DNA from: Calditrichota bacterium
Lineage (GTDB): Bacteria > Calditrichota > Calditrichia > Calditrichales > J004
DNA: 56,159 nt
Assembly (NCBI GenBank): GCA_024277115.1
Contig: JAJRVW010000014.1
Coordinates: 1 to 56,159 of the forward strand
Reading direction: 5' to 3'
Shown here: positions 1 to 56,159 of the stretch, in pieces
Numbering within the stretch: the first letter of the stretch is position 1
How the letters are laid out: every line of letters starts with the position of its first letter
Position numbers and translations under genes: made by a program
Notes under the pieces: model-generated
The model's input: the letters and a program-made list of their open reading frames with translations, nothing else
Told to the model about the DNA's origin: nothing
The model's database searches: none

Positions 1-75
1 ACCGCTTTCTATTTCACCTATTACTTTCTGCTTGAAGGCTTCGCTATACCGATAGCTTATCGCTTGTGCTGACAT
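1..75 (-). mobile_element. Partial transposase (IS3-family OrfA-like), N-terminus only
   Basis: Read on the minus strand, an ATG at 75-73 opens a frame that runs off the left edge after 25 codons. The visible peptide begins MSAQAISYRYSEAFKQ and continues KVIGEIESG, which resembles the helix-turn-helix N-terminus of IS3-family OrfA transposases (typical pattern YSxxFKxKVVxEIExG). A good ribosome binding site (AAAGGAG, complement of 81-87) sits six bases before the ATG. The rest of the element, its inverted repeats and any OrfB lie outside the window, so neither family nor intactness can be proven. It lies downstream of smc in the same orientation. Confidence 0.6.
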
Positions 76-147
76 GGGGGCTCCTTTGTTTTATATTTAC
101 AAGTTTACTAAATTCTGTAAATATAATCAGGACAAGACAGACAGGCA

Positions 148-3100
148 CTAATTAAATTGAACTGAAACCAATTTAGAGACACCTTCTTCTTCCATTGTAA
201 CGCCATACATAGTCTGTGCGGCCTCCATGGTGCGTTTATTATGAGTTACGACCAAGAACTGTGTATTATTGGAAAAACTCTTTAATGCCTCGGTAAAGCG
301 GCCAATATTAACATCATCAAGCGGCGCATCCACCTCGTCCAGAATACAAAACGGGCTTGGCTTAACAAGGTAAATTGAAAATAATAACGAGATCGCCGTA
401 AGCGTTTTTTCCCCACCTGAGAGAAGTGATAAAGTCTGCAGGCCGCGCCCCTTTGTAGTTACTTCAATATCAATGTCTGCCTCAAGGGGATCATCGTGTT
501 CATCCAGCATAAGGGTACCGCTGCCATTCGGAAAAAATGATTTGAATACTTTTTCAAAATTGTCCTTGATGGCAGTAAAGGTCTCTTCAAATTGTGTCCG
601 CGCCGTTTTATTAATTTTATCGATGGTTTCTAACAAGGATTGTTCCGCTTTTAAGAGATCGTCACGCTGACTTGTTAAAAACTCCAACCGTTCACTTTCT
701 TTTTCATGTTCGGTAACAGCAAGGGGGTTAACCGGCCCGAGGTGCTTGATACGGTTGCGCAACGACTCGATCAGCTCTTCGGTTTCCTCCTCGTTCAGGT
801 TTTCATTAGGCAGGTGGGCATCTACATCGGTGGAGTATTCTTTGGAGGCGTAGTTGCGCACGGCTTCGGATTGATATTTATACTCGCTGATCTGTATCTC
901 AAGCTTTTTGGATTTTTCCAGTGAATTATCATGTTTACGGCGAAATTCACGTATCTCAGTTTCCAATTGATGACGCTTGTCTTTCAACTCCTGAAATTCA
1001 CTTTCGATGGCCTGCTTTTTTTTGTCCAATTCATCACGATGTTGCCATAATTGTTCACGCTTTACTTTGCGCTCCACAATTTCCTTATCAAACTGTACCA
1101 AAAGATTATTAATGTTTTCAATTTCTTCCTTGCGGCGGGCAATGCTTGTTTCCAGTTCTCTCACCGTGTCGGCAATCCGTTTTAAATCATTTTCACGGTT
1201 TACAAGGCGGTTTTGCGAGTTACTGTGTTTTAACTGTATTTCCTGGTATTCATCTAAAAGTAATTGAAAAGCCTCATTCTTTGTTTCAAATTCATTAGTG
1301 CGCACGATGGTTTCACGCTCCAACTTATTAAGCTCTTCTTGTTTTCCCTCCAGCTCGGATGAAATAGCAGCAGTCTCTTTTTTCAACTGTTCAATCTGAT
1401 TGTTCAATTGGGTCGTTTGAATATCGGCGGCTTCAAGTTGTTTTTGTTTGGTGCCAAGCTGATAATTAAGCTGTTTTAATTTATTATCGGCCTCATAAAA
1501 GGCGCGTTGTTTTAAATCGAGCAGCTCGCGTTTTTCTTTTTCGCTTGCCCGTATCTGTTCCAGCTCGGCCTCAAGTTTTTGCGAAGCTTCTTTTAATTGC
1601 TCGATTTCACGCTCCTGGTTTTCTCTTAAAACTTCTAATTCGTTTAACTTATTTTTTCTGCCCACTATGGTCGATTCTTTTTTACCGGGCGTGCCACCAC
1701 TAATTTCGCGGTTAAAATTAACTGTTTCACCATCCGGCGTAATAAATCGCAAAGCGGGGAAACCTTCAGATACTTCAATCAGCTCATCCAGGGATTTCCC
1801 AACTACCACATCACCGATCAGGATGTCCAAAAGATGTTTAAATTTTTCCGGGACGGAGATATGGTCAATTAAAAATGTTAAGTTATTCATTTTCGCATCA
1901 CGCCCGGGTGCATCAATTTTGGCAACACGGTTTAAAGGCACACAGGTAAGCCGGCCCTGGTTTTCACCTTTAACTTTTTGGATTAGCTTTTGGGCAACAG
2001 CGGCATTTTCCACAATAATAAAATTAAGCGAATCTTTTAAGATCGATTCGACAAGCGGGGCATATTCGTCATTCGCGTCAATCAGTTCGGCAATGGGGCC
2101 AAAAACACCGGGGAGTTGATCTTTTTGGGACATGATGAACTGAGTGCTTTTTGAGTGGCCTTCATAATTACTGATTATGTTTTTAAAAAACCCTTCGCGT
2201 GAACGGGTGCGTTCCAATTCGCTCAGCAATTTGTTATAAGAAGATTGTTTCTCGGATAAATTTGCCGCAACGGCGGATGCACTTTCTTTTAATGCAGAAA
2301 GCTCAGATTTTAATTTTTCTAATTCGGTCTCGATTTCGGCCTTTTCCGTTCCGGTTTCAGAGATCGCGCCAGTAAGGTTTTTTATTTCCGAATCTTGTGC
2401 ATTGTTCAAGTTATTGATTTTTTCAACCTGCTCTGTATCAAAATTTAAACGGTATTCTTTTTGTTTAAGCAGCTCTTTCTTTTCTGTCACTAAATGAAGC
2501 TGCTCGCGGAACTGAATATTTAAGCGGTCAATTTCAGCTTTCTCAGCATTAATAATATCCGCTTTTTCTTCCTTCTCCCTCCGGATTTCATCAAACTGGC
2601 TGTTGAGGCGTTCTGTATTGCCACGGATTTGCTCCAACTCGTCCGTATAGTTTTCTTTATCGTCGTTTAAAAGGGTTATCTTTTTTAAATAGCCATCGAT
2701 TTCATCAAGGTAGCGTTCCCGGTTTTTCTTCATATCTTCGATTTTTGCTTCGGCAATCGCATCATCCTGGTTCAAGTTTCGGATGGTAATATCTTTTTCG
2801 TAAAGGGTTTTATTAAGTTCCTGGACACGTTGTTCAAACTCGATTTGCTGGCGGTTATAATCCTCTAAAATGGCTTCTTCCAATGTGATCTGGTGCGAGC
2901 TTTCTTCTTTTTCCTTGCTGATCATTTCCAGTTCTAATTCCAGGGGATCGATGCGGTCTTTTAAATTATGATAGCGAAATACAGAAAGATCAATATCATT
3001 TTTCTTAAGCTGATCGGTCAAATCGATATAGCGGCGTGCCTTTGATACCTGGCGGCCAAGGGAAGAAACGGTTTTTTCAACCTCAATGACAATGTCGTTG

Positions 3101-3672
3101 ATACGCGCCAGGTCTTGCTGCGTGGAGTCAAGTTTTCTTAAGGCCGATTTTCGGCGCGTTTTATATTTTACAACCCCTGCCGCTTCTTCAAATAATAAAC
3201 GGCGCTCACTTTTGTTTTCGCTTAAAATACTTTCAACCATTTTTAGCTCGATCACCGAGTATGAGTTGGCGCCCATCCCCGTATCCATAAAAAGGTTGAT
3301 GACGTCTTTAAGGCGAACGGGCACTTTATTGATCATATACTGGCTTTCGCCCGAGCGGTACAAACGGCGGGAAATTACAATCTCATCATACTCACTGTCC
3401 AGAATGTTTTTATTATTCTCGATGGTCATGGAAACTTCCGAGAGGCCCATCGGTTTACGTTTTTTTGTACCGTTAAAAATAACATTTTCCATTTTATCGC
3501 TACGCAAGGATGAAACGCGCTGCTCACCTAAAACCCAGCGGATCGCATCCACGATATTTGATTTTCCCGAGCCGTTTGGCCCGATTATACAGGTAAGCCC
3601 CTGATTAAATTCTAAGGAAATTTTTTGAGCAAATGATTTAAAGCCTAATATTTCTAATTTGGATAGGTACAT
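148..3672 (-). CDS. smc: Chromosome segregation ATPase SMC
   Basis: SMC is the core of bacterial condensin, a dimeric ATPase that organises and segregates the chromosome with ScpA and ScpB. The 1174-residue protein has the standard length and order. An N-terminal Walker A (GPNGSGKS, residues 31-38) is followed by a long coiled coil, a hinge near residues 510-660, a second coiled coil, and a C-terminal ATPase half. That half carries the signature LSGGEK (about 1084-1089) and Walker B ending ILDEVDAPLDD (about 1110-1120), then a D-loop and the switch segment VVTHNKRTM. The start is the ATG at 3672-3670 with a weak AAGAAG upstream. scpA and scpB are not adjacent. The gene is last on its strand before the partial transposase. 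Nothing looks broken. Confidence 0.98.
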   Translation of the reverse strand: MYLSKLEILGFKSFAQKISLEFNQGLTCIIGPNGSGKSNIVDAIRWVLGEQRVSSLRSDKMENVIFNGTKKRKPMGLSEVSMTIENNKNILDSEYDEIVISRRLYRSGESQYMINKVPVRLKDVINLFMDTGMGANSYSVIELKMVESILSENKSERRLLFEEAAGVVKYKTRRKSALRKLDSTQQDLARINDIVIEVEKTVSSLGRQVSKARRYIDLTDQLKKNDIDLSVFRYHNLKDRIDPLELELEMISKEKEESSHQITLEEAILEDYNRQQIEFEQRVQELNKTLYEKDITIRNLNQDDAIAEAKIEDMKKNRERYLDEIDGYLKKITLLNDDKENYTDELEQIRGNTERLNSQFDEIRREKEEKADIINAEKAEIDRLNIQFREQLHLVTEKKELLKQKEYRLNFDTEQVEKINNLNNAQDSEIKNLTGAISETGTEKAEIETELEKLKSELSALKESASAVAANLSEKQSSYNKLLSELERTRSREGFFKNIISNYEGHSKSTQFIMSQKDQLPGVFGPIAELIDANDEYAPLVESILKDSLNFIIVENAAVAQKLIQKVKGENQGRLTCVPLNRVAKIDAPGRDAKMNNLTFLIDHISVPEKFKHLLDILIGDVVVGKSLDELIEVSEGFPALRFITPDGETVNFNREISGGTPGKKESTIVGRKNKLNELEVLRENQEREIEQLKEASQKLEAELEQIRASEKEKRELLDLKQRAFYEADNKLKQLNYQLGTKQKQLEAADIQTTQLNNQIEQLKKETAAISSELEGKQEELNKLERETIVRTNEFETKNEAFQLLLDEYQEIQLKHSNSQNRLVNRENDLKRIADTVRELETSIARRKEEIENINNLLVQFDKEIVERKVKREQLWQHRDELDKKKQAIESEFQELKDKRHQLETEIREFRRKHDNSLEKSKKLEIQISEYKYQSEAVRNYASKEYSTDVDAHLPNENLNEEETEELIESLRNRIKHLGPVNPLAVTEHEKESERLEFLTSQRDDLLKAEQSLLETIDKINKTARTQFEETFTAIKDNFEKVFKSFFPNGSGTLMLDEHDDPLEADIDIEVTTKGRGLQTLSLLSGGEKTLTAISLLFSIYLVKPSPFCILDEVDAPLDDVNIGRFTEALKSFSNNTQFLVVTHNKRTMEAAQTMYGVTMEEEGVSKLVSVQFN

Positions 3673-3741
3673 ATAAAATTATCTTCTTTATAAAAAATCG
3701 ATTTTTTTCGTTTCCGGTTATCTGATCACTGCAATTATTGA

Positions 3742-6222
3742 TTAAAACAAAGTACGGGAATGTAGCAGGGTAATCAGGTAATCATACCACATGGGTTGCG
3801 GTATAAAAAAGAAACCGAAAATAACAAGTGGCAATATATAAGACAAGAGCAATACAAGAAAAATTAGCCTGTATTTTGAGAGGATCAGCACGCGGATACC
3901 ATTCATCAACCGGATATGTGTCCATAAAATAAAAAACAGGAAAATAAAGACCATGGGCAGCACAAATAAATCTTTTATTAGCAGATGGTATGCAGCAAAA
4001 CTGAGCGGCAACATAAAAATTATCGGTGCGCCAGACCACAAACCGATTGCCAATGCCTGGCGTAAGCGGATGTAGTTTTTTGTAAGTACACCAATCACTT
4101 TTAAAAGAAAACCGATTAATAACGGGTGGATAAAGAAAAACAGAAAAAGTATCGGGATGATCATTAATTCGGATTTACTGATTTCGAGATAAGTGGAGAA
4201 TATCTCTGTATTGGGTATAAGCACATTTATGACTTCCTGAACAAGAAGGGAATCATTGGCAAAATAGATAAATGAGCCGACAAAAATTGAGAGGATCAGC
4301 GCATTATGGAAGCCAAGCATGAACGAGATAAAAATGGGGATAATCCGCCGTTCGCGCATGTCCACATAAAAACCATAGGGGTGTTTAATTGAACGTCGGT
4401 AATTTTCGCTAAAGCGGGGATAGCGTTTGTAAAAAAAGAAAAAGATCAAACTTCCAAAAAACAGAATTATTGAAAAAACATTGCTTGGTTTGTTTCGCTT
4501 GTGTGCAGCAAGAATTTCGGTGCCTGCATTATCCCAAAAATTCTCACCTTGTGCCGCCCACTCATATTTTGTTAGGGTAGAGTCGTAAAGACCGTTTTTT
4601 ACAAGATTGTCTTTCCGGGTTATATTTTGGTACGATGGTTTCGCTGCACGCCAGTCTTGAAAAGTTTCCAAAAAGCCACCTTGAAGTTTAAAGTCATTTT
4701 GGACGGCCTTAATATCATTTTGTAAAATCAGTTTGTGTTGCAGGCTATATTTTGGGTTCCCGGTAGCAAGCGTGTTAAACCCGGTTTTTCCTGCAAGTAA
4801 ATAAGGGATTTTTGACGCTGAAATTAAATCTATTTTTGAGCGGATTGGCGTATACATATCCAGCATGTAAAAATCTGCCAGCATTTCCGGCGGTGTGTTT
4901 TTCGTCAGGATTGGCGCAAGATAGGTTAAAAAGGGTACTGGCCGCTCTGTGGAGCCGTTTAAAATAATATAAAACTTTTGTGTGGCCGGGTCAGAAAGTA
5001 CTATTTCCTGTCCAACGCCCACGGCGAAAAAGGAGGGGTGCTTTTTGAAATTATCGATGGTTGTGGCGAGCGTATTTTTTAAATTTTCAAGAAGGGCGTC
5101 TTTTTTAAATATAATGTCCGGATAACGTCTCAAGGGTAAATCCATAAAGAGCATCAGCCCCAAAGAATCGGCAATGCGCAAAAAGCGTTCATCAGGTATA
5201 TGGCCCATAAAGCGCACGGCATTAAACCCATCAGCCTTAATTAATGTCAGCTCATTTAACATGGCTGCATAAAGGTTTGATCCGTCTTTAAAGCCAAGGT
5301 TTTCATAAAAGGTTACGCCTTTAATCAATGGTTTGGTAAAATTAAAAGAGATTACATTGTTCTCAACCCGTACATCGCGGATGGCCACTTTTATTTTATT
5401 TTCTTCGATGGATTTTCCAAAGCGGTTTATTCCAACGGAAAAAGTAATAAATTGGCGGGTATCAAGTGTCCAGAAAACTTTTGTAGAAATTTTAATCCTG
5501 TTTTTTATTAGGCCCGATTTTTGAAACGATGGAACTCGGCGACGTGAAATAACTTTATTATTGCTGTCCAAAAAAGATTCTGTAAAGGCCAGTCCGCTTT
5601 TATTTTTATACGAGGCCAGTGCCCGCGATGAAATTTTGTAGCTATAATCTAAAATAAAGGATTTATTTACTTTTGAAACCTGGTAGGCAAAATCAGAAAA
5701 GATTTGTGAGCGAACCAGTTCAAGATAAAATGGCCGTACAATACCGATATATTCAGGCTCTGTATAAAGATGTGTAAAGCGCGGGAAACCATTATCAACG
5801 GTCGCGTTTTTTATTAAGATTATTTTAATCTGGTTTGGGGAATTTGTTAACAAAAATTGTTTATTGATTTTAATGCGGGCCGGTGCGCTGGCATTGGGTT
5901 GTTTTAAGATTTGGTTGCCATTGAGAAAAACGGTCGCACGTCCATGGAACCCCAGTGATTTGAAATAAACTTCTTTGATGGTAGAATCGGCAGAGAAACT
6001 AAAACTGTTTGTGAAAATGAGGGTGTCCCTGGAATCGGAAAAAAAGGGCAGGGTGGTTGAACCATTTAATCCCGTAACGGTCCAATTATCCATTTTGTAC
6101 AGGGCTATAAGATCAGTACGGCTGTCCAAACCAGGAGCATTACCCCAGTTTGGCCGGTAATCTTTTGCATAGATTGATGCAGAAAATATTATAAAGAGAA
6201 GAAGTATGCGTAAAAATGCCAT
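3742..6222 (-). CDS. Secreted GH2-like protein fused to a C-terminal multi-pass membrane domain
   Basis: The 826-residue protein starts with a signal peptide (hydrophobic stretch ending about residue 19, SIYAKDY). A beta-sandwich-like region of about 280 residues follows, then a stretch resembling a glycoside hydrolase family 2 TIM barrel: NAVRFMGHIPDERF, a SLGLMLFMDLPL strand, and KHPSFFAVGVGQE, where the final Glu lies where GH2 enzymes carry the acid/base Glu (normally GNE). The expected nucleophile strand seems to read PYLLAGKTGF with no Glu, so hydrolase activity is doubtful. From about residue 575 to the end there are six or seven hydrophobic segments. I infer a periplasmic sugar-binding or degenerate hydrolase domain anchored in the inner membrane. 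It lies between pdxJ-like and smc on the same strand, and its substrate is unknown. Confidence 0.65.
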   Translation of the reverse strand: MAFLRILLLFIIFSASIYAKDYRPNWGNAPGLDSRTDLIALYKMDNWTVTGLNGSTTLPFFSDSRDTLIFTNSFSFSADSTIKEVYFKSLGFHGRATVFLNGNQILKQPNASAPARIKINKQFLLTNSPNQIKIILIKNATVDNGFPRFTHLYTEPEYIGIVRPFYLELVRSQIFSDFAYQVSKVNKSFILDYSYKISSRALASYKNKSGLAFTESFLDSNNKVISRRRVPSFQKSGLIKNRIKISTKVFWTLDTRQFITFSVGINRFGKSIEENKIKVAIRDVRVENNVISFNFTKPLIKGVTFYENLGFKDGSNLYAAMLNELTLIKADGFNAVRFMGHIPDERFLRIADSLGLMLFMDLPLRRYPDIIFKKDALLENLKNTLATTIDNFKKHPSFFAVGVGQEIVLSDPATQKFYIILNGSTERPVPFLTYLAPILTKNTPPEMLADFYMLDMYTPIRSKIDLISASKIPYLLAGKTGFNTLATGNPKYSLQHKLILQNDIKAVQNDFKLQGGFLETFQDWRAAKPSYQNITRKDNLVKNGLYDSTLTKYEWAAQGENFWDNAGTEILAAHKRNKPSNVFSIILFFGSLIFFFFYKRYPRFSENYRRSIKHPYGFYVDMRERRIIPIFISFMLGFHNALILSIFVGSFIYFANDSLLVQEVINVLIPNTEIFSTYLEISKSELMIIPILFLFFFIHPLLIGFLLKVIGVLTKNYIRLRQALAIGLWSGAPIIFMLPLSFAAYHLLIKDLFVLPMVFIFLFFILWTHIRLMNGIRVLILSKYRLIFLVLLLSYILPLVIFGFFFIPQPMWYDYLITLLHSRTLF

Positions 6223-6255
6223 TCGATTAATCTGTCCGGTTGTAGTTTGTTTCTG

Positions 6256-6969
6256 TTAGCTGATGATGGCCTGTAAATCCCTAAGCGCTTGCTCAATGCC
6301 GATAAAAATGGCTTTGCTTACTACGGGCTTGCCGATCACAATATCTTCAATATTGGGGATTTGGGAAACTTCACGCACATTATCGTATCCAATCCCGCCG
6401 GAAATATTAACGCCCATGCCCAATTTGCCGGCAGCCAGCGCCAACCCGGAGATATTGTCGAGGGCGTCAACTTCGCTGTTCATATCCGCTGCCTCGGAGA
6501 GTGATGTCGCGTCAAATTCAACATAATCGAGTTCCAGCTTTCCGGCCAGTTTTACTTCAGAAATTTCGGGATTGATCAATACGGAAGACAAAATATTATT
6601 GGAGCGCAATTCGGCCACATAATTTTGTAATTGTCCGGTGTAGGTATCAAGGGAAATTGGTTGGGGCGAAAAGCTTTTTAGCTCGCCCGGGGCAACAAAA
6701 GTTATCATGTCCACCTTTAGGCCAATCAGGCTGCGCACATTCTCTTCGGTTAGGTTGCAACGAACGGTTAAATGGGTTTTTACCAGTTCTTTAAAAAGTT
6801 TGATGTCCCGGGGTTTTACCGTGGCCTGGTCGTCACGCAGATAACAAACAATTGATTCCGCCCCGCCGAGCTCTGCCATAATTGTGGCGCTTACGGGATC
6901 CGGTTCATTTTCACCAAGGGCGTTTCGAACAAAAGCGATCGGGTCAATATCCAGGGCAATACGTTGCAT
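6256..6969 (-). CDS. PdxJ-like protein lacking the catalytic residues
   Basis: The 237-residue protein aligns along its whole length with pyridoxine 5'-phosphate synthase PdxJ, a TIM-barrel enzyme that condenses 3-amino-1-hydroxyacetone phosphate with deoxyxylulose 5-phosphate. Landmarks kept are PDPV near residue 24, PRDIKLFKELV, and GYDNV. The active site is not kept. The family NIDH is DIDP here, VHLREDRRH is CYLRDDQAT, the Glu of NLEMA falls at Arg, AGHG is ISGG, and IGHA is IGKP. These comparisons rest on my memory of the E. coli sequence. The start is ATG at 6969 with GGAGG upstream. The frame is clean, so this looks like a paralogue with a new role rather than a decayed gene. No pdxA lies in the window. 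Confidence 0.8.
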   Translation of the reverse strand: MQRIALDIDPIAFVRNALGENEPDPVSATIMAELGGAESIVCYLRDDQATVKPRDIKLFKELVKTHLTVRCNLTEENVRSLIGLKVDMITFVAPGELKSFSPQPISLDTYTGQLQNYVAELRSNNILSSVLINPEISEVKLAGKLELDYVEFDATSLSEAADMNSEVDALDNISGLALAAGKLGMGVNISGGIGYDNVREVSQIPNIEDIVIGKPVVSKAIFIGIEQALRDLQAIIS

Positions 6970-7083
6970 TAAAAAACCTCCAAAATTAAAATATCTATTT
7001 AAAAAAAATCCATTGTTGGAAAAGGATTATTACAAAATATGTATGCAATTCGTGTCTGTCTTTAAAGTAGGTTCGTTCCATGT

Positions 7084-7178
7084 TGTCATGCTGAGGTATT
7101 TTTTAACGAAGCATCCCATCTCTTGTCATGACTTTTGCAAAAAGGGGATTCTTCATCAAAGAACGATTCAGAATGACA
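7084..7178. repeat. Dispersed palindromic repeat with 11-bp inverted ends
   Basis: TGTCATGCTGA (7084-7094) is the inverted counterpart of TCAGAATGACA (7168-7178) with one mismatch. The inner parts contain GAAGCATC and GGGATTCTTC segments. The organisation, with TGTCAT ends and an internal GATTCTTC block, is typical of short non-coding palindromic repeats scattered between genes in FCB-group genomes. It fills most of the gap between the PdxJ-like gene and the lipoprotein pair. I see no convincing coding frame in 6970-7262. Confidence 0.6.
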
Positions 7179-7262
7179 GCTAACGGCCTTTACAGACAGG
7201 CACAAATTAAACTGGTTGCTCAAATTTCTTTTGCTATGTCTTGCCAGGTTTACCAAAGCATC

Positions 7263-7802
7263 CTAAAAGGATGCTTTATCTTCCCATAAAACAATCTTCC
7301 ATCTTCCCGAAGTTTTTTTGCGCATAACAAAAAAGGCTTCGCTATTTATGCTTGGAATGGTACTTCCTCCATCGATGGTTAGCAGAAAAAGCTGCTTCAT
7401 TTCTACCATATTGCCTTCCTTGTTATAATTTTCAAAAATAGTGCCGCCCCATGCAAGGTTAAAGGTTTGGTATGCACGGAACAGGCCGGCGGTTGTTCTT
7501 AGTTCTGTATCACGCCCCCAAGTTAAATCGGTTACCGGGTTAGTGGAAAAATCTTTTGAAATAAATAAAAATGTCGTGTCAATCAAATCGCTGTAAACAA
7601 GCGAATCTTTAAAATTATAGGCAAATGCAAAATTGGTCAATACCTCTTGTGGCGTTTCCTGCTCAGTTAAAATAAGCGTTGTATTGGATAATTCATCGCT
7701 GAGGGACGGTGCAAATGGATTACAGCTCCAAGACAGGGTTAAAATCAAAAAGAGACTTAAATAAAAAGGTTGATCAATTTTTTTTATTTTCATAAAAGCC
7801 AC
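7263..7802 (-). CDS. Predicted lipoprotein, NTF2-like appearance (second of a tandem pair)
   Basis: The product is about 176-179 residues with a lipoprotein signal: a hydrophobic core followed by the lipobox LSWSC, so Cys about 27 from the GTG start would be lipidated. The start is ambiguous. The GTG at 7802-7800 overlaps the upstream stop (TAGTG), while an ATG three codons later at 7793 gives a more compact signal peptide. The mature part follows the same plan as the upstream lipoprotein: a helix with EVLTNFAFAYNFKDS, a central aromatic W segment, and a C-terminal strand ending KIVLWEDKA. This layout resembles small NTF2/SnoaL-like folds, which is inference. I do not recognise a function; tandem duplication and translational coupling are likely. 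Confidence 0.75.
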   Translation of the reverse strand: MAFMKIKKIDQPFYLSLFLILTLSWSCNPFAPSLSDELSNTTLILTEQETPQEVLTNFAFAYNFKDSLVYSDLIDTTFLFISKDFSTNPVTDLTWGRDTELRTTAGLFRAYQTFNLAWGGTIFENYNKEGNMVEMKQLFLLTIDGGSTIPSINSEAFFVMRKKTSGRWKIVLWEDKASF

Positions 7803-8410
7803 TACTGGTTTGCTACTTTTAATGCCGACCAGGATTGCTCGATAGCCTCGTTTTTAGCTCGGTCTTCCCAATAATAAATATACCAAGCATCATTGGCTGT
7901 GGCCGATTTAAATAATTTAAAATTGGCGAAGCCCACATAAACCGTTTCGCTATCTGCCAGAATTACTTTTAATTCATATTCCATAAAATCAGTCTCGACA
8001 GAATCAAGGGCGGTAAAAACTTGTGCCGGGAGCGAATCAATAAAAGTGAAACGAAAAGAGGGCTTAATATTATCATCGCTTTTAACCAATTTAGAGAAAA
8101 AAATTTGCTCCTCAGTATACGTCCATGGAGAAAACAACTGACTTATCTGGTTGGCATCGCCCACAAAACGAAAATGCCTCTCGGAAACAATATCCGGGTT
8201 GGAAAAGAGCTTGCCATATTCTACAGTATTGGCACCTTCAATCGCCCTGGATAAATTGGTCATTATTTTTACCGGGTCGGATGGATCCTCAAAAACCTGC
8301 GAAACCGAACCCGGATCAGGCTTTTCCACCTTATCTGCCCGCGTGGAGAAAAGGTTTGTACAACTTAGTGTAAATAAAAAAATAAGGACCGGGAAGATTG
8401 TTTTAAACAT
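7802..8410 (-). CDS. Predicted lipoprotein, NTF2-like appearance (first of a tandem pair)
   Basis: The 202-residue protein has a signal peptide ending in lipobox TLSC (Cys 17). The mature region includes DPVKIMTNLSRAIEGAN, a segment with FSPWTYTEEQIFF, and a C-terminus reading WYIYYWEDRA. The C-terminal strand and the early helix match the downstream neighbour, so the two look like diverged paralogues. The stop TAG at 7804-7802 overlaps the neighbour's possible GTG start, which suggests one transcript. No ribosome binding site is obvious before the ATG at 8410. The function is unknown; a membrane-tethered periplasmic or outer-membrane ligand-binding role is only a guess from the fold. Confidence 0.8.
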   Translation of the reverse strand: MFKTIFPVLIFLFTLSCTNLFSTRADKVEKPDPGSVSQVFEDPSDPVKIMTNLSRAIEGANTVEYGKLFSNPDIVSERHFRFVGDANQISQLFSPWTYTEEQIFFSKLVKSDDNIKPSFRFTFIDSLPAQVFTALDSVETDFMEYELKVILADSETVYVGFANFKLFKSATANDAWYIYYWEDRAKNEAIEQSWSALKVANQ

Positions 8411-8591
8411 TGCGATTTTTATAATTAATAAAGTTGTTAAGTATAATCAAAATAGGGGCTTATTTCCAAACAAATATGAGAGGAAAATTATAGAATAAAT
8501 TTAATTTATTAATGGTTCTGTGAAGGGAACCTAAATCAAATTCAGGTTGAAGGGGTGGTGAGAGATTTTCCCCGGTTTTTTTACTTGGGAA

Positions 8592-8630
8592 AGAACGGAT
8601 GCCATCGCTTGAAGTGATGGCATCCGTTCT
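8592..8630. repeat. Near-perfect 19-bp-arm palindrome (GATGCCATC type)
   Basis: The arms 8592-8610 and 8612-8630 are complementary at 18 of 19 positions with a one-base centre; the exception is a G-T wobble. The core is GGATGCCATC. A half copy (GGATGCCATCCG) is visible near 10606-10617 upstream of the next gene, and a related palindrome lies at 8766-8792, so this belongs to a dispersed family. Confidence 0.75.
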
Positions 8631-8713
8631 CCCACTCCGTCATGCCTTGACAAAGCCGGGATTGCAAACCGGGCTTTTTCCGCATCCTTTTCCAACTTGC
8701 TAAAGCGAAGAAG

Positions 8714-8746
8714 AGACCTTCCAGGTTTCCAAAACCTGGAAGGTCT
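8714..8746. repeat. Perfect 15-bp-arm palindrome (CTTCCAGGTTT type)
   Basis: AGACCTTCCAGGTTT (8714-8728) is followed by the loop CCA and its exact reverse complement (8732-8746). The CTTCCAGGTTT/AAACCTGGAAG motif is, from general knowledge, one of the common intergenic palindromes in this group of bacteria. It could fold as an RNA hairpin in either direction. Confidence 0.8.
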
Positions 8747-8765
8747 TTCAGTCCAGGAAAGTATA

Positions 8766-8792
8766 GATTCCATCGCTCCAAGCGATGGAATC
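8766..8792. repeat. Perfect 12-bp-arm palindrome (GATTCCATCGCT)
   Basis: GATTCCATCGCT (8766-8777), the loop CCA, and the exact reverse complement (8781-8792). The arm differs from the palindrome at 8592 mainly at one base (GATTCCATCGC against GATGCCATCGC), so the two are members of one family flanking the CTTCCAGG hairpin. Confidence 0.75.
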
Positions 8793-8937
8793 CGTTTTAA
8801 ACGTGCACGAGCATCGAGCACACATTAAAGCCTATAAATCCCTAAAAAAATTAAAAAGAACTCTGCGTTCTCTATACCTCCATAGTGTTAAAAAAACACC
8901 CAAGATTGGAAAGGAGATATAACCCTGACGAGAAATT

Positions 8938-10587
8938 TTAGCGGATTAGCAACATCCTTTTTGTTTTAGTTTGGTCATCTGTTTTAAGTTGATAATAATA
9001 TATTCCGCTTGCCATGTTCTCTAAAGCAAGGGGGATTTTATAAGCGCCCCTGTTTAGCCTCTTATCAAGCAAAGTGATAATTTCCATGCCCAGCGTGTTG
9101 AAGACTTTCAGGTTAACTTTTGTGGATTTAACAATATTGAAAGAAATGGTTGTGGACGGGTTAAATGGGTTGGGATAGTTTTGATATAATTCAATTTGAT
9201 TAGGAGCTGCATTAGACGCATTTGAAAGACTGGTTACAACCTCGCCTAGTATACCATTGGCCGAAATTTGTTTAATTAGTATTTGGTTTCCATTACAGCA
9301 TTCATTCCATAATAAAATTGCCCCTCCACGTTTATCAGAATACAAATGGATTGGCCCACCTGTAAAAAATGGGTCTAAGGAAGTAGAATGAAACTCTATA
9401 CCTAAGCTGTCCCATAAAAAAAGACCAGAACTGTCTATTCGCTGCATGTAATATGAATTAGTTGTGTCATTACTGATATCAGCCCATGCTGCAATAGCCC
9501 CATTTTTTTTGTCAGATATTAACCCAACAGCACCTCTGCAATCTCCCAAAGAACAAATTGATAGATTGTTTTCTCCAAATACAGTTTTCCCATTTATATC
9601 GACTTTTTGCAGGTTTATACCTTCCTTAGACCAATTTACATAAATCCCTCCTTCACCATCGGGCGCATATCTAATTTGGGAGAACTGCCCCTGTTTCAAA
9701 TCCACTTCATCCCAGGCATACTGCCCGGTGGAATCCACTCTACGGATTTTTAAAAAACCTATACTACCTACACCAATTACACCCCCATCGCCATCCGGTA
9801 GAGCTCCACCACTTCTATATCCAAAACTATCATAGATATTACCTATTAATGTATCTGGCCATAAATATGAACCGCTTAAATCGAGTTTATGTCTACTTCC
9901 TTTTCCATCTGGATTTGTATTAACAAAAACCTCACCCCTTTTATTTGTAGCACTGATATCCATATAAAGACCTGCAAAAAATCTTTCCCACTGCAAATGC
10001 CCATCTATATCAAAATGTTTGAGAACGCTCATCTCTGCCGTACTGTCCCGGTTAAAACCAATATAAAACCCCCCGTTGTAATCCGGTTTCATATCGCCGA
10101 TGCTATGCCAACCATCGGTGGCCGGGCCACTTATTAATTTGCCGTTTGTGCCGTATAAAATATTGCCGTCCCTATCCACACGTTGCAGGTATACTTCGCT
10201 TCCTTCAGGGAATCCTTCAAAATCATCAAAGGTGGCATGCCTGTAATCTTCCCAGGCTACTACTACACCGCTTTGCCCATCATTTATTACTGCAGCCCAT
10301 TGTCCGTTTGAAGCCACTTCACTTATTATCCAACCATAAGCCGTATCGCTTAAAACCACATGGTTGCCGTTCCAAAGCGGATAGCCGTCTTTGTCAAATT
10401 TCTTTGCCCAAATGCCATTATCACGCAGGTATACAATGGTTATGGACTGGTCCTCTTCATCCACAACCAGGTTTGGGTAAATGCCATAGTCTACAAATAA
10501 GGCTGTGTCCACGGCGGTGGGCCATTGGGCGTTAAGGTTTATGATGAAGGAAATAAGGATGATGGGAAGTAAGTTTTTTTTTAGCAT
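8938..10587 (-). CDS. Secreted beta-propeller-like protein with C-terminal T9SS-type sorting domain
   Basis: The 549-residue protein has a signal peptide (residues 1 to about 20, ending LNAQ). The body contains repeated units built around D-x-D/S-G-x-x-x-W/Y, for example VDRDGNILYG, FDIDGHLQWE, VDSTGQYAW, VDINGKTVFG and IDSSGLFLW. This suggests a beta-propeller, perhaps with six or seven blades. The last 85 residues form the usual sorting module: NYPNPFNPSTTISF, a KVFNTLGMEI strand, and a final MASGIYYYQL then KRMLLIR. In T9SS-bearing bacteria this region directs export and surface attachment. Ligand and role are unknown. It stands alone on its strand, with repeat clusters on both sides. Confidence 0.85.
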   Translation of the reverse strand: MLKKNLLPIILISFIINLNAQWPTAVDTALFVDYGIYPNLVVDEEDQSITIVYLRDNGIWAKKFDKDGYPLWNGNHVVLSDTAYGWIISEVASNGQWAAVINDGQSGVVVAWEDYRHATFDDFEGFPEGSEVYLQRVDRDGNILYGTNGKLISGPATDGWHSIGDMKPDYNGGFYIGFNRDSTAEMSVLKHFDIDGHLQWERFFAGLYMDISATNKRGEVFVNTNPDGKGSRHKLDLSGSYLWPDTLIGNIYDSFGYRSGGALPDGDGGVIGVGSIGFLKIRRVDSTGQYAWDEVDLKQGQFSQIRYAPDGEGGIYVNWSKEGINLQKVDINGKTVFGENNLSICSLGDCRGAVGLISDKKNGAIAAWADISNDTTNSYYMQRIDSSGLFLWDSLGIEFHSTSLDPFFTGGPIHLYSDKRGGAILLWNECCNGNQILIKQISANGILGEVVTSLSNASNAAPNQIELYQNYPNPFNPSTTISFNIVKSTKVNLKVFNTLGMEIITLLDKRLNRGAYKIPLALENMASGIYYYQLKTDDQTKTKRMLLIR

Positions 10588-10781
10588 AATTTTTCAGCGA
10601 AAAGGGATGCCATCCGTATAAAATATAAATTTTTAACCGTAATAATCTGAACTGAAATTATTGTACAAAAGGAAGTTGGCAAAGTAAAGGGCGTAAATTT
10701 ATTTTGCCGGATTACGATTTCTCTATTAAGTTCAACATCTTAATTAAGGATACCGGATAAGCCGGATTCATGTTTATATAC

Positions 10782-13181
<2,400 letters not shown>

Positions 13182-13381
13182 TATATTTTTATCAATAATG
13201 TCTGACATAATTATACATGCCTTTATATTCGCAACATATAATCCCAAAACCGATCTTTATAGAAGCCTAACTTTTGTTTGACTTTAAAATAGTGTACCGC
13301 TAAATTTGGAAGCTCTTGTGTAAATATTCTTAAACTCATTTTTACAACATATTCAGAAACTTTTGGAGGAAATTAGTTTTA

Positions 13382-15259
13382 ATGAAATCTAATTCAACTA
13401 TGCGAATTGTGTTTATATTTATCGCAATTGTTACCGCAATATATCTTTTATACCCCACAGTTAATTTAAGTATGATGACTGAGGATGAAAAAGCCCAGCT
13501 TAAAGAGAACGACCCGGATAAACTTATTGAAATGAAAACCAAAGCAATTTCCCTGGGATTGGACTTGCAAGGTGGTATGCATGTTGTGCTTGAGGTAGAT
13601 GTGCATGAGCTAATGAACAAATTAGCAAAAAACAAAAATAAAGAATTTGTAGAAGCGCTTGATGCCACTGCAAAACGCATCGATGAAACCGATGAGGATT
13701 TTGTTACGGTTTTTGAGGAAAATTTAGCAGAGAAAAATATGCTTCTGGAACGCTACTATGGTAATGCCGATCGGCGTACCCGAGACGATGTTGTGGCTTA
13801 TTTACATGCTCAAACCGGTGAGGCGGTCGATCGATCGCTAGAGATTCTACGTAATCGTATCGATGAGTTTGGTGTTACCGAACCCACAATCCAAAAAACG
13901 GGCGGGCGACGTATTATTCTTGAACTTGCCGGTGTCAACGACCCAAACAGGGTTCGTAGTATTGTTGGTAAAACAGCTTTATTAGAGTTTAAACTTTTAA
14001 AAAATGCTGTTACTACCGACCAGGTGGCTGTAAAAATCAACGAATTTATTACTTCGCGTATTTCCCCTAAAGACAGTAGTGTTACCGAAAAGGCCGAAAG
14101 TGATACATCGTCTTCTACTTCCCTGGAAGATTTATTTGGCGTTAAGGAAAAATCAGAAACGACTGTTGATAGTGCCGGTGTTGCAACGAATACACTTTTT
14201 GAGGAAGGTTTGTTTTTTCAATCGCCTAATGATAAAAATACAATTCTTGTTCCCGTAGAAAATGAAAATAAATTTAGAAAGATTATCGAACTGCCGGAAG
14301 TTAAGAAAATTATCGCTGAAGCAGCCGGTAGCGCTGAGTTTGTTTGGGGTTCGAAAAAAGAATTAAATGATCAGTATTTGCAAGTTTATCTGGTAAATAA
14401 AAAATTAGAACTTTCCGGTGAAACGATTATAGACACCGCACCACGCTCCGGTAGCCCAAACGATCCGGCAAATATTGGCAAGTTTGAAGTCTCCCTTACA
14501 TTCAGCGATGCAGGAACCAAAACATTTTCGCGGTTAACCGGCGCAAATAAGGGCAAACGTCTTGCAATTATTTTGGATAACAAGGTTTACCTCGCACCAA
14601 CCTTACAAGCAAAAATTACTGATGGACGTGCGCGTATCACTGGTATGGACACATTCGATGACGCGAAAGACTTGAGTATTGTGCTTAAGGCAGGTGCTCT
14701 TCCCGCACCAGTTACAATCATCGAAGAACGTACGGTTGGACCATCTTTGGGTACGGATTCTATTAAATCAGGTGGGCTATCCGCTTTAGTCGGTATTCTT
14801 CTTGTAATGACATTTATGTTGATTTATTATCGGCTTTCAGGTGTTGTGGCCAATATTGCGCTTATGTTAAACATTGTGTTTATTATGGCTGTGATGGCTT
14901 CTTTTGGCGCAACGCTAACATTGCCCGGAATTGCCGGTATTATTTTAACAATCGGTATGGCGGTGGATGCCAATGTGCTTGTCTTTGAACGTATCCGCGA
15001 AGAGATTAGAAAAGGTAAAACAATTCGAGCGGCGTTGGACCAAGGTTATGGCAAGGCTTTAATTACCATTTTGGATGCAAACGTTACAACATTTATCGCC
15101 GGCCTGGTTTTATACACATTTGGTTCCGGCCCGATTAGAGGCTTTGCCGTTACATTGATGATTGGTATTGTTGCCAGTTTATTTACAGCGATTATTGTTA
15201 CACGCGTAATCTTTAACGCATATTTAGATAATAGTAACGCAAAACAATTAAGTATTTAA
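13382..15259 (+). CDS. secD: Protein translocase subunit SecD
   Basis: SecD works with SecF in the inner membrane to pull exported proteins from SecYEG using the proton gradient. The 625-residue protein has one N-terminal membrane helix (about 9-25), the conserved SLGLDLQGGMHVVLEVD segment, a large periplasmic region, and five C-terminal membrane helices with the RND-type motif GMAVDANVLVFERIREE. A variable Ser/Thr/Glu-rich insert sits near residues 230-265 within the periplasmic region. GGAGGA at 13365-13370 precedes the ATG. secF follows after 28 bases and then a STAS gene, so the three form one unit ending at the terminator at 16575. Confidence 0.97.
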   Translation: MKSNSTMRIVFIFIAIVTAIYLLYPTVNLSMMTEDEKAQLKENDPDKLIEMKTKAISLGLDLQGGMHVVLEVDVHELMNKLAKNKNKEFVEALDATAKRIDETDEDFVTVFEENLAEKNMLLERYYGNADRRTRDDVVAYLHAQTGEAVDRSLEILRNRIDEFGVTEPTIQKTGGRRIILELAGVNDPNRVRSIVGKTALLEFKLLKNAVTTDQVAVKINEFITSRISPKDSSVTEKAESDTSSSTSLEDLFGVKEKSETTVDSAGVATNTLFEEGLFFQSPNDKNTILVPVENENKFRKIIELPEVKKIIAEAAGSAEFVWGSKKELNDQYLQVYLVNKKLELSGETIIDTAPRSGSPNDPANIGKFEVSLTFSDAGTKTFSRLTGANKGKRLAIILDNKVYLAPTLQAKITDGRARITGMDTFDDAKDLSIVLKAGALPAPVTIIEERTVGPSLGTDSIKSGGLSALVGILLVMTFMLIYYRLSGVVANIALMLNIVFIMAVMASFGATLTLPGIAGIILTIGMAVDANVLVFERIREEIRKGKTIRAALDQGYGKALITILDANVTTFIAGLVLYTFGSGPIRGFAVTLMIGIVASLFTAIIVTRVIFNAYLDNSNAKQLSI

Positions 15260-15287
15260 CCCGGATTTTATAGGAGCTTTTTAATAC

Positions 15288-16178
15288 ATGCATTTTTTTA
15301 AAGACACACACTTTGACTTGATTAGCCAAAGAAAAACTGGATATATGATAAGTGGCATATTACTTATAATATCCGTGGCTTCACTTGTGTTACATGGTGG
15401 GCCAAAACTTAATATTGACTTTACAGGTGGTTCACTTTTACATCTTAAATTTGAGAAACCCGTAGAAATTCAGAATTTTCGTGATTTACTTGCTGCCCGT
15501 AATTTAAAAGGTGAAATAAAACACTTTGGCTCGCAAAATGAGATTTCTATCCGCGTTGGAACAGAATATATAAAAGAGGATATGGCCAGCGAACTTTCTG
15601 CTGATATTAGTGAAGCGATGCCGGAGAATCCCTTTAAAATTCAACGTAACGAGAAAGTGGGGCCCAAAATTGGCCACGAGCTCTTGTGGCAGGCGCTTAA
15701 GGCCATATTGGTCTCAATGGTGTTGATCCTGATTTATGTTATGGTTCGATTTGAGTTCAAGTTTTCTATTGGCGCTATTGCTGCGCTTGCGCATGATGTA
15801 ATCATTACTTTGGGTATTTTCTCCGTATTCGAGATAGAAATTTCTTCCCCAATTATTGCGGCCGTTCTTACAATTGTTGGTTATTCCCTCAACGATACGA
15901 TTGTTGTGTTTGACCGTATCCGAGAGAATTTGAGGGCTGCAAGTAAAAATATTAAAGATATTTCCGAGATAGCCAATAAAAGCTTAAATGAGACTTTGTC
16001 GCGTACAATTATAACCTCTGTAACGACATTAATCGTTGTTATCGTGCTTTATTTCTTTGGCGGGGAAGTGTTAAAAACATTTGCACTTGCATTGATTATC
16101 GGCGTAATTATTGGTACCTATTCGTCAATATTTGTTGCCAGCCCGATCGTTGTTGATTGGAAAACCAAGAAAGCCTAA
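15288..16178 (+). CDS. secF: Protein translocase subunit SecF
   Basis: This is the partner of SecD in protein export. The 296-residue protein has an N-terminal membrane helix (about 19-36), the SecF signature NIDFTGGSLLHLKF, a short periplasmic domain, and five further membrane segments. The conserved GYSLNDTIVVFDRIREN lies near residues 201-217. AGGAGC lies 11 bases before the ATG. Length and motif order are normal. It is co-directional with secD and the STAS gene. Confidence 0.97.
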   Translation: MHFFKDTHFDLISQRKTGYMISGILLIISVASLVLHGGPKLNIDFTGGSLLHLKFEKPVEIQNFRDLLAARNLKGEIKHFGSQNEISIRVGTEYIKEDMASELSADISEAMPENPFKIQRNEKVGPKIGHELLWQALKAILVSMVLILIYVMVRFEFKFSIGAIAALAHDVIITLGIFSVFEIEISSPIIAAVLTIVGYSLNDTIVVFDRIRENLRAASKNIKDISEIANKSLNETLSRTIITSVTTLIVVIVLYFFGGEVLKTFALALIIGVIIGTYSSIFVASPIVVDWKTKKA

Positions 16179-16220
16179 ATCTTTTACAGATAAGTTACTC
16201 TTTGAGAGGAAGGATTTAAA

Positions 16221-16556
16221 ATGGTCAATCAGGTATCAGAACAGAATGATATTGTGATTATTGCTTTGTCCGGTAAAATAATGGGCGGTCCTGAAGCCGG
16301 TGAGATAAACGAACAGATCAATAATTTTATCGATAAAGGTAAAATAAAAATTATAATTGATCTTGAGAATGTAGAATGGATGAACAGTTCTGGCCTGGGT
16401 ATATTAATTGGGGTAATCACTACTCTTAAAAACAATGGCGGCAAACTGATCGTAACCAATATCTCCGAGCGGATTATGAACCTGCTTAGAATTACAAAAT
16501 TGGTTTCCGTATTCGATATTGAGCCTGACCTTGACTCGGCACTTGCAGCATTCTAA
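16221..16556 (+). CDS. STAS-domain anti-sigma factor antagonist
   Basis: The 111-residue protein is a single STAS domain like SpoIIAA/RsbV. The hallmark is IIDLENVEWMNSSGLGILIG, in which Ser56 or Ser57 aligns with the phosphorylated serine of anti-anti-sigma factors. Such proteins release a sigma factor by binding an anti-sigma kinase. No kinase or phosphatase partner lies nearby. The gene follows secF by 42 bases, with GAGAGGAAGG before the ATG, and is closed by a strong terminator, so it is probably co-transcribed with secDF. Its partner cannot be named from this window. Confidence 0.9.
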   Translation: MVNQVSEQNDIVIIALSGKIMGGPEAGEINEQINNFIDKGKIKIIIDLENVEWMNSSGLGILIGVITTLKNNGGKLIVTNISERIMNLLRITKLVSVFDIEPDLDSALAAF

Positions 16557-16574
16557 AAAATAAAATATTTAAAT

Positions 16575-16609
16575 AACTCCGGTTTTGTATAGAGCCGGAG
16601 TTTTTTTTT
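16575..16609 (+). terminator. Rho-independent terminator after secD-secF-STAS
   Basis: AACTCCGG (16575-16582) pairs with CCGGAGTT (16595-16602) around a 12-base loop and runs directly into nine T residues. It sits 18 bases after the STAS stop codon. Confidence 0.9.
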
Positions 16610-16682
16610 GAGTATTTTAAAGCAATCACAATGAAAACTAATAAACCCAGTAAAGATTCGGTCAAATTTTAATCAATACTAA

Positions 16683-17975
<1,293 letters not shown>

Positions 17976-18008
17976 AAAATTTAATCACAATTATTTAATA
18001 ACGACACT

Positions 18009-18899
18009 GTGAGATTAAATCTTATTAAAAAGCCCTCTCGTCTTTTATTGTGCTGTTTCTTCTTTGGCTTACCGATAAGCATCTTTACACAAACGACCGA
18101 TGTACCAAATAAGAAGCCAATATTCGAAATTATTTATTTAGCGAATATAAACGGGAATATTGAAAATTGCCATTGCGGGGAACCATCGCTCGGCGGGTTG
18201 GAACGAATATTTACGCTCATCAAAAAGCAGCGGGCGCTAAACCCAAATCTCGTTGTTATTGACGGCGGTGATACTTTTAACCCATATTCTTTTATTGAGC
18301 TTAACCGGGCAGTATTGAAAGCCTATCAGATTATTAAACCGGATATTTGGGTGCTTTCTGAACAAGAGTTGGTAGAAGGAAAAGATTTACTCATTAAGGC
18401 CCTAAAAACACAAAAAAGCAAGATTGTTTTATCAAATTATACGATAAAAAATATTCCTTCAGAAAAATATCAAAACTATGCGATCGAAAAAAACAGTGCG
18501 GTGAAAATTTATAGTTATGTTCAGCCTAGCTTATTTTCAGAATTAAAAGGTTTGAAATTTAAAAATCCGGATATTCTTTTTAAAGACTTGGATGAGCGTT
18601 CGTTTAATATTCTTGTTTTTCATGGTGAGGAAGACGCTTTGGTTAAAATAATGCCTGAATTTGAAGATTTTGATTTAATCCTTACGGCACATCAACAATC
18701 AAATAAAATAGTTTTAAATTCGCGTCCGGCAATAATTGGCGCTGGTACAGATGGCGAAAATATTATACACATTAGCTTGCACAAATCGAAAGGCAAGATT
18801 AAAATAAACGTCGGGCAAATCCCGATTGGTTTGAAAATTGAACCTGATACTGAAATTAGAAAATGGGTTGAGGAATATAAAAATAATCGGCAAAATTAG
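18009..18899 (+). CDS. Secreted 5'-nucleotidase/metallophosphatase-like protein with degenerate metal site
   Basis: The 296-residue protein starts at GTG and has a signal peptide of about 28 residues ending FTQ. It resembles the N-terminal metallophosphoesterase domain of UshA-type nucleotidases: an initial strand IYLANINGNIENCHCG, then GGLERI, then VVIDGGDTF. The metal-binding motifs are changed. The usual D-x-H is N-I-N here, the GNHE block reads LSEQE, and GHTH reads TAHQQ. The CxC pair at the N-terminus followed by a GGL-x-R box is known in a secreted subgroup of this superfamily. It is probably a binding or scaffold protein rather than an active phosphatase. It lies between purA and trpD without an obvious pathway link. 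Confidence 0.6.
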   Translation: MRLNLIKKPSRLLLCCFFFGLPISIFTQTTDVPNKKPIFEIIYLANINGNIENCHCGEPSLGGLERIFTLIKKQRALNPNLVVIDGGDTFNPYSFIELNRAVLKAYQIIKPDIWVLSEQELVEGKDLLIKALKTQKSKIVLSNYTIKNIPSEKYQNYAIEKNSAVKIYSYVQPSLFSELKGLKFKNPDILFKDLDERSFNILVFHGEEDALVKIMPEFEDFDLILTAHQQSNKIVLNSRPAIIGAGTDGENIIHISLHKSKGKIKINVGQIPIGLKIEPDTEIRKWVEEYKNNRQN

Positions 18900-18969
18900 T
18901 TTTCTTCAAACTTAGAACGCATCCAAAATAGAAAAATAATCTCTCAAATAAATTTATATTGAGGCAATT

Positions 18970-19983
18970 ATGACAATAAAAGAGGCCATAAACAGGCTGA
19001 TTCTAAAATCTGATTTAACGCGCGAAGAAACACGCGAGACGATGAATAGCATTATGCAGGGGCAGGCAACAGATGCCCAGATTGCTTCATTTCTCACAGC
19101 CATGCGTATGAAAGGCGAAACGGTTGCAGAAATAAGCGGCGCTGCAGAAGCGATGGCCTCGAACGCAGAGCCCTTTAATATATCTGCAGAAAATGTAGTG
19201 GATACTTGTGGAACGGGCGGAGATAATTTACACACTTTTAATATCTCTACGACCGCTGCCTTTATTGCTGCCGGGGCAGGCGTTAAAATTGCCAAGCATG
19301 GCAACCGTTCGGTATCCAGCAAATGTGGAAGCGCAGATATTTTAAAATCGCTTGGCGTTAATATTGATATTTCCATTGAGCGTTTTGTTGAAATTTTTAA
19401 TTCCATCGGCCTTGCTTTTCTTTTTGCGCCAAATTATCACAAGGCCATGCGGCATGCCATCGGGCCGCGTAAAGAATTGAGCATCCGTACTATTTTTAAT
19501 ATTCTCGGGCCACTTACAAATCCTGCCAAAACGAAAAGGCAGGTCATCGGTGTTTTTGACAAAGATTTATGTGATACCATGGCGAACGTAATGAAAGAGC
19601 TCGGCGCGGAACATGTCCTGATTGTTCACGGACATAATGGGCTGGATGAATTAACAACCACCGGGGAAACTTTTATCAGTGAGTTGAAAAATGGAAAAGT
19701 GACCAGCTGTTCGATTCACCCGGAAGATTTTGGAATAAAAATCAGTGATATAAAAAATATCCAGAGCCCGGATTGTGAAACAAATAAGCAGATAATTTTA
19801 GATATACTTGATAATAAAACCGGGGCTCCACTCGACATAGCCGTCCTAAATGCAGCTGCTTCAATTATGGTAAGCGGTAAAGTGGATAATTTATTGGATG
19901 GCGTAGAGCTTGCTTATGGCGCGGTCAGTTCCGGCAAGGCAAAGGAAAAACTGAACCAGTTAATTGAGCAATCAAACCGATAA
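18970..19983 (+). CDS. trpD: Anthranilate phosphoribosyltransferase TrpD
   Basis: TrpD transfers phosphoribose from PRPP to anthranilate, the second step of tryptophan synthesis. The 337-residue protein carries the PRPP loop DTCGTGGDNLHTFNIST (about 77-93), KHGNRSVSSKCGSADILK with the anthranilate and Mg sites, and HGHNGLDE near residue 220. Length is normal. TTGAGG precedes the ATG. It is first in trpD-C-F-B-A, which are spaced by 11 bases or overlap, so they form an operon. trpE and trpG are absent from the window and must be encoded elsewhere. Confidence 0.97.
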   Translation: MTIKEAINRLILKSDLTREETRETMNSIMQGQATDAQIASFLTAMRMKGETVAEISGAAEAMASNAEPFNISAENVVDTCGTGGDNLHTFNISTTAAFIAAGAGVKIAKHGNRSVSSKCGSADILKSLGVNIDISIERFVEIFNSIGLAFLFAPNYHKAMRHAIGPRKELSIRTIFNILGPLTNPAKTKRQVIGVFDKDLCDTMANVMKELGAEHVLIVHGHNGLDELTTTGETFISELKNGKVTSCSIHPEDFGIKISDIKNIQSPDCETNKQIILDILDNKTGAPLDIAVLNAAASIMVSGKVDNLLDGVELAYGAVSSGKAKEKLNQLIEQSNR

Positions 19984-19994
19984 AACAGATTAGA

Positions 19995-20753
19995 ATGCAC
20001 GAAAAATTAAAAGAAATATATCAAGCAAAGCTTTATGAAATCAAAAGTATTGATCCCGATTCCTTTGAGCCACGCAAGATTGCCATTGAGGGATTTAAAG
20101 AACAGCTTCAAAAAAAGGCCAAGCTTGGTTTAATTGCCGAAATAAAAAAAGCATCGCCATCGAAAGGGATTTTAAGGCCCGATTTTGATTTAGAGGCAAT
20201 AGCGAATGCTTATAATATTTTTCCGGCGGACGCTGTTTCCATCTTAACGGATGAAAAATATTTTGATGGGCGCAAAGAATATATCAAGCGTTTTAAATCA
20301 TTGTCATCCATTCCTGTGCTTAGAAAGGATTTTATAATCGATGAGGTGCAAGTGTATGAATCCTATCATCTTGGGGCAGATATTATTTTGTTAATTGCGG
20401 CAATGCTCACTCAGGAAAAGTTGGTGCAATTATATAATTTGGCCAAAAAGCTGGGCATGGAAATACTGGTCGAGACGCACACGAAAGAAGAAATAGCACG
20501 GGCCTTAGAGATCGGAGCGGAAATTATTGGAATAAACAGCCGTAACCTAAACACATTTGAAGTTGACCTAAACAATGCCCTGAACCTTGTAAAACATATT
20601 CCCCCGCATATTATTAAAATTGCGGAAAGCGGCATCCATTCCCGTGAAGATATACTCAAAATCCAGGAGGCAGGATTTAATGCGGTTTTAATTGGGGAAG
20701 CGTTTATGGTTTCAGACGATCTGCAAAAAACATATAACAGGCTTTTTAAATAA
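19995..20753 (+). CDS. trpC: Indole-3-glycerol phosphate synthase TrpC
   Basis: TrpC closes the indole ring from carboxyphenylamino-deoxyribulose phosphate. The 252-residue TIM barrel has all family motifs: AEIKKASPSKG with the catalytic Lys (about residue 50), SILTDEKYFDG, LRKDFIIDEVQVYE with catalytic Lys and Glu, GINSRNLNTFEVDL and IAESGIHSREDI. It begins 11 bases after trpD, and its stop overlaps the trpF start (TAATG). It is a stand-alone enzyme, not a TrpC-TrpF fusion. Confidence 0.97.
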   Translation: MHEKLKEIYQAKLYEIKSIDPDSFEPRKIAIEGFKEQLQKKAKLGLIAEIKKASPSKGILRPDFDLEAIANAYNIFPADAVSILTDEKYFDGRKEYIKRFKSLSSIPVLRKDFIIDEVQVYESYHLGADIILLIAAMLTQEKLVQLYNLAKKLGMEILVETHTKEEIARALEIGAEIIGINSRNLNTFEVDLNNALNLVKHIPPHIIKIAESGIHSREDILKIQEAGFNAVLIGEAFMVSDDLQKTYNRLFK

Positions 20754-21367
20754 TGGTACGGATAAAAATCTGCGGTATCACATCAATCGAAGATGCGCTT
20801 TATGCCGAAGCCGTGGGTGCAGATGCGCTTGGTTTTGTATTTTACTATAAGAGTAAACGCTTTGTTTTACCTGAACAAGTGAAGCAAATTAGCGAACAAT
20901 TAAATCCGTTAACGGGACGTGTCGGCGTTTTTGTAAACAACGATGCCGATGAAATAAATAACATTGCGGCATCATGTCGTTTAACACATATTCAGCTTCA
21001 TGGAGACGAAACACCTGCTTTTGCAGAATCCTTAAAACGGCCGGTTATACGCGCTTTAAATTTTAATGAAGGCCTGGAAGATCAGTTAAAAAAATGGTCC
21101 GGGTATCCTGTTTTAATTGATAGTGGAAATTCAGCTAATCGCGGTGGGACAGGGCATACTTTACCTTGGGAATCGCTTAAAAGTATTTTAGGCGAAAGAA
21201 AAATAATTCTGGCTGGTGGGCTTTCTCCTGAGAACATTTTAAAAGCCATAAAAACAATAAACCCTTTTGCTGTTGATGTGAGCAGCGGTGTGGAGCAAGC
21301 ACCCGGCATAAAGGATAACAATCGGGTTAAAAAATTTATAGAAACTGTAAAGCATGAACTACTTTAA
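20753..21367 (+). CDS. trpF: Phosphoribosylanthranilate isomerase TrpF
   Basis: TrpF performs the Amadori rearrangement between the TrpD and TrpC steps. The 204-residue protein begins [15 protein letters not shown], with the catalytic Cys of KICG at residue 7. It has [19 protein letters not shown], and the C-terminal VDVSSGVE with the catalytic Asp. The ATG at 20753 shares a base with the trpC stop codon, and the gene overlaps trpB by 14 bases, implying translational coupling. Confidence 0.96.
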
Positions 21368-22586
21368 TCAACACCCTGATAAAAGGGGCTATTTTGGCCA
21401 ATTTGGCGGGCGCTTCGTACCGGAAACCATTATGCCGGCTTTGATAGAATTAGAAAACGCCTATTATAAATTTGCACAAACAACTGAATTTAAAAGAATA
21501 TTAAGCGCCTATTTGGCTAATTGGGTCGGTCGTCCAACGCCCCTTTATTTTGCCGAAAACTTGTCCGGGATTTTGGGCGGGCCAAAGATTTACCTAAAAC
21601 GCGAAGATTTAAACCACACAGGCGCACATAAAATTAATAACGCCCTCGGCCAGATTTTATTGGCCAAACAAATGGGTAAAAAACGTATAATTGCCGAGAC
21701 AGGCGCAGGGCAGCACGGTGTGGCCACAGCAACTGTAGCGGCGCGCTTCGGGTTTGAATGCAAAGTTTATATGGGCGCCGAGGACATGGAACGCCAGAAA
21801 CCGAATGTATTTCGGATGGAACTTTTGGGCGCCGAAGTGCGGGCCGTAACCTCCGGGACACAGACCCTTAAGGATGCAACAAATGAAGCCATCCGTGACT
21901 GGGTAAGCAATATCCGCGATACGCACTATATAATTGGCAGCGTTGTTGGCCCTCATCCGTATCCGATGATTGTGCGGGACTTCCAGAGAATAATTGGCGA
22001 TGAGCTCAAACAGCAATCACTTGCCCGTTTCTCAAAATTGCCGGATGCCATTATTGCCTGTGTAGGTGGCGGCAGTAATGCCATCGGCGCATTTTATCCA
22101 TTTATCGAAGATGAAAATGTAAGGCTTATTGGGGTGGAAGCGGCGGGTGAAGGTGTTGAAACGGACCAGCATGCGGCCTCTATTACCAAGGGCAGGCCGG
22201 GCGTATTGCATGGATCAAAAATGGATTTGCTGCAATCCGCTGAAGGACAAATTACGCCGACACACTCTATCTCTGCAGGACTGGATTATCCCGGTGTTGG
22301 GCCCGAACATAGCCACCTAAACGAAATTAAGCGAGTTGATTATAAAACAGCGGATGATATTTATGCGGTGAAAGCATTGAAATTGCTCTCGGAAAAAGAA
22401 GGTATTATCCCAGCGCTGGAGTCGTCACATGCATTGGCGTATTTGATTGACAATATTCAAGATTTTAATAAGGATGAAATTGTTGTGATAAACTTAAGTG
22501 GCCGGGGCGACAAAGACATGGCCTCGGTAAGGAAATATCTGGCAGATAACCCGACACTTTTTGAGGAGGAAAAAGGGAATGGGTAG
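21354..22586 (+). CDS. trpB: Tryptophan synthase beta chain TrpB
   Basis: TrpB is the PLP enzyme that joins indole to serine. The 410-residue protein starts [20 protein letters not shown]. The PLP Schiff-base lysine is in [13 protein letters not shown] (Lys 93), followed by [12 protein letters not shown], the phosphate loop GGGSNAIG, and [16 protein letters not shown]. Length and motifs are those of the TrpB1 type that pairs with TrpA. It overlaps trpF by 14 bases and trpA by 8. Confidence 0.98.
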
Positions 22587-23367
22587 GACCGAGTCCATTT
22601 TTAAGAATAAAAACTCCAAGGGGCAAAAAGTCAATATTGGTTATATTACACCGGAATATCCTTTTGCCGGGATTACTGTGCCTCTGGCTTGTATGTTAGC
22701 AGAGAACAATGTGGATATAATCGAATTAGGCGTTCCTTTCAGCGATCCTTTAGCCGATGGCCCAACCATTCAGAAATCATCATATAATGCCTTATTACAC
22801 GATGTGAACCTGGATAAAATATTTAATTATGTAAAAAATATCCGGGAAAAATCGAAAGTGGGCTTGGTTTTAATGTCTTATATTAACCCCATTTTATCTT
22901 ACGGCGTTTCAGATTTTTTGAACAATGCCAAAAACAGTGGTGTGGATGGTGTAATAATCCCTGACTTACCGGTTGAAGAGATTGAATTTATAAAAGATAA
23001 ATTTGATTTATCCGGAGTGGATTTAATCTTATTGGCTGCTCCAACATCACCTTTAGAGCGGCTTGAAAATATTGCATTACATAGCCGTGGTTTTATATAT
23101 TGCGTTTCTGTTACGGGGGTTACAGGCGTACAACAAAATAATTATATTGAAGATTCGACCTTAAGGTTTCTAAAACAGGTGCGGGATGTAAGCCCAATAT
23201 CTATTGCCATTGGTTTCGGTTTGAGTAATGCAGCGCAATTAGAAAAACTTGCAGATTATACAGATGGATTTATAATTGGTTCTGCATTAATTAAATCGCT
23301 CGAACAGGCCGATGATAAAGAGGCTGCAATTAAATCTGCTCAAAAATTTATTAAATCTGTTTATTGA
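22579..23367 (+). CDS. trpA: Tryptophan synthase alpha chain TrpA
   Basis: TrpA cleaves indole-3-glycerol phosphate and channels indole to TrpB. From the ATG at 22579 the product is 262 residues. That start is preferred over the upstream in-frame TTG at 22561 because GAGGAGG at 22563-22569 is well placed for it. The catalytic Glu and Asp are in [18 protein letters not shown], the mobile loop includes PLERLENI, and [13 protein letters not shown] and [10 protein letters not shown] are conserved. The first strand reads IGYITPEYP where many TrpA proteins have FITAGDP, a mild variation. The overlap with trpB suggests coupled translation. It is last of the trp genes. Confidence 0.97.
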
Positions 23368-23417
23368 TTTTTTTAACCACGTGAGAATTAGTACCTTAAA
23401 AAGAAGAATAGTTAACG

Positions 23418-23720
23418 CTGAGTGCAATCATAGAAAACGAATTAAATAACCGGATAAAAAAATTCCGTGAAGAAATTGACAAAATAGATGTCGACTTAGT
23501 GCGTCTTTTAAATAAACGTGCCATCTCCGCTACAAGAATCGGGCATATAAAAAGAGAGTATAACGTGCCGGTTTATGTGCCATCACGGGAAGAAGATGTA
23601 ATAAACCACGTGCAGGAGGTAAACCAGGGGCCTTTGGGGAATAACGCCATAAGACGTTTATTTGAAAGGATTATTGACGAATCACGCCGACTTGAAAGAG
23701 AAAGTTCTCATACAGATTGA
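23418..23720 (+). CDS. AroQ-type chorismate mutase with a non-standard start
   Basis: Chorismate mutase turns chorismate into prephenate for Phe and Tyr synthesis. The frame encodes about 100 residues with the AroQ pattern: FREEIDKIDVDLVRLLNKR, then ISATRIGHIKREYNVPVYVPSREE. No ATG, GTG or TTG exists between the upstream in-frame stop TAG (23409-23411) and Arg/Glu residues essential to the fold. The first standard start, GTG at 23499, would delete helix 1. The codon at 23418-23420 is CTG, followed by AGTGCA, so a product starting L/M-S-A-I-I-E-N fits the family well. Either CTG is the start or the ATG has been changed. AAGAAG lies about ten bases upstream. It follows trpA and abuts mltG. Confidence 0.75.
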   Translation: MSAIIENELNNRIKKFREEIDKIDVDLVRLLNKRAISATRIGHIKREYNVPVYVPSREEDVINHVQEVNQGPLGNNAIRRLFERIIDESRRLERESSHTD

Positions 23721-23721
23721 T

Positions 23722-24783
23722 ATGAAAAAAGTACCTGTTTTACAAAGATTGTCAGGAAAACAGAAAGCCAGTCTGATGATAATTTTCTTAATGCCTCTTT
23801 TTCTGTTGGAGATTATCGCTTATTTTTCTTTTCCTGTTGAAACGAAATCAGATAAAAAAGTAAATATTGAAATTCCACGTGGCGCGGCACTGACTCAAAT
23901 AGCAGATCAGCTGTATGAGAAAAAGCTTATTGCCGATCCTGAAGTTTTCGTTTTATGGGCAAAATATCTTGGTTATGAAAAGAAAATGCGTGCCGGGAGC
24001 TTTTCAATTCCACAGGGGATGAACGATTATCAGGTAGTGACATTTTTAACCACGGTTAAAGAGAATACAGTTGCAATAACTTTGTTGGAAGGTTGGGACT
24101 TAACACAAATTGCCAAAGCGTTCGAATCCAAATTGAATATCCCTAAGGAAGAGTTTTTACTACTTTGTTTTGACCGTACTTTTATAAAGGCCTTGGGGCT
24201 CAATGTTAACAATCTGGAAGGTTATTTGCTTCCGGATACGTATCATTTTGCCAAGGGAGAAAGCGCCGAAGATATTGTTAAGTTTCTTGTCCGGCAAACA
24301 GTAAAAATTTTTGAGAGTGATTCTGTTGCTGTTAAGATGGCAAATATAAAATTAAACCGGCACGAGGTTTTAACGTTGGCTTCTATTGTAGAAGGCGAAG
24401 CTTTGATAGATTATGAGCGCCCGATAATTGCATCGTTATATCATAACCGATTAAAAAAGAGAATGCGTTTACAGGCCGATCCCACTATTCAGTATATTGT
24501 GGAAGGCCCCCCAAGGCGCTTGCTAAACCGTGATTTGGAGATTGATTCGCCTTATAATACGTATCTTTATTCAGGGTTGCCGCCGGGGCCGATAAATAAT
24601 CCTGGGAAAAAATCAATTTTAGCTACCATCTTCCCGGCAGAAACAAACTATCTATATATGGTCGCCAAAGGTAATGGACGGCATACGTTTACAAAAAACC
24701 TAAGGGCTCATATAAACGCAAAAAAAGAATTTGATAAGGTGCGCCGCAGGGTTGCACGTGAACGAAGACTAAAAGGAAACTAA
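23722..24783 (+). CDS. mltG: Endolytic murein transglycosylase MltG (YceG-like)
   Basis: MltG cuts nascent peptidoglycan strands at the inner membrane and acts as a terminator of glycan elongation. The ATG at 23722, one base after the chorismate mutase stop, gives 353 residues. There is a single N-terminal membrane helix (about 18-36), a LysM-like stretch (IPRGAALTQIADQLYEKKLI), and the catalytic domain with YLPDTYHFAKGES, ASIVEGEA (catalytic Glu), YHNRLKKRMRLQADPTIQY and SGLPPGPINNPG. The frame continues 20 codons upstream into the chorismate mutase, but that start is not needed. pcrA follows by three bases. Confidence 0.95.
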   Translation: MKKVPVLQRLSGKQKASLMIIFLMPLFLLEIIAYFSFPVETKSDKKVNIEIPRGAALTQIADQLYEKKLIADPEVFVLWAKYLGYEKKMRAGSFSIPQGMNDYQVVTFLTTVKENTVAITLLEGWDLTQIAKAFESKLNIPKEEFLLLCFDRTFIKALGLNVNNLEGYLLPDTYHFAKGESAEDIVKFLVRQTVKIFESDSVAVKMANIKLNRHEVLTLASIVEGEALIDYERPIIASLYHNRLKKRMRLQADPTIQYIVEGPPRRLLNRDLEIDSPYNTYLYSGLPPGPINNPGKKSILATIFPAETNYLYMVAKGNGRHTFTKNLRAHINAKKEFDKVRRRVARERRLKGN

Positions 24784-24786
24784 TTA

Positions 24787-27000
24787 ATGGCATTTGATTT
24801 TTCCGGATTAAACTCAGAGCAGGCAAAAGCTGTAAAACACACAGATGGGCCAGTTTTGATCCTTGCTGGTGCAGGTAGTGGAAAAACGCGTACACTCACC
24901 TCGCGTATTTCCTATCTTATTCAAGAAAAGAATGTAGACCCCAGAAACATATTGGCGGTTACTTTTACAAATAAAGCCGCGAAAGAGATGAAGGTTCGCG
25001 TGGAGCATATTTTATCCGAACACATCAGTGGGTTGTGGATAGGAACCTTCCATGGTATTGCGGCGCGGATAATGCGTACTGAAGGGGAACATCTTGGTTT
25101 TACAAATAACTTCACAATTTATGATGTGGATGACCAGGTCAAAGCCATCAAAAAGGTGATTAGCACCTTGACCGTGCCGCAACAATTGTATACGCCAAAG
25201 CTGATCCAGAACCAATTATCAAAAATTAAAAACCAGTTTCTCTTTCCGGAAGACCTGTATAATATGGAAAACCGGGAAGGCCTCGATGAATATCTCCCCT
25301 CCATTTATATGTCATACCAGCGATTTTTAAAAGAAAACAACGCGCTTGATTTTGATGACTTGCTCATTAAGCCGATCGAGCTCTTTCAGAAGTCTGAAGA
25401 ATTGCGTAAGAAATATGCCGATCGTTTTAAATACGTTTTGGTCGATGAGTACCAGGACACCAATAAAGCCCAATATTTGTTAATTAAAGAACTGGTGAAA
25501 GACCATCAAAACTTATGTGTTGTTGGCGATGAAGACCAGGCTATTTATGGTTGGCGCGGGGCCGATATCAGCAATATTTTAAATTTCCAGAAGGATTTTA
25601 AAAATGCGGCCGTTTTTAAGTTGGAAGAAAATTACCGCTCCAATAAGTTTATTTTAGATGCGGCGAATGCCGTTGTAAGCCATAATAAAGACCGCATCGG
25701 GAAAAACTTATGGACAAGTAAGGAAGACGGTACAAAAATTTCGGTACAAATTTCTAAAAACGATCTGGGCGAAGCAGAGGTAATCCGCGAGAAAATCCAT
25801 GACGAAGTTTTTACAAACAAACGCAGCTTTAAAGATATAGCTGTCCTTTACCGAACAAACGCGCAAAGCAGGGTGATCGAAGACCAGATGCGCCGTAATG
25901 CCATCGCCTATAATATTGTGGGTGGCAAAAAGTTTTATGAACGCAAAGAGATTAAAGATATTGTTGCCTATCTAAAGTTAATCGTGAACACGGCAGACAG
26001 TATCTCGCTTAAACGAATTGTAAACTTTCCATTGCGTGGCGTTGGCGATACCACCATCGGGAAGATTGAAAAGTTTGCAGAGATGGAAGAAAGCACACTG
26101 TTTGCATGTTTAGGGCGTGTAGACGAGGTGGCCCAGATTTCTCCGGCAATGGGCGCGCGGGTAAAAGGTTTTTTTGACCTAATCACAAAATTTATCGCTT
26201 TAAGCACCGAGATGTCCGCAGTTGAGCTCGCCTCGACTTTAGCGTCGGAATCCAAAATATTGCATCATTATCAAACCGAATATGACCAGTATGAAAGTGA
26301 AAGCCGCGTTGCCAATATCCGGGAATTTTTTAGCAGTATCGAAGATTTTACCGCATATCGCCAGGAAAACAATCTTGATGACAGCCTTGCCGCCTTTTTA
26401 GAAGAAGTTAGTTTAATGACCGACATTGATAATTGGAATTCGGATTCTAACGCTGTTACCTTAATGACCCTTCATGCCGCTAAAGGGTTGGAATTTCCTG
26501 TGGTTTTTATTGCAGGGATGGAGATGGGACTTTTGCCATTGCAGAGAAATGCAGCCAACCTGGATGAATTAGAGGAAGAACGCCGCCTGCTTTATGTTGG
26601 GATGACCCGGGCCGAAGAAAAACTTTATCTAAGTTATGCCCAGTCACGCCGAAAGCATAATCAATTTATTCAAACATTGCCTTCATTGTTCATGGACGAA
26701 ATCCCGCAAGATTATCTTCAATATTCATCTAAAAGTTATATGCCAGTATCCAAAACCATCCGTACCCGTCGCCGTAAAAGTAAAATCGATTCGTATATCG
26801 AAAAGGACGATGTTAGCCAGGTTGTAGATGATACATATAAAATTGGCCAAAAAGTCTATCATGCCACATTTGGCAAAGGGCAAATCAGCAACCTTGAAGG
26901 CCAGGGTGATAAAATGAAAATCACCGTTGATTTTCATGATGAAGGCATCACCAAAAAACTTATGAAGGAATATGCAAATCTCACACCTCTGGAAGAGTAA
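24787..27000 (+). CDS. pcrA: UvrD/PcrA-type superfamily 1 DNA helicase
   Basis: This is a 3'-5' DNA helicase of the UvrD/Rep/PcrA group, used in repair and in removing proteins from DNA. The 737-residue protein has the Q-motif LNSEQAKAV, Walker A AGAGSGKT (27-34), motif Ia AVTFTNKAAKEMK, Walker B VLVDEYQDTN, motif III VGDEDQAIYGWRGA, motif IV YRTNAQSR, motif V TLHAAKGLEF and motif VI RRLLYVGMTRA. The C-terminus carries the Tudor-like PcrA segment (GQKVYHATFGKG), which points to PcrA rather than Rep. It begins three bases after mltG. Confidence 0.95.
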   Translation: MAFDFSGLNSEQAKAVKHTDGPVLILAGAGSGKTRTLTSRISYLIQEKNVDPRNILAVTFTNKAAKEMKVRVEHILSEHISGLWIGTFHGIAARIMRTEGEHLGFTNNFTIYDVDDQVKAIKKVISTLTVPQQLYTPKLIQNQLSKIKNQFLFPEDLYNMENREGLDEYLPSIYMSYQRFLKENNALDFDDLLIKPIELFQKSEELRKKYADRFKYVLVDEYQDTNKAQYLLIKELVKDHQNLCVVGDEDQAIYGWRGADISNILNFQKDFKNAAVFKLEENYRSNKFILDAANAVVSHNKDRIGKNLWTSKEDGTKISVQISKNDLGEAEVIREKIHDEVFTNKRSFKDIAVLYRTNAQSRVIEDQMRRNAIAYNIVGGKKFYERKEIKDIVAYLKLIVNTADSISLKRIVNFPLRGVGDTTIGKIEKFAEMEESTLFACLGRVDEVAQISPAMGARVKGFFDLITKFIALSTEMSAVELASTLASESKILHHYQTEYDQYESESRVANIREFFSSIEDFTAYRQENNLDDSLAAFLEEVSLMTDIDNWNSDSNAVTLMTLHAAKGLEFPVVFIAGMEMGLLPLQRNAANLDELEEERRLLYVGMTRAEEKLYLSYAQSRRKHNQFIQTLPSLFMDEIPQDYLQYSSKSYMPVSKTIRTRRRKSKIDSYIEKDDVSQVVDDTYKIGQKVYHATFGKGQISNLEGQGDKMKITVDFHDEGITKKLMKEYANLTPLEE

Positions 27001-27030
27001 CCCTCTATTTACAAATCAGGTAAAGTACTA

Positions 27031-30000
27031 ATGCGTTTGTCAAAAAAATTACTGATAATCAGTTTTCTACTCACAATAAATATATCATTCCTTTCTGCCC
27101 AGTTTAAAGACGCCAGCAATGAATTTTCGTATGCACTAAAATTGTATGACCAAAAATTTTATGATCTGGCTGCGCAGCAGTTTATAAAATATTACAATCG
27201 TTATCAGGGTAGTGAAAATGCGGCAGAAGCAAAGTTTTATGCCGGGATGTCATTATTTAAACTGCAAGATTATAATAATGCCCGCATCGAATTTCAATCG
27301 CTGGCACTGGAGTATCCTAAAAGTGCAAAGGCTGGCGAGAGCTGGTTTAAAATCGGTGAGAGCTATGCACAGTTGAATAATTTTGCCGATGCGGCAAAGT
27401 CGTTCGAAACCCTAAAAACCTTATATCCCAAAAATCCACTTGCGGCGCAGGCCTTATATTTTGCAGGCAAAAACTATATGGAAATCAAGGATTTCCAAAA
27501 AGCAAAAAGTGTGTTGGCCGCAATTCTGGACCGCTATCCGGATAGTGCCTATTATTATAAGGCGCTTCTTGAACTGGCGCGGATTTATCAAAAACTGGAT
27601 AAAATTGAACAAACGAAAATTTATCTCAAAAAAACTATTACGAACAGTACAAATAAGAATGAGCTGGCCGAGGCGTATTTTACAAGCGGGGCGATCGACT
27701 TATCCCAAGGGTATGTAGCCGATGCAGAACAGGCGTTTTCAAAGGTGATAAAGGATTACCCGGACACCGAGTTTTATAGCAGGGCTGCTTTTTATTTAGG
27801 GAAAATAAATTTACAAAAGAATAATTTTAATTTAGCCATCGAGTTTTTTGACAAGTGTGAGGATAAAAATAAAGACCCAAATTTAAAAAATGATTTACTT
27901 GTTTTAAAAGGCGACACCTATTTTTTAAGTAATAAATTTGCGTTTGCTTCCAAATTATATGACCAGGTAAAAATTGACGGCAATGATAGCCTGGAATATG
28001 TAATAGGTTTAAAACGCGCATTAAGCCTAAGAAAACAGGGCTTGAAAACAAAATCGTTTCAGCTATTAGCAGACTTGCTCAAAGCCTTGCCATCGAATAA
28101 TAAGGCGGCAGTCAAAACAAACCAGGTTTATATAAACTGGCTTTTAGCAGAAAAAAAATACAATACGGCCATCTCGTTTATTCTGCAAAAACTAAAAAAC
28201 ATGTCGAAAAACGACAATCAATTTGAGTTGCTTGAAAGATTAGGCTATGCGTATCAGGAAACAAACCGTTGGCGAGACTTGATCCGTGAATTAGAGCCCT
28301 TTTTAAATAGTCCAAATTCGACCAAATTTAAAGATGATTTTTTGTTTTATCTGGCAAACGCGTATTACAATATTGGAAAATATTAGCAAAGCGCGCACTA
28401 TTTTGACATCATCCTAAAGCAATTTAGCGCCAGTACATATTATCAAAAGTCTGATGCCTATTACCAACAGCTGGTCGATTATAAAATAATAGATCAGAAC
28501 CTCGCACTAAGAAGCCTGGCCGCCATCGTTGCTTCAGAAAAATCATCCAATAAAATATTACTAGGTAAGTTTTATTATAATGACTTGAAGGATTACCAAA
28601 GCGCGCGGGCCCAGTTTGAACAGGCCATCGAAAAAGATATTGCACATAAAGGTGAAGCACATCTTTATCTGGGCAAGGCACTTCTCAAACTTTCCCGCCT
28701 TCCCGGAAAAGGTGAGGCAGAATCACAAAAATTATTGCAAAAGGCCTCGCAAAATTTTCAATTGGCCGTAGAAAATATCAAAACCTGCCAAACACCGGAT
28801 GAAGCTTCATGGTTAATGGTTCGTTCGCGGTTGGATGTTGATACGATCTCTGTAGTAAAGCAAAATAAATATATCGAGACTTTGCTCACCAAGTATAAAA
28901 ACAGCCCTTTAAAAGAAACGTGGTTAGCAACCCTGGCATTTGATCTGGCATTTGTGCCAAATTATGAAAAGACCTCTCAAAAATATTTTTTAACATTAAT
29001 AAAAAACTATCCCAATTCACCCGATTATGCATCGTATGTTTACGGGTATGCAAAATTAATAAATGCCAGTAAACCGGAAACGGCTGTCTCGTATTTCAAA
29101 AAAATCGCCCTGGAGCACAGTGATGCACCGGAGGCTGTATTGGCGCTCCAGGAAGTTGCGCGCTATTATGAGGAAAACAAACAATATAAAGAGGCCGTCC
29201 AGCTTTATTCAATGCTGGTAGATCAATATTATTACTCTGAAAAAGCTGAGATAGCTGCAAATAAATTGGGCGAATTGAATTTAAAGGCCGGTCTGTATGA
29301 CGAGGCCATTCACACACTAAAAAACCGGGTGACCGATCCCTTTATTAATGATTTAATTTTATCAAAGGAATTTCTCTCTGCGGATGTTATGAATAATCTG
29401 GTGTTTATGGGCATAGCCAACAGGCGGTTAAATAAGATTGATATTGCCCAAACATATTTTAGCCGTTATCTCTCACTAATGCCAAACGGCCCGTTAAAAA
29501 ATATTGTCTCATTTGAATTGGCCGAACTTTATTATAATGAAGGACGGACATCACTTGCGCTTGATAATTTTAAGAATGTATCCAAACAGGATAGCTCTTT
29601 GTATAACCGCTCCTTATTGTATCGCGCCAATATTTTATACGAGAAAAAAGAATACACCGAGGCAGCAAGGGCTTATAAAGAACTGGACAAACTATTTGCC
29701 AACAAAAAGGAACAAAAAGATATTAAAGGCAAATTTATCCTAAGCAAGATAAAGACAGGCGCAATTTCGGAGAGTGAAAAATTAATCAAAGCTTATAAAA
29801 AGAAATTCCCGCGGGAAAAAGAATATCTGGCCTCGTTTACAATTGAGCTTGGCGAGTATCAACGCCGTAAGAAAAACTTTGATAGCGCTATTAAATATTA
29901 CAAACGGGTTAAAAGTAAATATGATGACACATCCAAGGTCGATGATGCGGATTACTATATCGCTTTGACTTATGTTACCCTGAACAAGAACGAGCAAGCT

Positions 30001-30651
30001 TTTGATATTCTCACCAATTTTTATAAAAACTATTCAAAATCCGATAAATTGCCGGAAGTTTTAAACACGCTGGGAACACTTTACTTCCGTGTAGAAAAAT
30101 ACGACAATGCCATAAGTGCTTTTAAAAATGCCTTGCAAAAATCTGTTGACAAACAATTAAGTAGCCAGATAATGGGCAATTTGATTAAGACATATTCACT
30201 GACTGGTTTTTGGGATGCGGCTCAGGGATTGGCGCGTAAATACGTGGAAGAGTATCCCGAAGCTAAAGATATTCTGGATAAAAAAATGATCATTGCACAG
30301 GCCTTTACAAATCTGAACCAATTTCAAAATGCAGTAGAATATCTTAAACGTATGAAATTAGAAGCCGATAGTGAAAAAGAACCGGAAATACAATTTTATA
30401 TTGGTGAAGCGCTTCTTAAGGCAGGGCGTTATGAAGAAGCCGTTGCTGAGTTTGTAAAAATCCCTTTGCTCTCTAAACGGACAAAATTACAATGGGAAGC
30501 AAGTGCTCTCTATTACTCTGGCCAGGCTTATGAAAAATTAGGCAGGATACCCGATGCCATAAGAATGTACAGGGAAATTATAAGTAGGCCGGGCATTGAC
30601 CTTATTTTAAAACGAGACGCAGAAAAACGGATAAACCAAATCAAGAGTTAG
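27031..30651 (+). pseudogene. Very large TPR protein interrupted by one in-frame TAG
   Basis: A single reading frame runs from the ATG at 27031 to TAG at 30649-30651, broken only by TAG at 28384-28386. That leaves 451 residues before and 754 codons after, in the same frame, both made of tetratricopeptide repeats. A signal peptide (residues 1 to about 23, ending LSAQF) indicates export. Repeats such as FYAGMSLFKLQDYNNARIEF and LYLGKALLKL follow the TPR consensus. Translated through the stop, the junction reads GKYxQSAHYF, matching GKYEEAxxYF with x as a likely Glu (GAG to TAG). The downstream half as a separate start at 28585 would lack a signal peptide. I treat it as one gene. Likely role: periplasmic scaffold near the following TolB-like lipoprotein. 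Confidence 0.7.
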
Positions 30652-30715
30652 TAAATAGAATTGAAGAAAACTTAAAACTATAAAAAGAATTAGAATTAGA
30701 GTGACAGGAGAAACC

Positions 30716-32050
30716 ATGTTTAAAAATTTTATTAAAATTCTGGCCATCGGGGTATTGTTTTTTACCTGGTCGTGCTCAGGTTCGCGAAGTGGAGAAGAAA
30801 GCGCGCCGCAATTTGCCAACGAAGAAATGCAAAACAGGGTAGATGATCTACTGGATAAAATTAATGATAATCCAAATAACCCGGAATATCGCCGCCAACT
30901 AGCCGAGATATACGCGGATAATGGACAGGGTATTGAAGCACTAAAAACACTCGAAGCAGGTCTGGCGATCGATCCTAATGATTCTGAAACAAAATTTCTT
31001 TATGGCCAAATTGCAGAAAAAATGGGTGACAACCGTCGCGCTTTTACGGCGTATAAAGAAGTCTTGCAAAGCTCAACAGGAAACGATTATTTGGACCGGA
31101 TTGCCCCCAAATTTGTTGATGCCTTTGCTGTTACAAAAGTGATTGGTACTTCGGCAAACGAAGCTTTTGGAAGTTTTTCCGGCGATGGTGAGAAAATTGT
31201 TTTTCAGGCTGACCCGGATGGCAACTGGGACCTTTTTGAATATACGATTTCAACCCAGGAAACCGTTCAATTAACTTCAACCCCAGCGCATGAAGAGACA
31301 CCGGTTTATAATCCAAAAAGTAATTTTATTGCCTACACTTCCACAGTCGAAGACCATCGTAATGTTGATTATGACATGCTTGTCCGTAACATTTTTCTAT
31401 TTGACCGGGATAATAACCGGCACACAAATATTACTTTAAACAGCTCGGATGATTGGCGGCCTAAGTATTCCTCGAACGGTGAATTTATTTCGTTTGTATC
31501 AGAGCGGGACGATTTGCGCGATGTTGATTTTTCACAACTCAAAGGTGAAATCTATATCATGGAAAAAGACGGGCGTTTCCAGCTTCGCCTAACCAAAAAT
31601 GATGCCCAGGATGGAGGCGCAACAATCATGCCTGGCAGTACCGAAGAGAACGGCACCGTTTATTTTGATTCTGACCGTAATGGAAAATTTGAAATATTTA
31701 AAATAGATTTTCATGGCAAAGAGACAACACAGGTTACATTTAATCCAAATTCAAATGATGTCTCCCCGGATATTTCACCAAGTGGTGATAAGGTTGTCTT
31801 TTTCTCTGACCGTGATGGAAATTATGAATTGTATTTAATGAACAGCGATGGCTCTGCTCAAATGCGTTTAACTTCTAATCCGGGAGATGATTTAAATCCT
31901 ATTTTTTCGCCGGACGGTACAAAGATTCTTTTTCATTCCAACAGGTCGGGTAATTTTGATATTTACCTGCTTGACTTAAACACACAAAGTTCCGCACCGG
32001 AAATGTTTGAAGTAATTGCTAATATTGACCAGGCTTTGCAAGCACTCTAA
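30716..32050 (+). CDS. TPR plus TolB-like beta-propeller lipoprotein
   Basis: The ATG at 30716 has GACAGGAG upstream and gives 444 residues; an in-frame GTG at 30701 is less likely because it overlaps that site. The signal peptide ends in lipobox FTWSC. Residues about 40-125 are TPR-like (NPEYRRQLAEIYADNGQG). The rest contains repeated TolB/PD40 blades: GSFSGDGEKIVFQAD, ISPSGDKVVFFSDRDG, FSPDGTKILFHSNRSG. Proteins of this build sit in the periplasm on the outer membrane and bind partners in envelope maintenance. It is distinct from the canonical Tol operon, since no tolQRA or pal is near. A clear terminator follows at 32073. Confidence 0.85.
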   Translation: MFKNFIKILAIGVLFFTWSCSGSRSGEESAPQFANEEMQNRVDDLLDKINDNPNNPEYRRQLAEIYADNGQGIEALKTLEAGLAIDPNDSETKFLYGQIAEKMGDNRRAFTAYKEVLQSSTGNDYLDRIAPKFVDAFAVTKVIGTSANEAFGSFSGDGEKIVFQADPDGNWDLFEYTISTQETVQLTSTPAHEETPVYNPKSNFIAYTSTVEDHRNVDYDMLVRNIFLFDRDNNRHTNITLNSSDDWRPKYSSNGEFISFVSERDDLRDVDFSQLKGEIYIMEKDGRFQLRLTKNDAQDGGATIMPGSTEENGTVYFDSDRNGKFEIFKIDFHGKETTQVTFNPNSNDVSPDISPSGDKVVFFSDRDGNYELYLMNSDGSAQMRLTSNPGDDLNPIFSPDGTKILFHSNRSGNFDIYLLDLNTQSSAPEMFEVIANIDQALQAL

Positions 32051-32072
32051 ACTTTTAATAAATAAAAAATAT

Positions 32073-32106
32073 AAAGCGGCGCTCTTATAAAGAGGCCGCT
32101 TTTTTT
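32073..32106 (+). terminator. Rho-independent terminator after the TolB-like gene
   Basis: AAAGCGGC (32073-32080) pairs with GCCGCTTT (32095-32102), with further pairing of CTC and GAG inside, followed by a T run. It separates the TPR/TolB-like unit from mrfA. Confidence 0.9.
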
Positions 32107-32233
32107 GTTTTTGATATAGAATGTCTTAAAGAAAAGTCTTATTTTGAGACAATCAATTTTGAAAACAGCGTCTAAGTTTTATTTTAGCCTCTGTCTTTCC
32201 TAAGCCTAATCTACCCAAATATTATTTAAATAA

Positions 32234-34501
32234 ATGAACCTTGCCCAGCTAATTGACTATCTTTCCCGTGATCAGGGATTTCAGGCCAACTTAACAAAAT
32301 GGACTGAAATACCGGCACGGACTGGACAGTATGCACCCTTTCCCAAAGCCATGGACGAGCGGCTGAAAACAGCGTTGAAAGAAAAGGGCATTACCGAGCT
32401 TTTTACACATCAGGCTACGGCTTTCGACTTGGTTGATCAGGGCAAAAATATTGTGGCCGTAACCCCAACGGCATCCGGTAAAACAATGACGTACAACTTG
32501 CCGGTCCTAAATCACCTTCTTAGCAACCCGGAAGCCCGTGCTTTATACCTTTTCCCGACCAAGGCCCTGTCGCAAGACCAGCTAAAAGAAGTGCAGGATT
32601 TAAACAAACGTCTAAAATTGGGCGCTAAAACGTTTACATTTGATGGCGATACACCGGCAGATATACGCCGTACAATAAGGGCTGCCGGTAATATTGTTGT
32701 CACCAATCCGGATATGTTGCACCAGGGCATTTTACCACATCACACTTTGTGGATAAAACTTTTTGAGAACCTTAAGTTTATCGTGTTGGACGAGCTGCAT
32801 ACTTACCGTGGCGTATTTGGCAGCCACATTGCCAATTTAATAATTCGCCTTAAACGGTTATGTGCATTTTATGGAAGCAAGCCACAATTTATATGCTCCA
32901 GCGCAACGATCCACAACCCAAAAGAGCTTGCCGAAAAAATTCTCTCGGAAGAAGTTGAGGTTGTGGATAATAATGGCGCGCCAAGCGGTGAGAAACATTT
33001 TCTTTTTTATAACCCGCCCGTGGTTAATTATGAACTTGGCCTAAGGCGATCAGTTGTCTCGGAAGTAAAACAGGTTGTTCGTAAACTTTTGCCTACCGGT
33101 GCGCAAATGATCATTTTTGCACGCAGTCGTACACGCGTTGAACTACTTGTAACGTATTTGCATGATTTGGCCCGTGAAATAAAAATGGATACAAGCTTAA
33201 TCCGCGGTTACCGTGGTGGATATTTGCCCAACGAACGGCGCCGAATCGAAAATGGCCTTAAAGATGGTTCTATCCGCGTGGTAGTCAGTACAAATGCCCT
33301 GGAGCTTGGCATTGATATTGGCCAATTGGATGTGGCAATTATGGCCGGCTATCCCGGGTCCATTGCCAGCACCTGGCAGCAAGCGGGCAGGGCGGGCAGG
33401 CGGCAATCTGTGGCAATGACCATTATGGTGGCTTCCAGTGCGCCGCTCGATCAATATATTATCGGGCATCCCGATTACTTTTTTGGAAAGAACCCTGAAA
33501 CCGCATTTGTAGACCGTGAGAATCTGGCCATTTTAATGAGCCATTTAAAATGTGCGGCCTTTGAACTGCCTTTTAATGAGGATGAAAATTTTGTGCCTGC
33601 AATTACCACACAATTACTCGATTTTTTGGTTGAAGAACGTGTATTGCGCAAGGCCGGCGAAAAATATTTTTGGATGAGCGAAATCTACCCTGCCGATGAA
33701 GTAAGCTTACGAAACTCGACCCAGGAAAATATCATCATCATCGATACAAGTAATCAAAGCAAAGTAATTGGCGAGTTGGATTTGTTTGCGGCCCAGGAAA
33801 TGCTGCACACCGAGGCCATCTATCTGCACAACAGCAAACAATATTATGTGGATAAGCTGGAATGGGACGAGCTGAAGGCCTATGTGCACCATGTTGATTC
33901 AGATCATTACACCGATGCCATCACTAAGGTTGATATAAAGGTTTTGGATATTATTGGAGAGGAAGAAAACCCTGCTTATGCCAAATATTTTGCTGATGTG
34001 GCCGTGGCCAGGACAACTACGGGGTATAAAAAGATAAAATTCCGTACACATGAAAACATTGGTTTTGGCCGGGTATACCTCCCGGAAATTGAAATGCAAA
34101 CCAGCGCGCTCCTTCTCCAGTTTTCGGATACGTTTTTTGCCGACGGCTATTTTAAAGAATCCGTAATTAGCGAAGGGTTGAAGGGGATTGCCTACACTCT
34201 GCGCAACCTTGTGCCACTTTATGTAATGTGCGATACATCGGATATTGCCGTCTTTTCTATGGTGCGAGATCCATTTAGCAAAAAGCCGACCATTTATATT
34301 TACGACCGCTATCAGGGCGGGATTGGTTTAAGTAAAAAATTGTTTAAGAGGGATAAAATTTTATTAAAAGCTACATTGGATCATATTGTCCAATGTCCCT
34401 GTAAAACAGGCTGCCCATCCTGTACCGGGCCAACCCTGGAAGCAACCATGCTTGCCAAGGAGAGCGCCGTAAAGATTTTAAAGCTTTTAGACATGGACTA
34501 A
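32234..34501 (+). CDS. mrfA: MrfA/YprA-type DNA helicase with DUF1998 C-terminus
   Basis: This is a superfamily 2 helicase of the YprA/MrfA family. In Bacillus subtilis MrfA acts with the exonuclease MrfB in a UvrABC-independent repair route for mitomycin C lesions. The 755-residue protein has Walker A TPTASGKT (77-84), motif Ia LFPTKALSQDQ, motif II VLDELHTYRGVFGSH, motif III CSSATIHN, and motifs V-VI VSTNALELGIDIG and QAGRAGRRQ. The C-terminal DUF1998 region ends with the four-cysteine cluster CPCKTGCPSC. Length matches the family. The gene is preceded by a terminator and followed 92 bases later by its known partner, a YprB-like exonuclease. Confidence 0.92.
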   Translation: MNLAQLIDYLSRDQGFQANLTKWTEIPARTGQYAPFPKAMDERLKTALKEKGITELFTHQATAFDLVDQGKNIVAVTPTASGKTMTYNLPVLNHLLSNPEARALYLFPTKALSQDQLKEVQDLNKRLKLGAKTFTFDGDTPADIRRTIRAAGNIVVTNPDMLHQGILPHHTLWIKLFENLKFIVLDELHTYRGVFGSHIANLIIRLKRLCAFYGSKPQFICSSATIHNPKELAEKILSEEVEVVDNNGAPSGEKHFLFYNPPVVNYELGLRRSVVSEVKQVVRKLLPTGAQMIIFARSRTRVELLVTYLHDLAREIKMDTSLIRGYRGGYLPNERRRIENGLKDGSIRVVVSTNALELGIDIGQLDVAIMAGYPGSIASTWQQAGRAGRRQSVAMTIMVASSAPLDQYIIGHPDYFFGKNPETAFVDRENLAILMSHLKCAAFELPFNEDENFVPAITTQLLDFLVEERVLRKAGEKYFWMSEIYPADEVSLRNSTQENIIIIDTSNQSKVIGELDLFAAQEMLHTEAIYLHNSKQYYVDKLEWDELKAYVHHVDSDHYTDAITKVDIKVLDIIGEEENPAYAKYFADVAVARTTTGYKKIKFRTHENIGFGRVYLPEIEMQTSALLLQFSDTFFADGYFKESVISEGLKGIAYTLRNLVPLYVMCDTSDIAVFSMVRDPFSKKPTIYIYDRYQGGIGLSKKLFKRDKILLKATLDHIVQCPCKTGCPSCTGPTLEATMLAKESAVKILKLLDMD

Positions 34502-34593
34502 ACAATTTTATCCAGCTTTATAATGCAAGTCATATCACTTATTATTTTACCAGAAGATTTATGCTTCTTAATTATAATGCAATGATTGTTTAA

Positions 34594-35775
34594 ATGAACT
34601 TAACCAAAAAGCTATCATACTATAAAAAAACGCCCTTAAAAAAAGAGATGGACTATTCACCATCTCTGCTTGCATTAAAAGAACATTATAATGGCGAAAT
34701 TTTATTTGACAATGCCCCCATTCTTAAAATACAAAAAAAACATCCTTTTCCTGATTTTCCCAACGGCATGATTTTAATTGACCTTATTTCAAAAAATGAA
34801 TTTACGGCACCAATCCAACGCAATAAATGTGTTTTCTTCGATCTTGAAACAACGGGTTTGGCAGGTGGCGCAGGCACTTTCGCTTTTTTAATCGGATTTG
34901 CTTACTGGCAGGAGGATACGCTTATAACCGACCAGTATTTTTTGCCGGATTTTGGGCGTGAGTTTGAACTGTTCAATTTTTTACAAGAATGGCTTTCTGG
35001 CTTTGAATATCTTGTTTCCTATAATGGAAAATCCTATGATATGCCTCTTTTAAAAACACGTTTTATTCTGAACCGGTTAGTACCCGGTTTTATTAAGACA
35101 AAACATATCGATTTAATTCATATGTGCCGTCGTATTTGGAAAGAGAGTCTTCCTTCCTGTGATTTAAAATCCATTGAAAAACTTTTGTTAAATGTAGAAC
35201 GTAGCGGTGATATTCCCGGTGCCCTTATCCCACAAGCCTATTTTAACTTTATAAATACGGGTGTTATTCATGAGGTTCTGCGCATTATTGAGCATAATAG
35301 GCAAGATATTGTCTCGCTCGCTCTTTTTCTGGATAAGCTGAACCATGTCAGTAGTTCTCCGGGCAACCTCCCTTTGGATGCCAAAGCGGTGGCGCATCTT
35401 GCCAAGACAGCCTTTCAGGCAAATAATCCATCTTACTTTGAAATGGTCGAGGCCTCATCACTGTTAAAATCTAAAATTACAACTGATTATAAATACTGGA
35501 AAAGTCTGTTTCTCAAGCAATCGGGTAAGTTAGAAGCGGCGAATGTGATTTGGCAATAAATTGTAACATCACCAAAATATTGCTTCTTTTCCCTGGAAGA
35601 ATCCGCAAAATATTATGAGCACAAGCAGAAAAACCCACATGCTGCCTATAAATTAATCGAAGAGGCATTTAAAAGATTGGATTTGCAGGATGAACTTGGT
35701 TACACTCTTTTTGACACGCACTGGAAAGTACATTTCGAGAAACGCAGGGCAAGGTTATTGAGAAAAATGCGTTAA
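34594..35775 (+). pseudogene. mrfB: MrfB/YprB-type exonuclease interrupted by one in-frame TAA
   Basis: YprB/MrfB is the DEDDh 3'-5' exonuclease partner of MrfA, with a C-terminal TPR-like tail. The first 321 residues hold the nuclease: FFDLETTG (Asp83, Glu85), SYNGKSYDMPLLKTRF, and HNRQDIVSLA with the final His and Asp. TAA at 35557-35559 follows NVIWQ. The same frame then continues for 71 codons with IVTSPKYCFFSLEESAKYYE and HKQKNPHAAYKLIEEA, exactly the LAKYYEH-type repeat expected in the family tail, to a proper TAA at 35773-35775. The nuclease domain itself is complete, so the short form could retain activity. GAA or CAA is one base from TAA. It is called broken on family length. Confidence 0.8.
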
Positions 35776-35928
35776 GTTGTCTATTTTCATAATAGTACGT
35801 CACTTTTTTCTTTGCAAAGAAATATAAAAATTGTATTTTGTGGCGTACACAATTCGAATGCTTTCGATCTACCAAGACACTCACATCTTAAATACAAACA
35901 ACTTAAACAGAATTTTTAGGGAGGTCCT

Positions 35929-37719
35929 ATGAGTTTTAACAGCATCGGTGAAATGTTTTTTGCCAAACGTAAATCAAGCCCGGATAAAACGGCTTATATG
36001 TTTAAAGAAGCTGGTGAATGGAAATCAGTAAATTTTAAAGATGTGGTTGACCAAGGTGAAAAGATTGCGGCAGGCCTTGCATCCCTCGGAATTAAAAAAG
36101 GTGATAAGGTGGCTGTTGTCTCCGCCAATCGTTTGGAATGGGCGCTTGTTGATTATGCAACGGTTAGTCTCGGCGCAGTGCTTGTAACCATTTATCCTTC
36201 ATTATTAAAAGAACAGGTGCGGTATATTCTTAATGATTCGGAAGCCAAAGTTGTTTTTGCCGAAGATGATGTGCAAATGGAGAAGATCAACAGCACAAAA
36301 GAAAAACTTTCCTTTCTTAAGAATTTTATAACCATTGATGTAAAAAACTCAAAAATTGACGCGCCCTGGATGGGGATCGATAAGTTAATGGATGCAGGCG
36401 CTGCACATCTTGAGAGTGATCCCAATTGTGTTGCCAATGCCTTGGCCGAAGTAACACGGGACGACTGGTTGACCCTGATTTACACATCGGGTACCACCGG
36501 TGAGCCCAAAGGCGCGATTTTAACCCATGGAAACTTGCTCTCGAATGTTGAGGGTGGGTTAAAATGTCTCTCTGTTGGCCCTGATGATACCTTCCTTAGC
36601 TTTTTGCCTCTCAGCCATGTTTTTGAACGAATGGCCGGTCATTACCTGGCATTTTATGCCGGTGCGACCATCGCTTATGCCGAAAGTATTGATGCTGTTC
36701 CTGTAAACATGGGCGAGGTCAAACCTACGGTTATGGCTTCCGTGCCACGTTTATATGAAAAAATGTATGCACGGGTATTAGAAAATGTTGAGCTTGGCTC
36801 CGGCGCAAAGCAAAAAATATTCCATTGGGCCGTTGGCGTGGGCAAGCAATACATCCATAAAGTAATGTATAAGCAGCCAATTGGTGGGTTGTTACAATTT
36901 AAACGTAACCTGGCCTATAAGCTTGTTTTTAGTAAACTAGCCGAACGTGTAGGTGGACGCATCCGGTTTATGATTAGTGGTGGCGCACCTCTCTCAGGGG
37001 AAATTGCCGAGTTTTTTGGCTCAGCCGGGATTATGATTTTGGAGGGATACGGCCTTACAGAGACATCACCTCTAATTACCGTGAACACACTTGATGATTT
37101 TAGGTATGGCTTTGTTGGCAAGGTTGGTCCGGGTATTGAGGTGAAAATTGCCGATGATGGCGAAATTTTGGCCAAAGGCCCGAATATTATGGTAGGCTAC
37201 TATAAAAAAGAAGCAGAAACCAAAGAAGTAATCGATGACGAAGGCTGGTTTCATACCGGCGATATTGGCCACCTTGAGGATGGTTTTCTAAAAATTACCG
37301 ACCGTAAGAAAAATATCCTTGTTACAGCGGGCGGTAAAAATATTGCCCCTCAACCCATTGAAAGCAGTATGGTTACAAGCAAATATATCGAGCAATTTTT
37401 AATGATTGGCGACAGGCGTAAATTTTGTAGCGCGGTAATTGTTGCAGCTGAAGAGCCCCTGCAAAAATGGGCCGATGCCAAAGGACTAAAATATAATAAT
37501 TATGCTGAACTCGTTGCTTTGCCCGGCGTGGAAGAACTTATCTCCGCTGATATTGATCGGCTCTCAGCAGGTCTGGCAAGTTATGAGACCATCAAAAAAT
37601 TTATACTGGCCACCGCGCCTTTCTCAATTGAGACAGGTGAGTTGACGCCTTCGATGAAGGTTAAGCGCAAAGAGGTGATTAAAAATTATCAAAAAGAAAT
37701 TGATGCCATGTACGAATAA
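35929..37719 (+). CDS. Long-chain acyl-CoA synthetase (AMP-forming)
   Basis: This adenylate-forming enzyme activates long-chain fatty acids to acyl-CoA, probably at the inner face of the membrane. The 596-residue protein has the AMP-binding loop YTSGTTGEPKGA (about 184-195), LSFLPLSHVFERM, GGAPLS, GYGLTETSP and the hinge GWFHTGDIG followed by ITDRKKNILVTAGGKNIAP. It fits the bacterial FadD15-like group, which has no N-terminal anchor. AGGGAGGT precedes the ATG. It is a single-gene unit, with 150 bases of non-coding sequence upstream and a terminator at 37722. Confidence 0.95.
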   Translation: MSFNSIGEMFFAKRKSSPDKTAYMFKEAGEWKSVNFKDVVDQGEKIAAGLASLGIKKGDKVAVVSANRLEWALVDYATVSLGAVLVTIYPSLLKEQVRYILNDSEAKVVFAEDDVQMEKINSTKEKLSFLKNFITIDVKNSKIDAPWMGIDKLMDAGAAHLESDPNCVANALAEVTRDDWLTLIYTSGTTGEPKGAILTHGNLLSNVEGGLKCLSVGPDDTFLSFLPLSHVFERMAGHYLAFYAGATIAYAESIDAVPVNMGEVKPTVMASVPRLYEKMYARVLENVELGSGAKQKIFHWAVGVGKQYIHKVMYKQPIGGLLQFKRNLAYKLVFSKLAERVGGRIRFMISGGAPLSGEIAEFFGSAGIMILEGYGLTETSPLITVNTLDDFRYGFVGKVGPGIEVKIADDGEILAKGPNIMVGYYKKEAETKEVIDDEGWFHTGDIGHLEDGFLKITDRKKNILVTAGGKNIAPQPIESSMVTSKYIEQFLMIGDRRKFCSAVIVAAEEPLQKWADAKGLKYNNYAELVALPGVEELISADIDRLSAGLASYETIKKFILATAPFSIETGELTPSMKVKRKEVIKNYQKEIDAMYE

Positions 37720-37721
37720 TT

Positions 37722-37749
37722 AAAAAGGGAGCTTATGGCTCCCTTTTTT
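37722..37749 (+). terminator. Rho-independent terminator after the acyl-CoA synthetase
   Basis: AAAAAGGGAGC (37722-37732) pairs perfectly with GCTCCCTTTTT (37738-37748) around a five-base loop, with the T run forming the 3' arm. It starts two bases after the stop codon. Confidence 0.9.
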
Positions 37750-37883
37750 GATGTTAAATCTATGATAAATATTTCTATTGTTTGTCAATCGTATTTCAGG
37801 GTTTATGACATATGACACGGGCAACTAATTTGAATTTATTGTAAATTTAATAAATACGATTTGAATAAAGGGTTTTACACGAT

Positions 37884-38879
37884 TTGAAAAAATTTACATA
37901 TAAAGATTCCGGAGTAGATATAAAAAAAGGCGAGCGCGCTGTTTCTGATGTGAAAGCGATGATCAAATCGACCTTTACGCCCAATGTGATCGGTTCTATC
38001 GGTGGGTTTGGCGGATTATTTGAGGTTCCGAAAGGATACGAAAAACCGGTTCTCGTATCCAGCACAGATGGTGTGGGTACAAAGTTATCTGTTGCTGTTA
38101 AAGCCGGAAAACATGATACGGTGGGCGAAGATCTTGTAAACCATTGTATTAATGATATTGCCGTACTTGGTGCGAAACCCTTGTATTTCCTTGATTATTT
38201 TGGTACGGCCAGTTTGGACGAACACATTTTTTATGATGTAATAACGGGTTTTGTACGTGGTTGTAAGAATAATGGTGTGGCACTTGTTGGTGGCGAAACG
38301 GCTGAGATGCCCGGCATTTATCATGATAAAGATTATGATTTGTGCGGTACAATTGTGGGTATTATCGAGAAAGATCAAATTATTACCGGTGATAAAATCC
38401 AAAACGGAGATAAGCTTGTTGGCATCGCTTCCAATGGGCTGCATACAAATGGATATTCTCTGGCACGCAATGTCCTTTTTCAAGAATATGACATTGATCA
38501 GCATATTGATTCTATTGATAAAGCACTTTCTGAAGAGCTTTTACGTGTCCATAAATGTTACCTTTCTTTAATTCAGGACACATTAAAGAATTATGAGGTC
38601 CACGGCATCGTGCATATCACAGGCGGTGGCATAATTGGCAATACAAAAAGAGTTGTGCCCGAAGGTTATGAAATATCAATTAATTGGAAATCGTGGGATA
38701 TTCAGCCCATTTTTGAATTAATCCAAAAAACAGGCTCGGTACCCGATGAAGATATGCGCTCGGCATTTAATCTTGGAATCGGGTTAATTTTAATCGTGCC
38801 CGATAAACAAGCGAAAGAACTTTTAGAACACATCTGTGAAAAAAATGAAAAAGCCTGGATTATTGGCGAAATCAAGTGA
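37884..38879 (+). CDS. purM: Phosphoribosylformylglycinamidine cyclo-ligase PurM
   Basis: PurM makes aminoimidazole ribotide from FGAM with ATP, step five of purine synthesis. The 331-residue protein begins with the family start FTYKDSGVDIKKGERAV, has GGFGGLFEVP, the ATP-binding VLVSSTDGVGTKLSVA, HCINDIAVLGAKPLYFLDYF and GGETAEMPGIY. The start is TTG at 37884-37886, with AAAGGG about 12 bases upstream; no ATG is better placed. Length is normal. The adjacent genes are not purine genes. Confidence 0.97.
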   Translation: MKKFTYKDSGVDIKKGERAVSDVKAMIKSTFTPNVIGSIGGFGGLFEVPKGYEKPVLVSSTDGVGTKLSVAVKAGKHDTVGEDLVNHCINDIAVLGAKPLYFLDYFGTASLDEHIFYDVITGFVRGCKNNGVALVGGETAEMPGIYHDKDYDLCGTIVGIIEKDQIITGDKIQNGDKLVGIASNGLHTNGYSLARNVLFQEYDIDQHIDSIDKALSEELLRVHKCYLSLIQDTLKNYEVHGIVHITGGGIIGNTKRVVPEGYEISINWKSWDIQPIFELIQKTGSVPDEDMRSAFNLGIGLILIVPDKQAKELLEHICEKNEKAWIIGEIK

Positions 38880-38925
38880 TATTCTCCTTTTGATTAAATT
38901 AAAACATTTGTATATTTCACCATTC

Positions 38926-38951
38926 AAAGTCATCTCCCCGGTGGCTTTTTT
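38926..38951 (+). terminator. Probable terminator after purM
   Basis: In RNA, AAAGUCAUC (38926-38934) pairs with GGUGGCUUU (38940-38948) using G-U wobbles, followed by a run of T. It lies 46 bases after purM and 31 before plsY. Confidence 0.65.
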
Positions 38952-38982
38952 CAATTCCAGAAATTTATACTAAGGACCGTTT

Positions 38983-39615
38983 ATGATTGAACTATTGAGT
39001 GTTGCACTTATAGCGTATCTTTTTGGCTCTTTCCCAACCGCAATTATCGCGGGCAAACTCCTAAAAAAAATAGATATACGCGAACATGGCAGTGGTAATG
39101 CCGGCGCTACAAATGTGGTGCGTGTTTTGGGCTGGCAAGCCGGGCTGGTGGTTTTATTAATTGATATGTTCAAAGGATTTATACCCGTGTTTTGGCTTAC
39201 CCCTATACTTGTGGCCTCGGCAGAAAATGTAATTTATTTTCAGATTTTAGCTGCCATCATGGCTATAATTGGGCATATATGGACGGTCTTTGCCGGCTTT
39301 AAAGGCGGTAAGGGCGTTGGCACAGCAGCCGGTGTTTTTTTGGGGATTGCACCCATGGCGCTATCCATTGCCCTTGTGTTTTTTATTGCCATTGTGGCCC
39401 TGACACGTTATGTATCGTTGGGATCGCTTGTCGCTGCATTAATATTTGCCGTTACTTTGGCTGTCCAAAAATATGTACTTTTAGCGGCGGTGCCCGATGT
39501 ACTTATGATAATTGGGGTAATCGTTGTCGTGCTGATCTGGTTTGCCCATCGTGAGAATATTAAAAGATTGTTGTCGGGAACTGAAAGTAAGATCAGTTTT
39601 TCAAGTAGTAAATAA
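38983..39615 (+). CDS. plsY: Acyl-phosphate:glycerol-3-phosphate acyltransferase PlsY
   Basis: PlsY adds the first acyl chain to glycerol 3-phosphate from acyl-phosphate, an inner-membrane step in phospholipid synthesis. The 210-residue protein has five or six membrane helices and the three family motifs: LFGSFPTAIIAGKL, HGSGNAGATNVVRVLG, and FKGGKGVGTAAGVFLG. AAGGACC precedes the ATG. gpsA follows after nine bases, so the two consecutive glycerolipid steps are encoded together. Confidence 0.97.
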   Translation: MIELLSVALIAYLFGSFPTAIIAGKLLKKIDIREHGSGNAGATNVVRVLGWQAGLVVLLIDMFKGFIPVFWLTPILVASAENVIYFQILAAIMAIIGHIWTVFAGFKGGKGVGTAAGVFLGIAPMALSIALVFFIAIVALTRYVSLGSLVAALIFAVTLAVQKYVLLAAVPDVLMIIGVIVVVLIWFAHRENIKRLLSGTESKISFSSSK

Positions 39616-39624
39616 GGGGAATTT

Positions 39625-40629
39625 ATGAATATTGCAGTAATCGGAACAGGAAGCTGGGGAACTGCCCTTGCACTGGTGTTGCATGAAAATGGACACACAG
39701 TTAAATGCTGGACTTTGGATGAAAAACAAGTAAAAAAAATAAAATAAACGGGCGAAAACAGCGATTATCTACCGGGTGTTAAAATACCCGAATCTTTAAT
39801 GATCTCTACAGACCTTAAACCCGTTGTTGATGGTGTTGATATGATTGTGAGCGCCGTACCATCCCAGGTTACGCGGAAAGTAATTGAAGATATCAGAGAG
39901 GTTTATGAAGGCCCGGAGCCCATTTGGGTGACTGTTTCCAAGGGAATTGAAAATAAAACATACATGCGCATTTCGCAGGTAATCGAAGAAGCAGGCAATA
40001 TCCATCCGGAAAAAATTGTAGCGCTATCGGGGCCAAGCCATGCCGAAGAAGTTGGCAGGAAGATACCTACGGCAATTGTATCGGCATCAACAAGCCTTGA
40101 GTCCGCAAAAATTGTACAACATGCTTTTATTAATAAATACCTGCGCGTTTATGCCAACGACGATGTAATCGGAGTAGAGCTGGGTGGCGCGCTTAAAAAT
40201 ATTATAGCCCTTGCCGCCGGTATTTGCGATGGTGCGGGATTTGGGGATAATACAAAGGCAGCGCTGATTACCCGTGGCCTGGTTGAAATAAATCGTTTGG
40301 GGGTTGAGCTTGGTGCAAAAAGTGATACATTTGCCGGGCTAAGTGGGATGGGTGATTTGATTGTAACTTGCATGAGTAAACATTCGCGTAACAGGCATGT
40401 GGGAGAGCAGATTGGTAAAGGGCGATCTTTAAAGGAAGTACTCGATGAAATGGTGATGGTTGCCGAAGGTGTAAAAACAACGCTTTCCGCTTATGAGCTT
40501 TCCCAAAAGCACAAGGTAGTTATGCCAATTACTGAGCAAATTTATGAGACCCTTTTTAATAATAAATCACCACAGCAGGCATTGGTGGACTTGATGACCC
40601 GTGCATCAAAAGTAGAAGATTGGGGATAA
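39625..40629 (+). pseudogene. gpsA: Glycerol-3-phosphate dehydrogenase GpsA interrupted by one in-frame TAA
   Basis: GpsA reduces dihydroxyacetone phosphate to glycerol 3-phosphate with NAD(P)H and supplies PlsY. Translation from the ATG at 39625 (AAGGGG upstream) gives the Rossmann start NIAVIGTGSWGTALA, then reaches TAA at codon 41 (39745-39747) after VKKIK. The frame continues TGENSDYLPGVKIPESL, the expected family sequence (NRxYLPGVxLPENL), and runs without further breaks to TAA at 40627-40629. The rest has VSKGIE, ALSGPSHAEEV, LGGALKNIIALAAGICDG and GLSGMGDLIVTC. An internal start at 39799 would lose the NAD-binding loop. Full length with read-through is 334 codons, which is normal. The enzyme is normally needed for phospholipid synthesis. 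Confidence 0.88.
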
Positions 40630-40730
40630 ATAAATTGAATACAACCTTAATTGCTAAAGTAAAAATTCAGGAGATCACAAAAAACAAGTATCAGTTAACA
40701 AATAAACCTAAAAATCCAAGTTTTAAACAT

Positions 40731-40744
40731 TCACCCGAGGGTGA
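40731..40744. repeat. Perfect palindromic hairpin in the gpsA-fbp gap
   Basis: TCACCCGAGGGTGA is self-complementary with imperfect flanking pairs (CAAG/CTTG and TTAAACA/TGTTTGA), so an extended hairpin is possible in RNA. It may be a transcription terminator without a T run or a repeat remnant. I see no gene in this 263-base gap. Confidence 0.5.
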
Positions 40745-40778
40745 CTTGTGTTTGATATTTAAGAGATTGTTTTTTTGT

Positions 40779-40793
40779 CCTGCCATCGGCGGG
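40779..40793. repeat. Second hairpin in the gpsA-fbp gap
   Basis: CCTGCC (40779-40784) pairs with GGCGGG (40788-40793) around ATC. T-rich tracts lie on both sides, more strongly upstream, so it could terminate transcription in the minus direction. Function is uncertain. Confidence 0.4.
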
Positions 40794-40892
40794 ATGGTTT
40801 TTGTTATTTGTACTTTAGAATTTCAGGTACATATTAGAGTTATGCGTTTTTAGTAATTTAATAGATTAAAGAAATAAATTTATGAGGAAATA

Positions 40893-41905
40893 ATGCCGGC
40901 TATAATTACACTTTCACGACATATAATTGAAGAACAACGAAAACACCCACATGCAACGGGGGCCTTTACTGATTTAATGAACGATATAGCTTTTTCGGCT
41001 AAGCTTATATCTTACCATACAAATAAGGCCGGGTTAATTGGTGTACTAGGCGAAGCGGGAATTACAAATATTCAGGGTGAGAAAGTAAAAAAACTTGATG
41101 TCTTTGCACATGAAACAATGTTTAAAGCGCTTGACCATGGCGGCCATTTATGCGTAATGGGTTCTGAAGAAGAAGAACATCCCATGGCAATCCCGGAGAA
41201 ATTTCCTCTTGGGAATATGCCATATTATTTGATCCCTTAGATGGTTCAAGTAATATTGACGCCAATGTGAGTGTGGGGACGATTTTTTCGATTTATACAC
41301 GAGTAACTCCCGATGGGCGTCCTGGTACCTTAGAAGATTTACTCCAACCGGGAAATAAACAAATCTGCGCAGGTTACGTTGTTTATGGCTCCAGTACAAT
41401 GCTGGTTTATACAACCGGCAATGGTGTTCATGGTTTTACGCTTGACCCCAGTTATGGTGAATTTGTATTGTCCCATCCAAATATGACAACCCCAAAGAAG
41501 GGGAATATTTACAGTGTAAATGAATCTAATTTTGATTATTGGGATCAGACAATTAAAAATTATGTGCACTATGTAAAGCAGATTGATGAACCGACCGGCC
41601 GACCCTTAAATTCCCGCTATATTGGTTCAATGGTTAGCGATTTTCATCGTAATTTACTATACGGGGGGGTTTATCTTTACCCTGCAAATGTGCATGCGCC
41701 AAATGGTAAACTGCGTCTGGGTTATGAGGCAAACCCCATGGCGTTTATTATAGAGCAAGCCGGCGGCAGGGCAAGTAATGGCACGCAAAGGATATTAGAT
41801 ATAACGCCGACAGAGTTACATCAAAGAACACCACTGTTTATAGGCTCTGAAGAGGATGTTTTAATGATCGAAGATTTTATCAAAGGTAAGTTGCCAAAAG
41901 AATAA
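40893..41905 (+). pseudogene. fbp: Class I fructose-1,6-bisphosphatase with a one-base frameshift
   Basis: FBPase removes the 1-phosphate of fructose 1,6-bisphosphate in gluconeogenesis. The first frame (40893-41213, 107 codons) carries the N-terminal part to [18 protein letters not shown]. The second frame continues [24 protein letters not shown], with the metal and phosphate motif DPLDGSS, to TAA at 41905. The join is at GGG AATATG (41211-41219). Adding one G to the G run would give GGG GAA TAT and restore [16 protein letters not shown], with a total of 337 residues as usual for class I. The second frame also carries [28 protein letters not shown] precedes the ATG. A single-base deletion in a G run is a common sequencing error. 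Confidence 0.88.
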
Positions 41906-42019
41906 AAATCTATAAATGAAAATACAGGAATGGGCGTCTAATCCTTGATAATTAAGCTCCATCGTTCTAATTTAAACGCCTCATTTTGATAAGAAATTAT
42001 AATTTATTTAGGAATGTAA

Positions 42020-43315
42020 ATGTCACAGATTATAAAAATAAAAGATGTTGCGCAGTATCTTGATCAGGAAGTTACTTTTCAAGGCTGGTTATATAATAAA
42101 CGCTCCAGTGGCAAGCTGCGTTTTTTGCTCGTCCGGGATGGCTCGGAAACGATTCAATGTGTTGTATTTAAAGGTGATGTACCGGAAGAGATTTTTGATG
42201 ATGCAACTAAATTGACCCAGGAGAGCGCGCTAAGAATTACAGGCGTTATAGCAAAAGATGAACGCTCTGCCCTTGGTTATGAAATGCAGGTAAAAGGGCT
42301 CGAGATTGTCAGCCTTGCCGATGAATATCCAATTACTAAAAAAGAGCATGGTACTGATTTTTTAATGGACCACCGCCATCTTTGGCTCCGTTCATCGCGG
42401 CAGCATGCCATCATCCGCATACGGCATGAGATAATACGTTCTGCGCGGGAGTTTTTTGATGACAGGGGATTTACCCTTGTTGATACGCCTATTTTCACAC
42501 CCAATGCCGCAGAGGGCACAACCAATTTATTTGAGACAGATTATTTTGATGAAAAGGCTTATCTGGCGCAAAGTGGCCAACTTTATGGTGAAGCTGCCGC
42601 TATGGCCTTTGGTGATATTTATTGTTTTGGGCCAACGTTTCGTGCAGAAAAATCTAAAACACGCAGGCATCTTACGGAGTTTTGGATGATCGAGCCGGAA
42701 ATGGCTTTTTGTGATCTTGAAAAAGATATGCAGGTTGCCGAAGAATTTATTACGCATATTGTAAAAAGCGTGTTAAAGAACCGGCGAAATGAATTGGTCA
42801 TTTTGGAACGTGATATTGAAAAATTAGAAAAAATTGAAGCGCCGTTTCCAAAAATCCATTATGATGATGCCGTTGAGATTTTAAAGAAGAATAATATAGA
42901 TTTTGAATACGGCGGTGATTTTGGTGGAACGGATGAAACTGTCATTTCAGAACAATTTGACCGGCCGGTTATTGTACATCGCTATCCGGCAGCCGTTAAA
43001 GCATTTTATATGAAGCGGGATGATAAAAATCCTGATTTGGCCTTGGCGATGGATATGCTTGCGCCCGAGGGATATGGTGAAATTATAGGTGGTTCTCAGC
43101 GTGAAGATGACCATCAGGTGTTATTGGACCGGGTAAAAGAACATAATTTACCCGAAAAAGCTTTTGCCTGGTATTTGGATATACGGAAATATGGTAGCGT
43201 ACCACACGCCGGTTTTGGTTTGGGAATTGAACGAACCGTTTCCTGGATTTGTGGATTGAACCATGTGCGGGAAACAATTCCTTTTCCACGATTTATGAAC
43301 CGTTTATACCCTTAA
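42020..43315 (+). CDS. asnS: Asparagine-tRNA ligase AsnS
   Basis: AsnS charges tRNA-Asn. The 431-residue class IIb synthetase has an N-terminal OB fold for the anticodon ([23 protein letters not shown]), the linker [17 protein letters not shown] typical of AsnRS, motif 2 [24 protein letters not shown], and the C-terminal motif 3 [15 protein letters not shown]. The length and the DHRHLWLR segment separate it from aspartyl-tRNA synthetases. TAGGAATG precedes the ATG. The acylphosphatase gene starts two bases after the stop. Confidence 0.96.
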
Positions 43316-43317
43316 AA

Positions 43318-43599
43318 ATGAGAACAATAGTTGCCTATAAATATATTGTTTCTGGCCGTGTTCAAGGTGTGGGTTTTAGGTGGTTTGTGCAATAACAGGC
43401 ACACGAACTGAACATTAAGGGAACTGTTAAAAATTTGATTAATGGCGATGTGGAAATAATCGCACAGGGCGACATTTCTACTTTGGAGGATTTTAAATCC
43501 CGGGTAAGAAAAGGACCTGCATTATCACGTGTCGATACAATCAAAGAAATTAGCGAAGATATAAATAATCTGTTGCAAAATTTTAAAGTATTGGTTTAA
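43318..43599 (+). pseudogene. Acylphosphatase interrupted by one in-frame TAA
   Basis: Acylphosphatases hydrolyse small acyl-phosphates. The frame starts at ATG 43318 with YKYIVSGRVQGVGFRWFVQ, which includes the family motif GRVQGVGFR with the catalytic Arg. TAA at 43393-43395 (codon 26) follows. The same frame continues QAHELNIKGTVKNLINGDVE, the expected second motif with the catalytic Asn in KGTVKNL, to TAA at 43597-43599. Read through, the length is 93 positions, as in the family. Gln, Lys or Glu codons are one base from TAA; Glu or Lys is usual at this position. It lies between asnS and apt with gaps of two and three bases. Confidence 0.85.
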
Positions 43600-43602
43600 A
43601 AT

Positions 43603-44124
43603 ATGTCTATTGATAGTATAAAAAATGCAATTCGGGATGTATATGATTTTCCAAAAAAAGGTATTGTTTTTAAAGATATTACACCCATTTTACAAGATGC
43701 TGAACTATTTCATCATACAATAGATATTCTTGCCGAAAAATGTAAACAATGGAATCCGGCATATATTTGCGGGGTTGAGTCACGCGGTTTTATTTTTGGC
43801 GCTGCCATCGCTTATAAATTAGGGCTTAGTTTTGTACCAATTCGGAAGCCGGGAAAACTGCCTGCCGAGACCTTTGTAATGGAATATAATTTGGAGTATG
43901 GCTCTAGTAAGCTGGAAATACACAAAGATTCTTTTAAGCCGAATGCCCAGGTTGTAATTGTCGATGATTTGCTCGCAACCGGTGGCACTGCAAAAGCTTC
44001 TGTTAATTTGGTAGAAATGTGTGGTGCAAATGTACTGGGTTTACTTTTTCTTGTGGAGCTGGCCTTTCTTGAAGGGCGGAAAGATTTGACCAACTATGAG
44101 ATAGAAGCACTTATAGACTACTAA
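43603..44124 (+). CDS. apt: Adenine phosphoribosyltransferase
   Basis: Apt salvages adenine to AMP using PRPP. The 173-residue protein has the standard N-terminus IKNAIRDVYDFPKKGIVFKDITPIL, the central GVESRGFIFGAAIAYKLG with the adenine-site residues, RKPGKLP, and the PRPP loop VVIVDDLLATGGTAKA (about 116-131). Length and motifs are complete. It begins three bases after the acylphosphatase stop. Confidence 0.97.
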   Translation: MSIDSIKNAIRDVYDFPKKGIVFKDITPILQDAELFHHTIDILAEKCKQWNPAYICGVESRGFIFGAAIAYKLGLSFVPIRKPGKLPAETFVMEYNLEYGSSKLEIHKDSFKPNAQVVIVDDLLATGGTAKASVNLVEMCGANVLGLLFLVELAFLEGRKDLTNYEIEALIDY

Positions 44125-44144
44125 ATAATTTTTTAGGAAATTTT

Positions 44145-45281
44145 ATGAGAAAATTAATTTTAATAACTTTTGGTATCGTTTTGCTTAGTCTTTCACAGCT
44201 TCACGCAGGCAGTGATTGGTTTCGACAATATAATCAAGGCCTTAAAGCGATGAAAAAAGGTAATTATGAATTGGCGGTAAATAAGTTTAAAAAGGCAATT
44301 CTTGATAAGAAAGATGACAGTCGTAAAATTCGTACCTATGGTATGCACTTTATAAAGTATTTTCCCAATAGGGAGCTGGGTATTTCCTATTATAAGCTTG
44401 GTCAAAACAAAAAGGCGCTTTATCACCTCAATTTATCCATGAAAATGGAGCCTAGCAAACGGGCCAAACAGTTTATCCGGAAAATAGCCGGAAGTGATTC
44501 TCCGCCAATAACGGATTTAAAAGATGTAGACCCCGAGAATCCAAAAGATCCCAATAAAAAAATGATTGTTGGGAAAAGGACAATAAAACTGATTGGTGAG
44601 CGGATGAGTGTTGCTGTATTACCATTTGAAAACAAAGGGGCAAGCCATGATTTGGGCGAAATAATCCTCGATAAAATGATTACGGCCCTTTTTAACCAGG
44701 AACGGTTTAAGGTGATAGAGCGTACCCAGCTAAATAAAATTCTTGAAGAACAACAATTGGGCTTGACCGGTATAATCTACGCATCTTCTGCTGCCGAACT
44801 TGGTAAGGGTATTGGTGTAGATGCAATCATTATGGGATCCGTCGCGGCAACAAAATCGGGTTCAATTAGTATTGACGCACGGGCGATTGACACGGAATCG
44901 GCAACCATTATTGTGGCACATGATGCTTATTCTGGAAGCGCGGATGTTTTAAGCGTGAAGAATACAGTAGAAAACCTGGCTAATAAATTTACGCAGAGCT
45001 TACCGCTTGTAGACGGTACAGTAATCCAGGTGAATACAGATGGCACAATTTTATTGGATGGCGGCCGAATGGCCGGGTTAAAAAAGGGGCTTAAGTGTAT
45101 CATTTATAAAGAAGGCCCAGAATTAAAACATCCTATTACAGGTGAAATATTAGGTAGAAAAACAACGATACTAGGAGAAGCATTGGTTGTTGAATCCTTA
45201 GCAAAATTTTCTACGGCAAAAGTAATTACCCTTACACAGGGAGAGCAAATTGCTTTGGGGGACAAGTTTTTAACAAAATGA
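44145..45281 (+). CDS. Secreted TPR protein with CsgG-like domain
   Basis: The 378-residue protein has a signal peptide (cleavage near residue 21, LHAGS) and no lipobox. Residues 25-115 hold TPR-like helices (YNQGLKAMKKGNYELAVNKF, GISYYKLGQNKKALYHL). From about 150 the protein resembles CsgG/TolB-N type domains: MSVAVLPFENKG, FKVIERTQLNKILEEQQLGLTG, GKGIGVDAIIMGSV. The last 90 residues form a beta-rich tail. CsgG itself is an outer-membrane curli secretion channel, but in FCB bacteria this domain often occurs in periplasmic proteins of unknown role. AGGAAA precedes the ATG. A terminator follows at 45372. Confidence 0.8.
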   Translation: MRKLILITFGIVLLSLSQLHAGSDWFRQYNQGLKAMKKGNYELAVNKFKKAILDKKDDSRKIRTYGMHFIKYFPNRELGISYYKLGQNKKALYHLNLSMKMEPSKRAKQFIRKIAGSDSPPITDLKDVDPENPKDPNKKMIVGKRTIKLIGERMSVAVLPFENKGASHDLGEIILDKMITALFNQERFKVIERTQLNKILEEQQLGLTGIIYASSAAELGKGIGVDAIIMGSVAATKSGSISIDARAIDTESATIIVAHDAYSGSADVLSVKNTVENLANKFTQSLPLVDGTVIQVNTDGTILLDGGRMAGLKKGLKCIIYKEGPELKHPITGEILGRKTTILGEALVVESLAKFSTAKVITLTQGEQIALGDKFLTK

Positions 45282-45371
45282 CTTAGGCAAAATAAAGTGT
45301 TTTCTAATTGTTTTGCAATTCAATAAGAAAAAACATCAAAACTATCGATATAAATTTGAAATAATTTTATG

Positions 45372-45396
45372 GCCGAAGTAAATTCGGCTTTTATTT
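45372..45396 (+). terminator. Terminator between the CsgG-like gene and tRNA-Arg
   Basis: GCCGAA (45372-45377) pairs with TTCGGC (45383-45388) around a five-base loop, followed by TTTTATTTT. It ends two bases before the tRNA, so the tRNA is either transcribed from a promoter overlapping this hairpin or receives read-through. Confidence 0.75.
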
Positions 45397-45397
45397 T

Positions 45398-45470
45398 GCC
45401 CCATTAGCTCAGGCGGATAGAGCGCGGGATTCCTAATCCCGGTGCCCAGGTTCGAGTCCTGGATGGGGCA
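45398..45470 (+). tRNA. tRNA-Arg (anticodon CCT)
   Basis: The 73-base cloverleaf has acceptor arms GCCCCAT and ATGGGGC, D stem GCTC/GAGC, anticodon stem CGGGA/TCCCG with loop TTCCTAA, and T arm CCAGG TTCGAGT CCTGG. All stems are perfectly paired. The anticodon CCT (45432-45434) reads AGG codons. The discriminator base is A and CCA is not encoded. Confidence 0.97.
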
Positions 45471-45576
45471 CTAATTAATAGAAAAACTATAAATAGAATA
45501 CTGAAATCATTTTAATGATATTTGCGATACCCAAAAGCATATATTTTTAAAAGGTAGATAAACGAAAGGAACTAAA

Positions 45577-46257
45577 ATGCTTAAGCCACAAAAAAATAAA
45601 ATTAATAAAAAGGATTTAAAAAAAGACCCCCTTCTTGATGCGTTAATGAAAGGGCAGACCATTTATGATGACCACAAGAACAGCATTATTTATTCTATTA
45701 TAGGGATTGCCGTAGTTGTGTTAGTTGTAATGTGGGGCACAGGCATGATGGAAAAAACCGAAATGGAAGCCGTAAGTTTGCTTGGGAAGGCACAAGTCGA
45801 GTATGATCAATTTAATTATAACAAGGCACGTAACTTTCTCAATGTATTGAATAGTGATTATTCTGGGACGGATGCAGCACTCCAAGGAATATTTTTATTG
45901 GCAAATTTGAATTTTAATGAAAAGAAATATGCAGAAGCCAAAGAATTGTTTATTGAATTTACAAATTCATATTCAGGCTCGGCCCTGCTAAAATCTTCCG
46001 GATATGCCGGCATAGCTGCAAGTTTGGAAACTGAAAAGGATTACAAAGGTGCAGCGGAATATTATAAGAAGGCCTCTGCAGCAGCCGGAGAACTGATACA
46101 GGCGGCCGAATACTTATATCTTGCCGGAGTTAATTATCAGGCCGCAGGTGAGCAAGAGCTGGCCCGGACTTCATTTCAGCAAGTAATTGACGCATATCCG
46201 GATTCACCCAAAAAATATGACGCACAAACAAAAATAATTCTTTTAGCAGCAAAATAA
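45577..46257 (+). CDS. YfgM-like TPR protein with one membrane helix
   Basis: The 226-residue protein has a charged cytosolic N-terminus, one membrane helix (about residues 38-54, IIYSIIGIAVVVLVVMW), and periplasmic TPR repeats (YDQFNYNKARNFLNVL, KKYAEAKELFIEF, AGEQELARTSFQQVI). This layout matches YfgM/TPR_21 proteins, which associate with SecYEG and periplasmic chaperones in E. coli. Assignment to that role is by architecture only. AAGGAA precedes the ATG. Its stop overlaps the argD start (TAATG). Confidence 0.8.
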   Translation: MLKPQKNKINKKDLKKDPLLDALMKGQTIYDDHKNSIIYSIIGIAVVVLVVMWGTGMMEKTEMEAVSLLGKAQVEYDQFNYNKARNFLNVLNSDYSGTDAALQGIFLLANLNFNEKKYAEAKELFIEFTNSYSGSALLKSSGYAGIAASLETEKDYKGAAEYYKKASAAAGELIQAAEYLYLAGVNYQAAGEQELARTSFQQVIDAYPDSPKKYDAQTKIILLAAK

Positions 46258-47438
46258 TGGATTTTTTAGAAGACGCATCGAAATATTTTCTGGATGTTTA
46301 TAAACGTATTCCTATTAAAGTTACACATGGCGAAGGCGTTTGGCTTTATGCGGATGACGGACAAAAATATCTGGATTTGCTTGCGGGAATTGCCGTCAAT
46401 GCTTTGGGTTATAATCATCCAATAATAAAAAATGCAATTTTATCACAGCTCGATAAAAACTTACATTTGAGCAATTTTTTTGTTCAGGACATTCATGTTC
46501 AATTGGCAAAAAAATTATTAGAACTAACGCCATTTGAAAAAATTTTCTTTTCGAACAGCGGTACCGAGGCAATTGAGGGTTTACTTAAAATTGTAAAAAA
46601 ATGGGGCAATCAAAATAAAAAATCTAAGATTCTTACGTTTGAAGGTAGTTTCCATGGTCGAACGCTCGGCGCGGCCACACTTACTGGTCAGGAAAAATAT
46701 CGAAAGAATTTTTTACCATTATTACCAAATGTAGAATATGTAGCCTTTAATGATTCCGTCGCCCTTCAAGACGTAATCGATGAAGAAACGTGTGCAGTCT
46801 TTTTTGAAGGGATTTCGGGAGAAGGTGGAATAAGGGAAATTTCTTCTGAAATGTTAAATGTATTAGAAGAAGGCCGTAAAAAGTATAATTTCTTAATAAT
46901 TGCCGATGAAATTCAAACAGGAGTCGGACGTACAGGTCTCTTTTACAATTTTGAGCGATATAATTTTATTCCCGATGCGATAGCAACCGCAAAAGGTTTA
47001 GGTGGCGGATTGCCGCTTGGCGCATTTCTTGTTTCGGAAAAATTAGCCCATGTTTTGGATATCGGCGAACATGGAACAACCTATGGCGGAAACCCATTGG
47101 CCTGTGCCAGTGGCCTGGCAACGGTTCAATTTGTTAGTGATAAAAAATTTCTGAACGATATTGCCACGAAGGGTTTATATTTTAAAAATGCCCTGGAAGG
47201 ATTAAAGCAAAAGTATCCGGGAATTATAAAGGAAGTGCGTGGCAAAGGACTTATGCTTGGTGTTGAGCTTCATCGTTCAGGTTTGGAAATTATGAACTTA
47301 GCGCGTAAAAATAATTTAATTTTTAATGTAGCCGGAGGTGGAAGCGTTTTACGGTTTGTTCCGCCATTAATAATTGAAAAAGAACAGATAGCCCAGGCCA
47401 TAGAGATTTTAGATTTAGTTTTTTCACAAATAAACTAA
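46257..47438 (+). CDS. argD: Acetylornithine aminotransferase ArgD
   Basis: ArgD is a class III PLP aminotransferase converting N-acetylglutamate semialdehyde to N-acetylornithine in arginine synthesis. The 393-residue protein has GEGVWLYADDGQKYLDLLAG, FFSNSGTEAIEG, EGSFHGRT, the PLP Asp in LIIADEIQTGVGRTG, and the Schiff-base Lys246 in TAKGLGGGLPLGA. Succinyldiaminopimelate or other omega-amino acid activity cannot be excluded without neighbours; no other arg genes are in the window. The start shares its A with the upstream TAA. Confidence 0.93.
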   Translation: MDFLEDASKYFLDVYKRIPIKVTHGEGVWLYADDGQKYLDLLAGIAVNALGYNHPIIKNAILSQLDKNLHLSNFFVQDIHVQLAKKLLELTPFEKIFFSNSGTEAIEGLLKIVKKWGNQNKKSKILTFEGSFHGRTLGAATLTGQEKYRKNFLPLLPNVEYVAFNDSVALQDVIDEETCAVFFEGISGEGGIREISSEMLNVLEEGRKKYNFLIIADEIQTGVGRTGLFYNFERYNFIPDAIATAKGLGGGLPLGAFLVSEKLAHVLDIGEHGTTYGGNPLACASGLATVQFVSDKKFLNDIATKGLYFKNALEGLKQKYPGIIKEVRGKGLMLGVELHRSGLEIMNLARKNNLIFNVAGGGSVLRFVPPLIIEKEQIAQAIEILDLVFSQIN

Positions 47439-47462
47439 CATAAATTAATACGGGAATATTCA

Positions 47463-48443
47463 TTGTTAAATGATTATCTCTTCATAGGTTCAACTTTTTT
47501 TTTATTGCTAATACCAATAATCTTATACTTCTTAACACAAAATTCTGCTAATATCCAACGCGTATTAACTCAGCAAAACCCTACGGATGATAAAAAATTA
47601 CAGATATACTACGCACGTTTTCACATTTTATTCAAAATAGTTATTATTTCGACAATAGTGTTTTCACTTGTACAGCTTGTTGCCCTGACAATTGTTAACT
47701 ATGATGCAATTAATTCAGATAAATTAATAAAAGTTGACCTTGTCATATTTTTATTAACTACCCTTCAATTTATATTTGCACTTTCTAACTTAGTTTTAAT
47801 CATATTTTCATTTTTATATTTCAGGTTAAAGCCTTCGTTTAGGCATCCCTTTATTCAGAGATATTTTTTTTACTTTTCGTTGGTGTTCATTGTCAGCCAA
47901 CTAAGTGCAATAGTATATTATTTTTTAATTAACTCAGGTTTTGTATTACCAGAATTATTGACCTATTCTATTTCCAACACTTCGAATGGTTTCATCCCAT
48001 TTGATTATTATGTATATGTGGCTCTGTTTATTTTATTTGTGATTTTTAATATTACATATCGGCGTTTTGTGAAAAATAGAAATTCAAAATCTTCCAGAAT
48101 ATATTTAATAACACACCTGCTTACATTTTTTGTCTTTGGGATTATCTTATACAATTTTGGGATAAAGTATTTTGATATTGTAAATGCATCAAATATTAAA
48201 CTTCTAATTTTTCATTATAGAACATATTTTATTGGCCTTATATTAATCTATTTATTTTTACTCTCATTTTACGGGATTATTTTTTCCGTTTTTATTTATC
48301 AAAAAAAAGCTCAATTTATCGGTTCACAATTTTCTATTAGCTACACCTTAAAACTTGCAAGAATTAATTATTTAGGCTCTCTGGCTTTATTTATACTAAT
48401 AAACTTGCCATGGATCCTTATTGAGTACTATAGTTATTTTTGA
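47463..48443 (+). CDS. Unknown multi-pass membrane protein
   Basis: The 326-residue protein starts at TTG 47463 with no clear ribosome binding site. It has about eight or nine hydrophobic segments, for example LFIGSTFFLLLIPIILYFLT near the N-terminus and LALFILINLPWILI near the C-terminus, joined by short basic loops. I recognise no catalytic or transport motif. It is more AT-rich and Phe/Tyr/Ile-rich than its neighbours, as expected for a membrane protein but possibly also a lineage-specific gene. It lies between argD and the sirtuin with short gaps of about 25 bases, so co-transcription is likely. Confidence 0.7.
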   Translation: MLNDYLFIGSTFFLLLIPIILYFLTQNSANIQRVLTQQNPTDDKKLQIYYARFHILFKIVIISTIVFSLVQLVALTIVNYDAINSDKLIKVDLVIFLLTTLQFIFALSNLVLIIFSFLYFRLKPSFRHPFIQRYFFYFSLVFIVSQLSAIVYYFLINSGFVLPELLTYSISNTSNGFIPFDYYVYVALFILFVIFNITYRRFVKNRNSKSSRIYLITHLLTFFVFGIILYNFGIKYFDIVNASNIKLLIFHYRTYFIGLILIYLFLLSFYGIIFSVFIYQKKAQFIGSQFSISYTLKLARINYLGSLALFILINLPWILIEYYSYF

Positions 48444-48470
48444 ACAAAAACAGTATACGGAGTTTAATAA

Positions 48471-49208
48471 ATGTTTTCTGAAAAACTGATTACACGATTA
48501 AAAAATGCCTATACAGTGACGGTACTTACCGGGGCAGGGGTTTCTGCAGAAAGCGGTGTGCCTACATTTCGTGGTAAGGATGGTTTGTGGAATAATCATT
48601 CGGTGGAAAAATTGGCAACTCTGGAGGCTTTGGAAAAAGAGCCGGATTTATTTTGGCAATTTTATAAATGGCGTCGGGAGTTATTAAAAGACATTCGACC
48701 TAATCTTGGGCACTATGCGCTTGTAGATTGTGAAAATTATTTTGAAGAGTTTACACTAATAACCCAAAATGTAGATAATTTACATACAAAAGCAGGTAGC
48801 GCTAATCCAATTGAGCTACACGGAAATATCACCAAAAACAGGTGTACAAACTGTAATGATCTGACACCTGTGAATTGTATTGAAGAGGAAAAAGAAGTTC
48901 CTAAATGTAATAAATGTGGCTCCCTTATAAAACCGGATATAATTTTGTTTGGAGAAGCCTTGTCTCAGCCAGTGTTAGGAAAAGCACAGGAGGCGGCAGC
49001 AGTTTGTGAAGTATTTATATCTATCGGTACTTCAGCTTTGGTTGAACCGGCAGCTTCATTGCCATATATCGCAAAAGGAAATGGTGCCTATTTGGTTGAG
49101 ATTAATCCGGAAAAAACACCTCTCACTGAAAATGTTGATGAAGCGGTTCATCTGGCATCATCGGAAGCATTAACAAATCTTGTAATAATTTTAGACAGGC
49201 TTAGATAA
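48471..49208 (+). CDS. cobB: NAD-dependent protein deacylase (sirtuin, CobB-like)
   Basis: Sirtuins remove acyl groups from lysines while consuming NAD+. The 245-residue protein has VLTGAGVSAESGVPTFRG, TQNVDNLHTKAG, the catalytic His117 in IELHGN, and a zinc site with CTNC and CNKC. The sequence FWQFYKWRREL contains Y-x-x-R, the pair that in class III sirtuins such as CobB and SIRT5 favours succinyl and malonyl lysine. C-terminal motifs ISIGTSALVEPAASLP and VEINPEKTPL are typical. It precedes the TPR lipoprotein by two bases. A possible partner is the acyl-CoA synthetase at 35929, but this is only metabolic inference. Confidence 0.95.
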   Translation: MFSEKLITRLKNAYTVTVLTGAGVSAESGVPTFRGKDGLWNNHSVEKLATLEALEKEPDLFWQFYKWRRELLKDIRPNLGHYALVDCENYFEEFTLITQNVDNLHTKAGSANPIELHGNITKNRCTNCNDLTPVNCIEEEKEVPKCNKCGSLIKPDIILFGEALSQPVLGKAQEAAAVCEVFISIGTSALVEPAASLPYIAKGNGAYLVEINPEKTPLTENVDEAVHLASSEALTNLVIILDRLR

Positions 49209-49210
49209 GA

Positions 49211-51190
49211 ATGAAGCGAATTAAATTTATATTCTTAAGTTTGGTATTTCTGGGAGGATGCGCATATTATAATACTTTCTTTAATGCAGAAGAAAATTAT
49301 AGGCTTGGCTTAGAAAAAAAAGAGAGTAACAGACAGGAAAAGCTACCCGAGTCTATAAAAAAATACTTTAACACATCTATTGCAAAATCATGGAAAGTAA
49401 TTGATTTATATGGTGATAGCAGCACCTGGGCAGACAATGCCTTAATACTTGTAGGGAAATCGTATTACCAACTTGAAGAATATGACAAATCTCAAGAAGT
49501 TCTGGAGCAATTTCTCCAGAAGTACTTGAGGTCCGAGTTGATTCCCGAAGCTGAATTATGGCTGGCAAAAACGTACCTAAAGCAAGAAGACGATGAACAG
49601 GCCTTATCAAAATTTAGTGGTATAATATCGAAAACTGATGATGATGAAATCCGCGCAGAAGCCTTATTTAATATTGGTGAGCTTTATTATAAATCTGAAG
49701 AATACAAAGACGCGATTGAACGGTTCAGTGAATGCATAGAGGCAACTTCAAACTCTGAAAGGGCAGGCAAGGCACAATACAAACTCGCCGATTCATATTA
49801 TCAACTTAAAAACTATGAAGCCGCCATTGAAAATTATGAAGAAGTTTTAAGATACGATCTTCCTATAATCACACAATATGACGCTGTAATTCAGGTTGCC
49901 AACTCATTATTGGAATTAAAAAATTATGAGCGAGCAGAAGAGATTTTACAAACAACGCTAAGGTATCAGCGGTTTAAAAAACAATATGCCATGATTGCAA
50001 CAAAGCTCGCCAATATGATTGAGTTTCAGGGTGATTTAAATTTTGCGATTGAAAAATATAGTGAAGTCCTAAAAAAATATCCCAAGACGGATGGTTCGGC
50101 CCTGGCTGCTTTTTATATGGCACAAATTTATGAGTTTGAATTTGGATTGCTTGATTCGGCAAAGGTTAAATACGACAGGGTTAAAAAAGAGTATAACCGG
50201 TCTGAGTCCGCTGAAGAGGCGTCAAAGCGCTCGCGGATTTTAGCTGACTATCTTAAAATTAAAAAACAACTTCTTAAAGATAAAGATGATATGTATAAAC
50301 TTGAGCATGGCGATTCTTCTCTAGTGGATAGTCTTGTCTCGGGTGTTGATACACTTTTAATTGCTCTGGAAGACACAGTTAACATTCAACCTGCAAGCAA
50401 TGACCGGCAAATTGAGGGGCTCATAAATAAGGCCAAAAAAGATAGCCTAAAGCAAAAAAAGAAAATCAGGGAAAATAAAGTGGCGGTTTCCAGAGACCCT
50501 GAAGTTGTTGAGAAAAGTTTACTAAAAAATGATTTCCGAATGGCTGAGTATTTTTTGGTAAATTACCAACATTATGATAGTGCAAAAGTGGCCTATACCC
50601 ATTTTGTAAATAATTATTCCGATAGCTTACTAATCCCAAAAGCCTATTATTCCCTCTATTATATATCTAAAGATATTGATCAGGATTCTGTTAAAGCAGA
50701 CTCTTTTAAAACCATCATATTAACACAATACCCAAATACAATCTATGGACGTAAACTGTCGGGTAAGACGGTTGTGATCACCGAGCATAACAAAGAGGGT
50801 GCGATTAAAGGAGCATTCCTAAATGCAGAAAAGCTATTTGATCAGAAGAAATACAATCAGGCAATTAGGGCCTACAATACGATTGCAATGCAGGATTCAG
50901 GTTCATCCTGGGCTATAAAATCACGATACGCATCTGCATATTTATATGAAAATTTTATAAAAAATACAGATAGCGCATATGTGAGTTATAGTATACTGGC
51001 AAAAGAATATCCCAAAAGCCCGCAAGGAAAAATTGCACTGTTTAAAATTGCAGAACCGCCAAAAGAAACCGAAGAACAAGTATCCGATTCAACAAAAACT
51101 AAAATAAATATTGATTCTACGCAGATAGATGTAGAGCAAAATATTCCACAAAAGCTTAAAGATTTGCAAGATGCCGCAAAAAAACCATAA
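49211..51190 (+). CDS. Large TPR lipoprotein (BamD-like repeats)
   Basis: The 659-residue protein has a lipoprotein signal with lipobox LGGC and continues [16 protein letters not shown], a start common to FCB-group TPR lipoproteins. There are at least eight TPR or Sel1-like repeats, for example [46 protein letters not shown] and [23 protein letters not shown]. An Asp/Ser-rich linker (about 365-410) separates two TPR blocks. The protein is probably on the periplasmic face of the outer or inner membrane. It overlaps the rlpA-like gene by 20 bases, suggesting joint action at the envelope. It is not a canonical BamD, which is about 250 residues. Confidence 0.85.
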
Positions 51191-51614
51191 CTATTTTTTC
51201 ACCTTCCTGATATTAATTCCATTGTTCACATCATGTACGATAGATCGAAGCCTTAGAAGTTCATCCAGGGTTGAGCATCAAGGTTGGCGGGCAGGAAGAA
51301 GTACAAACTATATTTCGGGTATATCTTCATATTATGGTAAAAAATTCCACGGTAGAAAAACGGCGAACGGTGAAATTTTTGATATGAACGGATTGACTGC
51401 TGCCCACAAAACTTTACCATTTGGGACAATCCTCGAAGTAGAGAATCTTGCTAATAGTAAAAAAGTACGTGTGCGTATAAATGACAGGGGGCCTTTTGTA
51501 CGGAATAGGATTTTGGACCTTTCTTATGAAGCGGCTAAAAGAATTGGTATGCTCAAGACTGGAACAGCGAAAATTATTGGTAAAATTATTTATACTCCCG
51601 AGATAAAAAAGTAA
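51171..51614 (+). CDS. RlpA-like lipoprotein (double-psi beta-barrel)
   Basis: RlpA-type proteins bind peptidoglycan, and some cut denuded glycan strands. The 147-residue protein has a lipobox ending LFTSC (Cys 22) and one DPBB domain: [39 protein letters not shown] and [20 protein letters not shown]. The His of [10 protein letters not shown] and the Asp of INDRGPF are conserved. There is no SPOR domain, so it is the short form. Its start lies inside the preceding TPR lipoprotein gene. Confidence 0.93.
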
Positions 51615-51696
51615 TAACAATTAATCGTTTTACATTTGTAGAAGAATAAAAAACTATCTAAATTTCATGTAAACTAAAAGCATCCATGGAGGAACA

Positions 51697-52020
51697 ATGG
51701 GAAATTATGTTGAGCTAAATGATGGTAATTTTGAAGATGAAGTGTTGAAATCTGATATACCGGTAATGGTAGACTTTTGGGCGGAATGGTGTGCGCCATG
51801 TAGAATTATCGGGCCATTGGTTGATGAACTTGCGGGTGAATATGCGGGGAAGATAAAAGTTGGTAAAATGGATGTCGACCAAAACCCACAATCTTCAATG
51901 AAGTATGGGATACGGTCAATTCCAACCCTTTTATTTTTTAAGGATGGAAAACCTGTCGATCAATTACTTGGGGCAGTGCCGAAAGGCCAGATTGAAGATA
52001 AAATTTCCGCCTTGGTTTAA
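51697..52020 (+). CDS. trxA: Thioredoxin
   Basis: This is a 107-residue cytoplasmic thioredoxin that reduces disulfides via thioredoxin reductase. The active site is FWAEWCAPCR with Cys32 and Cys35, followed by VGKMDVDQNP and the cis-Pro loop YGIRSIPTLLFFKDGKPV. GGAGGAAC precedes the ATG. It is monocistronic, closed by the terminator at 52047. Confidence 0.97.
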   Translation: MGNYVELNDGNFEDEVLKSDIPVMVDFWAEWCAPCRIIGPLVDELAGEYAGKIKVGKMDVDQNPQSSMKYGIRSIPTLLFFKDGKPVDQLLGAVPKGQIEDKISALV

Positions 52021-52046
52021 AATTATTAATCATTAAAAAAAAGAAT

Positions 52047-52080
52047 GTGCGGTATAAGATTTGGTTATGCCGCACTTTTA
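52047..52080 (+). terminator. Terminator after trxA
   Basis: GTGCGGTATAA (52047-52057) pairs with TTATGCCGCAC (52065-52075) with one G-U, loop GATTTGG, then TTTT. It overlaps the earliest possible starts of engB, which argues for the start at 52088. Confidence 0.85.
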
Positions 52081-52087
52081 TATATAC

Positions 52088-52687
52088 ATGTTGAAAGAAA
52101 AAGATTTTATAAAAGTAAACTTTGAAAAAAGTGCAACAACAAGAGAGCAGGCCCCACCGTTTAAACTACCGGAAGTTGCTTTTGCCGGACGGTCGAACGT
52201 AGGCAAATCTTCCTTGTTAAATGCAATATTTAAACGTAAAAACTTAGTGAAAACTTCCTCAACACCTGGGAAAACACAGCTTATTAACTACTTCAATGTT
52301 AATGACCAATTATACTGTGTTGACCTTCCGGGGTATGGATATGCAAAGATTCCAAAATCTCAAAAGATAAAATGGCAAAAAATGATCGAATCATATTTTG
52401 TTGAAAATAGTGCCTTAAAAATGGTGTATCTGCTAATAGACAGTAGGCACGATCATCTTGATAGTGACAGAGAGATGCTTGAGTGGTTGGAATATATCGA
52501 AGTGCAATTTACATTAATTTTGAGCAAGACTGATAAAATTAAAAAAGGCGAAATAGAAAAACGTGTAAATTTTTATTTAAAAGAATATCCAGCAGCACAA
52601 TGTATTCCTTTTTCCACTAAAAACAATCTAACCCTCAAAACAATAAAATTTGATATAATTAGAGCTGTTGATAAAAATAAAGTGTAA
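52088..52687 (+). CDS. engB: Ribosome biogenesis GTPase EngB (YsxC/YihA)
   Basis: EngB is a TrmE-Era-type GTPase needed for 50S ribosome assembly. From the ATG at 52088 it has 199 residues. The P-loop is AFAGRSNVGKSSLLNA, switch I includes SSTPGKTQLINYF, G3 is VDLPGYGYAKIP, G4 is SKTDK, and G5 is PFSTKNN. In-frame TTG 52061 and ATG 52067 lie inside the trxA terminator hairpin and add residues not seen in the family, so they are less likely. No strong ribosome binding site precedes 52088. Confidence 0.94.
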   Translation: MLKEKDFIKVNFEKSATTREQAPPFKLPEVAFAGRSNVGKSSLLNAIFKRKNLVKTSSTPGKTQLINYFNVNDQLYCVDLPGYGYAKIPKSQKIKWQKMIESYFVENSALKMVYLLIDSRHDHLDSDREMLEWLEYIEVQFTLILSKTDKIKKGEIEKRVNFYLKEYPAAQCIPFSTKNNLTLKTIKFDIIRAVDKNKV

Positions 52688-52829
52688 TTGAGGAATGATT
52701 AGTCCTTGACTATAACTATTAATATCTTAAATTTTGACCTGCATTAAATTTATTACAATTTGATACAAATCACATTCTATCCTCAAGTTTATTTTAACAT
52801 TATATTTTAATTGCCGTCATGGAGGAGTT

Positions 52830-54506
52830 TTGGCTAATCATACCAGCGATAGGATTAAAAGTCATCTTGATATTTTAAGTTCATCTTGTACAAAGAATGA
52901 AAAAAAATGGACTCGTATAATTGAACAAATTTCCAAAGAACGGGATTTGATTAGTCTGGGTGGTGGTGAAAAAAATATCCAAAAACAATATAAAAAGAAC
53001 CGCTTAACAGCCCGTGAGCGCATTTCATTATTGATAGACCCTGATAAAAAATTTGCTGAATTAGCACAGTTTGCCGCCTTTAATATGTATGAAGAATGGG
53101 GTGGGGCGCCATCAGCGGGAACGATCTGTGGAATAGGCTATATTCATAACCGTTTGTGTATGATCATCGCAAATGACGCTACTGTAAAGGCAGGTTCCTT
53201 TTTTCCGATGACTTCAAAAAAGGTTATCCGTGCCCAAACTATTGCGCTTGAAAACCACTTACCAACAATTTACCTGGTAGATTCTGCCGGGATTTTTTTA
53301 CCTCTGCAAGAAGATGTTTTTCCCGATCAGGATGATTTTGGCCGTGTTTTTTACTTAAACGCACGGATGTCCTCTCTTGGTATTCCTCAGATCACTGCCA
53401 TCATGGGGATGTGTGTTGCGGGCGGGGCCTATTTGCCTGTAATGACCGATAAAATTTTAATGACAGAAGGAAGTGGATTATTTCTTGCCGGTCCCGCTCT
53501 CGTAAAAGCTGCCATCGGGCAAGAGATAAGTGCGGAAGATTTGGGTGGTGCACAGATGCATGCAGAAATAAGCGGTACGATTGATTATAAAGAAAAAGAC
53601 GATAAGTCTGCTTTGCAGCATATCCGTAAACTCGTCAGGCAAATGGGGAGCTTTGAGGACTCTGGAATAAAAAGGCTTGAATCAAAGATGCCTGCTTATG
53701 ACGAGAATGAACTCTTAAAAATTATTCCAACGGATAGCTCTGCACCGTATGATTTTTTTGATGTGCTACCAAGAATAATTGATGATGGCGAATTTGTTGA
53801 ATATAAAAAGGACTATGGCCAAACGATCGTCTGTGGCTATGCCCATATTGGTGGGTTTCCGGTTGGAATTGTTGCAAATCAAAAAAAACATATAATGAAG
53901 AAGGGGCAACCCCCTCAGTTTGGCGGCGTTATTTATACTGAAAGCGCCGAAAAAGCAGCTCGTTTCATCATGGATTGTAATCAAAATAAAATCCCTTTAT
54001 TATTTGTACATGATGTGAATGGCTTCATGGTAGGCCGCGATGCAGAATATTCTGGAATAATTAAAGCAGGTGCAAAATTAGTTAATGTTGTTTCTAACTC
54101 TGTCGTACCCAAAATTTCTCTGATAATTGGGGGTACATTTGGCGCCGGAAACTATGCAATGTGTGGTAAAGCGTATGCACCTAATTTTATCTACGCCTGG
54201 CCCAGTGCGAAATATGCTGTTATGGGCGGTAGTCAGGCTGCCAATACATTATCCGGGATAAAAATCAAACAATTGGAACGGCAGGGGAAAAAACTGTCTG
54301 AGCAAGAGAAAAAAGTTTTGCATGACCAAATAAAATCAAGTTATGATAAACAAGCTGATGCCCGTTATGCAGCTGCGCGTTTGTGGGTTGATGAAATAAT
54401 TCTTCCAGAGGAAACTCGTGAAAGATTAATTATATCGCTTGATGCTGTGACAAAAAACCCCGAGATAAAGTATAAAAAGTTTAATGCAGGGGTTTTACAA
54501 ACATGA
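52830..54506 (+). CDS. mccB: Acyl-CoA carboxylase carboxyltransferase subunit (methylcrotonyl-CoA carboxylase beta-like)
   Basis: The 558-residue protein is a biotin-dependent carboxyltransferase. The N-terminal half has NRLTARERISLLIDPD, GWGGAPSAGT-like context (EEWGGAPSAG), IYLVDSAGIFLPLQEDVFPD and MGMCVAGGAYLPVM. The C-terminal half has GFPVGIVANQKK, NGFMVGRDAEYSGIIKAGAKLV and the oxyanion GGTFGAGNYAMCGKAY. The VFPDQDDFGRVFY block is characteristic of the methylcrotonyl/geranyl-CoA group. The start is TTG 52830 with GGAGGAG close by (52821-52827), a short spacer. The biotin carboxylase subunit is absent here. The next gene, overlapping by four bases, fits the following step of leucine degradation. 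Confidence 0.88.
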   Translation: MANHTSDRIKSHLDILSSSCTKNEKKWTRIIEQISKERDLISLGGGEKNIQKQYKKNRLTARERISLLIDPDKKFAELAQFAAFNMYEEWGGAPSAGTICGIGYIHNRLCMIIANDATVKAGSFFPMTSKKVIRAQTIALENHLPTIYLVDSAGIFLPLQEDVFPDQDDFGRVFYLNARMSSLGIPQITAIMGMCVAGGAYLPVMTDKILMTEGSGLFLAGPALVKAAIGQEISAEDLGGAQMHAEISGTIDYKEKDDKSALQHIRKLVRQMGSFEDSGIKRLESKMPAYDENELLKIIPTDSSAPYDFFDVLPRIIDDGEFVEYKKDYGQTIVCGYAHIGGFPVGIVANQKKHIMKKGQPPQFGGVIYTESAEKAARFIMDCNQNKIPLLFVHDVNGFMVGRDAEYSGIIKAGAKLVNVVSNSVVPKISLIIGGTFGAGNYAMCGKAYAPNFIYAWPSAKYAVMGGSQAANTLSGIKIKQLERQGKKLSEQEKKVLHDQIKSSYDKQADARYAAARLWVDEIILPEETRERLIISLDAVTKNPEIKYKKFNAGVLQT

Positions 54507-55297
54507 AAAGCTTAGACCTTTCTTCCGTACTTATCAGCGAAAAGGATGGCGTTGCTTCATTGGTTTTAAACCGTCCGGATAAAAAAAACGCTTTAAATGG
54601 TCAGCTTGTTTTTGATTTAAAAAAGGCGTTAAAGTTTTTGGAAACAAAAAGTATGGTAAAAGTTATTGTTCTTTCCGGTGCGGGAAATGCATTTTGCAGT
54701 GGCGCAGATTTAGCATATTTGCAGGGGCTGGCCAGTAATAGTTATGAAGAAAATATAAGTGACTCAAAATCACTGTCAGAACTTTTTTTGATGATCTCTC
54801 ATTTTCCGAGGCCTGTTATTGCAAAAGTAATCGGCCCTGCATTAGCTGGTGGTTGTGGCCTTGCCTCAGTTTGCGATTTTATTATAGCCGAAGAAGGTTC
54901 TATTTTTGGCTACCCTGAGGTGCGCGTGGGGTTTGTAGCAGCGATGGTTTCCACTTTTTTAATAAAACAAATAGGGGAGAGGAAGGCGCGGGAATTATTG
55001 CTCACCGGGAAAATAATCTCCGCTACTGAAGCACAAAAAATGGGATTGATTAATAAGGTCGTTTCTAAGGAAAACTTAGAAAATGAAATATCTGCCTTAG
55101 TTGAAAACTTAAAAGCTAATTCTCCAAAAGCACTGCAAGTAACAAAGGAGTTATTTAGCTCCTTTCGTTATTTAGAAAACTCTCAGGAAGTGAATCGGTT
55201 AGCTAAAATAAATGCAGATTTTAGAACAACTAAAGATTTTTCTGAAGGAGTAAGCGCTTTTTTAGAAAAAAGAAAACCAAAATGGACAACCATATAA
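54503..55297 (+). CDS. Enoyl-CoA hydratase/isomerase, probable methylglutaconyl-CoA hydratase
   Basis: The 264-residue crotonase has LNRPDKKNALNGQL, the oxyanion segment AFCSGADLAYL, and GPALAGGCGLASVCDF followed by GYPEVRVGFVAAMVSTFL. The first catalytic Glu of classical hydratases is Gly here (GGCGLA), while the second (PEV) is kept. This pattern fits LiuC-type methylglutaconyl-CoA hydratases. It overlaps the MCC-beta gene (ATGA), so the two likely act in sequence in leucine or isoprenoid breakdown. Other crotonase activities cannot be excluded. Confidence 0.85.
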   Translation: MKSLDLSSVLISEKDGVASLVLNRPDKKNALNGQLVFDLKKALKFLETKSMVKVIVLSGAGNAFCSGADLAYLQGLASNSYEENISDSKSLSELFLMISHFPRPVIAKVIGPALAGGCGLASVCDFIIAEEGSIFGYPEVRVGFVAAMVSTFLIKQIGERKARELLLTGKIISATEAQKMGLINKVVSKENLENEISALVENLKANSPKALQVTKELFSSFRYLENSQEVNRLAKINADFRTTKDFSEGVSAFLEKRKPKWTTI

Positions 55298-55309
55298 AGG
55301 AGTAAGTGA

Positions 55310-55510
55310 ATGCTTGTATTAACACGGAGATTAGGGGAGTCTATCACAATTGGTGATAATGTAAAAATTATTGTGGTTGAAATTGATGGGAACCAGGTTA
55401 AGCTTGGAATAGAGGCGCCCAGAGAAATTGAAATTTATCGGGAAGAACTGTATGAAAGAATAAAAGGCAAATCTTTTCCGAGCACTTCAAAAAAAATAAA
55501 AAACAGTTAA
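55310..55510 (+). CDS. csrA: Carbon storage regulator CsrA
   Basis: CsrA is a small dimeric RNA-binding protein that represses translation by covering GGA motifs near ribosome binding sites. The 66-residue protein begins [16 protein letters not shown] and has [22 protein letters not shown] with the RNA-contact Arg. The extension is normal length. AAAGGAGTAAG precedes the ATG. It lies 12 bases after the hydratase, so it is probably read from the same transcript. The FliW antagonist and flagellar genes that often adjoin csrA are not seen. Confidence 0.96.
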
Positions 55511-55566
55511 AATATTATTTTCCTTCCTACAGCTCATCCGATAAAATATTTAGATTTATTTTTTGA

Positions 55567-55773
55567 TTAAAGGTAGTTATTATCTTTTTTATCAAAATAA
55601 TTATCTACAAACCGCTCTGACTTTTTCTTTAAATCCCCGATCACTCTATTTTTAAATTTTTTATGTAGACTCAAAATTTCTTCAAACGCCTGTTCCTGAT
55701 CTTTTGGTAATTTATCTGGATGACAGGAAAAATAAATTTTTATAAATTCTACCGCCAAAGCATCCTTATCCAT
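55567..55773 (-). CDS. Small conserved-looking protein of unknown function
   Basis: The 68-residue acidic/basic helical protein begins MDKDALAVEFIKIYFSCHPD and ends KSERFVDNYFDKKDNNYL. A strong GGAGG lies seven bases before the ATG on the minus strand, and the composition is protein-like, so I accept it as real. It faces csrA tail to tail with a 56-base gap. I do not recognise a family; FIKIYFSCHPD with a following helix looks like a small all-helical domain. Confidence 0.65.
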   Translation of the reverse strand: MDKDALAVEFIKIYFSCHPDKLPKDQEQAFEEILSLHKKFKNRVIGDLKKKSERFVDNYFDKKDNNYL

Positions 55774-56159
55774 ATTTCCTCCATTTAAATTTTAAGTTAT
55801 CACGTTTTGCTGAAAAGGAATTTATTTTTATTACAGCTAAATCGCAACTAAAAGAATATATAGAGCAGGGCATTTATATAAATAATAGTTTACATAATAT
55901 ATATTATATAACATATCTCTAATAACCCAAAACACCAAAAAGATACTTAACCACAACAAAAACACCATCTTAAAGCCAACCCTACTTTTTTTATTAATTG
56001 TCCGATTTTTAAACATGCAAATTAGAAAAAGTATGAATATCCTACTTTTGCATACTTTTTTATTTGTGCTGATTCTCCAGCTTAAATTTGCGAAAATGCT
56101 TAAAACACTTATTATAAACCACAATTAATACAAGTTTGATATTTGTTCTTCCACTTTAT
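55774..56159. other. AT-rich region without a confident gene
   Basis: The final 386 bases are very AT-rich. One minus-strand frame (56124-55837) of 95 codons starts with TTG, has no ribosome binding site, and is hydrophobic only because of base composition. The promoter of the small gene at 55773 should lie at the left of this stretch. An imperfect AT palindrome occurs near 55893-55910. Nothing else is supported. Confidence 0.5.

Follow-up and report, generated by a model that had tools for sequence, protein, structure and literature searches.

Vitamin B6 is made by two routes, for one of which PdxJ serves as the signature gene; in the Calditrichota this gene is found phylum-wide without the residues that make B6. 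The PdxJ-like gene in the window, the 56,159-nucleotide stretch of Calditrichota DNA analysed here (contig JAJRVW010000014.1), encodes a protein that almost certainly does some job other than B6 synthesis, and a database label of B6 enzyme is almost certainly wrong for it. We consider it, with a probability of about 0.58, a retained PdxJ-fold pseudoenzyme that ceased to be a PNP synthase through replacement by PdxST, that would bind a partner or ligand, and that may serve an envelope-linked role; a new enzyme is a less likely type of protein for it to be. This view draws on an intact fold, loss of the catalytic residues across the whole clade, purifying selection (together the marks of a pseudoenzyme), presence of the replacing pathway and conserved gene order, and it suggests that a widespread metabolic protein has a function so far unrecognised.

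The predicted protein matches the Pfam PdxJ family (PF03740) over its whole length with 184.7 bits, and its AlphaFold model, built on an alignment of the window sequence with sequences from related loci and from other genomes, has a mean pLDDT of 94.1 and a pTM of 0.90. The first 16 PDB matches of this model are all PdxJ, with TM scores reaching 0.93 (1ho1 and 3gk0) and an rmsd of 1.5 Å to the E. coli protein (1ho1_A). Compared with E. coli PdxJ (PF03740, TIGR00559; 1ho1/1m5w) it is a TIM barrel of equal length, 24% identical in the structural match. It nevertheless falls below every NCBIfam pdxJ equivalog cut-off, the best score being 153.5 against the 190 needed, another model giving 123 bits against 192.75, and the remaining models also falling short. 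No export signal is visible in its sequence. Phage proteins give only weak PdxJ matches, at 24-38% identity.

The active site was compared at 14 positions of E. coli PdxJ (N9, D11, H12, R20, H45, R47, H52, E72, T102, E153, H193, G194, G215 and H216), which from UniProt/HAMAP annotation we take to be its catalytic and substrate-contact sites; H45, E72 and H193 are the catalytic triad, acting as general acid/base. At these positions the window protein has, in order, D, D, P, L, Y, R, T, R, F, E, G, G, G and K, so that nine of the 14 are replaced (N9D, H12P, R20L, H45Y, H52T, E72R, T102F, H193G and H216K in E. coli numbering) and D11, R47, E153, G194 and G215 are retained. The entire triad is exchanged, its positions being Y43, R70 and G191 in the protein's own numbering, and only D11, R47, G194 and G215 are kept among the substrate contacts N9, D11, H12, R20, R47, H52, T102, G194, G215 and H216. 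A sequence-only reading of this DNA had described a PdxJ homologue of conserved fold and length in a clean frame, which the Pfam match, pLDDT and TM values bear out, and had named six active-site replacements by P, Y, T, R, G and K. All six (H12P, H45Y, H52T, E72R, H193G and H216K) are correct by both the PDB alignment and alignments with canonical PdxJs, while N9D, R20L and T102F had been missed. Its refuting alternative, that the catalytic residues are preserved at shifted positions, fails, as the protein has a single histidine, at position 66, where 51 canonical PdxJ sequences have at least six (mean 8), and no shifted alignment can bring the histidines back.

These changes are shared across the phylum. 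PF03740 was found in 35 of the 40 Calditrichota genomes examined, at one locus per genome (in G031 the copy is divided between two contigs), and in alignment with canonical PdxJs the triad is absent from every full-length homologue, so the replacements in the window protein are not a matter of chance. The homologues form one clade in a 97-row quick tree (SH-aLRT 96), a grouping that the sequence-only reading had proposed to test for proteins with these substitutions. Nearly all copies have D11, E153 and H193G, position 72 being basic and position 20 hydrophobic. Two subgroups can be told apart, one comprising families f1-f3, with the motifs DIDP, YLRDD, NVRCN, NISGxI and GKP, the other families f4-f6, with LDD, TL, NLHIP and NCFGxI.

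The residues that took the place of the old active site are those on which a new enzyme would depend, in which the remodelled barrel catalyses a different reaction, perhaps on a phosphorylated or envelope-precursor substrate. This we regard as a minority possibility. D7, D9, R70, E151, S190 and G191 each reach 95% identity or more across families f1-f3, with Y43, R45 and T50 nearly as constant, and the new pocket residues among them (D7, R70, G191 and S190, with near-invariant Y43 and T50) could support new catalysis. After PdxJ, moreover, the folds closest to the model are phosphosugar-type barrels (indole-glycerol-phosphate synthase, ribulose-phosphate epimerase), although such likeness is generic for TIM barrels. 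Families f4-f6, however, mostly differ at the positions fixed in f1-f3 (D10, T43, G50, and H or R70), and the phosphate-contact positions 20, 102 and 216 vary. Nor is the pocket significantly more conserved than the remainder of the protein (p = 0.085 in f1-f3, 0.27 in f4-f6; the p of 4e-9 for canonical PdxJs arises by construction, that set having been selected for a full match), so a strong new conserved pocket lacks statistical support, and this weighs slightly against a new active site common to these proteins. Where the earlier reading had suggested a new ligand or a regulatory role, this unexceptional conservation is no less compatible with a structural or partner-binding role than with a new ligand.

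The gene neighbourhood (Table 1) is where a link to the cell envelope is suggested. One or two paralogous lipoprotein genes, mostly two, lie upstream of the PdxJ-like gene in 34 of 35 genomes, in a block divergent from ligA; downstream, families f1-f3 have the GH2-like membrane protein followed by SMC, and f4-f6 have other genes. From this gene order we infer that the PdxJ-like protein is linked to the envelope. Lipoproteins are exported and the PdxJ-like protein has no visible export signal, so contact between them would need an intermediary, or the link would be regulatory. Modelling of Lipo2 from four sequences, taken from the window and the related locus L001, gave a pLDDT of 43, too low to assign a fold.

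Table 1. Features of the PdxJ-like locus, in window coordinates
Feature	Coordinates	Strand	Remarks
SMC protein	148..3672	-	End of conserved block, families f1-f3
826-aa secreted/membrane protein	3742..6222	-	Weak glycosyl-hydrolase-2-like part; 33 bp downstream of PdxJ-like gene
PdxJ-like gene	6256..6969	-	237 aa, ATG start; PdxJ fold, catalytic triad replaced
GGAGG ribosome-binding site	6977..6981	-	7 nt 5' of PdxJ-like ATG; read from sequence
Imperfect 34-nt inverted repeat	7084..7178	.	In 293-bp Lipo2-PdxJ gap
Lipo2, second lipoprotein, C-NPFAP type	7263..7802	-	Lipo1 paralogue; no Pfam family; start probably the internal ATG at 7793
Lipo1, first lipoprotein, C-TNxFxTR type	7802..8410	-	No Pfam or NCBIfam family
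ligA	11085..13181	+	Divergent neighbour kept across phylum

The gap between Lipo2 and the PdxJ-like gene is mostly 0-135 bp in relatives, often 0-25 bp, and is far wider in the window, where the 34-nt arms (7084-7117 and 7145-7178) are nested in a 21-nt inverted repeat (7047-7208), part of whose arm recurs at 137-159 (91%). The repeat looks like a small inserted element, and together with the width of the gap it leaves co-transcription of the two genes in the window unproven. Promoters and terminators were detected no more often than expected by chance. The gene at 8938-10587, between ligA and the lipoproteins, encodes a secreted protein that carries a C-terminal sorting domain of the NPFNPSTTI type and is not conserved at this position in relatives.

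These lipoproteins also occur in other phyla, there beside YibQ and a canonical PdxJ, as Lipo1-Lipo2-YibQ-PdxJ in G040 and as one lipoprotein, YibQ and PdxJ in G229 and G175, where YibQ, of polysaccharide deacetylase type, was named from reading of the sequences; canonical PdxJs of Ignavibacteria and Bacteroidetes sit in other neighbourhoods. The simplest history would have the lipoprotein-YibQ-PdxJ block as ancestral, with YibQ lost from it in the Calditrichota and PdxJ losing catalysis.

Outside the phylum PdxJ and PdxS largely avoid each other. Among 250 genomes of other phyla PdxJ is present in 161 and PdxS in 70, with both in eight against 45 expected (p 3e-28, shared ancestry ignored). 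The triad was read in 61 of these PdxJs, a non-random sample made up of the best and worst matches to the window protein and all those from PdxS-positive genomes, and is intact in none of the eight with PdxS and in 50 of the 53 without (p 6e-8, again ignoring ancestry), so that its state agrees with PdxS presence in 58 of 61 genomes; phylogenetically independent pairs number only three, too few to inform. Two of the three exceptions without PdxS (G129, L185; G227, L186) have a broken PdxJ and no PdxA detected either, i.e. no visible DXP route. In G127 and G267, which have PdxS, the sole triad change is E72Q, also the only triad change in G213, which has PdxA and no PdxS; this change may therefore be harmless and these three genomes say little. 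The other six broken PdxJs (G084, G092, G093, G094, G143 and G217) resemble the Calditrichota clade in combining a lost triad with PdxS, whereas the replaced residues differ, most lie on long branches, and PdxA is found in only one of the six genomes (G084). G084 shares the Calditrichota lipoprotein type and has YibQ nearby.

Such cases bear on the possibility that PdxJ, while still an enzyme, already served a second purpose independent of catalysis (moonlighting), and that this purpose is all that the PdxJ-like proteins of several PdxST-using phyla retain. This reading is compatible with the pseudoenzyme explanation, of which it is a special case, and we put it forward tentatively. PdxJ is broken in all eight PdxS-bearing genomes outside the phylum, several broken copies occupy ordinary pdxJ neighbourhoods, adjoining YibQ in G093 and G094 and between glmM and acpS (named from reading of the sequences) in G217, and the lipoprotein-YibQ arrangement stands upstream of canonical PdxJ elsewhere. 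An ancient non-B6 function tied to the envelope, through the lipoproteins, the YibQ deacetylase and glmM, might conceivably be all that maintains the protein after a switch to PdxST; if so, there is a cross-phylum family of PdxJ-derived proteins with a new function. Against this, the AU test does not reject a tree in which all strongly broken PdxJs form a single clade (p-AU 0.71), and they may therefore not represent separate cases; in addition, G127 and G267 have only the perhaps harmless E72Q. An independent origin of each broken PdxJ is accordingly not demonstrable, even though the first quick tree (97 rows) grouped G094 with the canonical G237; several losses or one old divergent subfamily are both possible.

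The window's genome (4.97 Mb, 95.6% complete), for which a Calditrichaceae MAG (62%) is the closest among named matches, has an intact pdxS-pdxT operon, in which PdxS (293 aa) is directly followed by PdxT (193 aa, named from its sequence); no PdxA (PF04166), the source of the substrate for PdxJ, was found in this assembly, and no second, catalytic PdxJ, the PdxJ-like gene being the sole homologue there. The genome search proposed by the sequence-only reading thus returns the PdxST route. In the phylum PdxS is present in 37 of 40 genomes and PdxA in 14, all of families f2 and f3. By a sum over the completeness values of the 40 assemblies, a universal gene should be missing from about 3.8 of them, a figure with which the three genomes lacking PdxS and the five lacking a PdxJ-like gene are compatible and the 26 lacking PdxA are not.

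That the protein continues to work as a PNP synthase through a rearranged active site is very improbable. The fold, D11, E153 and R47 are retained, PdxA does occur in the 14 f2/f3 genomes, and three of the phylum's genomes (G003, G022 and G023) have PdxA and the PdxJ-like gene with no PdxS detected. Yet the general acid/base residues His45, Glu72 and His193 are all absent, only one histidine is left, PdxA is missing from the window's genome and from all f1 and f4-f6 genomes, and PdxS is nearly everywhere; completeness is 88-92% in the three assemblies without PdxS, whose relatives with identical residues do carry it.

The gene is under strong purifying selection. In the four pairs for which it could be computed dN/dS is 0.068, 0.061, 0.093 and 0.037, similar to that of ligA in the same pairs (0.050-0.087). 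In one genome (G009; L055, near 9941-9951) an in-frame TAA, either a sequencing error or a strain-level break, cuts the gene into 145 and 87 aa, and the copy in G027 is very divergent. A decaying relic of a lost DXP route would fit both these copies and pathway replacement, but is scarcely credible, and as a neutral relic is ruled out, given dN/dS of 0.037-0.093, open frames in the other complete copies, and a single copy kept through six families in fixed gene order. The PdxJ-like gene is no relic, nor is it an accident of one strain, and the distinct PdxJ-like family proposed earlier is upheld as one phylum-spanning clade, under purifying selection, in organisms that use PdxST.

The pseudoenzyme explanation that we prefer would run as follows. 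An ancestor of the Calditrichota came to make PLP with PdxS-PdxT and could do without the final step of the DXP route. Remaining in its lipoprotein operon, PdxJ would then have been stripped of the catalytic triad and of most residues that contact the substrate, and been kept in a non-catalytic form; this order, PdxST gain before decay of catalysis, is the one we infer. The present protein may form an oligomer of the PdxJ type and bind a partner or a small polar ligand; its step would take place in the cytoplasm and, along with the two lipoproteins, would serve the cell envelope.

These findings have consequences for annotation. A 2023 comparative-genomic survey of PLP synthesis treated pdxJ as the marker of the DXP-dependent route. 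It listed ten bacteria in which both B6 routes apparently occur, among them Caldithrix abyssi, Fibrobacter succinogenes and Minicystis rosea, and judged the DXP route there probably incomplete because Epd, and often PdxB/PdxR too, is missing (PMC9997740). Caldithrix abyssi is a member of the Calditrichota whose DXP call rested on the presence of pdxJ, so that the risk of automatic misannotation raised by the sequence-only reading is real; the passages of the survey concerned argue from Epd and PdxB/PdxR and do not mention loss of the PdxJ active site (PMC9997740). That loss could account for at least the listing of Caldithrix abyssi. In the paper on the Caldithrix genome, PLP synthesis is predicted and PdxJ is not named (PMC5317091). 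Among the literature hits on PdxJ and pseudoenzymes or moonlighting, no title or abstract claims such a PdxJ. The triad residues provide a simple test by which PdxJ annotations can be corrected. The PdxJ of G094 (L120, 1218-1931), with H45R, H193R and H12Y, scores 266 against an NCBIfam pdxJ cut-off of 190 and is therefore likely to be annotated automatically as a PNP synthase; the adjoining YibQ is divided between two ORFs. A well-supported group of PdxJs from G101, G242, G285, G178 and G166 (L141, L142, L145, L151 and L154) has D11N, H12K and G194D with the triad intact and PdxA present where tested, and, judged from these residues, is a natural variant of the substrate pocket.
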